From: Trichomonas vaginalis G3
Lineage: Eukaryota; Parabasalia; Trichomonadida; Trichomonadidae
Direction of reading: 5' to 3'
DNA: 64,000 bases
Assembly: GCF_026262505.1 (NCBI RefSeq)
Contig: NC_067204.1
Span: 3,939,797 to 4,003,796, forward strand
Part shown: in pieces, positions 1 to 64,000 of the stretch
Layout: each line of letters begins with the position of its first letter
Numbering within the stretch: the stretch's first letter is position 1
Notes under the pieces: generated by a model
The model's input: only the letters and a program-made list of their open reading frames with translations
Database searches by the model: none
What the model was told of the DNA's origin: nothing
Made by a program: the position numbers and the translations under genes

Positions 1-18
1 CTTGAAGTTCTTGCAACC

Positions 19-1323
19 TCATTGGAATTCTTCTGGTTCAGGTTGGTATCCGAACAATCCAACTCCTTTTGGAGCTGTGTACTTCTTTTGTACTAGAACT
101 TTGTCTGGAACAACTTTTGGTCTTGCTAACAGTGAAAAGTTTGTTTCGTCTTTTGGTACAAAACTTTCTGTCAGCTTGTCATCTGGAATCGGTTCCAACA
201 AACCTTTCTCGAAAAGAATGTTTACAGCTCTGACAATGTTGCACTTGCCTTTTCCGAACAATGGGTTTGTAAGACTTTCGTTCAACATGAAGTGGTTGTG
301 GACAATTACAATCTTCAACCATGGTAAGTCTTTGTCAACAACAAAGTCGTCATGTGAAGAACCTTTAGCTGTAGGTATGTTGACTCGGATATTCACATTT
401 GCCAACGGTGCAATTTTAGCCAATTGACCTCTGAGCATGTACCTTGTCTTCACACATGACTCAAGATACTTCATTTTCTCTTCTGAAACAAGACCAGAGT
501 TCCTGAGACATGTAAGAATGCAAGGTTCGTTGACAATTTTTTCAATTGAATTGTAAATTCCATACCTTGTCAAGTCAATGTCAGACTTATTTATGAACGG
601 GAAGTATCCAGCATGTTGTCTGACTGCTTGAGGGTTAGGTTGGTACCATTCGAACTTGACACTTGCAATTCCTTCAATTGCATTCAAAATGTCTGAGTCG
701 GAGTCAACCATTTGTTCTCTCTTTGTAGTCTTGAAAGCGTCAAGAAGCATTGCAGCTGTTGTGACATTGCCATGTGCATAGTAAATATGACCATCTAAAT
801 CTGTTACGGTTAGTCTGAGATTGTATCCTTTCTTATTTCCGTCTTGTATGGCAGCAAGTACACCCATGAAGCCTTCTTTGTTCTTTCCTTCGTCAAAGTT
901 TACTGTAAAGGTTCGACCAGATGTAATTTGACTTCTAACTTCACGGTACTTTTCATATGCATATCTTGTTCTTTCCATGGGAGCATGTTTGTCTTCACCT
1001 TTTCCTTTTTTCCTTCTCAAAGGATGCAATTGTTCGTCATGTTTCCAGTAGAATCTGGCAAAGCCGTCGTGTCCTTCAACTTGAGGTTCACTAACATTGA
1101 AAGGCAAGTTCATAAGACGTTCTTCTTCTAACCTCTCTAGTCTGTTTGGATAATTGGCGCGCGCTGTTTCCAAGTCCATTTCGTAGCGAAGACCAGACAA
1201 TTTGTCATAGACTTTTATGGGTCTTCCCTTCCTATATTTAAACTTCTTTGAAACTCTCCAGCCATATCTTTCTAACTCTGCTTTTATTCTAGCAGACCTT
1301 CTATCTATTCTATATAGGGGCAT
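19..1323 (-). CDS. Maverick DNA polymerase B, N-terminal region (434 aa, stops at window edge)
   Basis: Replication protein of the element. The 434-residue reading frame has a very basic N-terminus (first 45 residues). Its central stretch, about residues 245-345, contains GIYNSIEKIV, CILTCLRNSGL and KTRYMLRGQLAKIA, followed by LKIVIVHNHFMLNE. I recognise this arrangement as the region upstream of the exonuclease domain in Polinton protein-primed B-family polymerases; the exonuclease and polymerase motifs themselves are not in the window. The frame ends at a TGA three codons after a Pro-Glu-rich stretch, at bases 19-21. Either the polymerase is split here, or a frameshift lies at the window edge. 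The start is chosen because ATG follows a short AT-only leader, with the HNH gene 31 bases upstream on the same strand. No counterpart exists at this position in the second element. Confidence 0.62.
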   Translation of the reverse strand: MPLYRIDRRSARIKAELERYGWRVSKKFKYRKGRPIKVYDKLSGLRYEMDLETARANYPNRLERLEEERLMNLPFNVSEPQVEGHDGFARFYWKHDEQLHPLRRKKGKGEDKHAPMERTRYAYEKYREVRSQITSGRTFTVNFDEGKNKEGFMGVLAAIQDGNKKGYNLRLTVTDLDGHIYYAHGNVTTAAMLLDAFKTTKREQMVDSDSDILNAIEGIASVKFEWYQPNPQAVRQHAGYFPFINKSDIDLTRYGIYNSIEKIVNEPCILTCLRNSGLVSEEKMKYLESCVKTRYMLRGQLAKIAPLANVNIRVNIPTAKGSSHDDFVVDKDLPWLKIVIVHNHFMLNESLTNPLFGKGKCNIVRAVNILFEKGLLEPIPDDKLTESFVPKDETNFSLLARPKVVPDKVLVQKKYTAPKGVGLFGYQPEPEEFQ

Positions 1324-1354
1324 TTTTTATAAAAATAAAAAAATATATACTGTT

Positions 1355-1939
1355 TTAAAATGGTATGCCATATAGCTTCTTGAATTTGTTGAGAAATATA
1401 TGAACGTGTTTTCCATCTGTATCTCTAGTGTTTACATAAGCATAGCCCGCCTTAGTAAAACATACTTGTAATTTTCTATAGTTTACGCCGGTATAAAGGT
1501 AGAAAGAGTCCTGTTCTTCGCTATAGTAGTAAAACTCAAACGTATGCTTACCATAGTCTGTAATTTCAATTGCTTCATCTTCTAGTTCGTCGACAAATTC
1601 GAATACAATATCTCTAAATTTGCCTATGTTCTTACTGTTTTCAGAACAAGTGACCCAGCGTAAGTTTTCAAGTCTATTGTCGTTTCTTATATGGTTTATG
1701 TGGTCTACAAAAGGTAGATTGTTAGGATTCGGTATAAAATGAGTTGCAATGACAACATGTTTAAAATAGTGTTTTCCACCAATCCTCATCCTAGCATATC
1801 CGTCATTTTGCTCCCATTCGCTTAAAACTCTTTTTGTCTTTTTGTTTCTGACTTCAAATGACTCACAACAGTGAATTTCATATTTCTCATCTAACAAACA
1901 AGTTTCCCAACGGTCTTTTCCGACAGACTCAGCGTACAT
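1355..1939 (-). CDS. HNH homing-type endonuclease (194 aa)
   Basis: Probable site-specific DNA endonuclease of the NUMOD4/HNH kind. Residues about 65-115 hold the HNH core: a KHVVIATHFIPNP stretch, then DHINHIRNDNRLENLRWVT, then CSEN, which is the usual order of catalytic His and Asn residues for phage and giant-virus HNH enzymes. The N-terminus (RWETCLLDEKYEIHCCESFEVRNK) resembles a NUMOD4 DNA-recognition motif. I start at the ATG at 1939, although the frame stays open to 2032, because the second element has the same 194-residue product from the same ATG with the same A/T-tract leader. The C-terminal 80 residues are acidic and aromatic and I do not recognise them. It sits between PolB and structural genes, as a free-standing mobile gene could. 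Confidence 0.8.
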   Translation of the reverse strand: MYAESVGKDRWETCLLDEKYEIHCCESFEVRNKKTKRVLSEWEQNDGYARMRIGGKHYFKHVVIATHFIPNPNNLPFVDHINHIRNDNRLENLRWVTCSENSKNIGKFRDIVFEFVDELEDEAIEITDYGKHTFEFYYYSEEQDSFYLYTGVNYRKLQVCFTKAGYAYVNTRDTDGKHVHIFLNKFKKLYGIPF

Positions 1940-1975
1940 TTCAAATAAAATAAAAAAAATATTTTTTTGAAAAAT
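1940..1975 (-). promoter_or_regulatory. A/T-tract leader of the HNH gene
   Basis: The leader holds a run of A followed by TATTTTTTT within 30 bases of the ATG. The same A-run/TAT-run arrangement precedes the HNH copy at 58505, the helicase at 49171, the gene at 50443, both KilA-N genes and the gene at 56355. Its role as a promoter is inferred only from this recurrence. Confidence 0.4.
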
Positions 1976-1989
1976 ATACTGTTTTCCTT

Positions 1990-2572
1990 TTACTTTACAT
2001 AACCTCCTGCTACCATAAGTCTTTGACGCCAACCCATACCAGCTAATGAAGGTTGACTTGGTTTAGTTTGGAAACTAAACTTTGGTTTTGGTTTATCTTC
2101 AGTTTTTGGTTTTTCTTCTTCTATCGGTTTTTCGTCACTTTTCGGTTCCTCTGACTTTACCTCACTTGCAGGTATGGTTGTGTCGTCAACATCTTCGTAA
2201 ATATCATATGCCATCTGTTTTTGTTTTCCTTTCAACTTTTTGTGTTTGTTGTAAAGTTTAGAATATTTCGACTCTAAGTCAATGAGATGTTCTATAATGA
2301 ACTGTTGGTCAGTGAAGAATACCTTCCCATCTGTTGTCTCGAAAGCTCCTTCAGACTTCAATATTTTATTTGTGAGAGTCTGTTTCTTTTTGAGATACTA
2401 GCCGTTCCATTTCTATGAAAAGTGACTTTGTAGTTAGGGTTTGTATTTCCAGACCTGGCACTTTCTATTATTGAATTTTTTTCTTCATCTGTAAGTTCTT
2501 TGACAGGTTTTGACAATGGTTCTGAACTTTTTGTTTGTGTGTCAAATCTACCGTTTCAACTTCTTCGGTCAT
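1990..2572 (-). pseudogene. Frameshifted copy of a 194-aa charged Maverick protein
   Basis: Same gene as the intact one at 58658-59242. This copy carries two single-base deletions relative to it, one in a T-run near 2390 and one in the TTTGTTTGTG tract near 2540, so the frame breaks into 1990-2361 plus two short upstream pieces. The intact product has a Lys-rich middle with a coiled-coil-like stretch, an acidic Pro/Lys/Glu repeat region and a Trp-Arg-Gln C-terminus. I do not recognise its function. Its position next to virion-like genes suggests a structural or scaffolding role (inference). Confidence 0.7.
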
Positions 2573-2573
2573 T

Positions 2574-2744
2574 TCATCTCAGTAAAAAAATTTTAGTTTG
2601 TTTGTTTTCAACTGGTTGTTGTTGTTTTTTAAGTCGGTCTAAAACTTCCTGAGGTATAGGAAGAACTTGACAAACACGTTGTGTAACTGCTGGAAGTCGA
2701 CAAATCCATCTTGAACCCATTTGTCTCAATGCTGTATTGTTCAT
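2574..2744 (-). CDS. Small Maverick protein (56 aa)
   Basis: A short frame conserved between the two elements (50 aa at 59262-59414). It starts MNNTALRQMGSRWICRLP and continues with a Pro-rich, then Lys/Gln-rich tail. This copy reads through the stop used in the other element and ends in a TGA overlapping the leader of the next gene downstream, so the C-terminus differs in six residues. Both copies are preceded by the same TTACTGAGATGA-type or short AT leader. Conservation of start and frame in two diverged elements supports it being real; I do not recognise the function. A Cys and several Arg in the first 20 residues could suit nucleic-acid or membrane contact, but that is only a guess. Confidence 0.55.
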   Translation of the reverse strand: MNNTALRQMGSRWICRLPAVTQRVCQVLPIPQEVLDRLKKQQQPVENKQTKIFLLR

Positions 2745-2762
2745 TTCATCTCAGTAAAAAAT

Positions 2763-3161
2763 TTACATTCCCAAGTTTGAGGCGGTTGAGTTGGTTGTTG
2801 TTTACCCATTGTTGTGCATGGTTATATCCTCTGTTAAAGAATCTTTCACCTTGGTCCATATAGTGCCCTGCTTGGTTATAGTAGTCATTTGCTTTGTTAT
2901 AGTAGTTTCCTGCTTCTCTTCCTACATTGTCCATCCATCCTTGAACTTTTCCTCTTGTTTCAGGATTTGGAATAAGATTTGCTGCATCTCGTGCTACCTC
3001 CCAACCTTTCTGTACAGTTTGTATAATAGGTTGTGCTTTCTCTTTAAGTATACCTAATGTACTCAAAATCTTCCTTCAACTCCAAATACACCTCTGGCTA
3101 TTGTTCCCACTGCGGGCAAAAATCTGGATGCAACTCCTGCTAATGCGCCAAATAAACCCAT
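2763..3161 (-). pseudogene. Frameshifted copy of a 133-aa amphipathic virion-like protein
   Basis: The counterpart at 59434-59835 is intact. Here single bases are missing near 3074 (CTTCC tract), near 2785 and near 2773, so the hydrophobic N-terminus and the Tyr/Asn-rich body lie in different frames. The intended product begins MGLFGALAG and has a Gly/Ala/Val-rich N-terminal helix, then a repetitive Tyr-Asn-Gln body. It is divergent from the integrase gene, with only 14 bases between the two ATGs. Confidence 0.7.
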
Positions 3162-3175
3162 TCTTATAGGATAAA
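3162..3175. promoter_or_regulatory. 14-bp divergent intergenic region (virion-like gene / integrase)
   Basis: Only TCTTATAGGATAAA separates the CAT of the minus-strand gene from the ATG of the integrase. The matching gap in the second element (59836-59852) is TTCTTATGGGTTAAAAA. Whatever starts transcription in both directions must lie in this gap or inside the coding sequences. Confidence 0.5.
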
Positions 3176-4135
3176 ATGACGAATCCAAACAAGGACCCGT
3201 ATGTTTCTAAAGCGACAAAGAAAGCACTCATGGTAAAAATCTTTAGTTCAACACCAAATGCTTGGTTTATGGATATCTTGGAAAACATTCCGAGGTATAG
3301 AGAAGATGGACCACCATACTGGCTAATATTTGTCGGTCAAAACACAAGATACTGTGAAGCCATACCATTACAGTCCAAAAATATTTTAGATGTGAAAACT
3401 GCTTTGACAATATTCGTTGACAAATACCATCCAACAAAACTGACATCTGACTGTGAAAGTTCTTTCAAATCAGACGATATTAAAAACTATCTGCGTTCAA
3501 AAAATGTAAACCAATATTTCATTGTCGACCAAAACCATTCTGCTCTTGGTGTCATTGACAGTTGTATAAAAATCTTAAGAGACTTAAACCAACCACAAGG
3601 TGGTGAGGTAGATGAAATGTCATATGACGACAAGTACAGACACTTCTCCATGGCAAAGATGAGACAAGTTTTAAATATTTACAATAGCCGTAAACAAAAA
3701 GGTTTGGGAAACCACTCCCCTGAAGAAATGAAAAACAACCCTGACTTAGAGAAAGACTATATATTTAATAGTTTAGTCAAAAGAGACAAACAAGAAAGAA
3801 TGCCAGGCTTCAAACTTCAGAAAGGTGACAAAGTAAAAATAGAAATACCTAAACGCGACCCATATGAAAATACTATTGACTATGACAACAATGGGAACTC
3901 GACAGGTACTCGCATTCGTGTTCGTAAAAATAGAAGAAAGTATACAAGAGAATATTATGAAGTTTTAGGCAAACATGGCAAAATGTACAGACTGCAAGCA
4001 GAAGATAAAACTACTATTGTCAGACCTCGTTTCAAACTTGTCAAAGTTCAAGGTGGTATACTTTCAAAGACAGTTCCTAACAAATATAAGACAACTCCTG
4101 ACGAATATGCTAAAGAAGTTGAAAATGACGACTAA
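3176..4135 (+). CDS. Maverick retroviral-type integrase (319 aa, intact)
   Basis: Inserts the element into host DNA. The rve-like core spans about residues 25-150. The first acidic residue is in FMDILENIP, followed by a strand YWLIFVGQNTRYCEAIPLQ. The second is in LTSDCESSF. The third position falls in HSALGVIDSCIKILRDL, where Asp rather than Glu seems to occupy the catalytic slot. The C-terminal 100 residues (LQKGDKVKIEIP, then VLGKHGKMYRLQ) look like the SH3-like C-terminal domain of integrases. There is no N-terminal zinc-binding HHCC module. Its stop overlaps the stop of the convergent fibre gene in a shared CTAA. The other element's copy (59853-60808) is broken by at least four single-base deletions, so this may be the only working copy here. 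Confidence 0.88.
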   Translation: MTNPNKDPYVSKATKKALMVKIFSSTPNAWFMDILENIPRYREDGPPYWLIFVGQNTRYCEAIPLQSKNILDVKTALTIFVDKYHPTKLTSDCESSFKSDDIKNYLRSKNVNQYFIVDQNHSALGVIDSCIKILRDLNQPQGGEVDEMSYDDKYRHFSMAKMRQVLNIYNSRKQKGLGNHSPEEMKNNPDLEKDYIFNSLVKRDKQERMPGFKLQKGDKVKIEIPKRDPYENTIDYDNNGNSTGTRIRVRKNRRKYTREYYEVLGKHGKMYRLQAEDKTTIVRPRFKLVKVQGGILSKTVPNKYKTTPDEYAKEVENDD

Positions 4136-5421
4136 GCATTTCTATACCATGCGTAAACTGTCATGTAAGGTGGCATGTAGTCTTTACTCTGTCCCGTTGT
4201 TTCCGAATATCCTGTAATGCGATGTGTATGGCTTCCTCCTCCCTGAGTGTCATCCCAGTAACAATTTATAGCAAACTTAACGTCGTCTTTAACATCATAT
4301 CCTTTACCTTTTGTCATTCCTGTCCAATCCCAATATCTATGCTTATGCCAACCTGCTTCAGCTGTAGTTAAATTTATGTAGTGACTGTGTGCAGGTAGGT
4401 TTTCACCTGAAATCGTTTTACTTCCACCTGTTTCCTTTGAAGAGTTTGCACAATACAAAAACCTGTCGACTATTTGAGTCCAAGTTCCAAAACCAAGTAC
4501 TACTTCTGGTCTGGTAGAGTTCATTGACGTATAAATAGAACCTATAGGATATACTGTTTGAAGTATTTCTGTCTTTAATGTTTGAAGCTCTGTTTTGTCT
4601 GCTTTTTTATATAACTTTTCTTCAAGTTCATTTACGTCAGAGATGCTATGTCTATGATATTTTTGTGGGTATGTTCCTTCTGTCCATGCGAAAATACGTT
4701 CTTTTGTTGCATCTACATATCCTTTTATCCATGTCGAGTCTGCTTTTGTATTCCTTAACTCTGTAACACCTTTCTCAAGCTCTTTCAACTGTTGTCCATC
4801 TTCCATTAAACCTCTGGTATGACTTGAAACCGTTTGTGTCAACATATCTACAGTTTCTTTGTCGGCTTTAAGGTCTAAACATCCTGAAACCCACCCTGTA
4901 TTGGCTTTACCTTCTAAAATCTTCGATGTCCGTTCATGGTACCATTCAACCCTTTTTATAATTTCATTGTCTTTTTCATCCACATATTCCTTATCTGCCT
5001 TCTTCACTAACCCACTAGCCAGATATGCTAACTCATCGTCAACATACTCTTTGTCAGCTTTCTTTTCAACATCCTCTTTTGTTGCATATGTTGCATCTGC
5101 TCTGTCATGTTCTTCTTGAACTTTTTCAATGACATACTCTTTGTCAGCTTTGTTGTCAATATCTGCTTTCAAAAGAAGTTCATCTATAGGTTTCTCGTTT
5201 AAAGTTCCTTTTGTTGGATTTATACAAACAGTATGGTTCTTACTGTCTTGAAACAGAAACTCATCTGTCATTGGGTTTATCGTCAGTTTTAAGTTTCCTT
5301 CTTTCAATGACTCAGATATCTTAGAATAGTTTGAAAAGTTTGTTGTGTTCTTATTTAGAGCTTGCAAAATGAGTTGTCGGTTGTGTTGTATTTCTCTCAT
5401 AGACGCTGTTTCTTTCGACAT
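4132..5421 (-). CDS. Phage-tail-fibre/collar-like protein with ADKEYVD coiled-coil shaft (429 aa)
   Basis: Likely a receptor-binding or spike protein of the virion form. The N-terminal 95 residues (start MSKETASMREIQHNRQL) are nearly identical in the two elements. A shaft follows, built of repeated K-ADKEYVD-type units, the usual trimeric fibre register. The C-terminus, from about residue 300, carries YPIGSIYTSMNSTRP, GFGTWTQIVDRFLY, TGGSKTISGENLPAHSH and a final MPPYMTVYAWYR. I recognise this as the tail-collar/baseplate-fibre tip common in bacteriophages, with metal-binding-like HSH and HTH pairs. The shaft differs strongly from the copy at 60805-62212, while both ends are conserved. Its stop shares bases with the integrase stop. 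A phage origin is inferred from the domain type. Confidence 0.82.
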   Translation of the reverse strand: MSKETASMREIQHNRQLILQALNKNTTNFSNYSKISESLKEGNLKLTINPMTDEFLFQDSKNHTVCINPTKGTLNEKPIDELLLKADIDNKADKEYVIEKVQEEHDRADATYATKEDVEKKADKEYVDDELAYLASGLVKKADKEYVDEKDNEIIKRVEWYHERTSKILEGKANTGWVSGCLDLKADKETVDMLTQTVSSHTRGLMEDGQQLKELEKGVTELRNTKADSTWIKGYVDATKERIFAWTEGTYPQKYHRHSISDVNELEEKLYKKADKTELQTLKTEILQTVYPIGSIYTSMNSTRPEVVLGFGTWTQIVDRFLYCANSSKETGGSKTISGENLPAHSHYINLTTAEAGWHKHRYWDWTGMTKGKGYDVKDDVKFAINCYWDDTQGGGSHTHRITGYSETTGQSKDYMPPYMTVYAWYRNA

Positions 5422-5439
5422 TTTTATTCTAGATAAAAT
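5422..5439. promoter_or_regulatory. 18-bp divergent promoter region with TTATTCTAGATAAA
   Basis: The fibre gene (minus) and the gene at 5440 (plus) start 18 bases apart. The gap contains the near-palindrome TTATTCTAGATAAA. The identical gap occurs at 62213-62230, and a close relative (TTATTCTAAGTAAA) separates the divergent pair at 47750-47767. This suggests a bidirectional start signal of the element (inference). Confidence 0.5.
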
Positions 5440-6286
5440 ATGCTTTCAATAGAAAAAGAAAATTCTAGAGTTGCTACAACTAAACCATTAGATGAACTTT
5501 TTACCAATGTCGGTCAAAAGTTTGAGACAGAGACCGTAAAGCATGAAGGCTATCGTTTTGACTACCCACTAAGATGGTTAAGAGACCCATCCGTCACAAA
5601 AGCTATTGGCTTTCGTAGAATGAAGTTCATTTCAGAAGCCATACATGGTTTCCCATTTACGGTCGCTTTTGAAATTCGATACTATAACAAAGAAAAACGT
5701 ACGTATGAGAAATTTGAACAGGGAAAACTTTTACAAGTGAATTTGCTTGTAAACTTAGAAACAACTCTTCAAGCTTTTCAAGAAAAAATAAACGATATCT
5801 ATCTCGAATATGCAAAACAGTACAACATTGACGAAGGAGAGTACCATCTCGATATTATATATGACAGGAAAAATGCAACTGTTAAAATCAATAGAATAGA
5901 AGACCTTGGAGAAGACGTTTATATTTCTACAAAATATAACAACTTGGCATGGTATAGATTTTTGAGGATGTTAAATCAGCCTGCAGAATATCCAGTACAC
6001 CCGAACTTTTATGAAGTCGAAAACCCTAATGGAACATATGAAAATGTTTTCGACTCAGATGCTATTATAGTTCATGCTTCATTTCTGGTGCACAAAACTC
6101 TTTTTTATGCTTGGCAAATGACTTTTACGAAAAACCTACAAAGCTATATGAACCACGAGTGGAAGTATTTCAGACTTTCAAGTATGGTTTACTACAGATG
6201 GAAGAAAGAGAATAATTCCATTATACCACGCGTTTTACTTAGAACTTAGTTTCATATACAACTACTATCGAACGGTAAAAATATGA
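5440..6286 (+). pseudogene. Conserved Maverick protein of unknown function, frameshifted near 6085
   Basis: The first about 215 residues (start MLSIEKENSRVATTKPLDE) match the copy at 62231 and, more distantly, the paralogue at 57036-57895. One T is missing in the HASF tract near 6085. The frame then runs on to 6249 with an unrelated tail, while the conserved C-terminus (ISDFQVWFTTDG, LELSFIYNY) continues in another frame to a stop at 6286. The product is beta-rich with an FDYPLRWL motif. I do not recognise the family. Two paralogues within one element, next to fibre and capsid-type genes, suggest a virion component. Confidence 0.65.
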
Positions 6287-6290
6287 TTTT

Positions 6291-6533
6291 TTAATACGGT
6301 TGAGGTGTTGGATTTGGTTGCCAACTAGACTGTGGTGCAGGTTCAGGCTGTTGTATAACAGGAGCTTGCTCTTCTGGTTCAGGGTCTTTAGGTATAATAC
6401 CAACGAACTGACCTACTCTTTTGCCAATATTTTTGACTCCGTTCCAAATTCCTCTTCCGACGGTTTTTATTCCATTCCATATACCTCTTCCAACATTTCG
6501 AAAGAAGTTTCCAATACTACTGAAGAAACCCAT
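6291..6533 (-). CDS. Cationic amphipathic virion-like peptide (80 aa)
   Basis: The first 45 residues are an amphipathic repeat: MGFFSSIGNFFRNVGRG, then two IWNG(I/V)K units separated by GRG, then GKRVGQFVGIIP. The rest is Pro/Gln/Glu-rich and flexible. This layout (positively charged amphipathic helix, then disordered tail) resembles membrane-active minor capsid peptides such as adenovirus pVI; the comparison is by pattern only. A near-identical copy lies at 63083-63325, differing in the N-terminal repeat (NVGRG or RVGRG). It stops 5 bases from the end of the preceding gene. Confidence 0.65.
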   Translation of the reverse strand: MGFFSSIGNFFRNVGRGIWNGIKTVGRGIWNGVKNIGKRVGQFVGIIPKDPEPEEQAPVIQQPEPAPQSSWQPNPTPQPY

Positions 6534-6551
6534 TTTACTATATGTAAAAAT

Positions 6552-6914
6552 CTAATGTCCGCCTAGTCTCTTACGTTTCCTGTTGAGTTCCATAGCATTC
6601 TTTAACTGGAGCTCATACATTCTATTTCTCCTCTGGTAGAAAACATACTCTGGGTCAACTCCTGTGTTCGCGTCATCTGCATAGAGTTGTTTATATCCCA
6701 CTTCAGGGTTTGTATAAAACTCTTTCCATCTCATATTTGCATACCATGGTGGCAAACCTAACGCAGCGTCATTTGACATGGCAGTTTGCATTTGTACATC
6801 TGTTGGCACTTGACCATAGTTTGCCATTGCAGTTTGTATTCTAACTTCATTTGGAATATTCTCTGGGTTTGGTTGTCCAGGTTGCTGTGCATTCGCTAAG
6901 TTCTGTGCGTCCAT
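6552..6914 (-). CDS. Conserved Maverick protein (120 aa)
   Basis: Starts MDAQNLANAQQPGQPNPENIP, then two copies of a (R/M)QTAM(A/S)N unit, then GLPPWYANMRWKEFYTNPEVGYKQLY, ending in a basic RKRKRLGGH tail. It is 98% or more identical to 63343-63705, which makes it one of the best preserved genes in both copies and supports coding. I do not recognise the function. The Gly-Gly-His end could be a processing or packaging signal, but nothing in the sequence proves it. It precedes the amphipathic peptide gene by 18 bases on the same strand. Confidence 0.7.
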   Translation of the reverse strand: MDAQNLANAQQPGQPNPENIPNEVRIQTAMANYGQVPTDVQMQTAMSNDAALGLPPWYANMRWKEFYTNPEVGYKQLYADDANTGVDPEYVFYQRRNRMYELQLKNAMELNRKRKRLGGH

Positions 6915-6938
6915 TTAATATTAGATAAAAAATATCTC

Positions 6939-7070
6939 TTACGAGTACATATGCTGAACATTTGCAGGCATTGGTTCATCTTCATATTCTCTGTACTTTT
7001 CTGCCACGTCAAATAAGTAAATGACACAATGGAAAAAACCTAAAACAAGTAGTCCTATTTCAAACCACAT
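6939..7070 (-). CDS. Small single-span membrane protein (43 aa)
   Basis: A short frame with a hydrophobic span at residues 2-21 (starting MWFEIGLLVLGFFHCVIYLF), then an acidic Tyr/Glu stretch and PMPANVQHMYS at the end. The start, stop and frame are the same in the second element at 63729-63860. It lies between the methyltransferase and the 120-aa gene with normal element spacing. The arrangement suggests a virion membrane or host-membrane protein; no family is recognised. Confidence 0.6.
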   Translation of the reverse strand: MWFEIGLLVLGFFHCVIYLFDVAEKYREYEDEPMPANVQHMYS

Positions 7071-7077
7071 TTACTTA

Positions 7078-7872
7078 CTAGTAAAATTTCTTTGTTATGA
7101 CACTTTCTCCAGTTTTAGGACCTCTCTCATATTCTATCTTGTCATATATAAACTCATAGTCATGTATGTCCTCTAACCATCTCATGACACTTTCCAAACC
7201 ACTTTTATCGGATGTAAAGTAAAAGCATGGATGGTTATGTATAACGTCTAAAGTTTCTAAAGAGTCTCTCAAAGTCCAGTCTACTTGGTATTGAAAATCC
7301 CATGTGTTATAGAACGGCGGGTCCACTATAAAGAAAACATTTTCCTTGTCTTTATATTTTTCATACAACTCTGTCCAATGACATCTCACAAACTCTATAC
7401 CCTCAATATATTTTTCTATGTTCTCTTTGAAAACATTTGTATAGTTAAGATATAAAACTTTTGACATAAGTGTTTCAATGTCATGAACTCTTATAGCACC
7501 ACTATATAATAGTCTAGCAGATATACTATCCCAGTCAATATACTCTGCTTTTTTCAAAACCTCTCTGACAGTATTTTTCTTATCTAATGGTATACGTTCC
7601 ATCTTACCTATAGGTATCTTTTCTTTTAACTCTTTCAATATTTTGTTTGTGTCTGGTATATGTTTGAGACGGTTCATATAGTTGTCGAAGTCATTGCATA
7701 TAATCTTTGAGTCTGGGAATATTGTATGGCACAAATGGGATATATAGAAACTTCCACCGAACAAATCTACAAATGTTAGACCATTCGGTAGTTTCTTAAG
7801 TTCTCTCAATAGAATATCTTTACATCTACTCTTATTTCCAAAGAAGGGTAACGGTGGTTTTGTAAAATTCAT
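7078..7872 (-). CDS. D12-class DNA N6-adenine methyltransferase (264 aa)
   Basis: Transfers methyl groups to adenine in DNA. Residues 9-15 (PFFGNKS) and 36-41 (DLFGGS) are the AdoMet-binding motifs of Dam-type D12 enzymes. The catalytic motif DPPFY is near residue 185, after a hydrophobic FFIV strand. The length of 264 residues is normal for the family, and the last 30 residues form the usual basic end. The start follows an AT leader; the element terminus is only about 55 bases upstream, so this is the terminal gene. Trichomonas genomes carry N6-methyladenine, and Maverick-borne enzymes of this type are known from the group. This copy appears intact, while the one at the right edge of the window carries a frameshift. 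Confidence 0.88.
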   Translation of the reverse strand: MNFTKPPLPFFGNKSRCKDILLRELKKLPNGLTFVDLFGGSFYISHLCHTIFPDSKIICNDFDNYMNRLKHIPDTNKILKELKEKIPIGKMERIPLDKKNTVREVLKKAEYIDWDSISARLLYSGAIRVHDIETLMSKVLYLNYTNVFKENIEKYIEGIEFVRCHWTELYEKYKDKENVFFIVDPPFYNTWDFQYQVDWTLRDSLETLDVIHNHPCFYFTSDKSGLESVMRWLEDIHDYEFIYDKIEYERGPKTGESVITKKFY

Positions 7873-7926
7873 TTTATATATATAATAAAAATGTTTTTTC
7901 CTGAAAAGTGACAGAAAAGTGACGGG

Positions 7927-7962
7927 GGGCTAGAGGGCACGAAGTGCCTGGAAGCCCCACTA

Positions 7963-7964
<2 letters not shown>
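7927..7964. repeat. Maverick terminal inverted repeat (right end of first element)
   Basis: The 38 bases are the inverted copy of 42152-42190 with one or two mismatches. They include a short hairpin, GGCAC-GAA-GTGCC. Two AAAAGTGAC boxes lie just inside it (about 7903-7922). Confidence 0.9.

Positions 7965-7993
<29 letters not shown>
7965..7993. repeat. 29-base T tract at element/host junction
   Basis: Twenty-nine T follow the terminal repeat directly. The opposite element end has 24 A in the mirrored position (42128-42151). It is either part of the terminus or a target preference. The host sequence resumes as AATACTATAG. Confidence 0.85.
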
Positions 7994-7997
<4 letters not shown>

Positions 7998-8064
7998 CTA
8001 TAGTGAAAATAGGAGAATTCAAAAGGGGATTGACAAATGGAAAAAGACGTTAAATTTCTGACAA

Positions 8065-8670
8065 ATGAGTTTTGGCCCCCCGAGACAGAGAAATAATCTA
8101 ATTATGGAGGAGCATCAAACAATTAAAATTAAAGAAATATCAGATGATCAATTCCAAAGAATGAATAAGCATTTTAGTCCCAAAAAAGAAGATAATATTA
8201 GGAAATCAAACGAAAACCAGCATCAAAAACCACAAAGAAGGAAATTTAAACCTGCAAAAAGTACCAAAGCGCAAGAATTGAAAGAATTTGCTACACGTAA
8301 AAAACTTGATAATTTGGAATTACAACAAAAAACAGAAGAACTCCAAGTAAAACTACGACAAGAAAATATAGAAAGGGAGAAAGAAAGGATTTCTCCTACG
8401 ATAAAACGTTCTCGCTGCCTTGATACCAATATTGGTTTGCTGATCAGAAGAGATAGAATAAAATCCACAGAAAGAGTATATAATGAATGGCTTGTTCTAA
8501 AAAGGCAAGAGATCGAATTAAGGCAGTCATTATTATCACGCATTGTTGGTGATATGACCACCTTTTCAATTGAGCGCGAGATGACTGCGTTACAAAGAGC
8601 TGAAAAAGAAGCTGCTCAAAAAGCAGCAGAAGAAGGAAATCAGCAGGGAGATATTGCTCCAAATGTTTGA
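8065..8670 (+). CDS. Lys/Glu-rich coiled-coil protein, hypothetical (201 aa)
   Basis: A strongly charged, mostly helical protein. Residues 1-75 are basic and probably disordered (PKKEDNIRKSNE, KPQRRKFKPAKST). Residues about 80-190 are predicted coiled coil by eye (heptad-like LELQQKTEELQVKLRQ). The C-terminus is AEKEAAQKAAEEG. I do not recognise a family. The ATG at 8065 is preceded in frame by a TGA six bases upstream. Only 71 bases separate it from the Maverick T tract, so either its promoter is very short or the element inserted into its upstream region. No clear TCA initiator precedes it. Confidence 0.6.
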   Translation: MSFGPPRQRNNLIMEEHQTIKIKEISDDQFQRMNKHFSPKKEDNIRKSNENQHQKPQRRKFKPAKSTKAQELKEFATRKKLDNLELQQKTEELQVKLRQENIEREKERISPTIKRSRCLDTNIGLLIRRDRIKSTERVYNEWLVLKRQEIELRQSLLSRIVGDMTTFSIEREMTALQRAEKEAAQKAAEEGNQQGDIAPNV

Positions 8671-9268
8671 ATTTTGTTTTTATTTCATTCTTATTTGCTA
8701 AGCAAATCAAATTACCATACTTCACAATACCGTTTTACCAACCTTTTACCTTTTTCGTATGTAAACTACTGTTTGATATTTTGTTTCCAATATTCTTTTA
8801 TTCGTTTGCTATATTTTAACATAGGAAATGGCTTCATAACATTAAGTAGTGCTCTGTAAATCAATAGTTCGCTTTAAGAGCAATTCGATGGGAAATGTTT
8901 TTGAGAAATAAAAAAAGATACTAATTTTTAATAATTTTTGATGAATATACTATCTAGTTAATAAAGACCGATTGATACCTAACTTACATTTGAGTCAACT
9001 CATTGAAAATTTTGAAAATATGTATAAAATTTATCGAAAATTGCTAAAATATAAATTTTATCAACAGTCTAATTATATCCTCAAGGTTTGATAAACTTTT
9101 GACCATATTGGATTTCAATTTTTGTATTGAATTTCACACAGCAATCAATAATTCAGAAAATATTTACGATTATGATTTTTATAAAGCTAAATTCATCTCT
9201 CTGACTATCCCACTCAAATATGTATTATTAGTTTTTTTGACAATATAAAATTTGATTCAGAAATTGAA
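8671..9268. other. AT-rich intergenic region
   Basis: About 600 bases without a supported gene. Contains only the small hairpin ATTTGC-TAA-GCAAAT just after the stop of the upstream gene and long A/T stretches. I see no RNA gene in it. Confidence 0.5.
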
Positions 9269-11716
9269 ATGGGTAATGAGCAGTCTCATGGGGGTAAACA
9301 AATTGTAATTAATGAACAACAGATTGCAAAGTTACCATATAATGTAGGTGACCTTAGTGAAGTTACCTTAATGAACTTAGATAAAAACTTATTTAAAAAA
9401 TTACCTACAGATTTACAGTCCCTTGTTGTATTATCGATGCAGTACAACGAGCTATCTGAAGACACTACAGATGTTGTCAATGCAATTAGCTCCTTTAAGA
9501 AATTACAATCTTTAGATATAAGCAATAACTTGTTTTCCCTTTATCCGGAGGGATTCAATGCTTTACATGGACTAAGGAAATTAGTAATGAACAACAACAA
9601 GGTTATGGATTTCAACATGTGCTATCCAAAGCTCGAATATCTTGATATTTCACAAAATCAGCTTCAAAGACTTCCTCCCCTTCCAAACACAATCAAAGAA
9701 TTACATATAGGTTTTAACCACTTTGATAAAATTGAGTTAATGCACCAAAAACTTACAGTTTTAAAGATTTCCCTTTGCGATATTAAAGAAATTGGAGTTT
9801 TCAATCTACCTTCGCTACAGGAACTTGATTTATCACGTAATAAACTTACAAAATACCCCGATTTTGTTAAGTGCACGCCAAATCTGAAAATTTTACATCT
9901 TTCAGATAATTTTTGCCCAGAAATACCAAAATTACCAAATACAATTACACAATTTTTCTTTTGCTACAATAATTGCCTATTTATTCCCGATCACATTGCT
10001 AATTTACCAAAATTAAAACATCTTGATGTCAGTTTCAACAAAATCAAGGTTGTTAAGAACTTGCCATCATCACTTGTCTATTTTATTGCATCAGAGAACG
10101 ACTTCGAAACAGTTTCCCTTGACAAACTCGAAAATTTGGAATATTTCTTCGTTGAAAGGAACCACTTAACACATATCCCTAATATCAGCATGCCAAAACT
10201 CAGGAAAATGAACGTATCATGCAATGAACTCGAAACATTCGAGTCTACATTGCCAAATTTGGAAAAATTATTACTTCAATTTAATAATTTAACAGAAATC
10301 CCAGAATGGGTCTACAAATGCAAGAATTTGAAGATCGCAAACTTCAATCACAACAAAATTACGCAGATTTCGCCTTCATTTTCCAAATCAAAAATCAAAG
10401 AATTTTCAATTTCGTTCAACAGAGTTTTACAGATTCCACAACTATCCAAACACATAGAGGACCTATCATGCTCATTCTGTGGCCTCAAAACATTACCTTC
10501 TGGCGGTGAAAATTTGAAGAAAATCATCGCAGGAAACAATTTAATTGAAAAAGTGCCAATTTATCCATCAATTCTCGAAATCCATCTATGTACTAACAAG
10601 CTTACAGAATTTCCTGAGATTAATGATCAGACTATCACCGTAGATGTATCCAGGAACAAAATAACACAAGTTCCTCTCCAAAAAATCCAAAAATTAAGAG
10701 AATTAGATGTATCTTACAACAAAATCTCGAAATTCGAGCAGATCAAGTTACCATACATCTTCTCATTAAAGATTGGACACAATCCTCTCTCATTTGCCTT
10801 TGATCATACTTTATATCCAAATTTGAATTTCTTGGATGTAATTGCTACTGATATTTCATTCACAGATGAGAAGCCACCAATCATGAACATCCATGTATCC
10901 AAGAACAAGCTCAAAACTCCTCATTGCATGCTGAATTTGACTTTTAATTGGTTATCTTTTTGCGAAATGAGAGGAACACGCGACACTGTTGAAGACATGT
11001 TTGTTTGCAAGGCCAATCCAGTCGATAACCAAGCTTGCATGGCCATTTTCGATGGACATGGCGGTTCTAAAACATCTTATTATGCTTGTGGCGTTTTTAT
11101 TAAACTTTATACAAGTGCAAAAATGATTTTCTCCAAACAATGGTTGAGAGGAACAATGCGAGGTATCTCAGAAAGTGTCAAGACTAAGTTGTTCCCTGAT
11201 GGATCAACAGCAGCTGTAGCAATGTTTAAAGATAGAAAATTGATAACTTCGACAATTGGAGATTCGAGAATCATCGTGATGACAGAAGATGGAAAATTAA
11301 AATACGAAAACAGAGTGCATAAACCAACACAAAGAGAAGAGTTCGAAAGAGTACATGAAGCCGGTGGTTCTGTTTATGGATTTAGATTGCAAAATTCATT
11401 GGCTTTGTCTAGAACTATGGGTGATATCGCTGTTCCTGGAATTTCAGCTGAATCTGAAGAGGATGAAGTGAATCTTGATGAAGAAGATCGATGGGTAATC
11501 GTTGGTTGCGATGGTGTTTTCGATGAATTACCAATGAGTTTCGTTGGGGAACTTTGTAAAAAAGCAAAAAGTGCAATTGGTTTGTCTCACAGTCTTAGAA
11601 CGGCTGCTTTCGCTGCTAGGTCGCAAGATAATATTACTGTGGTTGCACTTGATGTAAAGACACTATACAGTAAGGTTGAATTGGCTTCTGACATGAATTC
11701 AACAATGAGAGAATAA
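9269..11716 (+). CDS. Leucine-rich-repeat / PP2C protein phosphatase fusion (815 aa)
   Basis: Probable membrane-anchored Ser/Thr phosphatase. The N-terminus MGNEQS fits an N-myristoylation signal (Gly2, Ser6). Residues about 30-560 are more than 20 irregular leucine-rich repeats (LxxLDISxN, LKxLHLSDN). The C-terminal PP2C domain, about 565-800, keeps all the expected metal-site motifs: RGTRDTVEDMF, FDGHGG near 595, GDSRIIV near 664, LSRTMGD near 715, GCDGVFDELP near 747 and SQDNITVV near 788. The LRR plus PP2C order recalls the regulatory half of fungal adenylate cyclases and plant and protist LRR phosphatases; there is no cyclase domain. It ends at a TAA followed by AT-rich sequence. The LRR region presumably selects substrates. 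Confidence 0.88.
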   Translation: MGNEQSHGGKQIVINEQQIAKLPYNVGDLSEVTLMNLDKNLFKKLPTDLQSLVVLSMQYNELSEDTTDVVNAISSFKKLQSLDISNNLFSLYPEGFNALHGLRKLVMNNNKVMDFNMCYPKLEYLDISQNQLQRLPPLPNTIKELHIGFNHFDKIELMHQKLTVLKISLCDIKEIGVFNLPSLQELDLSRNKLTKYPDFVKCTPNLKILHLSDNFCPEIPKLPNTITQFFFCYNNCLFIPDHIANLPKLKHLDVSFNKIKVVKNLPSSLVYFIASENDFETVSLDKLENLEYFFVERNHLTHIPNISMPKLRKMNVSCNELETFESTLPNLEKLLLQFNNLTEIPEWVYKCKNLKIANFNHNKITQISPSFSKSKIKEFSISFNRVLQIPQLSKHIEDLSCSFCGLKTLPSGGENLKKIIAGNNLIEKVPIYPSILEIHLCTNKLTEFPEINDQTITVDVSRNKITQVPLQKIQKLRELDVSYNKISKFEQIKLPYIFSLKIGHNPLSFAFDHTLYPNLNFLDVIATDISFTDEKPPIMNIHVSKNKLKTPHCMLNLTFNWLSFCEMRGTRDTVEDMFVCKANPVDNQACMAIFDGHGGSKTSYYACGVFIKLYTSAKMIFSKQWLRGTMRGISESVKTKLFPDGSTAAVAMFKDRKLITSTIGDSRIIVMTEDGKLKYENRVHKPTQREEFERVHEAGGSVYGFRLQNSLALSRTMGDIAVPGISAESEEDEVNLDEEDRWVIVGCDGVFDELPMSFVGELCKKAKSAIGLSHSLRTAAFAARSQDNITVVALDVKTLYSKVELASDMNSTMRE

Positions 11717-12248
11717 TTATTTTCTTTATTTTGTAATTGTTTGTTTTTTTATTATTAAATCTTCGAAATAAATTATTTTTATTATCTTATTACTTCTAAT
11801 TAAATGTAAATTTCAAAATTATTTTTCAAATTTCGTTTACAATCATTTCGAACATCAAAAGAATCAAAATTTTGTCATAGTTTTTTTAATAAGTTGAGTG
11901 AGAAAATTACATGATATTTTAAATTTGATATTTGATTCAGACATTTAAGAAGATATACTGATTATCAAAGGCTTACTCATATGCCAATATTCTGTTTTTA
12001 AGTATAAACCAACAATGATATTTATGAGTAAATTCGAATTGATTTATGTAATATTAGATTTATGCAGTCATGCAACATATCAAGTCACAGTCAGAAACTA
12101 TACATTTTTTCATTTGCCAACTCTATTTAACTATTATCTATGGTAAATGTTTTTCCTTTTTCTTGCAAAAGCTATATTAATACTCACAAAATTTTGATCG
12201 GAGAAAAATCTTTTTTACCCATTCTTTTCAATTTTCTTGAGATTCAAA
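11717..12248. other. AT-rich intergenic region
   Basis: About 530 bases, strongly AT-rich, with no supported gene. The leader of the next gene includes TTTTCAATTTTC about 25 bases before its ATG. Confidence 0.45.
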
Positions 12249-14162
12249 ATGCGACCTTGTCTTCCAGTCTTCTTTGCTCATTGTTTGACACCTCTTATAG
12301 TACTAGCATGCATGATTATCGGTATCGGATCGATGATGGCAGGTGGTAAAGTTGGACCGTTTAATTCATTAGATCCAAACACTTTAAACTTAACGGATGA
12401 TCCAGTGATGTTTCTACAACTTACAGATGTTCATTTCCATCATTTATATACCGAAAGGCTTCAACACTTAAACAAATTATTCAAAAATGTAATAAACAAC
12501 TTGCGACCAGACGTATTAGTCATATCAGGTGATGTCGCCGATGGAAACAATCACAATTCGGCTATCTCATTCCACAAGCAATACGAAGGAAACTGGAGAG
12601 TCATCATTGAAACCATAATAGACTCAAAAATCCTAGAATCTGATGCCATGTTCATACCAGTACCAGGAAACCACGACATGTACGGCGTTTACGCAGATAC
12701 AAACGAGTCAAATAGATTTCGAAGACAATTTTTCAGCGATTCTACAGAGTTTGACTTCCAAACTTATCACGTTAATGAAGGAAATCATCCCATCAACGTC
12801 GTCTGCTTCTCCCCGATTACTCCTCCCATGATATCTGCTCCATTAGGTTTAATGCCATACGTAAAGTCCAAATTACTTGATAAGATTGAGAATGCTTACA
12901 AACCAGGCGAAACAAACATTCTGATCAACCATTTCCCATTACCTCTTTTGTGGTCAGGCAAAAACAAAAACAAGAAAAACATCAAAAATATATCATATAT
13001 GTATGATGTCATGTTGACTGGCCACACACATCCACGTAATCCAGAGATCACTAAGAAGGAAAGCTTACTTCATGTAGTTTCATCTCCAGGATTTATGACA
13101 TCAAACGTCACAATAATTTCCATTGACAACGGATTTAGTAGTTTTCATAAAGTTGATTCATCAAACAACAGACAAGCCATCATCACTTATCCAATCAATA
13201 CTAATTCTATCACATCTCGTGTTGTTTTCTCAAAATCAGACATTGATGTCCGAGTTGTTTTATATGGTAATAATTCAGATCCATTACAACTGAAAATCGA
13301 TGATCAAGAACCAATTACGATGAATTTGATCAAAATTTTGAAAGAAAATGTATCATTGTTTTCCATTAACGTTTCTCTTTCTAAAGGGAAACACACTATG
13401 GAAGTTATTGGTGCGAACTATGCAAACGAGTACTTTGTTGGTGATGAATACGAAGAAAAAAGCAAGTCATCAATTATGGGATTTATGAATGTTAATTTGT
13501 TGATTGGATTAGTTGTATTCTTATGTATATATACTATAATCAGGATTATTCCTATCTGGAAACTCCCAACATTAGAAGATAAATTAAATGAATTCCAAAG
13601 TGTTCTTAGTGGTGAGAAAGACAAAGGATCTATGTCAGTCTTGATGCAGCTTTGTTTAGGAATCCTTGATTATTTCACTAGATACAGACATCTCTCATTA
13701 TTCGGTTATATCTTAATGGTTATTATGACATTATGGGTATATGTACTTCCATTATTCATCTCAGGCATGGATCAAAAGTATGGTGTTGTTTTTGCATACG
13801 GATCAGTTGTTGATGGTGACATTACATATTTTGCAACAGTTTTCATTATTTGGGTTTTTTATTATATCTTTTATTTGATGCCACTTGGTTCATTCCTTTC
13901 TCTTTACTACGAAACTAAGAAATCTATCTGGGAAATGGTTATTTTCTGCATTCCTATTATTTTCATTATTTTTGTTTGGTTTGTTTTTTCATATGTTACC
14001 GGTGAAGCGAAAAGTATCTTTGGATCCACATTTACATGGATTGCTCTTCTTGGCGTTATCTTGACAATTTTTGACATGGTTTTGACTCAAAAGAATCAAA
14101 GCAGAAAGACATCATCATCTCCAGACGAAGATCCAAACACCGATGACAAACCAATGCCTTAA
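12249..14162 (+). CDS. TMEM62-like membrane metallophosphoesterase (637 aa)
   Basis: Calcineurin-like phosphoesterase anchored in a membrane. An N-terminal hydrophobic span (residues about 7-32) precedes the catalytic domain. The metal ligands are all visible: TDVHFHH near residue 60, SGDVADG near 95, PGNHDM near 140, NHFPLP near 220 and GHTHPR near 258. A beta-rich linker follows, then at least five hydrophobic segments from about residue 412 to 600 (for example NVNLLIGLVVFLCIYTII), and a short charged C-terminal tail. This order matches the TMEM62 family. I use the ATG at 12249 because it follows a short leader and gives a signal-anchor right at the N-terminus. The substrate is unknown. Confidence 0.83.
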   Translation: MRPCLPVFFAHCLTPLIVLACMIIGIGSMMAGGKVGPFNSLDPNTLNLTDDPVMFLQLTDVHFHHLYTERLQHLNKLFKNVINNLRPDVLVISGDVADGNNHNSAISFHKQYEGNWRVIIETIIDSKILESDAMFIPVPGNHDMYGVYADTNESNRFRRQFFSDSTEFDFQTYHVNEGNHPINVVCFSPITPPMISAPLGLMPYVKSKLLDKIENAYKPGETNILINHFPLPLLWSGKNKNKKNIKNISYMYDVMLTGHTHPRNPEITKKESLLHVVSSPGFMTSNVTIISIDNGFSSFHKVDSSNNRQAIITYPINTNSITSRVVFSKSDIDVRVVLYGNNSDPLQLKIDDQEPITMNLIKILKENVSLFSINVSLSKGKHTMEVIGANYANEYFVGDEYEEKSKSSIMGFMNVNLLIGLVVFLCIYTIIRIIPIWKLPTLEDKLNEFQSVLSGEKDKGSMSVLMQLCLGILDYFTRYRHLSLFGYILMVIMTLWVYVLPLFISGMDQKYGVVFAYGSVVDGDITYFATVFIIWVFYYIFYLMPLGSFLSLYYETKKSIWEMVIFCIPIIFIIFVWFVFSYVTGEAKSIFGSTFTWIALLGVILTIFDMVLTQKNQSRKTSSSPDEDPNTDDKPMP

Positions 14163-14189
14163 TTTTAATTTTCTATTTTTTTAGATATA

Positions 14190-14500
14190 TTATAAATATT
14201 TCACTGTTTGTTTCTTATTTTTACGTTTAACATAATTTGAAATTGAAAGAAAATACCAAAAATTGACAATTCAAAATTTTCAAATAAATTGTTATTCTCC
14301 CTCCACAGTTGGAAAATCTGATACAGAACAAAATAGAAATGACTTATCATCCAATAATTAAATCTAATCGGCCATCAGAAATAGTCGAAACACAGTTCAA
14401 GCCTGAAAAACGCAAAAAGATTCAGCTGGTCTAAATATTTTGGCGACAAAGTTAAAGTTGATCGAACTCTAACGATTATTACGCTTTCCTATATATAATA
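14190..14500 (+). pseudogene. Decayed 5' piece of a Pmp-like gene (copy 1)
   Basis: Bases about 14195-14240 (ATTTCACTGTTTG, then TTATTTTTACG) and 14385-14480 (AAAAAGATTCAGCTGGTCTAA, then GTTAAAGTTGATC) recur in the same order at 15025-15075 and 15190-15245. The translation in one frame is a broken version of the start of the fragment at 15190. There is no open frame. It looks like an old tandem duplicate. Confidence 0.5.
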
Positions 14501-15189
14501 TATATGTGTTTATTTCTTAAATTTTAAAGTATCCTATTCCTTAAAACTGGAGCTTACCGAGACCTTAAATTTGAAAAATTGATGCTATTGTATTTCCCAA
14601 TTTTGATATTTTATCGATAAAATAAAAATTTCAAAAATATTCTTATCGAAAATAGGCTATTGATTTTTTTAAAAATAGCATTATGCATTTAAGAAATGAA
14701 AAATATTGATTGTTTCAGCTCCATCTTAATTAATAAGTGAAAATATGATAATATCGTTTCAAACCACAACATAGCACTTCATAGCTACGGTATCTGATAT
14801 TGCCTTAATTATTTTTGCTCAATATCACTTCGAATTATATCCTGTATTTTTCAAATTGTAAAAAAAAATTGAATTGTGAAAAAAAATTTGAACTGTGGAA
14901 AAAAATCGAATTGTAAATAAAATGAGTGTAGTAGCAATTGCTAGTTTTTTTTTTGCAGCTTTAGAGAATACAAAGTAAAAGGTCAATATATATCAAAAGA
15001 CATAACGAAATCTACACATTACTAAATATTTCACTGTTTGCTCCTTATTTTTACGCTGAATAAAAATTCTGAAATATTCTTGTAAAATTTGTGAAAAAAT
15101 GCCGAAAAGTGACAGATGGAATATCAAATGCAGAACAAAGGAGAAATCCTTTATCATCAAGTGGTTAAAAATAATAGGCTATCATAAAT
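14501..15189. other. AT-rich region with a further decayed Pmp-like piece
   Basis: Bases about 14940-15025 resemble 15293-15375 (TTTGCAGCTTT, then CGAAATCTACACATTACT), so the 3' part of copy 1 is present but scattered. An AAAAGTGACAGATGG box lies near 15104. Nothing else supported. Confidence 0.4.
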
Positions 15190-15537
15190 TCAAAAAGATT
15201 TAGTTGGTCTGAATATTTTGGTGCTAAAGTTAAAATTGATCAAACTCAGAATGGAACAGCATTATTTGATAATGCAACTTCTAACAATTATTACATTTTT
15301 GTTTGCAGCTTTGAAGAATGCACAGAAAAAGGTGCAATATTTATCGTTAGATCTAACGAAATCTACACATTACTTGAAGATTCTGCATTTTACAAATGCA
15401 ATTCCAATTTCTATGGTGGATCTTTATTCTATTTCTGCAGTGAAGGACATTTTGTTCAACAACGAAATTGTTATTCTGAATCAATAGCAAAAGAAGGTTT
15501 AATGTCATTTTCTCAATTAAACCTTCAAATCCAGTAA
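15190..15537 (+). pseudogene. Pmp-like beta-helix surface protein fragment (copy 2, about 115 aa, no start)
   Basis: One open stretch without an ATG encodes SKRFSWSEYFGAKVK, then VCSFEECTEKGAIFIV, then SAFYKCNSNFYGGSLFYF. The repeated F-x-x-C and G-G-(S/A)-(I/L) spacing is typical of polymorphic-membrane-protein-like (Pmp) right-handed beta-helix repeats, a large surface-protein family in Trichomonas. It starts without an initiator and stops after little more than one repeat pair, so it is a remnant. A third, shorter relative of its first part lies at about 40455-40500. Confidence 0.55.
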
Positions 15538-15716
15538 TTTGAGTCAGATTAGATTAATTTAAGGCATATTTCAAAATCTTATTCTAATACGATTCTGGAG
15601 AATCTTTCCAAACCATGATATCTGTTGTTATTACAGATAAATACTCAACATCGAAGAAGTTATAACAGATTTACGTAATTTTTTTTTTCAACTAACTGTC
15701 AGCAACTTGTGGAGTA

Positions 15717-15820
15717 TTACCACTTTCTGACACACTCTCAAATTGCCTGTTTAAGGTTTTATTTTCTGAGATTCTTCACGCCTGTTTTCCGATTTTTGAG
15801 CGAATGTCAGAAAGTGGTAA
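15717..15820. repeat. Inverted repeat element, 16-bp perfect arms, 104 bp total
   Basis: TTACCACTTTCTGACA at 15717-15732 is perfectly inverted at 15805-15820. It is followed by GTGCACCCTTAA. It could be a tiny non-autonomous element or a structured RNA. Confidence 0.6.
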
Positions 15821-16216
15821 GTGCACCCTTAATTAAAGAAATATAATTTTGATAATAATATCTCCAAAATGCCTCGATCTATTTCAGCGATTCCATGTAT
15901 ATAAGTTTCAGAGCAGGCGGTAAGTATATCCTTTAGCAAAATTGAAAACTGAGCGAGAAAATTTATCTGGACTACCTTTCTTCAAACAATTATTATGTAC
16001 CAGTAGTCGATTCTTCCTTTCTTCTACTTAGATTTGAATTTGATTTCGAATGGTAAAGAGATTTAAAAAGAAAATACTAGCGGATACAAACTATCTCCAT
16101 GAAAGGGTTATAATGGAATCAAGATGATACCTTAAAATAAGGTTCAAAATTCTGAAGTTTACATGATCCTCCCGTGTGCACCCTTAAGAATAATACAGAA
16201 TATTGCAAAATTTAAT
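15821..16216. other. Intergenic region upstream of the tubby-like gene
   Basis: About 400 bases with no supported gene. GTGCACCCTTAA occurs at 15820-15831 and again at about 16175-16186, 30 bases before the chosen ATG of the next gene. Confidence 0.4.
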
Positions 16217-16993
16217 ATGACTAATCAACAAGATGGAAATCCTAAAGAATTTGATAAATCACAACTATTATGCATCAAAGCTTTTCCTAAAAATCCATCA
16301 TTTAAGCCGGTTAAAGCAAGAAAATTTCAAAATAAGAACGACTCTAAATTAGATTTGCATAAAAATTCAGAAAATCATGCGCGCACCGATCAAATACTGT
16401 CTTTAGAATCGAGACCACCAACATTTCGCGTCTGTACATGCAAACGAACACAAAATACAACAATCAAAGGTTTTAGGATCAACTTTTTGTTTACATCATC
16501 GACTAGCGAGAATTTAAGCGCCAAAATAAAACCAAGAAAGGATTCGTCGTCGATTGGAATTTCGAAAGGAAGTGAATCTCACATCAAATCTAAATCTTTC
16601 ATTGGCGTAGTGCTTTTTACGAACAATTTTTGTGATGCATCTCTACGCATGGACGAGATGTATGGAAAAGAAATCTGTACCATACAATTTCGACAAAATG
16701 TACCTGATTCACCAAGAGATGTATCGCTTCATATGTTTGATCAACCATCGACAATTCCGCAGAAATTAGAAAGTAAACAACCAGAATTTATTGACGGACA
16801 ATGGTTTGTAGATCTTCATTCAGATAACGCAGTTGCTAGTATTAAAAATAGTTGCTTATGCGATGAGAAAGGTTTAGCATATATCGTAATTCGAAAAGTT
16901 TCTAAAGATAAATTAGAAATAAAATCTTATCATGAAATATCAGATTTAATATTGTTCAGTATATGCATTTCATCATTTCTATGTAAGGAATGA
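16217..16993 (+). CDS. Tubby-like protein (258 aa)
   Basis: Probable phosphoinositide-binding protein. The C-terminal half fits the tubby fold. A conserved strand FLFTSSTSENLSAKIKPRK is followed by SFIGVVLFTNNFCDA. Near the end, WFVDLHSDNAVASIKNSCL corresponds to the tubby SVKNFQL region, and ISDLILFSICISSFL to the closing PLxAFxICLSSF helix. The N-terminal 70 residues are polar and probably unstructured. I prefer the ATG at 16217 (MTNQQDGNPKE) to the one at 16163, because the intervening 18 residues are unlike the rest and include the GTGCACCCTTAA repeat. Full-length tubby domains are usually about 250 residues, so this one is slightly reduced. Confidence 0.65.
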   Translation: MTNQQDGNPKEFDKSQLLCIKAFPKNPSFKPVKARKFQNKNDSKLDLHKNSENHARTDQILSLESRPPTFRVCTCKRTQNTTIKGFRINFLFTSSTSENLSAKIKPRKDSSSIGISKGSESHIKSKSFIGVVLFTNNFCDASLRMDEMYGKEICTIQFRQNVPDSPRDVSLHMFDQPSTIPQKLESKQPEFIDGQWFVDLHSDNAVASIKNSCLCDEKGLAYIVIRKVSKDKLEIKSYHEISDLILFSICISSFLCKE

Positions 16994-17301
16994 AAAGGAT
17001 GCTTTGTAATATTTGCAAAATTTGGGAAAACGAAATAAAATAAATTAATTTCCTGTTTAAACTGTATAAAAAACATGTTTTCATTATCTAACTTTGAAAT
17101 TTAGTCAATAAGTACATGACTCTGTATTTTTCTTGGAAATAAAAATCAAATTTTGTAATCCCTAAAGAATTCTTAATTCTGCTAAGGATATGAATCATTC
17201 ACCATAACTGGTATTATGTTTCAAAATCAAATACTTATAGAATACATGAATTGACATTTATAGATAAAGTTTAGAATAAAAACAAATAAATAAATAAAAA
17301 A

Positions 17302-19659
17302 TTACTTTGATAAGTATTCCAAATACTTTGATATATTAGTCGCATAAGAAGTAAGTTTTGTGTGAACTCTTACAATCAAATTTTTGTAAGAAAGAACTAC
17401 AACTTTATGAGAAAATGAGTTCCCTCTTTTGATGTGTTCAATTCTTATTATGCTCTTTCCAACAATCATCCCAGAAACTTCTAATTTTAGGTCTTTCAGT
17501 GATTCTGATTTTGGAGAAACCAAAATTTCCAAATTATTGTTTTCCAGATTCAACGAAAGTTTGAAATTTGGCTCTTTCGTCTTTCCAATTGCTTCACTTC
17601 TGAAGCATGGATACAAAGGAATATCAGATGATGATTCTTGGAAAACTTCTACATTCGAAAAGTACTTTTTCATGCCAATCAACTCTCTGTTTTCATTTGA
17701 ATAACCAATGAAAACAAAAAGTTTGTAACTTCCTGGATTCGAAGAACTGAATGAGAATTCAAGTTCTTTTTCATCATCTTCTTTCATATCGTTAAGTTTG
17801 TAGAAACCAGAAACTTCTTTCGTCTTCGGATTCATCAGGAAAACATTATCAGGACACAAAACATGTAAATGAGTCAAATTTGTTATGGCTTTCAAAGAAA
17901 GAACAAATTTGGTCGGATGTCCTGCAATACACTCATAAATTGGCCAATCAACATTCAATTTCGCTTGTGGACAATCATTTGGAACAGTTGCAAAAAACGG
18001 TTTTGTAAACTTGGCAAAAATTCTAATTTTTTCTGCCCAAAGGAATTCGATTCCGTCTACAACAATGTCGCCAAAATCTTCTATCGTCATGTTAAGTGTC
18101 ACTTTTTTATGAAATGACACGTTTTCTTTTGTAGACGAAGCTTTTCCTTTTATAGAAAGTGAAGCAATTCCCGCTTCGAACTCTTTACACAAGGAATTGA
18201 TTTCTACATTGAAGGAAAGTACATCTCCGACACTTAATTCATTTGTTTCCTTTTTATTCAAAAACTTTTCCCTGTTTTTGAAACTAAACAAACGAATTGC
18301 GGTCTGATACCAGTCTTCTTCGTAATTGGAAGGACCAGTAATAGGAGAATCAAATGAGACATCAATAAGTGACACTTTAATGAAGTTACACTCAAAAACT
18401 TCCGTTGGTTCTGTCAATGCCAGATATGTCGCAGTGATTGGAGCCTTTTGGATGTGTGTTTCCTTGAGAAGTTCACCTAGATATGGTGACATGAGTGCCG
18501 CTGACTCCGGTTTCTCATGAAATAGTGTGGAAACAATGGAATGAAGTAAATAATTTTTGGCATCGTATAAATTTGTGGAAGAAATGGAATTATATGCACG
18601 CCAATAACATCTTAGACAATGTTCTTCATTTCCTGTGGCTCTATGGAGTTCAGATGCTTGCATTAAAGTTAATGGCAAAGATTTTCCTTTGAAAATCGAA
18701 ATTTGCTCGAGTAAGAAGGGTCTAACGATCAGATTAATTGGGGATTCTGAGATTATATAACGTTCTATCTCTGATGTTGTTGGTTTTGACATTTTAAATG
18801 AAATCCAAAAATGAATAAGAATTGCAAGGAGACGCCATTCATAAGTTGGCGAATACTCGATGCATTGAAGTATATCGTTGATTGTATCATTGCTGATTTC
18901 ACCTAAAATGATCTCTAATTCAATTTTTAGAAAAATTGAACTTGTTTGTATTTCAACAGGGATATTTGGGCTCTTTAACAGCTCTTTAACTTGTACATAA
19001 GCTGCTTTGTGATTACCTTTGCATGCTTCTGCATCAATTACCCTTCGAAAATTAATAAAATCTTTTTTATTGAGGTAATCTGCTCGTGCGTTATCAACTA
19101 ATCGATCTAATCGAGATTTAAGTGATCTAATAATAAAAGCTTGCAATATTTCTTCTAGTTTTGCCTCTTCATAAATGGCATGAATTCCTGAAGCTTGATC
19201 GATTGTGTATTGCGCCCACATAGGGAATTTTCTTGTTACTGGCTGTTCCGTTCCAAGTGAAAAGAACATCACAGAGATAGGTAGATCAAAAAAATTTCCA
19301 GTTTGAAGAAAATCCGTTTCGTACATAACTTGTCTTAAGTATTGTGTTGTCTGTAGTTCACGATTTGGTTGTGTGTTTGTATCTTTTGCGTCAAAATAGA
19401 AACCTTTTTCTCTAGAATTAAAAATTAATTTTGAACTGCTAAGGTAACTGTTAATAGATTTCGAATTAAATGATATCGCTGGAAAGTAAATTCTAATATT
19501 CAAGTTGTTTTCTTTTGTAATTTTCTTCCATGCTCTGCGGATTCTTGAAAAACATCGCGGTTGAGCGCGAACAAGCTCGGTAGAAATGTTGCAATAAACA
19601 ACATGAGTAAGCCTTTGCATAATGAATGAAGGAAGCGGCTCAACTTCTATCTTCTTCAT
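17302..19659 (-). CDS. Large helical plus beta-sandwich protein, possibly TRAPP-complex (Trs85/TRAPPC8-like) (785 aa)
   Basis: Residues about 1-150 are mixed. Residues 180-420 are mainly helical, including LEEILQAFIIRSLKSRLDRL, a repeat-like AYVQVKELLKS and HRATGNEEHCLRCYWRAYNS, which resemble helical-hairpin vesicle-tethering subunits. Residues 430-785 are beta-rich, with Ig-like alternation. This order (helical solenoid, then beta-sandwiches) and the N-terminal pattern remind me of TRAPPC8/Trs85, a membrane-traffic tether. I see no decisive motif, so treat the name as a hypothesis. The ATG is followed by a Glu/Pro-rich start and preceded by a very AT-rich leader, with an AAAAGTGAC box about 45 bases upstream on the coding strand. 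Confidence 0.5.
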   Translation of the reverse strand: MKKIEVEPLPSFIMQRLTHVVYCNISTELVRAQPRCFSRIRRAWKKITKENNLNIRIYFPAISFNSKSINSYLSSSKLIFNSREKGFYFDAKDTNTQPNRELQTTQYLRQVMYETDFLQTGNFFDLPISVMFFSLGTEQPVTRKFPMWAQYTIDQASGIHAIYEEAKLEEILQAFIIRSLKSRLDRLVDNARADYLNKKDFINFRRVIDAEACKGNHKAAYVQVKELLKSPNIPVEIQTSSIFLKIELEIILGEISNDTINDILQCIEYSPTYEWRLLAILIHFWISFKMSKPTTSEIERYIISESPINLIVRPFLLEQISIFKGKSLPLTLMQASELHRATGNEEHCLRCYWRAYNSISSTNLYDAKNYLLHSIVSTLFHEKPESAALMSPYLGELLKETHIQKAPITATYLALTEPTEVFECNFIKVSLIDVSFDSPITGPSNYEEDWYQTAIRLFSFKNREKFLNKKETNELSVGDVLSFNVEINSLCKEFEAGIASLSIKGKASSTKENVSFHKKVTLNMTIEDFGDIVVDGIEFLWAEKIRIFAKFTKPFFATVPNDCPQAKLNVDWPIYECIAGHPTKFVLSLKAITNLTHLHVLCPDNVFLMNPKTKEVSGFYKLNDMKEDDEKELEFSFSSSNPGSYKLFVFIGYSNENRELIGMKKYFSNVEVFQESSSDIPLYPCFRSEAIGKTKEPNFKLSLNLENNNLEILVSPKSESLKDLKLEVSGMIVGKSIIRIEHIKRGNSFSHKVVVLSYKNLIVRVHTKLTSYATNISKYLEYLSK

Positions 19660-20438
19660 TCATCTAAAAATATAAAAAATATAAAAATCGTCAAAAATCT
19701 TGTCACTTTTGTAGGTGTAATTTATACGTCACTTTTTGTGCCTCTGAAAAAAATTGAGAGGAATGGCCGGACAAACGCGAATTCGAAGGCTTGTGCGCAT
19801 GTACGCAGGAGTTCAAAAATTTCGCAATAAATGTAGCACGGGTGGCGCGCGACCTCGTGGTCGGAGTGTCAATTAGTGATTTACAACAATTTATTTCATT
19901 CTTAGAGCTTATATTTTTTAATTTTTAAATCTTTGTTTTCGTTTTGCCATTTGACAAGAAATTCTACTACACATTCCATTATACAAGGAAACTTTAATGA
20001 TTTATTGATTAATTCGCTATAATTCTGATAAATTTTTTTTTGATCTAACTATGATATTACAATTAAAGCAATTCTTTGTTATTGAGATTTTATTGCTAAT
20101 TAAAATCTATGAGCATTTTGTAATGTTATCGATTCTATTCGATATGAAAAAATAATGATTTGAATTTTCTTTCACCAAAGCATTAAAATTTGCTAGGCTC
20201 GAAAATTTATGCATATTCTGATAAACATGGCAAAACACAAAACTTATCTAAAATAAATTTGATATTAACTGTATAAGAGAGAACTTCCAAGGTACAATTC
20301 ATAATATTTTGCTGTATGATAGGATATTAAATCATTATAATTAATTTTTTAGGTTAATTGGATGAATTTGATTTGAAAATTCTGAAAATTAACCAGCATT
20401 CTATGTGACATCTATCCTAAACTTGATGCTCAATATAT
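19660..20438. other. Intergenic region between diverging genes, with a GC-rich island at 19755-19870
   Basis: Most of the region is AT-rich. Bases 19755-19870 stand out by many CG dinucleotides (GGTGGCGCGCGACC, GCGCATG) and include a small hairpin, CGACC-TCGT-GGTCG. No tRNA boxes or open frame fit it. It might be a structured RNA or a regulatory island; unassigned. Two GTCACTTTT boxes lie at about 19704 and 19732. Confidence 0.35.
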
Positions 20439-20443
20439 TCATT
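20439..20443 (+). promoter_or_regulatory. Initiator-like TCATT
   Basis: TCATT fits the Trichomonas initiator consensus TCA-pyrimidine-(A/T), with the A 12 bases before the ATG at 20453. It decides the start of the following gene. Confidence 0.5.
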
Positions 20444-20452
20444 GCAGTAGAT

Positions 20453-21970
20453 ATGAAATTTAGTAAAAAAACGATTATCCAAAAAATATACGTTAGTAAA
20501 AAAATGTCGAAAGCAGCTACAACGAAACACAATAGAGCTGCAAAAGGAAGGACAATTTCAGTTGGTTTATTCGATCTTCTTAATCAAGCTTTATCCGAAT
20601 TTATCCATACTGAACATATAAATCCACAAACTTACACTGCAGCAATTGATGCATCAATTGCAAACAAGAAATCTCATCCAGGAGCTGTAGATCCAGTAAT
20701 TTTCGCCTTCTCACCTGTTTCTAGTCCTCCTGCTGGAATTTTACTTAAATATGTCGAACTTCTTAAAGCACGCTATATTCGAAATCTCGCACAAATTTTT
20801 GCTTCAAATGCTTCAGACTTTGCACGATTTCATCGCTTTTTTTCAAAGCAGGCAATCCAAACTCCAGAATTATTTGATTTTCTTTCGAGTTTGGCTTTAA
20901 CTGCTGCAGAAACGGAGCCACAAAACTTAGCAACACTTTTCATGAAATACGGTTTTGATTTATATAGCCCTCAATTAAGCAACAAAGAACTTCTTTCACC
21001 AATTGTAAAATTAATCTTCGCCCATACAGAATCTGATGAAGCTTCACGCGATGCAAGAGTTTCAAAGATATTAGATTGCATCTCAGATGAAGAATCTCGC
21101 TATGTTGTCCTCGCACATACAGTTATGGAGGAAAGAATTTTCTCATCACGACTATGCGATTTATATTCTTCATATATTGAGAGTGGTCTTAAAGAATCAG
21201 ACTATCAACCATACGCTGTTCATATCTTACGTTATATTTCTCCAATTAGAGGCGATTTAATTCAAACTTATTTACCAACTATTGCAGAATTTGTTGATGA
21301 TAAGAGGCCAATTATGCAGGCTGCTCTTGTACAGCTTTTAATTGACGCATCTCAAGAAGCTTTACTTACACAGATTATTGAAAATACAGATCGCATTGAA
21401 ATTCTCTCATTAGCACTCCATTTAGTTTCAGAACTCGGTTCAATATCATCTACATTACTTATTTCATTATTTAAGAAGATTGGAGCCGATAATATTTATC
21501 AAGTTTGCACAGAAAGATGTACCGTTGAAACCCCTGTTGGCGCACTTCAATTAGGCAGACTTACTAATACTTGGAATATCGCTGCAGTTAACTCAACTGT
21601 TATTCAGCATATTCAGTCCATTCCTCTTAACCAATGGGATGTTGAATTCGCTCTTTGCAAGTTACTCCTCAAGCAGCCTATGGATTCTACATCCGCACAG
21701 ATCTGGAAACAACTCTTTAGCTCATTAACTCCTCAATTTGGAGATTTGATGAGAGATGAAGAGATGTCAGAAACTATTTTCGATATTGTTAGCTTTTATC
21801 TTGTTGCCACTCTTGATATTGAGTTCTTCGAGAAGCTTCAGCCTTATCTTGAACCTGTAGTAACTGTTGCAAAGGAAAAATGCAAAGTTGCTGGCACAAA
21901 GTTCTTGACAAAAGCTGCAGAGCTTGGCCCGAAGTTCAAACATATTGTCTCTACTCTTATATTGGTTTAA
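20453..21970 (+). CDS. Helical-repeat (ARM/HEAT-like) protein, unassigned (505 aa)
   Basis: Almost entirely helical, with repeated 35-45-residue helix pairs (for example AVHILRYISPIRGDLIQTYLP, then IMQAALVQLLIDASQEALLT), so an alpha-solenoid scaffold is likely. No catalytic motif. The first ATG after the initiator-like TCATT is 20453 (MKFSKKTII); a second ATG at 20504 (MSKAATTKHNRAAKGR) would give 488 residues and looks equally natural. The basic first 45 residues may bind nucleic acid or a membrane. Its 3' end is only 79 bases before the hairpin array, so the array could be part of its transcript. Confidence 0.6.
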   Translation: MKFSKKTIIQKIYVSKKMSKAATTKHNRAAKGRTISVGLFDLLNQALSEFIHTEHINPQTYTAAIDASIANKKSHPGAVDPVIFAFSPVSSPPAGILLKYVELLKARYIRNLAQIFASNASDFARFHRFFSKQAIQTPELFDFLSSLALTAAETEPQNLATLFMKYGFDLYSPQLSNKELLSPIVKLIFAHTESDEASRDARVSKILDCISDEESRYVVLAHTVMEERIFSSRLCDLYSSYIESGLKESDYQPYAVHILRYISPIRGDLIQTYLPTIAEFVDDKRPIMQAALVQLLIDASQEALLTQIIENTDRIEILSLALHLVSELGSISSTLLISLFKKIGADNIYQVCTERCTVETPVGALQLGRLTNTWNIAAVNSTVIQHIQSIPLNQWDVEFALCKLLLKQPMDSTSAQIWKQLFSSLTPQFGDLMRDEEMSETIFDIVSFYLVATLDIEFFEKLQPYLEPVVTVAKEKCKVAGTKFLTKAAELGPKFKHIVSTLILV

Positions 21971-22048
21971 AAATTGATATTTATTATTATATTAAATTAG
22001 ATCATCAGAATAAGATTTTATTTATAGAAGAACTCTCGTAAACGAAAA

Positions 22049-23039
22049 AGAGGATTTGACGCAGTCAAATCCTCTCTCTCAAAAAGTGGACTTTACATGG
22101 CAAATTTCAAATGCATGTAAGGTCCACTTTGATCAGTTTCAGGATGGAATTGGAGGCCATGAGGTACTGACATTGCATCAGTATCTCATAGCCTCCAATC
22201 CCTTCAAAAAATGGGAGAAACTTTGGTCGAATAATTTAACATTCGGCCAAAGTTTCTCCATAATTAATGAGAATGAAGGGTAAGAGGCATATAGGGTCAC
22301 TATATACCTCTTACCCTTTCATTTTCATTTGGAGGTCAAAACAACCCGGAGTTAATTGCAAACAATTAACTCCAAATTGTTTATGTTAAGGAAGGAATTG
22401 GAGGGTAAGAGGTAAATAGTATGAATATGTACCTCTTACCTGCAATTCCTTCTAGAAAGTTCCAAAACTTTGGGTTAATTGCAAACTATTAACCCAAAGT
22501 TTTGGAACTTTCAAGTGGAGATGGAAGGCTTGGGGTATATATTAATACAATATACCTCAAAGCCTTCCATCTCCACTACAAATGGGAGAAACTTTGTCCG
22601 AATAGTTTAACATTCGGACAAAGTTTCTCCCATCTTTCAATGTAATTGCTACCTGTGAGGTACTGACTTGAAGTCAGTGCTTCACAGGTAGCAATATCCA
22701 AAAATTTAAAAACATTTTATCAGTTCGTTAGAGAACTAGAGCCTCCTAGGTACTGAACCAGAATCAGTGCCTAGGGGACTCTAGTGATCTATATAAATCT
22801 GAGAAACTTTGAGGAAATTGTTCGACATTTCCTCAAAGTTTCTCAGCAATTTAGCGAGGAATGTTCGTTATCGTGTAGATATTTATAATATATACATGAT
22901 AACAAACATTCCCCGCTAAAAGATGTAAAATCTTATAAGAAATAATTGCAAAAGAATAACAAATTGCAACAAATTTTATATGAAACTGAACCTTATGAGG
23001 TAGTGATTCAAGATCACCGCCTCATAAGATTCAGTTTCA
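22049..23039. repeat. Array of 15 consecutive hairpins (inverted repeats) in four related families
   Basis: Hairpins by position: 22049-22075, 22083-22130, 22149-22199, 22214-22259, 22267-22328, 22341-22380, 22391-22452, 22455-22512, 22514-22577, 22582-22633, 22645-22695, 22735-22785, 22799-22846, 22851-22919 and 22981-23039. Stems have 10-28 pairs (25 perfect pairs at 22455-22512, 22 at 22582-22633). Loops are mostly 3-14 bases and gaps mostly below 25 bases. Related upper stems recur: GAGGTACTGA in the 3rd, 11th, 12th and 15th; GAGAAACTTTG in the 4th, 10th and 13th; GGTAAGAGG in the 5th and 7th; GTTAATTGCAAAC in the 6th and 8th. Members differ by compensatory pair changes. No protein frame is conserved across it. 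Function unknown. Confidence 0.9.
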
Positions 23040-24019
23040 ATCTCAAGTATCTCAAAAGTAAGGCTCTATTTTTTGCCATGTAAAGTGTCACTTTACTATC
23101 AAACCATTTTTATCGTTTTCGTTTACAACAGAACAACCAGTAATCCCTTGAAATATGAACATTTTAAAGAACATTTAAAATAATTGCAGAATATGCATTT
23201 CATTCTTATAATTATAGCATATAAACAAAGTGCAATGTAATCAAATACAGCATACAATGGTATTAAGCTTAAACATACATACTTAATGCTATTATCTCCT
23301 AATAATACTATAGATTTACTCTAATTTAGATTCTCAACTAACTATGAATCTATTTAATTAGCTAGATATGGAAGAAAACTCATTGGTATTGTTAACTATA
23401 AGTTATTAAATGAATTCATAAATTTATCCAACATTTCAGTTTCTAATTCGAGTTTTGAATACGTATTATATAGTTACATGTGCATATTTAAAGTAAGCTT
23501 AGACAAATATAACTAAATGAAACTTAATTCTGAGGTCTATCAAGATGTTGGAAGAAAAACTATATTAAGTTAAAGAAAAGCATTAGTGGTATTCTAAAAT
23601 TCGTCTTTGTGTGTTCATGTGTTCTATTTTATTTAGATTTCTTTATCCATTACCCTATGTCTTAATCAGATTTTGAATGGAGTTGACAATAAAGTAATGG
23701 GATTACTCAATATATCAATAACACGCGAAACAACAAGCTCAGATACTCACTCCGAATATCTGAAAACCTGTCTTGCAAATAAGGCTGTAGAAATGTCAGA
23801 GACCCACCAAGAACAATCCATAATTTTTAACATGGTTTGGAATATGATATGAGCACTATTTATAGGTGTTAAATCAATTGCTAAATCATTTGAATGTAAC
23901 CAATCGAAATCAAAAGAGCAAAATCATTTACAACTTGAAATTTAATATATTTAATATATGTGTGATTTAAAAACAAGAATTAAATTGAAGATCCATATTG
24001 AATTAAACTGAAACTGTTA
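23040..24019. other. AT-rich region with weaker, possibly decayed hairpins
   Basis: Perfect 8-bp palindrome with one-base loop at 23080-23096 (GTAAAGTG-T-CACTTTAC). A 12-pair hairpin with two wobbles is at 23256-23293, and a 13-pair hairpin with a bulge is at 23321-23361. After that I see no structure or gene until the next promoter. Confidence 0.5.
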
Positions 24020-24024
24020 TCATT
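24020..24024 (+). promoter_or_regulatory. Initiator-like TCATT
   Basis: TCATTC, 20-24 bases before the ATG at 24044, fits the trichomonad initiator consensus. Confidence 0.5.
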
Positions 24025-24043
24025 CAATTCGCAAATCAAAGAA

Positions 24044-25564
24044 ATGTCTATTCCTGTGACTATGGGAGGAATTCCTGTTGCAAGATCCGAACAACTCGAT
24101 CTCCTCACAAAGGCGCAGTTTATTCTTTCTAAAACAAAGACAATGACTGATGAAGATATCATAAATTCATTAGGATTTTTGATACAGACAGAAGATACGG
24201 AAACATTCGACTTCTTAGTAAGAGAACTGACTGCTGCTTATATAGATCCAACACAAAATACTGATGCAATCTTAAAAACGATTTTGTTTTATTGCCGAGC
24301 ATACCCAATATTCAAGGATGAGGCATTAAAACTCTACGGAACAGCCATTTCTGATACAAGAAAAAAGATTTATCACTTCAGAATACTTCGTTATCTTCTT
24401 AAACAAGGAATTTACGAAATTAACGATATTAAATTAATAATTTCAAAGTACCCAATCTCATATGAAAACCAATTCTATCTTCTTATACTTCATTTTACTC
24501 CTGAGCTCGAAACAGATGATCCAGAGAAATTTAATCTTATTTTAGAAAAAATTCAAGGTTTCGAATACCTCAGCCAAACATATCGTAGTCTTCTCGACGA
24601 ATACATCATCCAGCCACTATCCACTTCCAAATTTAACAAGCACAAAAAGTGGATTCATACATCTGCCTTCCTTGAATACGGTTTAGAGGAAGATTCTATC
24701 CTCAAGAAGGTCCTTGCAGGCGATGAGAACGCTATCCTGTCTTTCGCTAAAGGAGAATTCGCATTTTCCCAACCACCTTTATATCCAAACCAATTTCTCG
24801 CATACCAGCCACATCCTTTGATGATTTGTGCATTATTCGGATTGATCAAGCCAATAGCGACACAGCCATACCTCTGCGCCCGTCTAAAAGACAATACAAA
24901 TAATCCATTCCTTGTTTACGCAGCTGCCGGCGGTAATGTTGCTATTCTTGAGATCCTTGCCCGTAATCACGTCATCCTTATGAAGGATCAGTCCGAGGAA
25001 GACGAAGAAGTTGCAATTGCCCATCCAATCACCCGTGAACTTGGTCCATTAGGCACAAGAGCGGCCGTTCCTTCATCTTTGTGTCCTGCAGGTACGAAAT
25101 CCCATGGCAAGAATTTCGGCGCATTATCTGCAGCTGCATCCAACAGACGCCTTGACGCATTGTTCTGGCTCCTTGAGAATACTAACTGCTCACAGATCGA
25201 TTTGAATAATGCTCTCATCGAATCTGCAAGAGCAAACTTTTTAGCAGGAGTCAGATTATTAGTCAACAAAGGTGCGGATATAAACTGTAGAGGATACGAT
25301 GATGAAACACCTCTACACGCTGCTTGTGAGAATGGAAGCATCGAAGCGGCAAAGCAGATCTTAATTACTCCAGGAGTAGATGTTGAAGTTAAAAATGCCA
25401 AGAAACAGACAGTTTTTCACATGGCAGCGTACAGCGGAAGTACAAGAATGTACAAACTCATTGAAGACATGCAAGGAATGGACAGCGCTTTGTTAGATTG
25501 TTACAGGAACTCTCCAAAGACAATCTTTGAGAGCACAGTGAAAGAAATGCCAAATGTTTTATAA
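24044..25564 (+). CDS. Ankyrin-repeat protein (506 aa)
   Basis: The N-terminal 230 residues are helical without repeats recognisable by eye, as in many trichomonad ankyrin proteins. Ankyrin repeats start near residue 255 (HPLMICALFGLIKPIATQPYL). Degenerate units follow at about 285-305 (NPFLVYAAAGGNVAILEILARN), 365-385, 393-420 and 425-455 (TPLHAACENGSIEAAKQIL), then TVFHMAAYSGSTRMYKLIED. An acidic DQSEEDEE insert sits between repeats. No enzyme domain is attached, so a protein-protein interaction role is likely. The codon choice in its second half is more C/G-rich than in neighbouring genes. Confidence 0.83.
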   Translation: MSIPVTMGGIPVARSEQLDLLTKAQFILSKTKTMTDEDIINSLGFLIQTEDTETFDFLVRELTAAYIDPTQNTDAILKTILFYCRAYPIFKDEALKLYGTAISDTRKKIYHFRILRYLLKQGIYEINDIKLIISKYPISYENQFYLLILHFTPELETDDPEKFNLILEKIQGFEYLSQTYRSLLDEYIIQPLSTSKFNKHKKWIHTSAFLEYGLEEDSILKKVLAGDENAILSFAKGEFAFSQPPLYPNQFLAYQPHPLMICALFGLIKPIATQPYLCARLKDNTNNPFLVYAAAGGNVAILEILARNHVILMKDQSEEDEEVAIAHPITRELGPLGTRAAVPSSLCPAGTKSHGKNFGALSAAASNRRLDALFWLLENTNCSQIDLNNALIESARANFLAGVRLLVNKGADINCRGYDDETPLHAACENGSIEAAKQILITPGVDVEVKNAKKQTVFHMAAYSGSTRMYKLIEDMQGMDSALLDCYRNSPKTIFESTVKEMPNVL

Positions 25565-26060
25565 TTATTTACAAATAAAAAAATAACGTGTAGATATTAT
25601 TAAATTAACTGAAATTTATTTATGATTAATTAATTTTTCAGAGTTTATGTCTCTATAGCATACATTTCCACAGAAAAAAGAGATGATCTCACAAAAAGAA
25701 GTTGAATTAAAGGATAATTTATGGAAAAATTAATTTAAAATTTATTTGAAACAGCAAATTTCTAATAACTATCTATGAGAAACCGGTTAAGGAAACGCCA
25801 AATGTTATATAATTATTAACAAATATAAAAAAAAAGAATAAAATGAAGATATTTTTGCTTAAAAGATGGTTAGAGCATCTTTTATAGTGCATAAATATTG
25901 CTGTTAACAGTGGAAGGCGTGTCCTCTATGATAGTGTATCTCCATTTGGATATATACAAAAGATATCGATTTTATTTATATTTTTATTCTTAAAAACTCA
26001 ATAAAAAACGTATCAAATTAAGCGCTATAAACAAACAACATATTTACCAACAATTAAAAA
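25565..26060. other. Intergenic region with a duplicate of the ankyrin gene 3' end
   Basis: Bases about 25795-25855 repeat the last codons and 3' flank of the ankyrin gene (GCCAAATGTTxTATAATTATT, then ATAAAAAAA and GATATT; original at 25548-25600) with several changes. So a short local duplication occurred. Otherwise AT-rich, without a gene. Confidence 0.5.
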
Positions 26061-27215
26061 TTATCCATATTTTTTCTTCATCTTTTGATATCTGTCATGC
26101 TGCTCTATTGCCTGGTCAGATAAACCTGGGAAGTAGTTAACTACTTTATTACTATCCCTTGGGCAATGCTCATAAAGCCTCAAAAGAAATTCTTCGGGAA
26201 GTCCGTAAATTAAGTGATGTAGCCACTTGAATTGACCTTTAATTGACTTAGTCTTATTAATTTCACGAAAATGGCCAAAAACAGAAGTATTAATTGGAGT
26301 TTGATCAGCCATTAACAATGCGTCTGGATGGAGGTTCAGGGATGGAATGTGACCATTGTATGCATAATACGTGAGCATTGATTGGTCAGTTATTCTCCCA
26401 TAATGATTCATATCATTTAATACAAGGTCAAAAACTGTTGCAATGATATGAGGATCGCCTGCACCACAACACCCATTAATATTACCCTTTTCTGCAAGTA
26501 ATTCTGGCGTAATACCACCAGAATCTTTTGTTTTCATAACTACTTCGTCATATTCTGGTAAAGCACCTAATTTTTGTCTTTCTGGAAATAGTGTAAGACC
26601 TTGTGAATACTCGTGGTCTTCGCTAAAAACAATATCTTGAAAAAGAAAATCTTGGCTATCAAAATATGCCATGCGGTTGATGAGAGCGTAAAATCGCTGA
26701 GTAAAAGAATGAAATAATATTATTTTCGTTTTGTATCTCTCAAAGAAAAATTCTTTAAATCTGCGTTTTCCTGTGTTAACAATCATTGCTCCGCATCTTT
26801 CAACGTATTTTTTAGAAATTCTATCAATGCCTCTGTAAGATTTATCATCAGTTAGAATGATAAAAGTCATATTCGAAACTGTTCTAATGTTTTTTGATAA
26901 AAGAACTGTGCCAGAAGGGGAGTTCATTATTGTTGTTACTCCAACATCTTGGGGAGTTGAAAAATCCTTGTGGCTTAAAGGATGAAGATTGCATTTTTGA
27001 CATTTATTAGAAACTATTATTTCTTCTCTCATGAGTGCGTTCATTATTCTGATTGTATTATTTTGATCAAAAATATCTTCCATTACAACACGTGAAAATA
27101 ACGGAACCATTGCAAATTTTGGCTCATATCCATAAATAATGAATAAAATGGATATAACAAGAAATATAGTCCCATGGAAATACAGAGCTTTCACTCTGGA
27201 TTTCTGGTATTTCAT
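26061..27215 (-). CDS. Type II membrane protein, possibly glycosyltransferase-like (384 aa)
   Basis: A short basic N-terminus is followed by one hydrophobic span (residues about 9-30, YFHGTIFLVISILFIIYGY), then a lumenal or extracellular domain. The domain has RMAYFDSQDFLFQDIVF, which resembles the acidic sugar-nucleotide region of GT-A glycosyltransferases in a trichomonad family, plus several Cys (CQKC, CCGAGDPH). The assignment is tentative. I start at 27215 rather than the ATG at 27293, because an initiator-like TCATT lies just upstream on the coding strand and the longer version would put 26 unlikely residues before the anchor. The gene faces the coiled-coil gene at 27473 divergently. 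Confidence 0.5.
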   Translation of the reverse strand: MKYQKSRVKALYFHGTIFLVISILFIIYGYEPKFAMVPLFSRVVMEDIFDQNNTIRIMNALMREEIIVSNKCQKCNLHPLSHKDFSTPQDVGVTTIMNSPSGTVLLSKNIRTVSNMTFIILTDDKSYRGIDRISKKYVERCGAMIVNTGKRRFKEFFFERYKTKIILFHSFTQRFYALINRMAYFDSQDFLFQDIVFSEDHEYSQGLTLFPERQKLGALPEYDEVVMKTKDSGGITPELLAEKGNINGCCGAGDPHIIATVFDLVLNDMNHYGRITDQSMLTYYAYNGHIPSLNLHPDALLMADQTPINTSVFGHFREINKTKSIKGQFKWLHHLIYGLPEEFLLRLYEHCPRDSNKVVNYFPGLSDQAIEQHDRYQKMKKKYG

Positions 27216-27218
27216 TGC

Positions 27219-27223
27219 AATGA
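27219..27223 (-). promoter_or_regulatory. Initiator-like TCATT (minus strand)
   Basis: Coding-strand TCATTGCAATG places an initiator consensus immediately before the ATG at 27215. It supports the shorter start. Confidence 0.5.
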
Positions 27224-27472
27224 TTCCGGAGGAGGAATTTTTTAAAAAATAGAATTCATATTTGTCATACACTTTATCTATAATATTATACACTTAATGA
27301 CCAATTGATATTAAACCGAAATGGCAAAATTCAAAATGAAATTTCGTATGAAATGATTTCAGTAGATAAATTATTGATAATTATGATTACCGTAAGAAAC
27401 CTGATTAAATCAATATTAATCATTTGAAAAAGTAACTCTTTTTTTCGCATAAGGCCGTTTAAAAATAAAAAG

Positions 27473-28318
27473 ATGAGTGCAACAGCTCCAACAGCTAATG
27501 ATCAAGCTCGCCCACAGACAACTGGATCAGCTTCACAGCAGAATCCATCGATCCGTGCTCTCCAGTTCGCTATCAACACAACTCTTCAAACACAACAATT
27601 AGAAAAAGAGAACGAAGCTTTAAAGGCAAAGCTCGCTGAAAACGAAAAACTCCTTTCAGAGTTCGATGATGCCAGAGTTCGTGCTAAAAGTTTAAAGACT
27701 CAATTAAAAGAAAAGGAGGCTAAACTCGAAGCCAAGCGCCAAGAACTTATCCAAATCCAAGAGGCAATTATTTCAACACTTCAAGCTCCTCCACAGCAGC
27801 AAAACGAAGATCCAGAAGAAGCTCTTGTTCCAATTCCAATTATTATGAACAGAATTCAAGAACTTGTTATGTCCCTCTCCGAAACAGCCGCTGATAATAA
27901 GACCACTGCTGTTCCAGTTATTTCTCTTTTCAATACAAGCGAAAAATTAAATCAATTGTACGACGCTCTCGTTGAACAAGATATCATCCATGAAACACAA
28001 GAAGAGCACGATGAGAGATACAGAAAGTACGTACAAGCTCAGCAAGCTATTGTTTCTAAGCTCAAAGATATCCTTGCTTCTGCAAAAGCACAAGGAGCCG
28101 ACCTTGAGGAAGAAGAAGAATTGGTTGAAGAAGAGCAGAATGAAGAGGAAGCTAAGAATGAGGGACCAAAGATTGTTGAAGTTACAGAAGAAGAAGAAAA
28201 GAAAGAAGAAACTCCAGCTCCAGAAGAAAAGAAGCCAGAAGAGGCAAAGCCAGAGGAACCAGCAGCTAAGGAAGAGGCTCCAGCTGAAGCAGCTGCACAA
28301 GAAAAACCACCAGCATAA
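27473..28318 (+). CDS. Coiled-coil protein with Ala/Pro/Glu/Lys-rich tail (281 aa)
   Basis: Residues 1-28 are polar. About residues 35-110 form a clear coiled coil (LEKENEALKAKLAENEKLL). A second helical region covers about 120-215, then an extremely acidic stretch (EEEEELVEEEQNEEE) and a Pro/Ala/Lys/Glu repeat tail ending EKPPA. Codon usage is strongly biased (GCT, CTC and AAG rich), suggesting high expression. No family recognised; a cytoskeletal or scaffold role is possible. The low-complexity tail opens the other frames too, which are not genes. Confidence 0.65.
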   Translation: MSATAPTANDQARPQTTGSASQQNPSIRALQFAINTTLQTQQLEKENEALKAKLAENEKLLSEFDDARVRAKSLKTQLKEKEAKLEAKRQELIQIQEAIISTLQAPPQQQNEDPEEALVPIPIIMNRIQELVMSLSETAADNKTTAVPVISLFNTSEKLNQLYDALVEQDIIHETQEEHDERYRKYVQAQQAIVSKLKDILASAKAQGADLEEEEELVEEEQNEEEAKNEGPKIVEVTEEEEKKEETPAPEEKKPEEAKPEEPAAKEEAPAEAAAQEKPPA

Positions 28319-28744
28319 GTTTTGATTTGATTCATTATTTTCTTTTGCCTATTATCCTCCTTTTTAACATAAAATTGTATGGATTTTCAGTTCTACATAA
28401 TTGCTCACATTTTTTATTATGTTTTTATAAATTATGTGTAATAACTTTATTTTCTTTCAAAATCTCGTTAATAGACTTACTCGTTGATATTAAAAGGATC
28501 AAAATACCAATGTTTGATTGGAATTGAATGCTTTTATATAAACTATTCATTGATGTATTGCTTATCTGTACATTCTCTATCTTACAAACCCAGCTTTAGT
28601 AGGTTTTCAAGAGTGTCTAGCATTTCTTTCATATTATAAACTGCAAGTACCCTATTATTTTGAATATACTCGCATTATGTCATCTTTTTTATTATTCAAT
28701 AGGGGAAAAAATGCGCATTTATTTTATGGGCATAAGAGATATTT
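28319..28744. other. AT-rich intergenic region
   Basis: About 430 bases between two convergent genes. I see no gene, RNA or repeat in it. Confidence 0.45.
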
Positions 28745-31156
28745 TTATTCTGTAGTAATGAGTGGAGTTGAGTTAAGCTTGTTTGACTCATTCTTCTTCT
28801 TATAGATGCAAACGCCGACGATGATTGCGACTAATGCAACGCCAACACCACCTGCAATTGCGAGGATAGTAATCAACTTTGTGTTACTGCCCTTCTTAAT
28901 GATGTAGAGATTACGAGATGATATTGAATAATCAACCTGATCATTATAGAATTGATTCTTTGATGTGAAGGCAATGTTTTCAATAGAATCAGCCTCTGTG
29001 ACAATGATCATATCTTCGACATCTTCGAAATTATTAGGGACAAGGTCATCTTTCTCAAGATTGCAATTGATTGTCATGTTTTCGATTGTTGTGTGATTGG
29101 CAACCAAAATTGCTAAATCAGATGGGATGTAGCTGTAATTCAAGTTGGAGATCTGATTGTACATAGCAATTGTTGCAGATCCTTCCTCCAAAATAAGGTT
29201 GTTAACTTTAATTTCCTTTGGAAGCATATGAATTGCTTGGTAATCAACATGGTAGGTATCGCATGTGATATTTCCTGATGATGTAATTGTGATGTTGTTC
29301 AAAACTTCAATGTTTTCGATTTTTGCATTATTTCCTGGAGTCAAATTAATAATTGAATTAGCAGATGCAATCAAAGATTTTAATTTTCCTGAGAAGCTGA
29401 TGTTGATATTACTAGCTGTTTCGTCGAGTTTTAATGAGTGTTCATCTCCTGTAAGTTCGACTTTAACATTTGCAAATCCGTTTGTTGTTGCTGACGGAGC
29501 TTTAATTGAAACTGTTGTGCAATTTGGATATGAAGCGGTAACTGTAACTGGAGAATCAGAAACGACTGTAGACTCAAGGTTGATTGGTTCAATGAAGATC
29601 ATTGCAGCATAGCATTCCTTTGCACCAGCATTCTGTGCATTGTATGTGTTACTATCTACAACCATTGAATCTGGGAAATGCAATTCGACAAGTGCCTTGC
29701 TATTTTTATCTTTTGGAAGAGCAGAAAGATCGGCTCTTAATGACCATAACTGGAATATATTTTGTCCATTGCATAAGTCAGCAAGCTTCTGGTTAATTCC
29801 AGCATTGTAGCATCTAAGAATCATGATAGATGTCTTAGTAAGATTTCCGTTGTAGTGGACATTCAAGCCTCTTGAAACAACGACATTGAGATTTGAAATG
29901 GAGTCATCAGAAAGATAAACTGTCTCTTTATCACCATCGAATTCAACAGCTGTTGTGAAGTTCATATCGATTGTGATATCTTCTGTATAATCCTTGAAAC
30001 ACCAAATCTTGAAAACACTGACAGCATGGTTAACTCTGTTACTGATTGTAGTGATATCACTTGAAGAATTGAGTAAAACTGTATTTTCTGGGCATTTGTT
30101 CTGATCCTTTGTAATGCAGAAATCAGTTTGTGGTTCATGCTTTGTGATCTTGATTGTTATCTTATTCGAGGTGCACATTTTTTCACCATAGAAGTTACCA
30201 TAGAGGAATGGGAATCCAATATAATGGATACTTGTTGACAACTGAACATTTTCGCAATTAATGTCTGGAGCGTATATGACATCATAAGTTCCTTCTGCAA
30301 GATCATCCATGTTATCAATGTCTAATTGGAACTGAATATCCTTGCTCTTGAGCTTTCTTGCTTTGATAGCGGAATGAATTGAACCAAAAGCATTGATTGC
30401 CTCAAGGTTTGTGAATGTTAACTTTGAATGGTTCAATGTCATGTGATCAAATGAGAAGTTTCCAGAGAAGTCGACAACACCTGATTGTCCATAAAATTCC
30501 TTGGCATGAACATATTCTGCTGTTGATGTAACTGCCGAAACACTATCAGTGCCATAGATGCCTTCAACATCAATTCCTTCGCCTGAGATAAGCGTGGATG
30601 ATGTTGTTCTGATCTCCTTCAATTGGGCTTTGCGTGAGGCATGATAATGATATTTCGAATTATCAGAACCCTGAACAATGTTGAACATGTTAATGTTAGA
30701 TTCTGTGGAAAGCTTGAAACCATTCTTTGCAACAATATTTGGTCCAGATGCCTGCTTTGAAACAGAAAGTGGGAAGTTCATTTCGAGATCTGATCTTCCG
30801 TTGAATGTTGCACGGCTAATAAGATGATGACGGTAACCAGCAACGTTATAGATATTTACCTTTGTGAGATTTGCTGAAAATGTGAAAAATGTATTAACTT
30901 GAGTATAATTGACAGTGAATTCGCAGTGTGATTCTTCATTGAGGGAGAATGTAATCTTTTTCATGTTCAAATATATCTTATCATAAGCGATATTATCGAA
31001 GTAAATGTTTGAATCTACTGAGCAATCGATGAATTGTTTTGTGCCATTGTACTGTGAAACATCATAATGGAAATCAGAAGCCTTAACAGAAGATTCTGAT
31101 TTGCCAAGCAAGCCAGAGATTGTCTGCCCTCTGAAGAGCTCTAATGCAAGTAGCAT
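28745..31156 (-). CDS. Type I surface membrane protein with C-terminal anchor (803 aa)
   Basis: Long beta-rich ectodomain with many Asn/Ser/Thr (several N-x-S/T sites), few Cys, and one hydrophobic anchor near residues 762-785 (ITILAIAGGVGVALVAIIVG). A short basic and polar tail follows (CIYKKKNESNKLNSTPLITTE). The N-terminus MLLALELFRG is a weak signal sequence. This shape fits the trichomonad surface-protein families with a Gly/Ile/Val anchor and a short cytoplasmic tail. I see no leucine-rich BspA repeats or enzyme motifs. The repeated NxxNxxFxxL-like strands hint at a beta-helix. The promoter has an initiator TCATA 8 bases from the ATG. Confidence 0.65.
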   Translation of the reverse strand: MLLALELFRGQTISGLLGKSESSVKASDFHYDVSQYNGTKQFIDCSVDSNIYFDNIAYDKIYLNMKKITFSLNEESHCEFTVNYTQVNTFFTFSANLTKVNIYNVAGYRHHLISRATFNGRSDLEMNFPLSVSKQASGPNIVAKNGFKLSTESNINMFNIVQGSDNSKYHYHASRKAQLKEIRTTSSTLISGEGIDVEGIYGTDSVSAVTSTAEYVHAKEFYGQSGVVDFSGNFSFDHMTLNHSKLTFTNLEAINAFGSIHSAIKARKLKSKDIQFQLDIDNMDDLAEGTYDVIYAPDINCENVQLSTSIHYIGFPFLYGNFYGEKMCTSNKITIKITKHEPQTDFCITKDQNKCPENTVLLNSSSDITTISNRVNHAVSVFKIWCFKDYTEDITIDMNFTTAVEFDGDKETVYLSDDSISNLNVVVSRGLNVHYNGNLTKTSIMILRCYNAGINQKLADLCNGQNIFQLWSLRADLSALPKDKNSKALVELHFPDSMVVDSNTYNAQNAGAKECYAAMIFIEPINLESTVVSDSPVTVTASYPNCTTVSIKAPSATTNGFANVKVELTGDEHSLKLDETASNINISFSGKLKSLIASANSIINLTPGNNAKIENIEVLNNITITSSGNITCDTYHVDYQAIHMLPKEIKVNNLILEEGSATIAMYNQISNLNYSYIPSDLAILVANHTTIENMTINCNLEKDDLVPNNFEDVEDMIIVTEADSIENIAFTSKNQFYNDQVDYSISSRNLYIIKKGSNTKLITILAIAGGVGVALVAIIVGVCIYKKKNESNKLNSTPLITTE

Positions 31157-31160
31157 TATT

Positions 31161-31165
31161 TATGA
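31161..31165 (-). promoter_or_regulatory. Initiator-like TCATA (minus strand)
   Basis: Coding-strand TTTTCATAAATAATG: TCATA fits the trichomonad initiator, close to the ATG at 31156. Confidence 0.5.
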
Positions 31166-31169
31166 AAAG

Positions 31170-31760
31170 TGAAGTGGAGAATCAATCCGTGAAATTTTGA
31201 AGAGTACTCGAATTTTGAATAGTTTATCTCAATCAGGAGCCTGTCTCCTTTTTTATATAATAATATTGCATTGTTACCATATTAGAAAATACTTTGTAAA
31301 ATGAAATAAGTGATCCCCGAAATGAATTGAGAAGAAATAATTATTATTTTCAAAAAGTCTTCACAAAAATGGTGATCACTTTTTATTTAATTGCCTGAAA
31401 AGTCCAGATGTAGAAACTGGACATAAGGGAGCAGATTTATCTTGTAAAAAATAATAAATACTGAATTTTTACAAAAAATTGAGTCGAATTTTGAATGACA
31501 TTGAGACAATGGGCGGATGAACCTGAACACATAAATACGTTTCAATTTAAAACTAATATTGATTATTTAATTAAGAATATTTCAAATTTTAAAAAAATAA
31601 TTTTAAAATTAAACTGTTATAAAATGGAACCAACGAAACCCCAGATTAGAAATTGCGTAAAAAGTTATTTAAATCATAAAAATCCGAACAAATATTTAAT
31701 AAACAAAAAAATAATAATAAATTCTATAGCAAACAAAAAAATTGAGAAGGTATATCAAGT
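31170..31760. other. AT-rich intergenic region
   Basis: About 590 bases. A Lys/Asn/Ile-rich open stretch at 31495-31788 is only low-complexity translation. No supported gene. Confidence 0.45.
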
Positions 31761-33446
31761 TCATTTTTCCTCCATATCATGCATATGAACTTGTCTTCTT
31801 GTTAAAATTCTTGAAGAAGTTTTAATCAAATCTTCTTCCTTTTTCTCTTTCATATCCTTCTCAGATATTACTTTGAGAGGTATTTCGATATCCCGGCTGC
31901 TGTAGAAGACAGAAAGTAAAGTATTCTTGGATAAATCCACTTTTGCGTCTTTTCTTCTTCTTGTGTTTCTCTTTGTGTCCTTATCTGGTTGTCTATCGGC
32001 CCATTCATCGGAAGGAGTCGGCCAAGGAAGGTCGCTATCGAATGGAAGCAATAATTCTTCATCTTTAACGAGAGCTCCGTATTTTCTTGACTTTTCATGT
32101 GCCATTGGACCTTGTACGTGATGCGCAAATAGTAAAGCGCGGACAGTTCCTTTAACTTTGACTAATTTCGGGTGACAATTGTAATGAAAAGATCTTCTGA
32201 TATGTTGGCTAATAGAAAAGCTCGTACGATCTGTATCTATCACAAAGTCACTATCGGGAACACTCACGTATGTTGCTTTGATTCCGTTTTCTGAATTCGC
32301 TTCAAAAAAGTGACACAAAAAACCGGGAACTTCACATATAAATTGACCATCTGCTAAAGGAGTTGCTGGTGTAATACGGCCATTTGCGAAAAGAAGCTGA
32401 ACGGGGTGCAATGGCTGATCGTATTTAGGAATCGACATCTTATCCAACAACATTTGAGCTCTTTCGCTTGTTTTGAAGGTATTAAAGGCTACGAACAAAG
32501 AAGGGCGGGCTTCTGGAACCTTCTCGTACAGGAGCTGCATAGCAAGATTATCAATCGCCTTGAAAAGAACTTTTTTTTCAATACGAAGGATATCTGTTAA
32601 AGTTGACGTCAACAGACTCCAAAAAGCTTCATCTTCTTCGAACAGGGATGATGCAAATGCATTAAAGTAGCGCGCAATTGTCTCATTGAAATGCAATTCT
32701 CCTTTATTTAAATCTGCCAAAATAAAGTTACGGAATTTACCCTTAGGAATTTTCGCTACCATTTCCGCGTAGTTTGCCTGTATCAAAACCGTAAAATCTC
32801 GAAACTGATTTTCAGGTAATCGATAATAAGGCACAGAAAGCTGTCCACCACCGCAGAACGAGCATATAAAATGCGGCGGGTTCCTTCCGTACCCCAGATC
32901 AGCGCATGATTTATGTACCCAATACTTGCATTTCACGCATTGGATGATTGGCTCATCGTATTTCTTAGAATTACCGCATCTGCATCTTATTGGCTTGTTC
33001 TTGCAGAACGGGCATAGGAACTTCTCGTTAGGAACGCTCCTTGCTATGTTCATGCACAATCCATGCAGCCAGTAATTGCAGTTTTCGCATTGGATCATGA
33101 ATCCGTTATCTACTTGTCTGCCACATACGCATCGAATCCCGTACGACCCGCTCACAGCATCGCTGAATAAACCTGGTTCCGGTAAATCGATTTCTCGTGC
33201 TGGTGTTACTGGTCTTGGGAATCTTTTCTTAAACATTGCAGGGTCTATTTCCTGCTGTTGTGCTTTTTGAGGTTCTGTTTGCTGTAACATCGGTGAAATT
33301 TGAGGTTTTTGCATTGATATTTGAGGAATTATGTTTGGAGTTGGAAGAACAGACCGTGCCTGCTTCATCGGTATCGTTGTACGTGCCTTTTGCCGTGGAG
33401 TCATCATCAGATGGCTGATCCCAGATACGGCAGGAATCGGCAGCAT
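31761..33446 (-). CDS. Double PHD-finger protein with degenerate SET domain (MLL5/Set3-like) (561 aa)
   Basis: Probable chromatin reader. After a Pro/Gln-rich, probably disordered N-terminus, residues about 100-205 hold two tandem PHD fingers: CVCGRQVDNGFMIQCENCNY, WLHGLC and CPFCK in the first, CRCG, QCVKCKYWVHKSC and CSFCGG in the second. Residues about 370-500 (PGFLCHFFE, then DSDFVIDTDRTS, QHIRRSFHYNCHPKLVKVKG, ELLLPFDSDLPW) follow the order of the SET domain of the MLL5/Set3 group. The canonical catalytic NHSC-type motif is replaced here, so methyltransferase activity is doubtful, as in MLL5. The C-terminus is basic (DTKRNTRRRKDAKVD), suggesting nuclear targeting. Confidence 0.68.
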   Translation of the reverse strand: MLPIPAVSGISHLMMTPRQKARTTIPMKQARSVLPTPNIIPQISMQKPQISPMLQQTEPQKAQQQEIDPAMFKKRFPRPVTPAREIDLPEPGLFSDAVSGSYGIRCVCGRQVDNGFMIQCENCNYWLHGLCMNIARSVPNEKFLCPFCKNKPIRCRCGNSKKYDEPIIQCVKCKYWVHKSCADLGYGRNPPHFICSFCGGGQLSVPYYRLPENQFRDFTVLIQANYAEMVAKIPKGKFRNFILADLNKGELHFNETIARYFNAFASSLFEEDEAFWSLLTSTLTDILRIEKKVLFKAIDNLAMQLLYEKVPEARPSLFVAFNTFKTSERAQMLLDKMSIPKYDQPLHPVQLLFANGRITPATPLADGQFICEVPGFLCHFFEANSENGIKATYVSVPDSDFVIDTDRTSFSISQHIRRSFHYNCHPKLVKVKGTVRALLFAHHVQGPMAHEKSRKYGALVKDEELLLPFDSDLPWPTPSDEWADRQPDKDTKRNTRRRKDAKVDLSKNTLLSVFYSSRDIEIPLKVISEKDMKEKKEEDLIKTSSRILTRRQVHMHDMEEK

Positions 33447-33974
33447 ACAAAAAATTTTGGAATCAGTTCACTTCACATTGAAATTTTTGTCCTGATTTTT
33501 GATATATCTGTAATTGTTTGTGTTTCTAGTAAACAAAAATTTTAAACCATAATTTGAACTTCTTTCAAAAGATTTTGTGATTAAATTTAGTGATGAATAT
33601 ATGTCATACGGCATAACGACTATCATAATATGTTTTAACTACTTCTAAAACGGTGTTCTACATGAGTTATTCATGAAATTTATGATTTCATAAACAGATA
33701 AATTTTGAAATAAATGAAAATTTTTAATCGATTTCTGTTATTGGCATATAATATTGATTAGCATATTGAATCTATAATGAATTTATATTAGATCATGAAA
33801 AAATAAGCTGTATTTACATTAAATAAATTGTGTATTTGAACAAATAGTCCATAAGCATCATTCTATATATGTTTACTAGATTAATTCTATTGAACTTATC
33901 AAAATACTATAAACTGATTAGTTAATCATGGTATAAATTCATGTTTATTTTTAATAACAATACAAATATCTCTT
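33447..33974. other. AT-rich intergenic region
   Basis: About 530 very AT-rich bases between two genes on the same strand. No gene, RNA or repeat seen. Confidence 0.45.
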
Positions 33975-36581
33975 TTAGTTAGTTTGACTGCCAATTTTGG
34001 CATTATAATAAGCTGTAGCATTCAATGAATCAAACGGTAATTCATAATCTGGTATTGCGTGTTCATCAATATCTCCTTCATCGAATAAACAGATATCTTC
34101 TTCATATTCATCACTACTACTCTCTATGTAAGCTTTATTATTCTTTTTATCTAATAAAAACATAGCAGAATTGATTAATTCTTCAGAATTTCTCTGTTTT
34201 CCTAAAGAAGTGAGAACAATCACTGTATATTTAATAGTTCGATTATCGCATTTTGAAATATTCCTTAATCTCCTCAAAATTGCTTCAATTACTTCGTCAT
34301 TCACATTTTGGCAAATTTCATCTTCATTTATTAAAATTCCTGATGCAAGAAGCATTACGCTTGTTGAGAATACTGATATCTCTGTGTCATCATTCAAAAA
34401 CATAAAAGATCTCTGAACAATTTCAAAAACAGAAGAATTTTGTTCCATTTTTTGGACCAAGAAAGCCAAAACAAAAGGAATTGATGCCAAAAATAGTCCT
34501 AAATCTGTTTGTTGTATTACATTGTCAATAAATTCAATAAAAACTTGCATTTTTTCTGATGCAACGAAATTATTGAAATCTTTGATCAAACAGATAATGA
34601 GACCAAGACTTTTTTCAATTAAATCATATTGTCCTTCTTCATTTTCAGTGATTTGGTTGAGAACATCAAAAATATTGTAAATTGTCATTGGAACTTCAGT
34701 TAATTTGTTTTTGAGTGATGTGAGTATGCAGCAAAGTTGCATTTCACTCATAGAATTGCGATAATTCAACAGTGAATTCAAAATAAAATCAATAATATTT
34801 TCAGATTCGTTTTTAAACGTGTCTATAGGTAACGAATCGATGATTGCAGCTACAGAGACCAATAATTCACTTCCGTTTGATGATGGATCTGACTCTTCTG
34901 TCATTTGAGAAGCGTATTCTTCCCATAACTTCATCATTGTTGAAATTAAATCAACTGACGAGTCAATAACATTATTTGGATACGATGTAGCCACTAAAGA
35001 AATGACTTGTTGAAGTTTTTTGTGGTTAAATGTTTCAAGAAGAGTCAAAGATGTCTGAATTATCTCCATAACGTCATAATGTTGGGCCACATTGAATGAT
35101 TTATCATCATGTGATGCCAACAATAGAAGACAACCAGCGAATCGGCCTAATTCGCTTGGATCTGTTAAAATTACTTGGCAACTGAGGTCAATAATAAAAG
35201 AATGTGTTTCTATTGATCCAACAGAACTATTTTCAGCAATTCTTGATAGAAAATTAAGAAATTGCAACCGAATATAAATATTATTCGAATAATCAATGGA
35301 TTTGATGATCGGATCAACAACAGATTCATCAAATTTTACAAATTGAGAACAAATAGATAACAAAAATAGCTTTGATTCCAAAATTGACTCATCTTCACAT
35401 CCTTCAGCGAAATGCTCAATAATATAATCAATTATTCGTGGCTGCTCATTGTACATTGCCTTTAACAAGTAGTATATGCATCCTCTTGTGATTTTGTCAC
35501 CAGATTTTTCTTTAATATTCACACAGAAGTAATAATATTGAAGAGGATTCTGTTCCATGAGAGCTACATCTTCTTGTGTCAATTTTGATACGTTGTAAAT
35601 GAACTTTGTTATGAATTCTTCTGAAATTAAAATTTCCAAGTGAATTCCACGGTTAATCATGGTTTTAAATATGGGAATAATGGATGTTACGATATCAGAA
35701 TTATCAGAAGCTTGTTCATATAGCTGTATAAGGCTATTTATTATTGAAATTGAATAATCTTCTTTAATAAATGCGGAAAACTCTCTTTTTGTGGAACTTA
35801 CTTGGTCAGGATTACCATAATTATTGATCAGAATGTGAACAATCCCTTTACTGTACTCATAAACAGTCAATAAATGTTTTCTTAGCTGAATCATTTGTTC
35901 TCTTAGATCTGGAGATGCAAGAAGTTGTGGAACAATCTGTATAAGCTGTAATGTACATTCATTTAGGCATGCTGAGTCTACTTTTTCTAATAAAATTGAT
36001 AAAATACTAAATATATAATCAATCATATCTATGAATACAAAACTAAGTGGTCCATCGCCTGTTTCTGTAAAAATATTGTTCATTATTTCAACAAATTGTG
36101 GAATTAACGTATTTGAGTAAGCTTCTAAGTTAAAATCTTTTTTATTGGAATATTCAATGAATGTAGATGCAAAGCATAATGAAATTACTGTTTTTTCAAT
36201 GGTTTCATGCTTAATAATTTCATTTATTACGATTGGAAGATAACGATTGACTAATAAAGGATGGGGTATGAATATTTTTGATAAGCATCGATTCAAAAAT
36301 CTAATTTGTTCGTAATTGATTTCCAGAAGTAGATCAAAGAGATGATCAGATAATAATTGAAGGCTTTCATACGAATACTTATGGGTACCAAGCATCTTGT
36401 ATATCACATATAAAACATTGGTTACTATTATGTGATTTTGCTCTGTTTTAATCTGGTCAAGTAGATTTAGTAAAAAATTTAGATATCCAGGATCCTTCAT
36501 TGCCTCTAATATGGCATTTGTTGCATTTGTTCTCGAATCCTCATACTCAGATGACATATCCGAGAACAGTTGCAACTCCAT
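33975..36581 (-). CDS. Importin-beta family nuclear transport receptor (868 aa)
   Basis: An all-helical HEAT-type solenoid of a length common for karyopherins (850-1100). The N-terminal helices (TNATNAILEAMKDPGYLNFL, then HIIVTNVLYVIYKML) resemble the importin-beta N-terminal repeat region that binds Ran. The C-terminus has the acidic, Tyr-containing end typical of importin-7/8/9-type receptors (DEYEEDICLFDEGD, then IPDYELPFDSLNATAYY). It would carry cargo through nuclear pores under control of Ran-GTP. Which importin it corresponds to cannot be told from the sequence by eye. A second ATG eight codons in (MSSEYEDSR) is an alternative start. Confidence 0.68.
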   Translation of the reverse strand: MELQLFSDMSSEYEDSRTNATNAILEAMKDPGYLNFLLNLLDQIKTEQNHIIVTNVLYVIYKMLGTHKYSYESLQLLSDHLFDLLLEINYEQIRFLNRCLSKIFIPHPLLVNRYLPIVINEIIKHETIEKTVISLCFASTFIEYSNKKDFNLEAYSNTLIPQFVEIMNNIFTETGDGPLSFVFIDMIDYIFSILSILLEKVDSACLNECTLQLIQIVPQLLASPDLREQMIQLRKHLLTVYEYSKGIVHILINNYGNPDQVSSTKREFSAFIKEDYSISIINSLIQLYEQASDNSDIVTSIIPIFKTMINRGIHLEILISEEFITKFIYNVSKLTQEDVALMEQNPLQYYYFCVNIKEKSGDKITRGCIYYLLKAMYNEQPRIIDYIIEHFAEGCEDESILESKLFLLSICSQFVKFDESVVDPIIKSIDYSNNIYIRLQFLNFLSRIAENSSVGSIETHSFIIDLSCQVILTDPSELGRFAGCLLLLASHDDKSFNVAQHYDVMEIIQTSLTLLETFNHKKLQQVISLVATSYPNNVIDSSVDLISTMMKLWEEYASQMTEESDPSSNGSELLVSVAAIIDSLPIDTFKNESENIIDFILNSLLNYRNSMSEMQLCCILTSLKNKLTEVPMTIYNIFDVLNQITENEEGQYDLIEKSLGLIICLIKDFNNFVASEKMQVFIEFIDNVIQQTDLGLFLASIPFVLAFLVQKMEQNSSVFEIVQRSFMFLNDDTEISVFSTSVMLLASGILINEDEICQNVNDEVIEAILRRLRNISKCDNRTIKYTVIVLTSLGKQRNSEELINSAMFLLDKKNNKAYIESSSDEYEEDICLFDEGDIDEHAIPDYELPFDSLNATAYYNAKIGSQTN

Positions 36582-36846
36582 AATTTCTGTTGAAACAAAA
36601 AATGAATAGTTATTACTAAAATTATGTACACATATTGGAATGCCAATATGATTTTCAAACTATTTCTAGTTTCAAGCCAAAAATATTATTGTCTTTTTTA
36701 TCAATCCTATCTTAAATTGCAAAGTTCATCGGGGAAGATGTTATGCTACTGGAATACTTTTTAAATCATTGTTATTTAATTGATCCATTTACAGAATTAA
36801 AATTTTATTAAATAAAAAAATCAACGAATAAATATATATAAGCACC

Positions 36847-37575
36847 TTACTGGTTAGCTGGGGCGGGTTCATCTTTAACAACAGCTTCTTCGACATCATC
36901 GACTTCATCCTTGACTTCGGCTTTGAGACTTAATGAATTTCCTTGTTTATCCTTCTTTTCTTGAGGTTTGTTCTCCTGTGGCTTCATGCCTTGGCTAATA
37001 TTAGTCTGGTTATTTCCCTGGTTCTGTTCCTTGTCATCCATTGGCTCAAGTTTTTTCTCAACTTCAGCGCGAAGAGATGTAGAGTTTTCGTTCTGGTTCT
37101 CCTCCTTGTTTTCATCTTCCTTTGACTTTTGTGGTGACTTTGTCGATGGTGAATCCTTTGTTGTCTGTGGTTCTGTTTTGCTGAATTTGTAATCATCCTG
37201 GCGTTTCTTCTTAGCATTTGGATCTGAGAAGCCGTATGAGCCAACGCCATTATGGGTCATTCTCCAAACCTGATGCTCGTGATCACGTTCATGCTCAAAG
37301 AAATCTGCACGATTGATGTATGATGTTCTGTAAACAATGGCATGATACATTTTTTCGTTCTCATATGTAATTCTCTGTTGCTCTTCTCTTTGTGCCTTGC
37401 CGTGAAGTGAAACAGGCCTTAATGGTTTGTTAAGTAATTTATTCTGAGCAGAAGCCGCGCGTTTGATAGCGTTTTGATTCTTAATCTTTTGAAGGGCTTC
37501 AAGATGAAGCTTGTATTGCCTTGAGCGCTCTTGCATTGAGCAAATGCGGCTCACTTCGGGAATTGCGCGAAACAT
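36847..37575 (-). CDS. CFAP97/Hemingway-like protein (242 aa)
   Basis: Residues about 15-100 show the pattern of CFAP97-type flagellar proteins: RQYKLHLEALQKIKNQNA, then KPLRPVSLHGKAQREEQQRI, followed by TYENEKMYHAI, which parallels the family motif in which a Q-x-E-R-x-x-I segment precedes an E-N-x-x-(L/M) helix. The remaining 140 residues are low-complexity Lys/Glu/Gln/Asn with two copies of a NSxSLxAEV unit. A flagellar role would suit a parasite with several flagella, but this is inferred from a short motif only. The ATG is preceded by TTTCAGA, also seen before the LRR-PP2C gene. Confidence 0.48.
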   Translation of the reverse strand: MFRAIPEVSRICSMQERSRQYKLHLEALQKIKNQNAIKRAASAQNKLLNKPLRPVSLHGKAQREEQQRITYENEKMYHAIVYRTSYINRADFFEHERDHEHQVWRMTHNGVGSYGFSDPNAKKKRQDDYKFSKTEPQTTKDSPSTKSPQKSKEDENKEENQNENSTSLRAEVEKKLEPMDDKEQNQGNNQTNISQGMKPQENKPQEKKDKQGNSLSLKAEVKDEVDDVEEAVVKDEPAPANQ

Positions 37576-37902
37576 TCTGAAATAACGAATATTTTGAGTT
37601 TACAAACGTACTCAAATTTTGTTCAATTGATTTTCCTCTTATTTTCTAGAATTTGAATGTCTATATCATAACAATCATTTTCCTCTTTCGCACTTTTTAA
37701 AATTTTGTAGATTTGGGGTTGGTGGGAAATTATGCCCACCTAAAATTTATCAGATTCCTTACATTCGATCACCAACATAATATATCATGTGAAGTAAATT
37801 ATATATTATGAGGAATTCTTTCAATTTGTGAAAAAATATTGAATCAATTATTATTATGATATTATACACTTTATTATAAACAAAACAAAAACAATCGCCT
37901 GA
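37576..37902. other. AT-rich intergenic region
   Basis: About 330 bases without a supported gene or structure. Confidence 0.4.
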
Positions 37903-38523
37903 TTAAGAACTTGGACTGGATCTTCTGAGGTTCAAAAATAGTGTAATGATGTCTTTTACTTGTTGAAGCTGAAATGGACCTACCTTTGTATCTTCTGAAT
38001 CAATATTTGTCCTAATAAGTAAGTATGTTCCATCAGGAGTAAGGCTTACTGTTTGGATTTTTGACATATTAATAACCTTTGCAATTTCTCTATCACGACT
38101 GATTGCAAATCCATTTTTATTGAAGAGTAATCTTTGCTTATTGGATTTCATCCAAGATGTACTAATTGTTTCAATTGACATTTCGGAATATTGAAGAGGT
38201 TTCTTAATTTCAATCTTATATTGCTTTGTAAGGGACACAAGTCTTGAAATCAATGCTAGTGTTTCATATCTACTTGGCATACAAATTATTACGGAAATTT
38301 GACCGATATCAGATGTTGAAACAAGTAAAATCGAATTTTGAGATTCTATAAGTTCTTCTGCTGATGTTACAATATCAAAATCTATTGGAGAAGCGAAAAG
38401 ACATGGCGGTTCTGGAGATTTTGAAATAAAAAGCCAGTTATTTTCCAATGTTATCCAACACGAAGCAATAGACTTCGGTTTGGAAGGAAATGAATACGCT
38501 CCAAATGCCATAAATTTATTCAT
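37903..38523 (-). CDS. Small beta-rich protein, hypothetical (206 aa)
   Basis: Predicted mixed alpha/beta with strands such as KSIASCWITLENNWLFISK and SILLVSTSDIGQISVIICMP, and a C-terminal amphipathic helix (LQQVKDIITLFLNL). The strand-rich N-terminus followed by a helix is compatible with a PH-like fold, but there is no diagnostic motif. Upstream on the coding strand lies GTCACTTTTTTAA, one of the recurrent boxes in this window. It is separated by 70 bases from the kinase gene on the same strand. Confidence 0.5.
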   Translation of the reverse strand: MNKFMAFGAYSFPSKPKSIASCWITLENNWLFISKSPEPPCLFASPIDFDIVTSAEELIESQNSILLVSTSDIGQISVIICMPSRYETLALISRLVSLTKQYKIEIKKPLQYSEMSIETISTSWMKSNKQRLLFNKNGFAISRDREIAKVINMSKIQTVSLTPDGTYLLIRTNIDSEDTKVGPFQLQQVKDIITLFLNLRRSSPSS

Positions 38524-38593
38524 CTTTTTCAGCTAAATTAAAAAAGTGACAAAGAATTATTCGAATTTGCATCATACAATAAAAAACAAAAGT

Positions 38594-39661
38594 TTATATA
38601 AGAGTTTGAATACGAGTAGCAGGCTTTACGGCAGGAGTTGAGATATATTGTGACATTTTGACTCTTCGAACGTTCTTATTTCTAGAGTTATCACTAATAA
38701 TATCAATTGCGCTCTTTTGGAGCTGCGAAACTTGTTTTGGGGCCTGCAATATATGGTTAAGGGACGATGAGGACTGTAAAGCAAGATTGCACCAGTCATA
38801 TTTGTCATCATAACAAAATCCTTCTCGGACGAACAAGTCCTTGAAGATTTCTCTATATAATGAATAATGAGGAGTATCTGTAAAATCTAATCTTCTAATA
38901 TCATCTAAGAAAAACTTGAATTCTCTCGGAATTCCCGCACATAATACATCTGAGGGAGTATCAAGCTTTTTCTGAAGAATAGCATCATATTTATCTTTCT
39001 TAGTTGCAGCTTTTACGTTCTGCCATGGCAAAGATCCTTTAAGTAAATAAATTATCATATAAGCAATGGCTTCTAAGTCATCTCTCCTTGAGGGTTCGAT
39101 TCCGATATGTGTATTGATTGATGCATAGCGAGCTGTACCTGTCATCGGGCGTCCCTCGCGATATTCGATATGTTGGTGGGTTTTGAAATCAATATATCTC
39201 GAGGATATGCCGAAATCTATTGCGTAGATAACATTTGCATTGTTTCTCAAACCTACCAAGAAGTTTTCTGGTTTAATATCACGATGTAAATAGCCTTTTG
39301 AATGGATATATTCGATTCTGGAAAGTAATTGAAGAGTTATCATCAGAACAGTTTTAAGAGATAGCTTCCTTTTGCATTTGTTAAAGCAGTCTTCGAGAGA
39401 ATCTCCAAGTAATTCCATGACCAAAACATTATAATCACCTTCTCTGCCGGACCAATATACTTTAGGAATGCCAGCTCCTCCTGCCATCAATGTATATAGC
39501 TTTTTCTCGTTAGCAATTTGTGAAGGTCTTGTATAAACTGCTTCCAATTTGACAGCGACTTTCTCATTGTTGTCAACATTCTCTGCATAGTAAATTTCAC
39601 CGAATGAGCCACCGCCAACTTTTTTCTTTAAGCTGTATTTTTGGCCCACTCGCAAATCCAT
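38594..39661 (-). CDS. Casein kinase 1 (CK1) family protein kinase (355 aa)
   Basis: Ser/Thr kinase. Seen in order: glycine loop VGGGSFGEIYYAEN (residues about 16-29), ATP-anchoring Lys in VAVKLEAVY, catalytic HRDIKPENFLVG near 124, metal-binding YAIDFGISSRY near 150, and the CK1-specific signature TARYASINTHIGIEPSRRDDLEA with the SIN motif that replaces APE. GSLPWQNVKAATKKDKYD follows, typical of CK1. The kinase domain ends near residue 290; the 60-residue tail is Ser/Lys-rich. All catalytic residues are present. Trichomonads have many CK1 genes. Which substrate it has is unknown. Confidence 0.92.
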   Translation of the reverse strand: MDLRVGQKYSLKKKVGGGSFGEIYYAENVDNNEKVAVKLEAVYTRPSQIANEKKLYTLMAGGAGIPKVYWSGREGDYNVLVMELLGDSLEDCFNKCKRKLSLKTVLMITLQLLSRIEYIHSKGYLHRDIKPENFLVGLRNNANVIYAIDFGISSRYIDFKTHQHIEYREGRPMTGTARYASINTHIGIEPSRRDDLEAIAYMIIYLLKGSLPWQNVKAATKKDKYDAILQKKLDTPSDVLCAGIPREFKFFLDDIRRLDFTDTPHYSLYREIFKDLFVREGFCYDDKYDWCNLALQSSSSLNHILQAPKQVSQLQKSAIDIISDNSRNKNVRRVKMSQYISTPAVKPATRIQTLI

Positions 39662-40402
39662 TTATAAATATTGAGGAAACCCTAACAAAAAATTGAAGGA
39701 AACTTTTTATAAAAAAAGTAAACAGTTGCAAAAATTTGCAAAATTTGATTGAATTGATTTCAATTTATGAATGCATTATTTACATGATTGTGAATAATCT
39801 GATATGATCAAATGACATTTTGATTTTTTATGAAAAATTTAACTGAAATTAAGATATACTACTAATATGCAAATATAATTGTAAATAGGCATCGTTTTTT
39901 GTTCAATTTTTTAGGTATTGAATTTACTTCTCAATTTTTTTATATCCTGACGAATGCAAATACTATGGGAAATATAAGACGATGCTTAAGTTACATCTAA
40001 AAACTATTGATTAATGTGACTATTAGAGTGAAATATTCCTTTGTAACCGGTTTCCCCTATAGAAAATGATAATATTCATATGAAATATATGAAAGTATGC
40101 AGAAACAGGCAATAATTAAACTATTTATCCACTTATTAATGGTCTTTATATATATAACACAGGAAAAATAGTCTATTTCATGATGGGAAAGTTTGAAAGC
40201 AAAGTTGTTATATGTCATCCATTGTATCCTCCCTGAAAGTTTCACCTACACTAGTCAATCCTATCTAGTTTTAGTATAACCTATCAATTTGAACCATATA
40301 ATGAACCAATGAAGGCGAAAGTTTTTTTTTGAATTCTTTTCGTCAGGAAAAGTGACAAAATTATCATTATCATCGGGCTTCAATGCTAAAAAGATAAATT
40401 TA
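39662..40402. other. AT-rich intergenic region
   Basis: About 740 bases with an AAAAGTGACAAA box at about 40346. No gene seen. Confidence 0.4.
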
Positions 40403-40446
40403 TGAGATTGCATTGTGATGATGCATATAATTACAATGCAATCTCA
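40403..40446. repeat. 14-bp-stem hairpin
   Basis: TGAGATTGCATTGT at 40403-40416 pairs with its perfect inverse at 40433-40446. Similar in size to the hairpins at 22-23 kb but not in sequence. Confidence 0.65.
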
Positions 40447-40454
40447 AGTATGAA

Positions 40455-40500
40455 AAATGCAAAAAGGTTCAGTTGGTTTCAATACTTTGGTAATACAGTT
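40455..40500 (+). pseudogene. Short relic of the Pmp-like gene family (copy 3)
   Basis: AAAAATGCAAAAAGGTTCAG, then TGGTTTCAATACTTTGGTAA, matches the same part (RFSW-x-x-YFG) as in the copies at about 14405 and 15190. It ends in GGGTGCACCC, related to the box at 15820 and 16175. Confidence 0.4.
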
Positions 40501-40765
40501 AAGGGTGCACCCGTATGTACGTTTATTTGAGAGGAGGAGGATTACCCTCTCAATTTTGAGGGATTCGTTAGTTTATTTTCTCGATGAATATGCAATAAAA
40601 TTTGATTTTTACCTTATCAATATACTTCATATAATATACACATGTTCATGTAAAAACTTTTTTCCAAAATCCTCAGGAATATAAATCCAAGGTGAAGTCA
40701 TTTTTCTATCCCTGGGATAGACGATACACCCAAAATGTCACCTTTTTGGGATTATGTTTTTTTTT

Positions 40766-40881
40766 AAGGGTTCTCGCTGGCGACCCCCCACGTTCGTCGA
40801 AAAAAAAATTGGTGATTGGGGGGTCGCCAGCAAAAATCAATTTTTTTTCGACGAACGGGGGGTCGCCAGCGAGAACCTTAA
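40766..40881. repeat. GC-rich inverted repeat with three copies of GGGGGGTCGCCAGC
   Basis: Arms of about 44 bases (40766-40811 and 40838-40881) are almost perfect inverses: GGTTCTCGCTGGCGACCCCC, then CGTTCGTCGAAAAAAA. A third copy of the GGGGGGTCGCCAGC core lies in the loop (40819-40832). It is exceptional composition for this AT-rich region. A mobile or structured element is possible. Confidence 0.7.
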
Positions 40882-40918
40882 AAATAAACCTCTGAAATTT
40901 TAAAAAAGAAAAAAGTGT

Positions 40919-40993
40919 GAAAATCCCTTTGATTCGAACCAATGGACTTGACGATTATACTATGACTCTTACCATTGAACTATGACTCTAAGG
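40919..40993 (-). other. tRNA-like relic (weak)
   Basis: On the minus strand, TAGTTCAATGGTAAGAG resembles a tRNA A box and GGTTCGAATC a B box, at roughly tRNA spacing, with AACCCTT and AAGGGATT able to pair at the ends. The T stem and anticodon stem do not pair well, so it is at best a decayed tRNA or tRNA-derived sequence. Confidence 0.2.
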
Positions 40994-41185
40994 GTTCGAA
41001 AATTTATTTGGTGATAATATAAACTTTAATGAAAAATTAATCAGATCAATTTAGAAATATTTATTTCATAATATTGAATGAATGTATAAATCTAAATAGT
41101 ATATTATCAAAAAAAAATAAAAAATAAAAAATAAAAAAAAATAAAAATAAAAATAAAAAATTAATAATAATAGTACCATTGTAAT

Positions 41186-41815
41186 AAACAGAAATTCATC
41201 AAAAGTGACAGCTCTCAATTTTTTGACATTTGTAAATTCTAAATTGAATGAGAAAAATGAAATAATACTAAGCATAATACAATATTCTAGATTTAATTAT
41301 AATTAGGGAAAAGTTAGTTTTGAGAGTACTTTTCATAGGCATATAGAATGAAATCTTCTGAAAAAGAATATCACATAAACTCATATTATTTTCTAATATA
41401 TAACTATTTTATATAAAAATCAAATTCAATGATCTTAAAAGCGAAGGATAAACCTCAAAATTTACGAATATAATGAGTGGGAATATTTCATATGGTTTTA
41501 TGATAGATAAGCATTATATTACCACTCATTATATTCGTAAATTTTGAGGTTTATCCTTCGCTTTTAAGATCATTGAATTTGATTTTTATATAAAATAGTT
41601 ATATATTAGAAAATAATATGAGTTTATGTGATATTATTTTTCAGAAGATTTTGTGTTCTTCTTCAAAATTTTATTTTTTTTTTATTAAAAAGAATCTTTA
41701 CAAAATATACATTTACTTTAATTAATATTTAAAAACGTGCTCTATCAAAAGTTCCAAAAATTCAATATTTTAGCTTTTCTGAGGTGTCACTTTTGATGAA
41801 TTTCTGTTTACAACA
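41186..41815. repeat. Long inverted repeat (fold-back element), arms about 130 bp and more
   Basis: Bases about 41345-41480 are almost perfectly inverted at 41520-41655, around a 40-base centre. An outer arm, AACAGAAATTCATCAAAAGTGACA at 41188-41211 (one short match region), is inverted near 41790-41813. The whole unit lies about 315 bases from the Maverick terminus. No coding sequence. It resembles a fold-back or MITE-type element. Confidence 0.8.
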
Positions 41816-42127
41816 CCATCACCACAATTAGCAAATTCAAAAGATATATTGTTGCATGCTAAGATCAGTCATAATGTAAACCTCTCAATTTTATTGTCGT
41901 GGGAAGTATCTCAATTCCTTCAAAAAAATTGAAAAACTATTTAATTTTAAAAATATATGTGCTTCTTAAAATGACTCAAAAAATTTTATTATAAAATAAT
42001 ATATAATATTAAAAATCCCACAACATTTTTTTACTTTACATAATCGTACTTCCTCGACGATTAATTTCCACTCAATTTCTATCGTTGACCGAACTTAGCA
42101 TGCAACAATATGAATTGCTATCGATCT
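41816..42127. other. AT-rich flank between fold-back repeat and Maverick
   Basis: About 310 bases. TAGCATGCAACAATATGA near 42097 and a roughly inverted TTGTTGCATGCTAAGATC near 41850 suggest a further inverted pair. No gene. Confidence 0.4.
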
Positions 42128-42151
42128 AAAAAAAAAAAAAAAAAAAAAAAA
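42128..42151. repeat. 24-base A tract at host/element junction
   Basis: Directly outside the terminal repeat, mirroring the 29-T tract at 7965-7993. Confidence 0.85.
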
Positions 42152-42190
42152 GGGTAGTGGGGCCTCCAGGCACTTCGTGCCCTCTAGCCC
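42152..42190. repeat. Maverick terminal inverted repeat (left end of second element)
   Basis: Begins GGGTAGTGGGG and contains the hairpin GGCAC-TTC-GTGCC. Inverse of 7927-7964. Inside it the sequences of the two element ends diverge at once, so the shared terminal repeat visible here is only about 38 bp. Confidence 0.9.
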
Positions 42191-42195
42191 TGAAG

Positions 42196-42312
42196 ATGTT
42201 TAGTATAACTTTGTCCGGACAAGTAAGGGTCTATCGTCGCTACAGGAAAAGTTACGGGCGTTCCAAGGAAGTATACTTTGAGAAGCCTTTTTCCCCTTAT
42301 AGAATGAGATAG
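42196..42312 (+). CDS. Possible small basic peptide (38 aa)
   Basis: A short frame right inside the terminal repeat: MFSITLSGQVRVYRRYRKS, then YGRSKEVYFEKP, ending PYRMR. It is rich in Arg and Tyr and lies in a locally less AT-rich stretch. It could be a DNA-condensing peptide, or just a chance frame. There is no counterpart to compare at the other end. Confidence 0.25.
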   Translation: MFSITLSGQVRVYRRYRKSYGRSKEVYFEKPFSPYRMR

Positions 42313-42419
42313 GACCGTTATTTTACAAAACTAACAACACGTTGACCGAGTAGTTTTTTGTGCTGAACAAATAGTGTCATATAAACATCTGTCAAAAACT
42401 GTTTTTTACTTCACTTAAA

Positions 42420-45400
42420 ATGCCACGTAAGCTACGTAAGAATATACGTAAGAGGAAGAGAGCATTGAAACATCCAATAGTAAAACTGACACCACAACAA
42501 CAGTTGCAACAACAAATGCTGAATGACCCCACTATGTTGCAACAAATGTCAAGCAATCCTATGCTTTTAAACCGAGTTTTTGGTGCACAGAGTGGAGGTT
42601 TAAGAGCGGCACTTTTAGCGAAAATGGCAGGCTATGGTGGAGCTGCAGACGGAACAGCCTATAACCCTCAAAGTCAAATGAATTTGAGTTCACTCAAAAA
42701 TCAAATATCAGATGTCAAAAAGTCAAACATAGACATACAGAAGCAAATAAGTGAAAACGAAAAGAAACTAGAATATGACAGACACACAAAGAAACTCAAT
42801 GAGTTAAACGTAGAGAAAAAGAAGAAAGAAGAACAACTGAAAGAACTAAGTACAGAGGAATATGCGAAAAAAGTGTCAGAAAAAGCAGCAGAAGTAGCAA
42901 AAATGGAACAAGATGTTATAAATTTGAAAAACCATACTACTCAATATAAAGTACTGAAAGATGAAGAAATAAAACAAAAAGCCCTGAAGACATATATGGA
43001 TAGCGATGAGTATAAAAAAGAAGTTGAAGCAAATGTAAAGGCAGAAAAACTTTTACAGTTGCAAAACCAAACCGTACAGTATGAAAACTTAGCACAAGAA
43101 AGTAAAAATAACGACGCAGCCATGCAAAAGGCAATGAAAAGCGCAGAATATATAAAAGCTAACAATGACTGGTTAGATGCCCAAGCCAACGCTAAAGCAG
43201 CCCAACTTATAGGGTCAATAAGGACAAAAATACAAGCGGATGAAGACAGTTCAAATGAAGCTTTAACAAATGCTGACTTTAAGAACGCCTTCGAAGCTCT
43301 TCATAGTAAGGTGAAACTAGTGAACGACTTCTCATCTGGAAAGAAACTGAAGTCTGAAGGTTTCGACAAAGAGTTAAGAGAAGTAGCACAAAATATGACG
43401 AAAATAACAGATGCAGCAACGAGACAGGCAGTTCAAAGTGCCTATGACGCCGTTAGAGCAACTGTTGTGGAAAGTCAAGAAAAAGAGTTACAACAGACCA
43501 AAACAGACCTAGTAAATGCTTTCTTAAAAACGAAAAGTCAGGTAGGACATTATGCTGCAGATGGAACATATGTGCCAGCTGGTGGAACTTATATACCAGC
43601 TGGTGGAACTTATATACTAGCTGGTGGAACTTATATACCACCAAACCCTCCAAGAGAAGCACCTGCACCAGGACTACCTAAAACATTTACATCGTCACAT
43701 GGACACAGACACAGGCATGCACCAAAACCAACACAACAACCAACACAACAACCAGCACAACAACAACAACCAGCACAACAACCACCTCCACAACCAGCAC
43801 AGCAACCAACAGTTCAAAACCCTGCACAACAACCACCTCCACAACCAGCACAGCAACAACAACCACAAACAGAGCAAGGACATAAAAGAAGTAGAGAACA
43901 AGGAAACCAAGAATTCTTAAAAATGCTTAAAGAAGACTATGGTTACCCAGATACTCTTGACTTTAGTGACAGATATAAAGAAGCTATTAGAAAGTTCAAG
44001 GAAGGAAATACTGACCCGAACCTATTTAGCTTTATGGTTCAGCACCAAATGGGATATAATTTCAAACCTGGAAAATACAAGCTCGCTAAGGGATATGATT
44101 TAATAGCATATCATCCAAATGACATGAACGAATTTACTCCGAGATATTTGGTGTCAGAGATAAATGATGATTCAACTATCTTCATGAAACGCGTAAAAAA
44201 TAGAGACGGAACGAAAGAACAAAGGCTTATGAATGCGGATGACTTAAATAGGGAACTTGTTGAAAACGGTCTCGGAATATATGAAATGCCAGCAGATGAG
44301 GTACAAGAAACTCCACAGGAAGAAGTTCAGATACAACCAGACATGGAAGAAATAGTTCAGCAACAACAGCTAGAAGAGCCTGAAGGAAACGAACAAGTCC
44401 CTCCTTTGGAAACTAACTTCACAGAACTAGATGAAGATTTGGAACAGCCGAAAAATCTTGACCCTCAACAAGAGTATGAGGTGAATATGGAATCTTTCCA
44501 AGAGTCTAAAAAAAATTCGGCTGACATAGTAGAAGAATATCGAAAAATGTTTGCCGACATACAAAAGACTCCAACACCAGATGAAAATATTCAGCATAGA
44601 ATGGAAGTACTGAAAGAAAATGTACGCAAATACAATAACCCTTTTTACTTACGACCATATAACGTTCAATCTTTGGCTGAACTCGGTGAAAATAAAAGGT
44701 TAAATTTCAACAAAACATATAGAAATGAAACATTGTTTAAAGTTCATTCAGAACCTAACCAATATGGAAACAAACCTACTTTTGTTTCTGCAGACTATGG
44801 AACTACAATGAGATGGGGTCATAAAGCTAACCCGGATAGGTGGTTCATAAACTTACAACCACAATTCCAAGAAGTTGTAGACGCAATGGAAGTCAATGGT
44901 GAACCAGATATAGCTGGTATTTTCAGCGCGGCTTTAATGCCATTGAAAGATATGAAACATGCAGATATTTTGGACCAGTATGAAATGAACATGGCTGATG
45001 GAAATATAACACCTGACGTTCTAAAACATTTATCTCAAAGAACTACACAGAACCATAAAGATGGTATATTTGGTGAAGAGTTTAGAAAGAAAGTTAGGGA
45101 GAGCGAAGGAAGAGAACCTATTGTACATGACCTTGCAAACGAAAGTTTGCAAAATGTCATAAAAACTTACTTTGCAGACAATGAACCGAGAAGGGATGAA
45201 TATTTAAGAAAACTCAAATGGACAGTACCAAATGAAATGTTAGTATTGAAAAACATGTTCCTTGACAAAATAAAACCAACTACAGAAATAAATGACGCAA
45301 GACTGAAACATTGGGTAAAAGCTTTCCCATTCACAAAAGATATTGTTGGTAACATGGAAAGAAAACCAGAATGGCTACAAAAACATATATTTGGAAACGA

Positions 45401-45761
45401 GCTTATTCCATATGGACAAGCTCTGTTTGAAGAGCTTGAACCGGAAACTCAGGAAAGAGTCATGCAAACAATACGCGAAGACTCAAATACAAACTATGAC
45501 AAACTCTTTCTAGGATATAGGTTACCTGAGATGGGCGACCAGAGCCCAAAGGCAAAAAGGACATGGAAAATTTACAACATACTAGGTGAACATGAGGCAA
45601 AGATGCAACAACTTGAAGCAGAGGGCAAGTTACCAAAAGCGACACCAAAGAAGAAGAGAAGAGTAGAACAAAGTGAAAGTAGTGAAGAAGTAACTTCATC
45701 TAGTGAAAGTAGTGGCAATGAAGGAAAAGAAGAGTTAAAAACTCAGCCAGGAAGAAAGTAA
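42420..45761 (+). CDS. Large Maverick protein with coiled coil, Gly-Gly-Thr-Tyr repeats and Gln/Pro-rich linker (1113 aa)
   Basis: Very basic first 20 residues (PRKLRKNIRKRKRALKH), then a Gln/Met-rich part. A long coiled coil covers about residues 95-350 (NEKKLEYDRHTKKLNELNVE). Four 8-residue PAGGTYIP-type repeats follow (24-bp DNA units at about 43565-43640), then a 75-residue Gln/Pro/Ala linker. The large C-terminal part, about 490-1085, is apparently folded (DYGYPDTLDFSDRYKEAI, RPYNVQSLAELGENKR), and the Ser/Glu-rich end has a KKKRR nuclear-signal-like run. I do not recognise a family. Being first in the element and directly upstream of the major capsid gene, it may be an internal virion or terminal-protein-type factor. 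It appears intact. Confidence 0.7.
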   Translation: MPRKLRKNIRKRKRALKHPIVKLTPQQQLQQQMLNDPTMLQQMSSNPMLLNRVFGAQSGGLRAALLAKMAGYGGAADGTAYNPQSQMNLSSLKNQISDVKKSNIDIQKQISENEKKLEYDRHTKKLNELNVEKKKKEEQLKELSTEEYAKKVSEKAAEVAKMEQDVINLKNHTTQYKVLKDEEIKQKALKTYMDSDEYKKEVEANVKAEKLLQLQNQTVQYENLAQESKNNDAAMQKAMKSAEYIKANNDWLDAQANAKAAQLIGSIRTKIQADEDSSNEALTNADFKNAFEALHSKVKLVNDFSSGKKLKSEGFDKELREVAQNMTKITDAATRQAVQSAYDAVRATVVESQEKELQQTKTDLVNAFLKTKSQVGHYAADGTYVPAGGTYIPAGGTYILAGGTYIPPNPPREAPAPGLPKTFTSSHGHRHRHAPKPTQQPTQQPAQQQQPAQQPPPQPAQQPTVQNPAQQPPPQPAQQQQPQTEQGHKRSREQGNQEFLKMLKEDYGYPDTLDFSDRYKEAIRKFKEGNTDPNLFSFMVQHQMGYNFKPGKYKLAKGYDLIAYHPNDMNEFTPRYLVSEINDDSTIFMKRVKNRDGTKEQRLMNADDLNRELVENGLGIYEMPADEVQETPQEEVQIQPDMEEIVQQQQLEEPEGNEQVPPLETNFTELDEDLEQPKNLDPQQEYEVNMESFQESKKNSADIVEEYRKMFADIQKTPTPDENIQHRMEVLKENVRKYNNPFYLRPYNVQSLAELGENKRLNFNKTYRNETLFKVHSEPNQYGNKPTFVSADYGTTMRWGHKANPDRWFINLQPQFQEVVDAMEVNGEPDIAGIFSAALMPLKDMKHADILDQYEMNMADGNITPDVLKHLSQRTTQNHKDGIFGEEFRKKVRESEGREPIVHDLANESLQNVIKTYFADNEPRRDEYLRKLKWTVPNEMLVLKNMFLDKIKPTTEINDARLKHWVKAFPFTKDIVGNMERKPEWLQKHIFGNELIPYGQALFEELEPETQERVMQTIREDSNTNYDKLFLGYRLPEMGDQSPKAKRTWKIYNILGEHEAKMQQLEAEGKLPKATPKKKRRVEQSESSEEVTSSSESSGNEGKEELKTQPGRK

Positions 45762-45828
45762 AGCTTGGTCCACGTGGGTTCTATTATGACACATAAATCC
45801 AACTATTCTATATTTTTACCCATATGAA

Positions 45829-47436
45829 ATGTACGCCGCTCAGAATATAACGCCAACAGTTTTGGATGCTATGAATGGAAATGTTTCCGAATGGTATAAC
45901 GAATGCGACAATGCCATTAGAAGGTCAGAAATAGTTCCTGGAACTTACGAATATACAACTGCTGTTTCTTATGGAAACGTAGGTGAGTTTGGAGAAGGTT
46001 CTTCAACAACAGTAGATATTGCATGCGACAGGTTTCACATTATTTCTATTGACAACTCATTCTTATACGTGGAACAAGACATTGAAATAAAACCTTCTGC
46101 CAAGTTGTCTGACAAGAAAGGTTGCAATGGAATTTTCTATGTCGGATACCAATATGCTCCAGAAGTTTTCATGGGATATAAGATATATTCTAACTCTGAC
46201 TTAGTTCAAACAGTAACATGGGCAAACTATGAATGGTTCGCTTTGAGAAACTCAGTACAACCACAAGCTAGAGAACAAACAGACCAGTATGCAACTATTG
46301 AGAAAATAAGAAGACTTGACCCTAACGTTCCAGGAGTTTATGTTAACCTTTCTGGACAAACTGCAGCAGCAGTAACCAAAGTAAAACTGAAACTTAGAGT
46401 TCCTTTGTCATCTTTCCTCATCTTCAGGTTTTTAAGATACTTGCCAAACTGGGCAGGAAAAATTTCTATTGAACTTACTCCAAGCAAAAATAACTTAGTC
46501 ATTGCACCAACACAAGACCCATTCACTATTACAGACGTAAAGGGAACAAATCAAACGTCATTCGCCGAATTTTGCAAAGACAAAGTTGACTTAGACTTTG
46601 GTTTCTCAAACTTCAACAATGAAGTAAACTATTATTTCAATGCTGCTGGAACTGCTTGGGACCCAGTTAAGTTTACATGCGAAAAATTTGAATGCAAGAG
46701 AATAGAAAGCAGACTTGCAGTCTATATGTTGGACCCAGATATTTCAAATGCTTTAGCTGCCAAATATATTGCAGTTCCACTTATGTTCCCTATACACCAA
46801 ATATCTGTCAAAGACTTTGCAGGTGAAGTTGGAAACCAAAGTGCTGACCCAGGTGCAAGAACAGATATTGCTTTAACAACTGCAATGAAACATGCAGATA
46901 CTATGTTTGTACTGTTCAGACGAACTATAAATGACTATTCTTGTTTCTACAACCCTGGTATTAAATATCATATAAACATAGATGGTAAATATTATCCAAG
47001 AGAAGAATATTCTACAGTTGAGGATATGAGGTCATACAACTTGACATTAGATGCTATGAACTTTAACAACAACTTCACAACAACCATTAACCCTGAAATG
47101 CAAAGTTCTATTATGCCATATGTGAAAGTATGGACCCATACAGGAAGTCAAAAAACTCAATATACAAATGGAGACCGTTCAAACTTTTGGCTTGGCATTC
47201 CATTTGCTGACTCAGAAGACTTTATGGGTGGTATTTCAACTGTTGGTACTGTACAAATACAATATACTGGTGACAGAGACGGTCCAGATGAACTGAGAGC
47301 AAAGAAGTTTACAAAACCAATAGCACTTTTCACGGAAGATGCTCTTTTGAAGATTCGTTCGATGAAACCTGCTGGGGCTCCTCAGATTGGCATAACGACA
47401 GCTTCCATCGAGCAGATTTTGGCAGCAGGTCAGTAA
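45829..47436 (+). CDS. Major capsid protein, double jelly-roll type (535 aa, intact)
   Basis: Forms the shell of the predicted virion. The 535 residues are strand-rich over the whole length, with the pattern of Polinton and virophage major capsid proteins. There is an N-terminal beta-strand set up to about residue 260 (DIACDRFHIISIDNSFLYVE, then VKLKLRVPLSSFLIFRFLRYLPNW), and a second set to about 510 (FNNNFTTTINPEMQSSIMPY, then WLGIPFADSEDF). Position next to the large protein and just before penton, helicase and ATPase genes supports this. It is not broken, unlike its neighbours. Its last 107 bases overlap the convergent gene at 47330. The fold assignment is from pattern, not from a search. 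Confidence 0.72.
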   Translation: MYAAQNITPTVLDAMNGNVSEWYNECDNAIRRSEIVPGTYEYTTAVSYGNVGEFGEGSSTTVDIACDRFHIISIDNSFLYVEQDIEIKPSAKLSDKKGCNGIFYVGYQYAPEVFMGYKIYSNSDLVQTVTWANYEWFALRNSVQPQAREQTDQYATIEKIRRLDPNVPGVYVNLSGQTAAAVTKVKLKLRVPLSSFLIFRFLRYLPNWAGKISIELTPSKNNLVIAPTQDPFTITDVKGTNQTSFAEFCKDKVDLDFGFSNFNNEVNYYFNAAGTAWDPVKFTCEKFECKRIESRLAVYMLDPDISNALAAKYIAVPLMFPIHQISVKDFAGEVGNQSADPGARTDIALTTAMKHADTMFVLFRRTINDYSCFYNPGIKYHINIDGKYYPREEYSTVEDMRSYNLTLDAMNFNNNFTTTINPEMQSSIMPYVKVWTHTGSQKTQYTNGDRSNFWLGIPFADSEDFMGGISTVGTVQIQYTGDRDGPDELRAKKFTKPIALFTEDALLKIRSMKPAGAPQIGITTASIEQILAAGQ

Positions 47437-47749
47437 GTTGTTCTTGAACTGACTTCTCTCCGTCAAATATTGACAGTACGCCAGTTTTGACATAATATTG
47501 TATTATAAACTTACCTTTAGAAATATCTGTAAGTTTTGTTGTTATATTTTTGTCAACGTCAAGAACTTTCACCATTTCAGTTATACCAACTTTCTTTGCT
47601 TTATGAAAATATTTTGGTTCAGCAAAGACTGCTATTCTATAACATTTTCCATTGTTTGTATAAAGAACTATTCTGTCAATGTATTTGTATTGTTTGTGTG
47701 TGTAAACTTTGTTTTGCTTCAATTCGAAGAGATACTCGAATACGTCCAT
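47330..47749 (-). CDS. Maverick protein overlapping the capsid gene (139 aa)
   Basis: Starts MDVFEYLFELKQNKVYTHK; basic and beta-rich, with AEPKYFHKAKKVGITEMVKV in the middle. The last about 35 residues are encoded antisense to the capsid C-terminus, a 107-base convergent overlap. Either the gene truly overlaps or the natural stop before 47437 has been lost by a frameshift. It is divergent from 47768 with an 18-base gap containing TTATTCTAAGTAAA. Function not recognised. Confidence 0.5.
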   Translation of the reverse strand: MDVFEYLFELKQNKVYTHKQYKYIDRIVLYTNNGKCYRIAVFAEPKYFHKAKKVGITEMVKVLDVDKNITTKLTDISKGKFIIQYYVKTGVLSIFDGEKSVQEQLTDLLPKSARWKLSLCQSEEPQQVSSNESSKEHLP

Positions 47750-47767
47750 ATTTTTATTCTAAGTAAA
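47750..47767. promoter_or_regulatory. 18-bp divergent promoter region with TTATTCTAAGTAAA
   Basis: Same position and nearly the same sequence as the divergent gaps at 5422-5439 and 62213-62230. A variant (TTTGCTAAGTAAA) precedes the gene at 48352. Confidence 0.45.
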
Positions 47768-48333
47768 ATGTCATTTCCGAAAAATAGAAGCGTAAGTGTT
47801 TCAAAAGGTTTAATGGCGGTGGCAGATGTGAAGTTAAATTCACCAACTCAAACAAACAGTCAAAGTGTTGTTGTCAATGTCAAAGACAGAGATGTTGAAG
47901 TGGGGAAACCATACGAAGACCAAGATGGTATAACAATAGTTCCTATAAAAGAACAACCAACATACCCTGAAGTTAGCAGAGACTTAAGTTCTGTTGCAGA
48001 TATTCGAAACGACTACCAACAACTGAAAGACAAACTTCAAACTCAGGAGAAGATTTGTCAAGCTTTAGGTATAATGTTAAACTTGGTCGAACAAACCCTG
48101 TAAAAGTGAACTCATATGTCATTGCACCTCATGAAGTTTTGAAAGAACTATTGAAACTTTTGACAGAGGCAGACGATATAAACATCAAAGAAATAGAACC
48201 CGACGTTAGTTGCTGTGGTGTTTCATATAATGTCATTGACAAGATATACGTTATGAAAGGAGGTGAAACGTTGAACTTAAAATATAGTTTCCCAGACGTT
48301 ATAAAAATATTTGACGACCACAAATTTCATTAA
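47768..48333 (+). pseudogene. Maverick protein, probably one gene split by a frameshift near 48095
   Basis: The first part (112 aa, start MSFPKNRSVSVSKGLM) ends at 48103. A second open frame without its own ATG continues to 48333 (VNSYVIAPHEVLKELLKLLTEA, ending KIFDDHKFH). The two overlap in the AACAAACCC tract and read like one protein of about 188 residues if one base is out of step. The first part has an acidic linker and a helix (DYQQLKDKLQTQEKICQALG). No family recognised. Flanked by capsid and penton-like genes, so perhaps a virion part. Confidence 0.5.
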
Positions 48334-48351
48334 AGTTATTTGCTAAGTAAA

Positions 48352-49142
48352 ATGGCAGAAGACATAGTGGTTTATTATCTATTACGACTAAAAACCCCGA
48401 GTCATATAATTCTATAACAACAAACTTACAAGTCCTCAAGGACGATATTGTAAACTAACTTTAAACACAATGACGACTAAAGCCTGTTTTGCTCTTTTGA
48501 CACCAGAAGACTTTGTTGTTGTGATGGTAAAAAAATACTCCTTTGAAGATACTTACTCAGATATACCACCAACAGGTTTTTGTTGACTTATTTAATACTT
48601 TAAGGACGAGTGTAACATGTGCTGCAACTAGAGCAGGTTTCATTATGTTTGGATGTCCGACTGAGTTTACTCTAAACGATATGAGCTATAATACAAAACT
48701 TATATCTGGTTTTTACTACCAACAGTTTCCTATAACAGGAAAAGGTGTCATACAAGGAATGTCTATTCCATTGACTTTAAGTACACCTATTTTATATATT
48801 GTTTCAAACTTAGGTTCAAAGTGCTATTCGAATGTCGACAGAAACTACTATGACCAAAAGATACTTATGCGTATAAACAACACTTTCTCTGCTGGTTTGC
48901 CTATTGTTCATTCGAATGCAGAGTTTTCAGCTTTAGTAAACTCAAACACTTTAGCAAACATAAACTTAACCTTAGTTGACGCAAACTTTGTTCCTGTAAA
49001 ACTTTTATGTCCTATGTATTTGTCAATGACGGCAGAAAGTTTCGAATTGGAAGATGCAACTGGTGAAAGTATTGTATTACAAGAACAACTTCAACAACAA
49101 ATAGCTCAAGAACAACAAATGCAACAAATAGCTCAAGAATAA
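48352..49142 (+). pseudogene. Penton-like minor capsid protein, multiply frameshifted
   Basis: An ATG at 48352 follows TTTGCTAAGTAAA. The reading frame changes near 48380, 48460 and 48585; the longest piece, 48543-49142 (199 codons), carries the C-terminal half. It contains TLNDMSYNTKLISGFYYQQF and NLTLVDANFVPVKLLCPM, a pattern I associate with the single jelly-roll penton proteins of Polintons and virophages, then a Gln-rich tail (QQQIAQEQQMQ). The location right after the capsid gene fits. Because of the breaks it is probably not made. Confidence 0.55.
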
Positions 49143-49170
49143 AAAAAATATTTTTTTTATTTTTATAAAA

Positions 49171-50362
49171 ATGTACAGAATAGATGTTTCAGATTTTTAT
49201 GACTTCCAAGCATTCAGAAATATGTGTCCATTTCGAGACTATAACAAAGCAGTCGAGAATTTGAAACGTTTAGTCATTTATGTCGACTCTGCCCCAGAAT
49301 GTTATGTCATGAAAGAATGTGATGTTGTCTTTAACAAACCAAGAGCAACAATAGTTTCAGAACAAGAATGTAGACAGAAACTTAAGAAAATAAAAGTCGT
49401 ACAAGTTGGCATGAAGATGTTAGATGCTTGGGATATCTTATTGTCAAAGTTAGAAGATTTTTCAGTTCGTGGTATAAAGTTTTATACACCATCTCCAAAC
49501 TTCTATTCTATCTTCACTGGATATAAATATGAACAAGTAGAATGGAAAGAAAATATTATAGAAGCTTGGTTAGACCATGTCAAAGAAATTATATGCAATG
49601 GAAACGAAAGAGTCTATGAGTATATCTTATGTTGGTTTGCAAACATCTTACAACATCCAAGTGCTAAAAATGAAACTGCTCTCATTATAATTGGAAAACA
49701 AGGAACAGGTAAGAACACGTTCTTTACAGATATCTTATGCAAACTGTTAGAGGGCTATTCGAACCCGAATATGACAAACATAGAAAACATCTGCGGTAAA
49801 TTTAACTCTTCAATTGAGAATATGAAACTTATAGTTTGCAATGAACTTCAAAGTATAGATACAACAAAAGTTTTGAACTCAGATGCTTTGAAGAGTCTTA
49901 TAACAGACAAAGTTGGAGTTGTTGAAAGAAAATATAAGACCAAAAGAGTTTGTGAAAAATGTTCAAATTTCATTATGGTTTCAAAACAATGCTGTTCCGA
50001 TGAAGTTAGAAAGTTCTGACAGAAGATATGTAGTTGTCAGAACGTCAGATTTCATATGCAAGATACAGAATATTTTGACGACTTAGCAGAAACTTTGACA
50101 TCTGACTTTTACAACCACTTGTTCTCATATTTCATGACATTAGATATTTCTAAGTTCAATCCAAGACAAATTCCACATACCGAAGAGAGACAAACATTGT
50201 TAGAAGCAAACAAGAGTGTATATGAACTGTTCATTAGATGAAACTGACTTTGTGTCATTAGATGAAAGGTCATTGTACGATTCGTATAAACAATATTGTC
50301 AAGAATATGGTTATATGGCAGCGTCTAAACGTACATTCTTGGCAAATGTCAAAGTCTTTTAG
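49171..50362 (+). pseudogene. SF3 (D5/virophage-like) helicase, broken by three frameshifts
   Basis: Would unwind DNA during replication. An N-terminal region of about 150 residues precedes the helicase core: Walker A IIGKQGTGKNTFF, Walker B-like KLIVCNEL, and motif C in NFIMVSKQ. The following Asp-Arg-Arg arginine-finger segment lies out of frame at about 50017-50040. The protein then continues in the first frame (EYFDDLAETLTSDFY), and a winged-helix-like end (SYKQYCQEYGYMAASKR) is again out of frame, to a stop at 50360-50362. Breaks sit at A or T runs near 49985, 50050 and 50235. Polinton-like viruses and virophages carry such helicases, whereas classical Polintons have PolB. Confidence 0.78.
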
Positions 50363-50442
50363 ATGTTCAGAATGGTGTATATACAAAGAAAAATTTTTAT
50401 GAGTAAATTTAAAAAAAAATATTTTTTTATCCGATAGAAAAG
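50363..50442. promoter_or_regulatory. A/T-tract leader
   Basis: AAAAAAAAATATTTTTTTAT at about 50410-50430 lies before the next gene, in the same arrangement as at 49143-49165 before the helicase. Confidence 0.35.
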
Positions 50443-50878
50443 ATGACGAAATTCATCTCAGTAAACAAGTACATGTCAGGACTTAAAGAAGAACTAGACC
50501 CATTCACATATTTGAATGTTTACTTCTACCATTTTGAAAAGTCTTCATTCAGCAAAGTTTGGAACATCGAACCAGTTAAGTTTGCTATTGTGACTAAAAA
50601 TGGTGCGAAATTTGAAGACTTAGACATAGAAGGTTTGTTAGCAGTCAAAGAAAGTTTGACAGAAGGTTTTCAAACCTTAAAGAAGGCAAAGCATACAAAC
50701 TTGTTATACCTTATGAACCAAAGAAAGCAGACGACTATGAATATTATGAGTCTAAGAAGTTGAAGTTCAAGGTAAATTGGGTAAAAAGATTTTAGAGTCT
50801 AAGCCAGTGTTTACTCCTAAAGAGGAAGAGAACATTGACATTGACCAGAAATGTTCTAAAAATAAAATTTTATTTTTA
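50443..50878 (+). pseudogene. Maverick protein of unknown function, frameshifted
   Basis: The first 85 residues (start MTKFISVNKYMSGLKEEL) are followed after a break near 50690 by a Lys/Tyr-rich stretch (KKADDYEYYESKKLKFKV) in another frame. After a second break near 50780 comes an acidic Glu/Asp end. The product would be about 135-145 residues, basic then acidic. I do not recognise it; a single-strand-binding or replication accessory role is conceivable from its place between helicase and ATPase, without direct evidence. Confidence 0.45.
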
Positions 50879-50882
50879 CATG

Positions 50883-51323
50883 TCAATTTCTTTTTCTCTG
50901 GAACTGGTTCAGGTTCTTTCTTCTTTCTACTTTCTTTTCTTTCTTTTCTTTCTTCTTCTTTTCTGGTGGAGTTATGTCAAATTTCTCCGAACCATATTTA
51001 TGTAAAAGTTCTTTGTCCTTTAATAGCTCTTCTATTCTGTTTTCTATTTCATCTTCAAGAACAGTGCATGTGTCTTCTTTGCATTCTAAGAAGTTTTGTT
51101 GGACTTCATCTCTCCAAGAGGCGTCATCTCTGTCAACAAGTCTGTCATTGACAAATTTTAAGACTGCTCTGCTTAATGTTTTATGGTTCTTGTCATATTC
51201 CCAGAAACAGAACTTTAGAACAAATTCACCTTTCTTGTTTACACTATGTAAGATTTTATGGTCGACAGATGTTTTGCTGTCGAAAAGCTTGTCTCGAATA
51301 TAGATGGCGAAATCGCTAGACAT
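50883..51323 (-). CDS. Charged Maverick protein with Lys-rich tail (146 aa)
   Basis: Starts MSSDFAIYIRDKLFD; a helical body with several Asp/Glu and one Cys pair (ECKEDTC), then a Lys-dominated tail (PEKKKKEKKEKKVERRKN). Divergent from the packaging ATPase, with 36 bases between the start codons. The tail could bind nucleic acid. I do not recognise the family. Confidence 0.5.
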   Translation of the reverse strand: MSSDFAIYIRDKLFDSKTSVDHKILHSVNKKGEFVLKFCFWEYDKNHKTLSRAVLKFVNDRLVDRDDASWRDEVQQNFLECKEDTCTVLEDEIENRIEELLKDKELLHKYGSEKFDITPPEKKKKEKKEKKVERRKNLNQFQRKRN

Positions 51324-51359
51324 TTTCTAAAAGATAAAAATTTTAATTTTTCTAAAAAT

Positions 51360-52233
51360 ATGTTAGAAAAAAAGTTTGCTGACATTGACAAAAAATTTGA
51401 GAATGTTTTGAAGAAGAACAAGGTGAAATTAGAAAATGCTCAGATAAAACCCATACATGACAAGTTCTTATTTGCTCAGAATGGTATAACAGGTCTAATT
51501 GCACCACCTGGGTCGGGTAAGACTTTCACTTATCTTAAAATGGCTGCACAACAACAAGAACTAGATGAGAAGAACCCATTCTATGAGTTAGTTGTTATTT
51601 GTAGTACTTCTGGTCAATTTGACCAACCGTAAATTGTTCAAAGATATTATAAAAAAGTCTAAGTTAGTATGTATAAAAGACTCTGAGTTGTTAGATTGGA
51701 TAAAGAAGTACCAAAGAAGAGTTTTGAAGTACAATGCTATAAATGAGTATGTCAATTCGAAGTTTAAAGACCCAAATGAGGAAATGCAGAGAATATTAGA
51801 GAAGAAACACTTCAGAAACAAACAGAAAGAGATAGAATACATTTCGAAGAAATTGCAATCTTACGATTGGAAGACTTACCCTCACAGATGTCTTCTTATC
51901 TTAGATGACTTTGCTTCTCATCCTTTGTTAAAGAACAGAGAACAAGATATGTGTCGAATTCTTAAGAAGCTCAGACACTTTAACATCTCAGTTGTCATTT
52001 GTGTACAGACAGCAAAGAGTTTAAGTAAGGATGTTAAAAGAATACTTACTGACATTGTACTTTTCCCCGGATTGTCCGAAGACGATTTCATGGAACTTAT
52101 GAAAGAGTCCATGGCAGGTAAGTTTGACAGACATGAACTATGGGAGAAGTACAAAGTCATACAAGACCCTCATACTTCTTTCAGAATTCATATCTACGCG
52201 AACAAAGTTCAAATTGTAAAAAGTCAAGCTTGA
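51360..52233 (+). pseudogene. DNA-packaging ATPase (FtsK/A32-like), one frameshift
   Basis: Would pump the element genome into capsids. The N-terminal piece has Walker A GLIAPPGSGKTFTYLKMA near residue 47 and a strand ELVVICSTSGQ, then hits a stop at 51630. The remainder, in another frame, has Walker B HRCLLILDDFASHPL and the Gln-containing sensor strand ISVVICVQTAKS, followed by the DIVLFPGLSEDDF region found in A32-type ATPases, ending at 52231-52233. A break in the TTTGACCAACC tract near 51625 separates them. I start at 51360 because of the AT leader shared with the divergent gene. Otherwise all motifs are intact. Confidence 0.78.
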
Positions 52234-52340
52234 AAAATAAATGGTTCATTTACTCTGTTGTGGTTCTGCAGCTTTCGGTTCTTCTGGCTTTGGAATGGAC
52301 TCGGTTGGTGGTACGTCGGACATTCGTTTGTGTCCTGTCG

Positions 52341-52735
52341 GAAGGAAGGACTTTTCCTGTCGGAAGGAAGAACTTTTCCTGTTGGAAGGAAAAACTTTTC
52401 CTGTTGGAAGGAAGGACTTTTCCTGTCGGAAAGAAAAATTTTTCCTGTCGGAAAGAAAAACTTTTCCTGTCGGAAAGAAAAATTTTTCCTGTTGGAAGGA
52501 AAAACTTTTTCTGAAGTTCGACCAAAAAGTTCTCAATTTTCGAAAATTTGAATGGTTTACGGACGGACAACTGGAAAAACTTTTCCTGTTGGAAAGAAAA
52601 ACTTTTCCTGTCGGAAAGAAAAATTTTTCCTGTTGGAAGGAAGGACTTTTCCTGTCGGAAAGAAAAACTTTTCCTGTCGGAAAGAAAAACTTTTCCTGTC
52701 GGAAGGAAGGACTTTTCCTGTCGGAAGGAAGGACT
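52341..52735. repeat. 22-bp minisatellite, two blocks (about 8 and 8 units)
   Basis: The unit is CTTTTCCTGTCGGAARGAARRA. Blocks are at about 52341-52510 and 52572-52735, separated by a 60-base unique stretch. Each unit is itself a small inverted repeat (TTTTCC and GGAAAA). Because 22 is not a multiple of 3, all six frames stay open; the frames are not genes. The whole segment is bounded by a 25-base direct repeat (AATAAATGGTTCATTTACTC core) at 52234 and 52807, so the 3' flank of the KilA-N gene was duplicated. Confidence 0.85.
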
Positions 52736-52822
52736 CGGAATGCCAGAAGGATTTGACAAGACAATTTACCTTATAGAGCTACCTGAGCCATCTGAAGTCA
52801 AGCGTAAAAATAAATGGTTCAT

Positions 52823-53650
52823 TTACTCTGCTTGTTTGAAGTTGTCAAAATACTCTGTTATTTTTTCTTTCAGTAGCGGCAAATCTTCTTTGAATGTAAG
52901 AATTGTACAACCTTTAATATCATAGTGTGTTTGAGGTAACGTATCTTGAACTATTTGTTTCACATCTTCATTTGGTGTCATTGAAATCGGTAAGTTTTCG
53001 CGATAGAACCAATTTCTGTCAGATTTGTAAATCTTAGCAAGGTCGTAAAAGCTTTTGTTGTTTCTTCTGACTAAATGCAACATAACCATATCTCTGTCTT
53101 CTTCTTTTTCCATCTCTTCAGTATAAATCATATACTTATAGTTCTTTTCCTTTCCTTTTGGTACCGAACGTGGTATTCTTTTCTGAAGGCTTTTGTCTTT
53201 TGCTTCAATGACTTCATCTTTTGCTTCAAGCTTGTTCTCTAGCTCTTCACGTTCTTGTCTATGAATTTCATCTAACATCATGAAAATATAACAAGCATAA
53301 CGAGGTGAAGCCCACATTGCTACAGCATTTACTAAAAGTCTATGAACATAATATCCTTTCAAACCAGGAGCCAAATTCTTGCGATTTTCGTACGGAATCT
53401 CTTCCCTCGGTTTTTCGAGGGAAGCAAACATATGAGGAAATTCTTCTAAAAGTTCTTTTGTCTGTTGGTTTTCAAACCAATGATATGCTTGCTTTGTAGA
53501 ACGAAGAGCATTCAAAATACTTTGCATTTGGTACATATCGTCTTTGACCGAACGAATGAGACGTAACTGTTTGTTAAACTGAACCCACTCATATTCTTCA
53601 TTTATGGCTTCATGAACGATAGCAGTTGTTGTGTTCTCGGTTGTTGACAT
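52823..53650 (-). CDS. KilA-N domain protein, N1R/P28-type with C-terminal DUF3627-like part (275 aa)
   Basis: DNA-binding protein of the family shared by phages, giant viruses and poxviruses. Residues about 55-130 are KilA-N-like: QAYHWFENQQTKELLEEF, then GLKGYYVHRLLVNAVAMWAS, followed by PRYACYIFMMLDEI. A coiled coil follows (ENKLEAKDEVIEAKD), then a C-terminal domain (YMIYTEEMEKEEDRDMVML, FYDLAKIYKSDRNWFYREN) like the one paired with KilA-N in iridoviruses and mimiviruses. I use the second ATG (53650), because the same spacing to the CATACAA and A-run leader is seen before the neighbouring gene at 54350. It carries a hairpin-forming CCTCGGTTTTTCGAGG at about 53405-53428. Probably regulates element genes. 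Confidence 0.75.
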   Translation of the reverse strand: MSTTENTTTAIVHEAINEEYEWVQFNKQLRLIRSVKDDMYQMQSILNALRSTKQAYHWFENQQTKELLEEFPHMFASLEKPREEIPYENRKNLAPGLKGYYVHRLLVNAVAMWASPRYACYIFMMLDEIHRQEREELENKLEAKDEVIEAKDKSLQKRIPRSVPKGKEKNYKYMIYTEEMEKEEDRDMVMLHLVRRNNKSFYDLAKIYKSDRNWFYRENLPISMTPNEDVKQIVQDTLPQTHYDIKGCTILTFKEDLPLLKEKITEYFDNFKQAE

Positions 53651-53738
53651 ATCTGTCTTTACATACAAAATAAAAAAAATATTTTATAAAAAATTAGCGT
53701 TATTTTTTTATTTTCACAAAAGACCAAAAATAAACGCT

Positions 53739-54350
53739 TTACATGTATTTTTCAGCAACTTCGTCAAATAATTTTATAGCTTTATCTATCTCATCTACTT
53801 CAAACGTTTCTTTACCTTTCGTGGGAGCACCATACATTTTCTCAAACTTTTCAAGTAGTTCTGTTTCTGCAGCTCTCATATCGTTAACAAACACAACCTT
53901 GACTCTATTGACTATACTGTCATATCTTTTAGTTATATTATATGTTCTTCCTATCTTATATCTCTTTGTATTGAAGTCCTTCGGTTTCTGAACGATGTAA
54001 AGTAAGCCTTCACTGCAACGTTCCGTATCGAATGAACCATATGTTATGAAGTTATATCCAACAACTGGGTCTAACCATAACAAAACTATTGGTATAAGAC
54101 TTTTGTCGATGAGATATGCTGCAGTTCCATAGAATCTTACCGATATCATAAGCTCAGGATTTCTTGTCAAAATTTTCTGAGTAGAAGCATTTTTAACCCA
54201 GTCCTTCGGTTTCTTTCCAGATAGTGTTAGAATGTCTGACAAAGAATATTTGTTGTATTTCTTTGAGTATCTTACGTTTAAATCACATATTCTAACCACT
54301 TTGGTGTCATTGTCTATCTTTCTAACTGTTTCAAACTCAATGTTTGTCAT
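53739..54350 (-). CDS. KilA-N-like plus T5orf172 (GIY-YIG) protein (203 aa)
   Basis: The N-terminal part, about residues 15-100, is a diverged KilA-N (YSLSDILTLSGKKPKDWVKN, then GTAAYLIDKSLIPIVLLWLD). The C-terminal part, from about 112, is a T5orf172/GIY-YIG-type nuclease domain: GLLYIVQKPKDF, YKIGRTYNITKRYDSI and the Glu-bearing helix AAETELLEKFEKM, ending with a lysine-rich TKGKETF. The fused arrangement is known from large DNA viruses. The catalytic Tyr, Arg and Glu positions are present. Upstream on the coding strand is the A-run/T-run leader. No frameshift seen. Confidence 0.75.
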   Translation of the reverse strand: MTNIEFETVRKIDNDTKVVRICDLNVRYSKKYNKYSLSDILTLSGKKPKDWVKNASTQKILTRNPELMISVRFYGTAAYLIDKSLIPIVLLWLDPVVGYNFITYGSFDTERCSEGLLYIVQKPKDFNTKRYKIGRTYNITKRYDSIVNRVKVVFVNDMRAAETELLEKFEKMYGAPTKGKETFEVDEIDKAIKLFDEVAEKYM

Positions 54351-54390
54351 TTTCTGTTCTTACATACAAGATAAAAAAAATTTTTTTAAA

Positions 54391-55255
54391 AAAACTAACT
54401 TTATTTTTTCTATCTTGTATAAAAGATATGATTTCAGGGATTTTTTTTACGAAGTGTCAAAGTTCACTTCGTCAAAAATAACAGTTATATAATGAAATTT
54501 GGTCATTTTTTCACGATTTTCATAGAGTTTTAGGCGAGTAAGATTTTCTATCTTGTATAAAAGATATGATTTCAGGGATTTTTTTTACGAAGTGTCAAAG
54601 TTCACTTCGTCAAAAAAATACAGTTATATAATGAAATTTGGTCATTTTTTTTACGATTTTCATACGGAATCTCGTTCCTCGGTTTTTCGAGGAACGCAAT
54701 TTTTCACGATTTCAGGGATTTTAGGCGACCCCGAAAAAAGTCTGGGTCGCAATTTTTCACGATTTTCATGAGTTTTAGGCGAGTAAGATTTTGTCCGTAC
54801 TCGCTGTTTTTCACGATTTTCATGAGTTTTAGGCAACCCCGAAAAAAGTCGGTCTAGAGAAATTTCACGATTTTCATAGAGTTTTAGGCGAGTAAGATTT
54901 TCTATCTTGTATAAAAGATATGATTTCAGGGATTTTTTTTACGAAGTGTCAAAGTTCACTTCGTAAAAAATAACAGTTATATAATGAAATTTGGTCATTT
55001 TTTCACGATTTCAGGGATTTTTTTTACGAAGTGTCAAAGTTCACTTCGTCAAAAAAATACAGTTATATAATGAAATTTGGTCATTTTTTCACGATTTCAG
55101 GGATTTTTTTTACGAAGTGTCAAAGTTCACTTCGTAAAAAAATAACAGTTATATCATGAAATTTGGTCATTTTTTCACGATTTCAGGGATTTTTTTTACG
55201 AAGTGTCAAAGTTCACTTCGTAAAAAAATAACAGTTATATCATGAAATTTGGTCA
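54391..55255. repeat. Modular satellite: constant spacer with exchangeable hairpins
   Basis: A spacer with TTTTTCACGATTTTCATGAG or TTCACGATTTCAGGGATTTT recurs about every 55-130 bases. Between spacers lie different hairpins: ACGAAGTG paired with CACTTCGT (six copies, near 54447, 54577, 54938, 55022, 55107 and 55192), TTCCTCG-TTTT-CGAGGAA (54680), GCGACCC paired with GGGTCGC (54725), and GCGAGT paired with ACTCGC (54778). A phrase ACAGTTATATxATGAAATTT separates the copies of the first hairpin. No coding sequence. It is upstream of the KilA-N/T5orf172 gene. Confidence 0.85.
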
Positions 55256-55267
55256 TTTTACTCAGAC

Positions 55268-55402
55268 AAAAATATATTTTAGGTGTCACCAGGTCCTTCG
55301 GTCCCTCGGTCCCTCGGTCAACTAACATCTTTTTGAAAATAGTGACAACATGACATTTTGACAACAACACAGGAAATAAACTTCTTCGTATATGTTTTGT
55401 CA
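55268..55402. repeat. Left arm of a 135-bp inverted repeat
   Basis: From AAAATATATTTTAGGTGTCA through three CCTCGGT units to TATATGTTTTGTCA; inverted at 56899-57036 with about 90% identity by eye. It flanks a two-gene cassette and a satellite. Confidence 0.8.
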
Positions 55403-55457
55403 AAACTTCATCGTAATGAGTGTAAATCAGACAAAAATATATTTCTACCATAAAGTT

Positions 55458-55745
55458 TTATAAGCGTTTTACATGAATTGTACGATGTATATTTGAAATC
55501 CTAAACAGTTTTGTAGCTTCTATTTCTTCTGTCAGTATGTCAAAAGTTTTAACAATGCCGAATGTTTCTTTATATTTCTTCTTGACGTCAGATAGAAGGA
55601 AATCGTCAGCAGTTGGATAGTTTTTGTTTAGAAATGTCAACATGTCCATTTTATCTTCTGCTGGTTTCTCTGCTTCTTTCTTTAAGTCAGCATAGTCGTT
55701 TCTCATACGTTCTATCTCTTTGACGGAGTAGTTATATTTCTTCAT
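55458..55745 (-). CDS. Small charged Maverick protein (95 aa)
   Basis: Helical N-terminus (YSVKEIERMRNDYADLKKE) and a middle segment KNYPTADDFLLSDVKKKYKE followed by an Ile-rich end. The middle vaguely recalls a winged-helix piece of primase-helicase C-termini, but I cannot confirm that. The frame starts 7 bases after the neighbouring gene's stop, so the two are probably co-transcribed. It lies inside the inverted-repeat cassette. Confidence 0.45.
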   Translation of the reverse strand: MKKYNYSVKEIERMRNDYADLKKEAEKPAEDKMDMLTFLNKNYPTADDFLLSDVKKKYKETFGIVKTFDILTEEIEATKLFRISNIHRTIHVKRL

Positions 55746-55752
55746 TGCTGCT

Positions 55753-56355
55753 TTACATTTTGAACATTGTGGGGTTCATTTTAGCATTGTACATTGAAAC
55801 CTTACCTGCTAAAACAACTAAGGCGTAAATGGTTTTCTTTAACTCAAAAGTTGCGGGTTTTATCTGTTCATTCCATACTTTACCTCTTCTATCTTTATCT
55901 CTTATCTGCCATACACATTTTGCAACTAACGAAACAAAGTTGTCGTAGGTCTTAAACTCCCCAGATTTATATATGTCAATGAAATATACCATATCGCAGT
56001 CTTTGTGGTTGCAATGAAATCCAAGAAACTCATAGTTTACCTTACGAATGAACTTCTTTATTTCTACTGAGTCAGTTGCTTTGACTTCTATTTCATCGAA
56101 TTCAGGAATAGTGAGCTTTTGTTGTTGGATTTCAGGAAGTTTAGGTAGATGGTCAATAATATCCTGCATTTCATAAAGATACTGTTCATTTGTTTCATCT
56201 TTTGCAGTGCAATCTAAATCTCCTTGGAGAAGTTCTTGCTTTATCTTCTGGATTTCTGTTTCGAAAGTATATGAAGAAGGAATGAAGCTTTTCATCTCTA
56301 CTAACATAGATGTTGGGTTCATGACTAACGAGTTTGGTGCTGTTGTTGCTAACAT
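55753..56355 (-). CDS. Maverick protein with Cys/His pair (200 aa)
   Basis: Starts MLATTAPNSLVMNPTSM; acidic first half, then a folded-looking part IRKVNYEFLGFHCNHKDCDM, then YFIDIYKSGEFKTYDNFVSL and a hydrophobic helix (TIYALVVLAGKVSMY). HCNHKDC could bind a metal. No family recognised. Its leader (CAT, TTCTTACA, A-run, TATTTTTTT) is the same type as that of the two KilA-N genes. Lies in the cassette bounded by inverted repeats. Confidence 0.5.
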   Translation of the reverse strand: MLATTAPNSLVMNPTSMLVEMKSFIPSSYTFETEIQKIKQELLQGDLDCTAKDETNEQYLYEMQDIIDHLPKLPEIQQQKLTIPEFDEIEVKATDSVEIKKFIRKVNYEFLGFHCNHKDCDMVYFIDIYKSGEFKTYDNFVSLVAKCVWQIRDKDRRGKVWNEQIKPATFELKKTIYALVVLAGKVSMYNAKMNPTMFKM

Positions 56356-56500
56356 GTTCTTACAATAAAAATAAAAAATATTTTTTTAAAAAAACTAACT
56401 TTATTTTTTATTTCGGGAAAATTCATGAGTTTTGGTTGAAAAATACGGTGGAGCCAAAAATGGCTCGACCTCAAAACAAGCATTTTGTGAAGAATATACC

Positions 56501-56522
56501 AACCGCCGGAATTCCGGCGGTT
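56501..56522. repeat. Perfect 22-bp palindrome
   Basis: Centre CCGGAATTCCGG, extended by AACCG and CGGTT. A second hairpin, GAGCCA-AAAA-TGGCTC, lies at about 56451-56466. Both are upstream of the gene starting at 56355. Confidence 0.85.
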
Positions 56523-56546
56523 GCTTTTTATACAAAATTCAACGGG

Positions 56547-56920
56547 TGACAAAACATATACGAAGAAGTCATGACAAAACATATACGAAGAAGTCTTGAC
56601 AAAACATTTACGAAGAAGTCATGACAAAACATTTACGAAGAAGTCATGACAAAACATATACGAAGAAGTCTTGACAAAACATTTACGAAGAAGTCTTGAC
56701 AAAACATTTACGATGAAATCATGACAAAACATTTACGAAGAAGTCTTGACAAAACATTTACGAAGAAGTCTTGACAAAACATTTACGAAGAAGTCTTGAC
56801 AAAACATTTACGATGAAGAAGTCATGACAAAACATGTACGTTCATGTTTGACAAAACATTTACGATGAAGTCATGACAAAACATTTACGATGAAGTCTTG
56901 ACAAAACATATACGAAGAAG
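56547..56920. repeat. 25-bp tandem repeat, about 15 units
   Basis: Unit TGACAAAACATTTACGAAGA plus AGTCT or AGTCA; variants have TATACG or a GATGAAG change. The last unit merges into the right inverted-repeat arm, and a single inverted unit lies in the left arm near 55380-55402. Confidence 0.9.
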
Positions 56921-57036
56921 AAGTTTATTTCCTGGACTGTTGTCAAAATGTCATGTTGTCACACTTTTTCAGAGAAGTTAAAATGACCGAGGGACCGAGG
57001 GACCGAGGGACCTGGTGACACCTAAAATATATTTTT
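56899..57036. repeat. Right arm of the 135-bp inverted repeat
   Basis: Inverse of 55268-55402 including GAGGGACCGAGGGACC. It ends at the 3' end of the broken gene at 57036. Confidence 0.8.
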
Positions 57037-57895
57037 CAATACTTTTTCAGCACTTTTCCGTAGTTGTATATGAAAGACAATTCGAGATAAAAGTCATAGT
57101 ACAATGGTATTATATGTTGCACACCATTTGTTGTGAACCAAACTTGAAAGTCAGAGAAACTGTTACTAGGTGGTTCGTAGAATTTAGAAGCAAAGTCATA
57201 AACGTCCTTACCAATACATAGAAAACTATTGTTGCTTGAACTGAAACTTGCATGACACATAACATTTTGAGGGTCAAACACGTTTCTATAAACTGTCAAA
57301 TCTGCTGGTGAAGTATAAATTTAAATGGACCATCTGGTGGTAATGGTTCGTTCTGGTTTAGTAACCGAAGAAATTGTGCCCAAGAACGTTTGTCTACTTT
57401 CCAAAATAAAAACTCTGTATCTCTTGGAGGGTTAATTTCAATCTTTTGAAATGAAACGGTGGAGTTCATCTTGTCATATTCTAGTTTCAGATAGTATGTT
57501 CCATTTAGTAAAGAGTCGTATTTTTCTTGAAATTCCCAATAATATTTGTTCATTTGAGTTTGAAAGTCATTTAGAGTTTTCTCAAGACTTTCGTCTGAAC
57601 GAACTGTAAAGATTCTCATTTCATCAAATTTGTCTATTAGACCATCAGAACCTTTATACTGCCCATGAAAATATACTGCGAACATAAACGCGTTCGTTCT
57701 ATTTGAAAACAAAACTCTTCTAAATCCTATTGCCTTTGCATCTGAAGGACTTTGAAGCCAACGAATTGGATAGTCAAACCTGTATACTCGGGATGAAATT
57801 TCTTCATCTGAAATAGTCCTACCAGCATTTGTATAGATATAGTCTAACGGTTTTGTATCTGCTACTTTTGTTCTTTGTTTTTCAACCTGAAGCAT
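57036..57895 (-). pseudogene. Diverged paralogue of the 5440/62231 gene, frameshifted near 57297
   Basis: The N-terminal 195 residues (start MLQVEKQRTKVADTKPLDYI, then YRFDYPIRWLQSPSDAKAIG) align by eye over their length with the 5440-type gene. The conserved C-terminus (HASFSSSNNSFLCIGKDVYD, then FSDFQVWFTTNG, LELSFIYNYG) continues in a second frame after a break in the TCAAATCTG tract. It occupies the place next to the HNH gene where the first element has PolB. The family is unknown; probably a second virion component. Confidence 0.62.
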
Positions 57896-57920
57896 TTAAT
57901 ATATGTAAAAATATATTGTT

Positions 57921-58505
57921 TTAAAATGGTATGCCATATAGCTTCTTGAATTTGTTAAGAAGTATTTGAACGTATTTTCCATCTGTATCTCTAGTGTTTA
58001 CATAAGCATAGCCCGCCTTAGTAAAATATACTTGTAATTTCCTATAGTTTACGCCGGTATAAAAGTAGAAAGAGTCTTGTTCTTCGCTATAGTAGTAAAA
58101 CTCAAACGTATGCTCGCCATAGTCTGTAATTTCAATTGTTTCATCTTCTAGTTCGTCGACAAATTCGAATACAATATCTCCAAATTTGCCTTTGTTCTTA
58201 TTGTTTTCAGAACAAGTGACCCAACGTAAGTTTTCAAGTCTATTGTCGTTTCTTATACGGTTTATATGGTCTACAAAAGGTAAATTGTTAGGATTCAGTA
58301 TAAAATGAGTTGCAATGACAACATGTTTAAAATAGTTTTTTCCACTCATCTTCATAACAGCATATCCGTCATTTCGCTCCCATTCGCTTAAAACTCTTTT
58401 TGTCTTTTTGTTTCTGACTTCAAATGACTCACAACAGTGAATTTCATATTTCTCATCTAACAAACAAGTTTCCCAACGGTCTGCTCCAACAAACTCAGCG
58501 TACAT
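57921..58505 (-). CDS. HNH homing-type endonuclease, second copy (194 aa)
   Basis: Same length and domain layout as 1355-1939, with about 20 residue differences, mostly in the linker and C-terminal part. The HNH core DHINRIRNDNRLENLRWVT and CSEN are intact. It has the same leader. Directly upstream lies a shortened relic of the same gene (58555-58626), so this locus has held two copies. Confidence 0.8.
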   Translation of the reverse strand: MYAEFVGADRWETCLLDEKYEIHCCESFEVRNKKTKRVLSEWERNDGYAVMKMSGKNYFKHVVIATHFILNPNNLPFVDHINRIRNDNRLENLRWVTCSENNKNKGKFGDIVFEFVDELEDETIEITDYGEHTFEFYYYSEEQDSFYFYTGVNYRKLQVYFTKAGYAYVNTRDTDGKYVQILLNKFKKLYGIPF

Positions 58506-58554
58506 TTCAAATAAAATAAAAAAATATTTTTTTAAAAATATATTGTTTTAAAAT

Positions 58555-58626
58555 GGTATGCCATTTCATATTTCTCATCTAACAAACAAGTTTCCCAACG
58601 GTCTTCTCCAACAAACTCAGCGTACA
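58555..58626 (-). pseudogene. Internally deleted HNH gene relic
   Basis: The first about 20 codons and the last four codons plus the stop of the HNH gene are joined directly at GGTATGCCATTTCATATTTC, removing some 500 bases. The leader of the gene is kept. It shows that the gene was duplicated in tandem and one copy then collapsed. Confidence 0.75.
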
Positions 58627-58657
58627 TTTCAAATAAAAATAAAAAAATATTTTTTCT

Positions 58658-59242
58658 TTACTTTACATAACCGCCTGAAGCCATAAGTCTTTGACGCCAA
58701 CCCATACCAGCTAATGAAGGTTGACTTGGTTTAGTTTCCAAACTAAACTTTGGTTTTGGTTTATCTTCAGTTTTTGGTTTTTCTTCTTCTATCGGTTTTT
58801 CGTCACTTTTCGGTTCCTTTGACTTTACTTCACTTGCAGGAACAGTTGTGTCGTCAACATCTTCATAAATATCATATGCCATTTGTTTTTGTTTTCCTTT
58901 CAACTTTTTGTGTTTGTTGTAAAGTTTAGAATATTTCGACTCTAAGTCAATGAGATGTTCTATAATGAACTGTTGGTCAGTGAAGTAAACTTTTCCATCT
59001 GTTGTCTCGAAAGCTCCTTCAGACTTCAATATTTTATTTGTGAGAGTCTGTTTCTTTTTTGAGATACTTGCCGTTCCATTTTTATGAAAAGTGACTTTGT
59101 AGTTAGAGTTTGTATTTCCAGACCTGGCACTTTCTATTATTGAATTTTTCTCTTCATCTGTAAGTTCTTTGACAGGTTTTGACAATGGTTCTGAACTTTT
59201 TGTTTGTGGTGTCAAATCTACCGTTTCAACTTCTTCGGTCAT
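58658..59242 (-). CDS. Charged Maverick protein (194 aa, intact copy)
   Basis: Intact version of 1990-2572. Residues 1-75 are polar with a (T/S)xKKKQTLTNKILKSEGAF stretch. Residues 80-125 look like coiled coil with a Lys-rich run (KLYNKHKKLKGKQKQM). Residues 128-165 are an acidic Pro/Lys repeat (EPKSDEKPIEEEKPKTEDKP), and the end is GMGWRQRLMASGGYVK. No family is recognised. A scaffold or core protein is possible because of its charge pattern and neighbours. Confidence 0.65.
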   Translation of the reverse strand: MTEEVETVDLTPQTKSSEPLSKPVKELTDEEKNSIIESARSGNTNSNYKVTFHKNGTASISKKKQTLTNKILKSEGAFETTDGKVYFTDQQFIIEHLIDLESKYSKLYNKHKKLKGKQKQMAYDIYEDVDDTTVPASEVKSKEPKSDEKPIEEEKPKTEDKPKPKFSLETKPSQPSLAGMGWRQRLMASGGYVK

Positions 59243-59261
59243 TTCATCTCAGTAAAAAATT

Positions 59262-59414
59262 TTAGTTCGGTTTGTTTTCAACTGGTTGTTTAGGTTTTTT
59301 AAGTCGGTCTAAAACTTCCTGAGGTATAGGAAGAACTTGACAAACACGTTGTGTAACTGCTGGAAGCCGACAAATCCATCTTGAACCCATTTGTCTCAAT
59401 GCTGTATTGTTCAT
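59262..59414 (-). CDS. Small Maverick protein (50 aa)
   Basis: Counterpart of 2574-2744: MNNTALRQMGSRWICRLPAV, then a hydrophobic-basic body and KQPVENKPN. Same start and leader (TTACTGAGATGA); ends at its own stop 16 bases before the next gene's start codon. Unknown function. Confidence 0.55.
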   Translation of the reverse strand: MNNTALRQMGSRWICRLPAVTQRVCQVLPIPQEVLDRLKKPKQPVENKPN

Positions 59415-59433
59415 TTCATCTCAGTAAAAAACT

Positions 59434-59835
59434 TTACATTCCCCACGTTTGAGGCGGTTGAGGTTGGTTATTGTTTACCCACTGTTGTGCATGGTTATAT
59501 CCTCTGTTAAAGAATCTTTCACCTTGGTCCATATAGTGTCCTGCTTGGTTATAGTAGTCATTTGCTTTGTTATAATAGTTTCCTGCTTGTCTTCCTACAT
59601 TGTCCATCCATCCTTGAACTTTTCCTCTTGTTTCAGGATTTGGAATAAGATTTGTTGCATCTCGTGCTACCTCCCAACCTTTCTGTACAGTTTGTATAAT
59701 AGGTTGTGCTTTCTCTTTCAGTATACCTAATGTACTCAAAATCTTCCTTCCAACTCCAAATACACCTCTGGCTATTGTTCCCACTGCGGGTAAAAATCTG
59801 GATGCAACTCCTGCTAACGCGCCAAATAAACCCAT
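59434..59835 (-). CDS. Amphipathic virion-like protein (133 aa, intact copy)
   Basis: The N-terminus MGLFGALAGVASRFLP, then AVGTIARGVFGVGRKI, is a hydrophobic, weakly basic helix. A helical segment (LKEKAQPIIQTVQKGWEVAR) and a repetitive Tyr/Asn/Gln body (NYYNKANDYYNQAGHYMDQ) follow, ending PQPPQTWGM. The pattern suggests a minor capsid or membrane-acting protein comparable with the 80-aa peptide at 63083; both begin MG(F/L)F. The divergent integrase pseudogene starts 17 bases away. Confidence 0.65.
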   Translation of the reverse strand: MGLFGALAGVASRFLPAVGTIARGVFGVGRKILSTLGILKEKAQPIIQTVQKGWEVARDATNLIPNPETRGKVQGWMDNVGRQAGNYYNKANDYYNQAGHYMDQGERFFNRGYNHAQQWVNNNQPQPPQTWGM

Positions 59836-59852
59836 TTCTTATGGGTTAAAAA

Positions 59853-60808
59853 ATGACGAATCCAAACAAGGACCCTATGTTTCTAAGGCAACAAAGAAAG
59901 CACTCATGATAAAAATCTTTAGTTCAACACCAAATGCTTGGTTTATGGATATCTTGGAAAACATTCCGAGAGTTAGAACAGATGGACCACCATACTGGCT
60001 AATATTTGTCGGTCAAAACACAAGATACTGTGAAGCCATACCATTACAGTCCAAAAATATTTTAGATATCTTAGCAGCTTTGACAATATTCGTTGACAAT
60101 ACCATCCAACAAAACTGACATCTGACTGTGAAAGTTCTTTCAAATCAGACGATGTAAAAAACTATCTGCGTTCAAAAAATGTAAACCAATATTTCATTGT
60201 CGACCAAAACCATTCTGCTCTTGGTGTCATTGACGGTTGTATAAAAATGTTAAGAGACTTAAACCAACCACAAGGTGGTGAAGCAAATGAAATGTCATAT
60301 GACGACAAATATAGACACTTCTCCATGGCAAAGATGAGACAAGTTTTAAATATTTACAATAGCCGTAAACAAAAAGGTTTGGGAAACCACTCCCCGAAGA
60401 AATGAAAAACAACCCCGACTTAGAGAAAGACTATATATTTAATAATTTAGTCAAAAGAGACAAACAAGAAAGAATGCCGGGCTTCAAACTTCAGAAAGGT
60501 GACAAAGTAAAAATAGAAATACCTAAACGCGACCCATATGAAAATACTATTGACTATGACAACAATGGGAACCGACAGGTACTCACATTCGTGTTCGTAA
60601 AAATAGAAGAAAGTATACAAGAGAATATTATGAAGTTTTAGGCAAACATGGCAAAATGTACACACTGCAAGCAGAAGATAAAACTACTATTGTCAGACCT
60701 CGTTTCAAACTTGTCAAAGTTCAAGGTGGTATACTTTCAAAGACAGTTCCTAACCAATATAAGACAACTCCTGACGAATATGCTAAAGAAGTGGAACATG
60801 ACGACTAA
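59853..60808 (+). pseudogene. Integrase, broken by at least four single-base deletions
   Basis: Compared with the intact copy at 3176-4135, single bases are missing near 59873, 60105, 60393 and 60572. The catalytic core and C-terminal domain are recognisable in successive frames. The third acidic position also reads Asp (IDGCIKML). Without this enzyme the second element could not insert itself, unless another copy acts in trans. Confidence 0.85.
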
Positions 60809-62212
60809 GCATTTCTATACCATGCGTAAACTGTCATGTAAGGTGGCATGTAGTCTTTACTTTGTCCCGTTGTTTGCGTATATCCTGAAACGCGATGTGT
60901 ATGGTTTCCATCTCCCTGAGTGTTACCCAGAAACAATTTATAGCAAACTGAACGTCGTCTTTAACATCATATCCTTTACCTTTTTCATTGCTGACCAATC
61001 CCAAAATTTATGCTTATGCCAACCTGCTTGAGATGTACTTAAATCTATGTAGTGACTGTGTGCAGGTAAATTTTCACCTGAAATCGTTTTACTTCCACCT
61101 GTTTCCTTTGAAGAGTTTGCACAATACAAAAACCTGTCGACTATTTGAGTCCAAGTTCCAAAACCAAGTACTACTTCTGGTCTGGTAGAGTTCATTGACG
61201 TATAAATAGAGCCTATAGGATATAATGTTTGAAGTATTTCTGTCTTTAATGTTTGAAGCTCTGTTTTGTCTGCTTTCTTCTCATATAAATCTTGAGCAGT
61301 GAATTTAACGTTTTTTTCATCCTTCATGACATAAACATCTTTACATCTAATGTTTCTCATCGTCGTTATGTTGTCATCCGATGTTAAACCTTGTGGAAAG
61401 TTAGGAGGTTTACAATATAATGCATCCCCACCAGTTTCTTCAACCGTTCCTTCAATACTTTCTATAGCAACAGTTGTAAAACTTGTATGTGTATGAGTCT
61501 TATTTGCTTTCTTCTCTAACTCATCGTTAACATAAGTTTTATCTGCTTTAAGGTCTAAACATCCTGAAACCCATCCTGTATCGGCTTTAGTTTTTAAAAT
61601 CTTCGATGTCCATTCATGGTACCAGTCAACCCTTTCTTTCATTTCGTTATCTTTTTCATCCACATATTCCTTATCTGCTTTCTTCTCTAACTTACTAGCC
61701 ACATATTCCTTATCCGCTTTCTTTTCAAGGCTAACGTTTAAGTCTGTTATTTCAGATATAGAATGTGTATGAGTCTTTTTAGAATATTCGTTTTCAGCTC
61801 TTGTCACTTCACTTGACATTTTATTGTCAACATATGTTTTGTCTGCTAGTTCAGGATGAGTATGTTCTTTTGTTGCATAAGCTTTGTCAGCTCTTTCTTC
61901 TTCTTTTGCTATTGCATCGTCTACATATGTTTTGTCTGCTTTGTTGTCAACATCTGCTTTCAAAAGAAGTTCAGATATAGGTTTCTCGTTTAAAGTTCCT
62001 TTTGTTGGATTTATACAGACAGTATTGTTCTTCTTGTCTTGAAATAGAAACTCATCTGTCATTGGGTTTAATGTCAGTTTTAAGTTTCCTTCTTTCAATG
62101 ACTCAGATATCTTAGAATAGTTTGAAAAGTTTGTTGTGTTCTTATTTAGAGCTTGTATAATGAGTTGTCGGTTGTGTTGTATTTCTCTCATAGACGCTGT
62201 TTCATTTGACAT
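60805..62212 (-). pseudogene. Phage-tail-fibre-like protein with rearranged shaft, one late frameshift
   Basis: The N-terminal 95 residues and the tip (YPIGSIYTSMNSTRP onward) are close to 4132-5421. The shaft differs: it has (T/H)HTH-containing repeats (KKTHTHSISEI, KANKTHTHTSF) and an inserted FPQGLTSDDNITTMRNIRCK segment absent from the other. A single base is missing near 60980, so the frame ends at 60938, short of the final about 45 conserved residues. The reading frame is open over 424 codons before that. It starts 18 bases from the divergent gene at 62231. Confidence 0.78.
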
Positions 62213-62230
62213 TTTTATTCTAGATAAAAT
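62213..62230. promoter_or_regulatory. 18-bp divergent promoter region, second copy
   Basis: Identical in sequence to 5422-5439 (TTTTTATTCTAGATAAAA), conserved while the flanking genes have collected changes. Confidence 0.5.
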
Positions 62231-63078
62231 ATGCTTTCAATAGAAAAAGAAAATTCAAGAGTTGCTACAACTAAACCATTAGATGAACTTTTTACTAATG
62301 TCGGTCAAAAGTTTGAGACAGAGACCGTAAAGCATGAAGGCTATCGTTTTGACTACCCGTTAAGATGGTTAAGAGACCCATCCGTCACAAAAGCTATTGG
62401 CTTTCGTAGAATGAAGTTCATTTCAGAAGCCATACATGGTTTCCCATTTACGGTCGTTTTGAAGTTCGATACTATAACAAAGAAAAACGTATGTATGAGA
62501 AATTTGAACAGGGAAAACTTTTACAAGTGAATTTGCTTGTAAACTTAGAAACAACTCTTCAAGCTTTTCAAGAAAAAATAAACGACATCTATATCGAATA
62601 TGCAAACCAGTATAACATTGACGAGGGAGAGTACCATCTCGATATTATATATGACAGGAAAAATGCAACTGTTAAAATCAATAGAATAGAAGACCTTGGA
62701 GAAAACGTTTATATTTCTACAAAATATAACAACTTGGCATGGTATAGATTTATGAGGATGTTAAATCAGCCTGCAGAATATCCAGTACACCCGGACTTTT
62801 ATGAAGTCGAAAACCCTAATGGAACATATGAAAATGTTTTCGACCCAGATGCTATTATCGTTCATGCTTCATTTTCTGGTGCACAAAACTCTTTCTTATG
62901 CTTGGCAAATGACTTTTACGAAAAACCTACAAAGTTATACGAACCACCAAGTGGAAGTATTTCAGACTTTCAAGTATGGTTTACAACAGATGGAAGAAAG
63001 AGAATAGTTCCATTATACCATGCGTTTTACTTAGAACTTAGTTTCATATACAACTACTATCGAACGGTAAAAATATAA
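62231..63078 (+). pseudogene. Conserved Maverick protein (5440-type), frameshifted near 62457
   Basis: One base is missing near the GGTCGTTTTGAAG tract, so the first 75 codons and the rest lie in different frames. The C-terminal half, which is broken in the first element, is intact here (SISDFQVWFTTDGRKRIVPL, LELSFIYNYYRTVKI). The two copies thus have complementary lesions. Confidence 0.7.
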
Positions 63079-63082
63079 TTTT

Positions 63083-63325
63083 TTAATACGGTTGAGGTGT
63101 TGGATTTGGTTGCCAACTAGACTGTGGTGCAGGTTCAGGCTGTTGTATAACAGGAGCTTGTTCTTCTGGTTCAGGGTCTTTAGGTATAATACCAACAAAC
63201 TGACCTACTCTTTTACCAATATTTTTGACTCCGTTCCAAATTCCTCTTCCTACGGTTTTTATTCCATTCCATATACCTCTTCCAACTCTTCTGAAGAAGT
63301 TTCCAATACTACTGAAGAAACCCAT
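63083..63325 (-). CDS. Cationic amphipathic virion-like peptide (80 aa)
   Basis: Counterpart of 6291-6533; MGFFSSIGNFFRRVGRG, then IWNG(I/V)K repeats and a Pro/Gln tail identical to the first copy. It is open and unbroken in both elements although neighbours are broken, which suggests a recent common source or selection. Confidence 0.65.
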   Translation of the reverse strand: MGFFSSIGNFFRRVGRGIWNGIKTVGRGIWNGVKNIGKRVGQFVGIIPKDPEPEEQAPVIQQPEPAPQSSWQPNPTPQPY

Positions 63326-63342
63326 TTACTACGTGTAAAAAT

Positions 63343-63705
63343 CTAATGTCCGCCTAGTCTCTTACGTTTCCTTCTGAGTTCCATAGCATTTTTTAACTGG
63401 AGCTCATACATTCTGTTTCTCCTCTGGTAGAAAACATATTCTGGGTCAACTCCTGTGTTCGCGTCATCTGCATAAAGTTGTTTATATCCCACTTCAGGGT
63501 TTGTATAAAACTCTTTCCATCTCATATTTGCATACCATGGTGGCAAACCTAACGCAGCGTCATTTGACATGGCAGTTTGCATTTGTACATCTGTTGGCAC
63601 TTGACCATAGTTTGCCATTGCAGTTTGTATTCTAACTTCATTTGGAATATTCTCTGGGTTTGGTTGTCCAGGTTGCTGTGCATTTGCTAAGTTCTGTGCG
63701 TCCAT
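63343..63705 (-). CDS. Conserved Maverick protein (120 aa)
   Basis: Counterpart of 6552-6914 with one visible difference near the C-terminus (MELRRKRKR here, MELNRKRKR there). Two QTAM(A/S)N units near residues 30-50 and a basic Gly-Gly-His end. Unknown function. Confidence 0.7.
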   Translation of the reverse strand: MDAQNLANAQQPGQPNPENIPNEVRIQTAMANYGQVPTDVQMQTAMSNDAALGLPPWYANMRWKEFYTNPEVGYKQLYADDANTGVDPEYVFYQRRNRMYELQLKNAMELRRKRKRLGGH

Positions 63706-63728
63706 TTAATATTAGATAAAAATATCTC

Positions 63729-63860
63729 TTACGAGTACATATGCTGAACATTTGCAGGCATTGGTTCATCTTCATATTCTCTGTACTTTTCTGCCACGTC
63801 AAATAAATAAATGACACAATGGAAAAAACCTAAAACAAGTAGTCCTATTTCAAACCACAT
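63729..63860 (-). CDS. Small single-span membrane protein (43 aa)
   Basis: Same frame and start as 6939-7070, beginning MWFEIGLLVLGFFHC; hydrophobic span followed by an acidic tail. Conservation in both elements supports coding. Confidence 0.6.
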   Translation of the reverse strand: MWFEIGLLVLGFFHCVIYLFDVAEKYREYEDEPMPANVQHMYS

Positions 63861-63867
63861 TTACTTA

Positions 63868-64000
63868 CTAGTAAAATTTCTTTGTTATGACACTTTCTCC
63901 GGTTTATAGGACCTCTCTCATATTCTATCTTGTCATATCTAAACTCATAGTCATGTATGTCCTCTAACCATCTCATAACGGTTTCCAAACCACTTTTATC
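63868..64000 (-). pseudogene. D12 adenine methyltransferase, C-terminal part, frameshifted, cut by window end
   Basis: The last about 44 codons of the counterpart at 7078-7872. One extra base in GGTTTATAGG near 63905 puts the final residues out of frame. The catalytic part is outside the window, so overall integrity cannot be judged. Confidence 0.6.

Follow-up and report, generated by a model that had tools for sequence, protein, structure and literature searches.

The 15 hairpins that follow one another across positions 22049-23039 of the window (the whole 64,000-nucleotide stretch of Trichomonas vaginalis G3 DNA analyzed) form the interior of a transposon. Judged from its sequence, this transposon is a non-autonomous IS481EU-type DNA element of T. 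vaginalis; we consider it probable that the element is mobilized in trans by an IS481-like transposase and that the arms of its hairpins are kept complementary by copying at the DNA level. Terminal inverted repeats and a 4-bp target duplication flank the array; an earlier note on this DNA had missed both.

The element spans 22034-23130 (1,097 bp, + strand), and similarity between its copies ended at these two window positions. Its ends, TCTCGTAAACGAAAA...TTTTCGTTTACAACA, were an imperfect inverted repeat, and GAAC flanked the element on both sides (target site duplication, left copy 22030-22033, right copy 23131-23134). The terminal inverted repeats were about 11-15 bp long with imperfect outermost bases: the left one was TCTCGTAAACGAAAA (22034-22048, + strand) and the right one TGTTGTAAACGAAAA read inward (23116-23130, - strand). 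The terminal bases TCT...ACA were found in the window copy, in all 40 of the 40 copies listed, and in the coding relative L077. No frame of at least 100 aa was found in 22034-23130.

Folding with DNA parameters and a limited span gave 15 strong hairpins of 12-31 pairs each across 22049-23039 (all + strand) and, in addition, a weak AT-rich hairpin at 22926-22978. Hairpin h01 (22049-22075) adjoined the left end and had a homologue at positions 816-844 of L077; h02 (22083-22130) followed it. The alpha class comprised h03 (22143-22205, apex GAGGTACTGA), h11 (22645-22695), h12 (22735-22785), and h15 (22981-23039), and the beta class comprised h04 (22214-22259, GAAACTTTG), h10 (22582-22633), and h13 (22799-22846). 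The gamma class comprised h05 (22266-22329, GGTAAGAGG), h07 (22391-22452), and h09 (22514-22577), the L024 copies of h07 and h09 being those taken for the class alignment, and the delta class comprised h06 (22339-22382, GTTAATTG) and h08 (22455-22512). Hairpin h14 (22850-22920) had 31 pairs. The right subterminal stretch (23040-23130, + strand) was common to the coding relative, with 88% identity over 67 bp, and part of it, at about 23085-23121, was the most variable part of the element among copies.

The folding energy of 22034-23130 was -314.5, compared with a mean of -85.3 (SD 7.4) for 60 dinucleotide shuffles (z = -31.0) and with a mean of -90.8 and a lowest value of -161.6 for 56 equally long pieces from elsewhere in the window. 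When ungapped inverted repeats scoring at least 16 were sought with a strict scan, nine were found in the 64 kb, all nine within the element, and no equally strong hairpin in the rest of the window. The longest perfect runs were 25 pairs in h08 and 22 pairs in h10. The row of 15 closely spaced hairpins, the run of up to 25 consecutive pairs, and the families recognized by their upper stems were therefore as the earlier note had described them, and both of its examples of compensatory change (22214-22259 vs. 22582-22633, and 22645-22695 vs. 22981-23039) were present in the sequence.

Copies elsewhere in the genome, which the earlier note had wanted to be checked, were numerous. A search of the same genome (180.85 Mb, 86 contigs) gave at least 40 full-length places, counting that of the window (40 scored of 954 candidates), and those outside the window were 96-99% identical; the 39 other scored full-length copies measured 1,092-1,103 bp. 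The 15-bp end motif TGTTGTAAACGAAAA had 164 genome matches, compared with 2 for its reversed control, and the inner 44 bases of h13 had 223 matches with no more than three mismatches, compared with 0 for the control; some matches of both kinds sat in larger duplicated blocks. On contig C4, 21 of the 40 end-motif places lay at 14-24 Mb (among the first 100 of the 164 matches listed, to 31.0 Mb). The 14-24 Mb part of chromosome IV has been named as a candidate piRNA-producing locus (PMC7845603), and C4 may or may not be that chromosome.

Target duplications were counted in 44 window-type copies and in 10 of 12 others, leaving out L073 (no end in the searched form), L074 (no left end), L045-L048, and L061. 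Among 41 distinct insertions, an exact 4-bp duplication was found in 31, none in eight, and a 3-bp duplication in one. The remaining insertion, L052, showed an apparent 27-bp duplication that was rejected as uninformative, its flanks being a tandem repeat; outside that repeat, no clear case of a 15-bp or 25-bp duplication was seen in the 41.

The size of the array varied. Among 30 end-motif loci, five (L043, L044, L051, L065, and L066) carried elements of about 840-980 bp, and L055 carried one of 1,350 bp, with an equal end-to-end distance in L056 and L067. These last three had flanks identical to those of L004/L005 and elements 250 bp longer, the addition in L055, which was mapped, being a second h07-h10 block of about 250 bp. 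The shared flanks mark them as a single insertion carried in a duplicated block, so the array grew after insertion. Hairpin blocks had been lost in L044 and L066, the junctions falling inside the stems of h03 and h07, which are related. In L085, from a more distant set, the array consisted of two tandem units of about 249 bp, each with four hairpins, one per class in the order alpha, delta, gamma, beta.

Strong hairpins were also seen near the copies. One lay within 1.4 kb outside the element at 8 of 33 insertions, and further clusters stood beside copies at L019:2742-3282, L006:324-553, L066:1566-1784, L004:525-1229, and L044:1559-1861, the last resembling the hairpins of the coding relative. 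The copies in L024, L035, L037, L044, and L051 were inside or beside other hairpin arrays. Such neighborhoods could reflect an insertion preference for hairpin DNA or mere clustering of transposons.

A related end, CGTTTTCGTATATAACA, found beside one copy, had 199 genome matches compared with 1 for the control and led to coding elements. The element at L077:801-4281 was 3,481 bp long, had ATAA on both sides, and contained a 673-aa frame. Its left end was 81% identical to that of the window element over 70 bp and its right end 88% over 67 bp; the ends were of the TATATACG type, differing from the exact GTAAACG ends of the window element, and no coding element with exact GTAAACG ends was found. 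Hairpins stood at 816-844, 902-960, 963-1025, and 1033-1081. The frame matched the NCBIfam models IS481 (E = 1.1e-24) and IS3 (E = 4e-14), both under their curated cut-offs, and Pfam rve (E = 2.9e-11). In L075, the first coding copy found, the frame matched IS3 as its sole match at E up to 0.01.

Hairpins were found on the 5′ side in six of the eight coding copies whose 5′ part was taken: L077, L087, L088, and L089 had a complete left end with hairpins, and L075 and L090 had hairpins with no left end found. The L078 piece had no hairpin and did not resemble the 5′ portion of L077, and L086 begins inside the element, so it cannot be judged for 5′ hairpins. Among seven pieces tied to no scored coding copy (L079-L085), arrays were present in L079 and L085 only. 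L042, considered as a coding partner, was rejected as a chance match of the end motif within the long frame of a gene without such hairpins. A further frame for an IS481-type transposase (246 aa; E = 1e-25 with the IS481 model) was seen at L076:910-1650; it was 40% identical to the L077 core and had relatives elsewhere in the genome.

IS481EU (Banshee) elements are DNA transposons of parabasalids, with T. vaginalis among their hosts (Kojima and Bao 2023, PMC10045372). They have TNT..AYA termini, their terminal inverted repeats are in most cases under 50 bp, the duplicated target is about 4, 15, or 25 bp long (4 bp only in some families), and their single DDE protein has the IS481 model as its best match; non-autonomous families exist (PMC10045372). 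The window element and L077 resembled them in host, TNT..AYA termini, short inverted repeats, 4-bp duplications, and an IS481-type protein, and the assignment was made because these features fit, the transposase being compared by profile scores and pairwise comparisons. The named Repbase families are IS481EU-1_TV to -10_TV, N1-N3, 4N1, 5N1, 8N1, and 10N1, and the window element may itself be one of the non-autonomous ones. The earlier note knew of no described family of this type, a view that is not supported: the array is the interior of an IS481EU-type transposon, although arrays go unmentioned in the main text of PMC10045372, where neither "hairpin" nor "palindrom" occurs. Among the open-licence papers searched, none was recognized as dealing with hairpin arrays of T. 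vaginalis, and "Trichomonas" was absent from the main text of PMC13155455.

Three other transposon assignments were rejected. Ginger1 and Ginger2 have an H2C2 zinc finger before the DDE core, and Ginger1 targets CCGG or CCGT/ACGG (PMC2836005); no zinc-finger match was obtained at E up to 0.01, and the target duplications differed among insertions, none being CCGG or CCGT/ACGG. A Maverick/Polinton integrase was represented in the window by an rve-domain ORF at 3176-4135, which sits among Maverick-like genes, and its comparison with the L077 core gave no significant similarity (E = 0.37).

The element was short and non-coding, with terminal inverted repeats, a target duplication, and many copies, and MITEs likewise are short, have terminal inverted repeats and many similar copies, and show no coding capacity of their own. 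Typical MITEs, however, are simple or consist of one long palindrome, whereas the window element was filled by 15 separate hairpins. Double-hairpin elements and REPINs are reportedly mobile hairpins of organelles and bacteria, and the window hairpins resembled them in being repeated and partly mobile. Those hairpins are single or double, whereas here a tandem array lies in a transposon with a DDE-type coding relative.

Related hairpins covaried, as the earlier note had proposed, far above both shuffled and slid controls. Four class alignments (A1-A4; 12, 8, 6, and 11 hairpins, hand-picked from those found) were made, their structure fixed beforehand, and their members came from window-type elements (A), shorter ones (B), more distant ones (C), and those of the coding type. 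Pairing was found in 92.7, 100, 97.9, and 88.4% of the cells, respectively, and both sides had changed in 16 of 27, 10 of 22, 10 of 25, and 19 of 29 pairs. The covariation score was reached by none of 500 shuffles in every class, and it dropped several-fold when the partner was slid by 1-3 columns. Related rows can exceed shuffles without any structure, and more weight is therefore given to the slid control and to the perfect stems of single hairpins.

Exact reverse complements of the loop or inner part of one hairpin were observed in 9 of 43 copies (L054, with large deletions, left out) and in five hairpins: h01 in L011, L026, L030, and L033; h05 in L034, with the mismatched pair included; h08 in L029; h10 in L024 and L035; and h13 in L027. 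Shared inversions may be inherited, so the safe count is five events. Off the hairpin axes, no exact inversion was found among 2,077 axes per copy, and the two inexact ones were both in one copy. Candidates in L032 and L038 were not counted (3 of 5 and 11 of 12 differences left, respectively), nor was an inexact inversion of a right-end mini-hairpin in L026. Between families, loops were found in both orientations.

Template switching is reported to make stems, compensatory changes of several bases, and loop inversions (Monttinen and Löytynoja 2022, PMC8794818). The hairpins described there also have perfect stems, multi-base compensatory changes, and inverted loops, and they belong to RNA genes (PMC8794818); those studied here belong to a many-hairpin transposon with many near-identical copies and no tolerance of G.U. 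The earlier note had held that template switching would not easily give related families with compensated stems. Given this described effect and its footprint in the exact loop inversions, that objection is not supported.

L054, the inverted hairpins, h08 positions 473-476, and the weak hairpin (897-949) were excluded from the substitution counts; in the later count, copies sharing their flanks were treated as one, which gave 33 insertions. In the first count, 84 of 716 stem positions, 23 of 113 loop positions, and 52 of 272 spacer positions were variable. The apparent deficit of stem changes disappeared, and stem conservation with it, once the hypervariable right end (consensus 1056-1092) was excluded (stem, 84 of 716; non-stem, 45 of 348; P = 0.62). 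The same was true of private changes (67 of 716 vs. 30 of 348, P = 0.73), and changes common to at least two insertions showed only a trend (17 of 716 vs. 15 of 348, P = 0.09). Stem and non-stem positions varied alike, and we therefore make no claim of selection on stems. Of the stem changes, 51 lay in 5′ arms and 33 in 3′ arms.

Among the 84 distinct stem changes, one compensated pair was found within the family (in L040, an A/B recombinant), and in five copies h08 remained an unrepaired mosaic, one arm being of type B and the other of type A. Copying between arms is thus slow and may alone be insufficient. Uncompensated stem changes, together with the like variation in stem and non-stem positions, indicate that copies decay after insertion.

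These counts bear on the strongest competing explanation, that the hairpins have no function and that palindromes arise, flip, and are mended in passenger DNA through template switching and tandem duplication. It would account for the exact loop inversions, the two loop orientations between families, the equal substitution density in stem and non-stem positions, and the duplication and loss of hairpin blocks, and it draws on a process already described as a source of stems, compensatory changes, and inversions (PMC8794818). However, with 84 stem changes against at least five inversion events and one compensated pair, mutation appears faster than repair, and yet the family consensus stems were nearly perfect. 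The coding relatives, moreover, keep hairpins in the same place inside the left end, and the strict scan found no such hairpins elsewhere in the 64-kb window. We regard this explanation as a serious one that is nevertheless somewhat improbable.

In the reading that we prefer, with transposition in trans and copying between arms, the starting point would be coding relatives with a short hairpin module just inside the left end. Non-autonomous elements would have lost the coding part and expanded the module to about 10-19 hairpins, the number changing through duplication and loss of hairpin blocks, and an IS481-like transposase (rve fold, DDE) would act in trans to move the window element. Strand switching, or arm-to-arm copying mediated by a hairpin or cruciform, would flip loops and could transfer changes from one arm to the other, and the compensated changes may have arisen in this way. 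Since arm copying at the rate of the inversions would lag behind mutation, we infer that intact hairpins are favored in lineages that still move, which would give the array some DNA-level role in transposition. The trend in shared changes (P = 0.09) points weakly in the same direction.

A wider proposal is that IS481EU-type transposons carry the array as a DNA-structure module: hairpins extruded inside the left end would be read or needed by the transposition machinery, selection would act on Watson-Crick self-complementarity and not on sequence, and the module would have been amplified in non-autonomous elements until little else was left. We put this forward tentatively and think it rather doubtful as a whole. 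If true, the elements would be a natural many-copy record of template switching, in the form of flipped loops and copied arms, in a eukaryotic nucleus.

The array could also be a structured RNA, either a set of small-RNA precursors, as the earlier note had suggested, or a structured transcript of the element. The hairpins have the size of small-RNA precursors and their covariation is strong. When one base of a Watson-Crick pair undergoes a transition, G.T and A.C are equally likely outcomes. Because G.U is tolerated in an RNA stem, G.T is expected above A.C on the transcribed strand. The ratio of G.T to A.C was 12/12, 1/0, 1/3, and 11/10 in the four class alignments (25/25 in total) and 23/23 among copies of the window family. 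This equality, within and between families, speaks against an RNA stem being selected on one strand; the signal would be masked if the two strands were used equally, and the RNA reading therefore keeps a little weight. Stem changes in the copies were neither avoided nor compensated, and Rfam gave no match in the window at the gathering score. T. vaginalis reportedly possesses a pair of PIWI-like Argonautes, a gene for RNase III, and small RNAs of 34 nt mapping to repeats (PMC7845603), all of which would suit an RNA function, but these reported small RNAs are 34 nt long and map to both strands (PMC7845603). Taken together, the small-RNA suggestion is not borne out and an RNA structure is highly improbable; a DNA cruciform, the second structure that the earlier note had offered, may apply.

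Still less probable, to the point of being very hard to maintain, is that each hairpin is a tiny palindromic mobile element and that these were inserted one after another: hairpins of one class do recur with different bases, and REPINs are said to be palindromic repeats of this size that are mobile in other genomes, but gains and losses occurred in blocks joined inside related hairpins (L055, L044, L066), with no clean single insertions with duplications, and the target duplication sits at the ends of the whole element.

That an element consists almost wholly of long hairpins was a surprise, as was the combination of RNA-like covariation with DNA-like behavior. Compensatory change is widely taken to prove that an RNA is functional; in this set it was strong and yet came without G.U asymmetry, and copies showed exact loop flips, which is a warning. 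Judged by the open-licence literature, the hairpin array is a feature not yet described for this little-known group of eukaryotic transposons, and it makes testable the question of whether hairpin DNA is used in cis by a DDE transposon. Near-identical hairpins at different insertion places also provide a tool for measuring the rates of arm copying, loop inversion, and decay.

Other features were noted in the window. An inverted repeat of 136 nt, 99% complementary and with a 29-nt spacer, lay at 41351-41651, directly ahead of a group of Maverick-like genes. At 4132-5421 and 60938-62212, in two Maverick-like blocks, there were two closely similar repeat-rich (KADKEYV) proteins with a tail-fibre-like look. 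Tandem repeats were present at 52333-52730 (22 bp, 17.7 copies) and 56547-56920 (25 bp, 14.9 copies).
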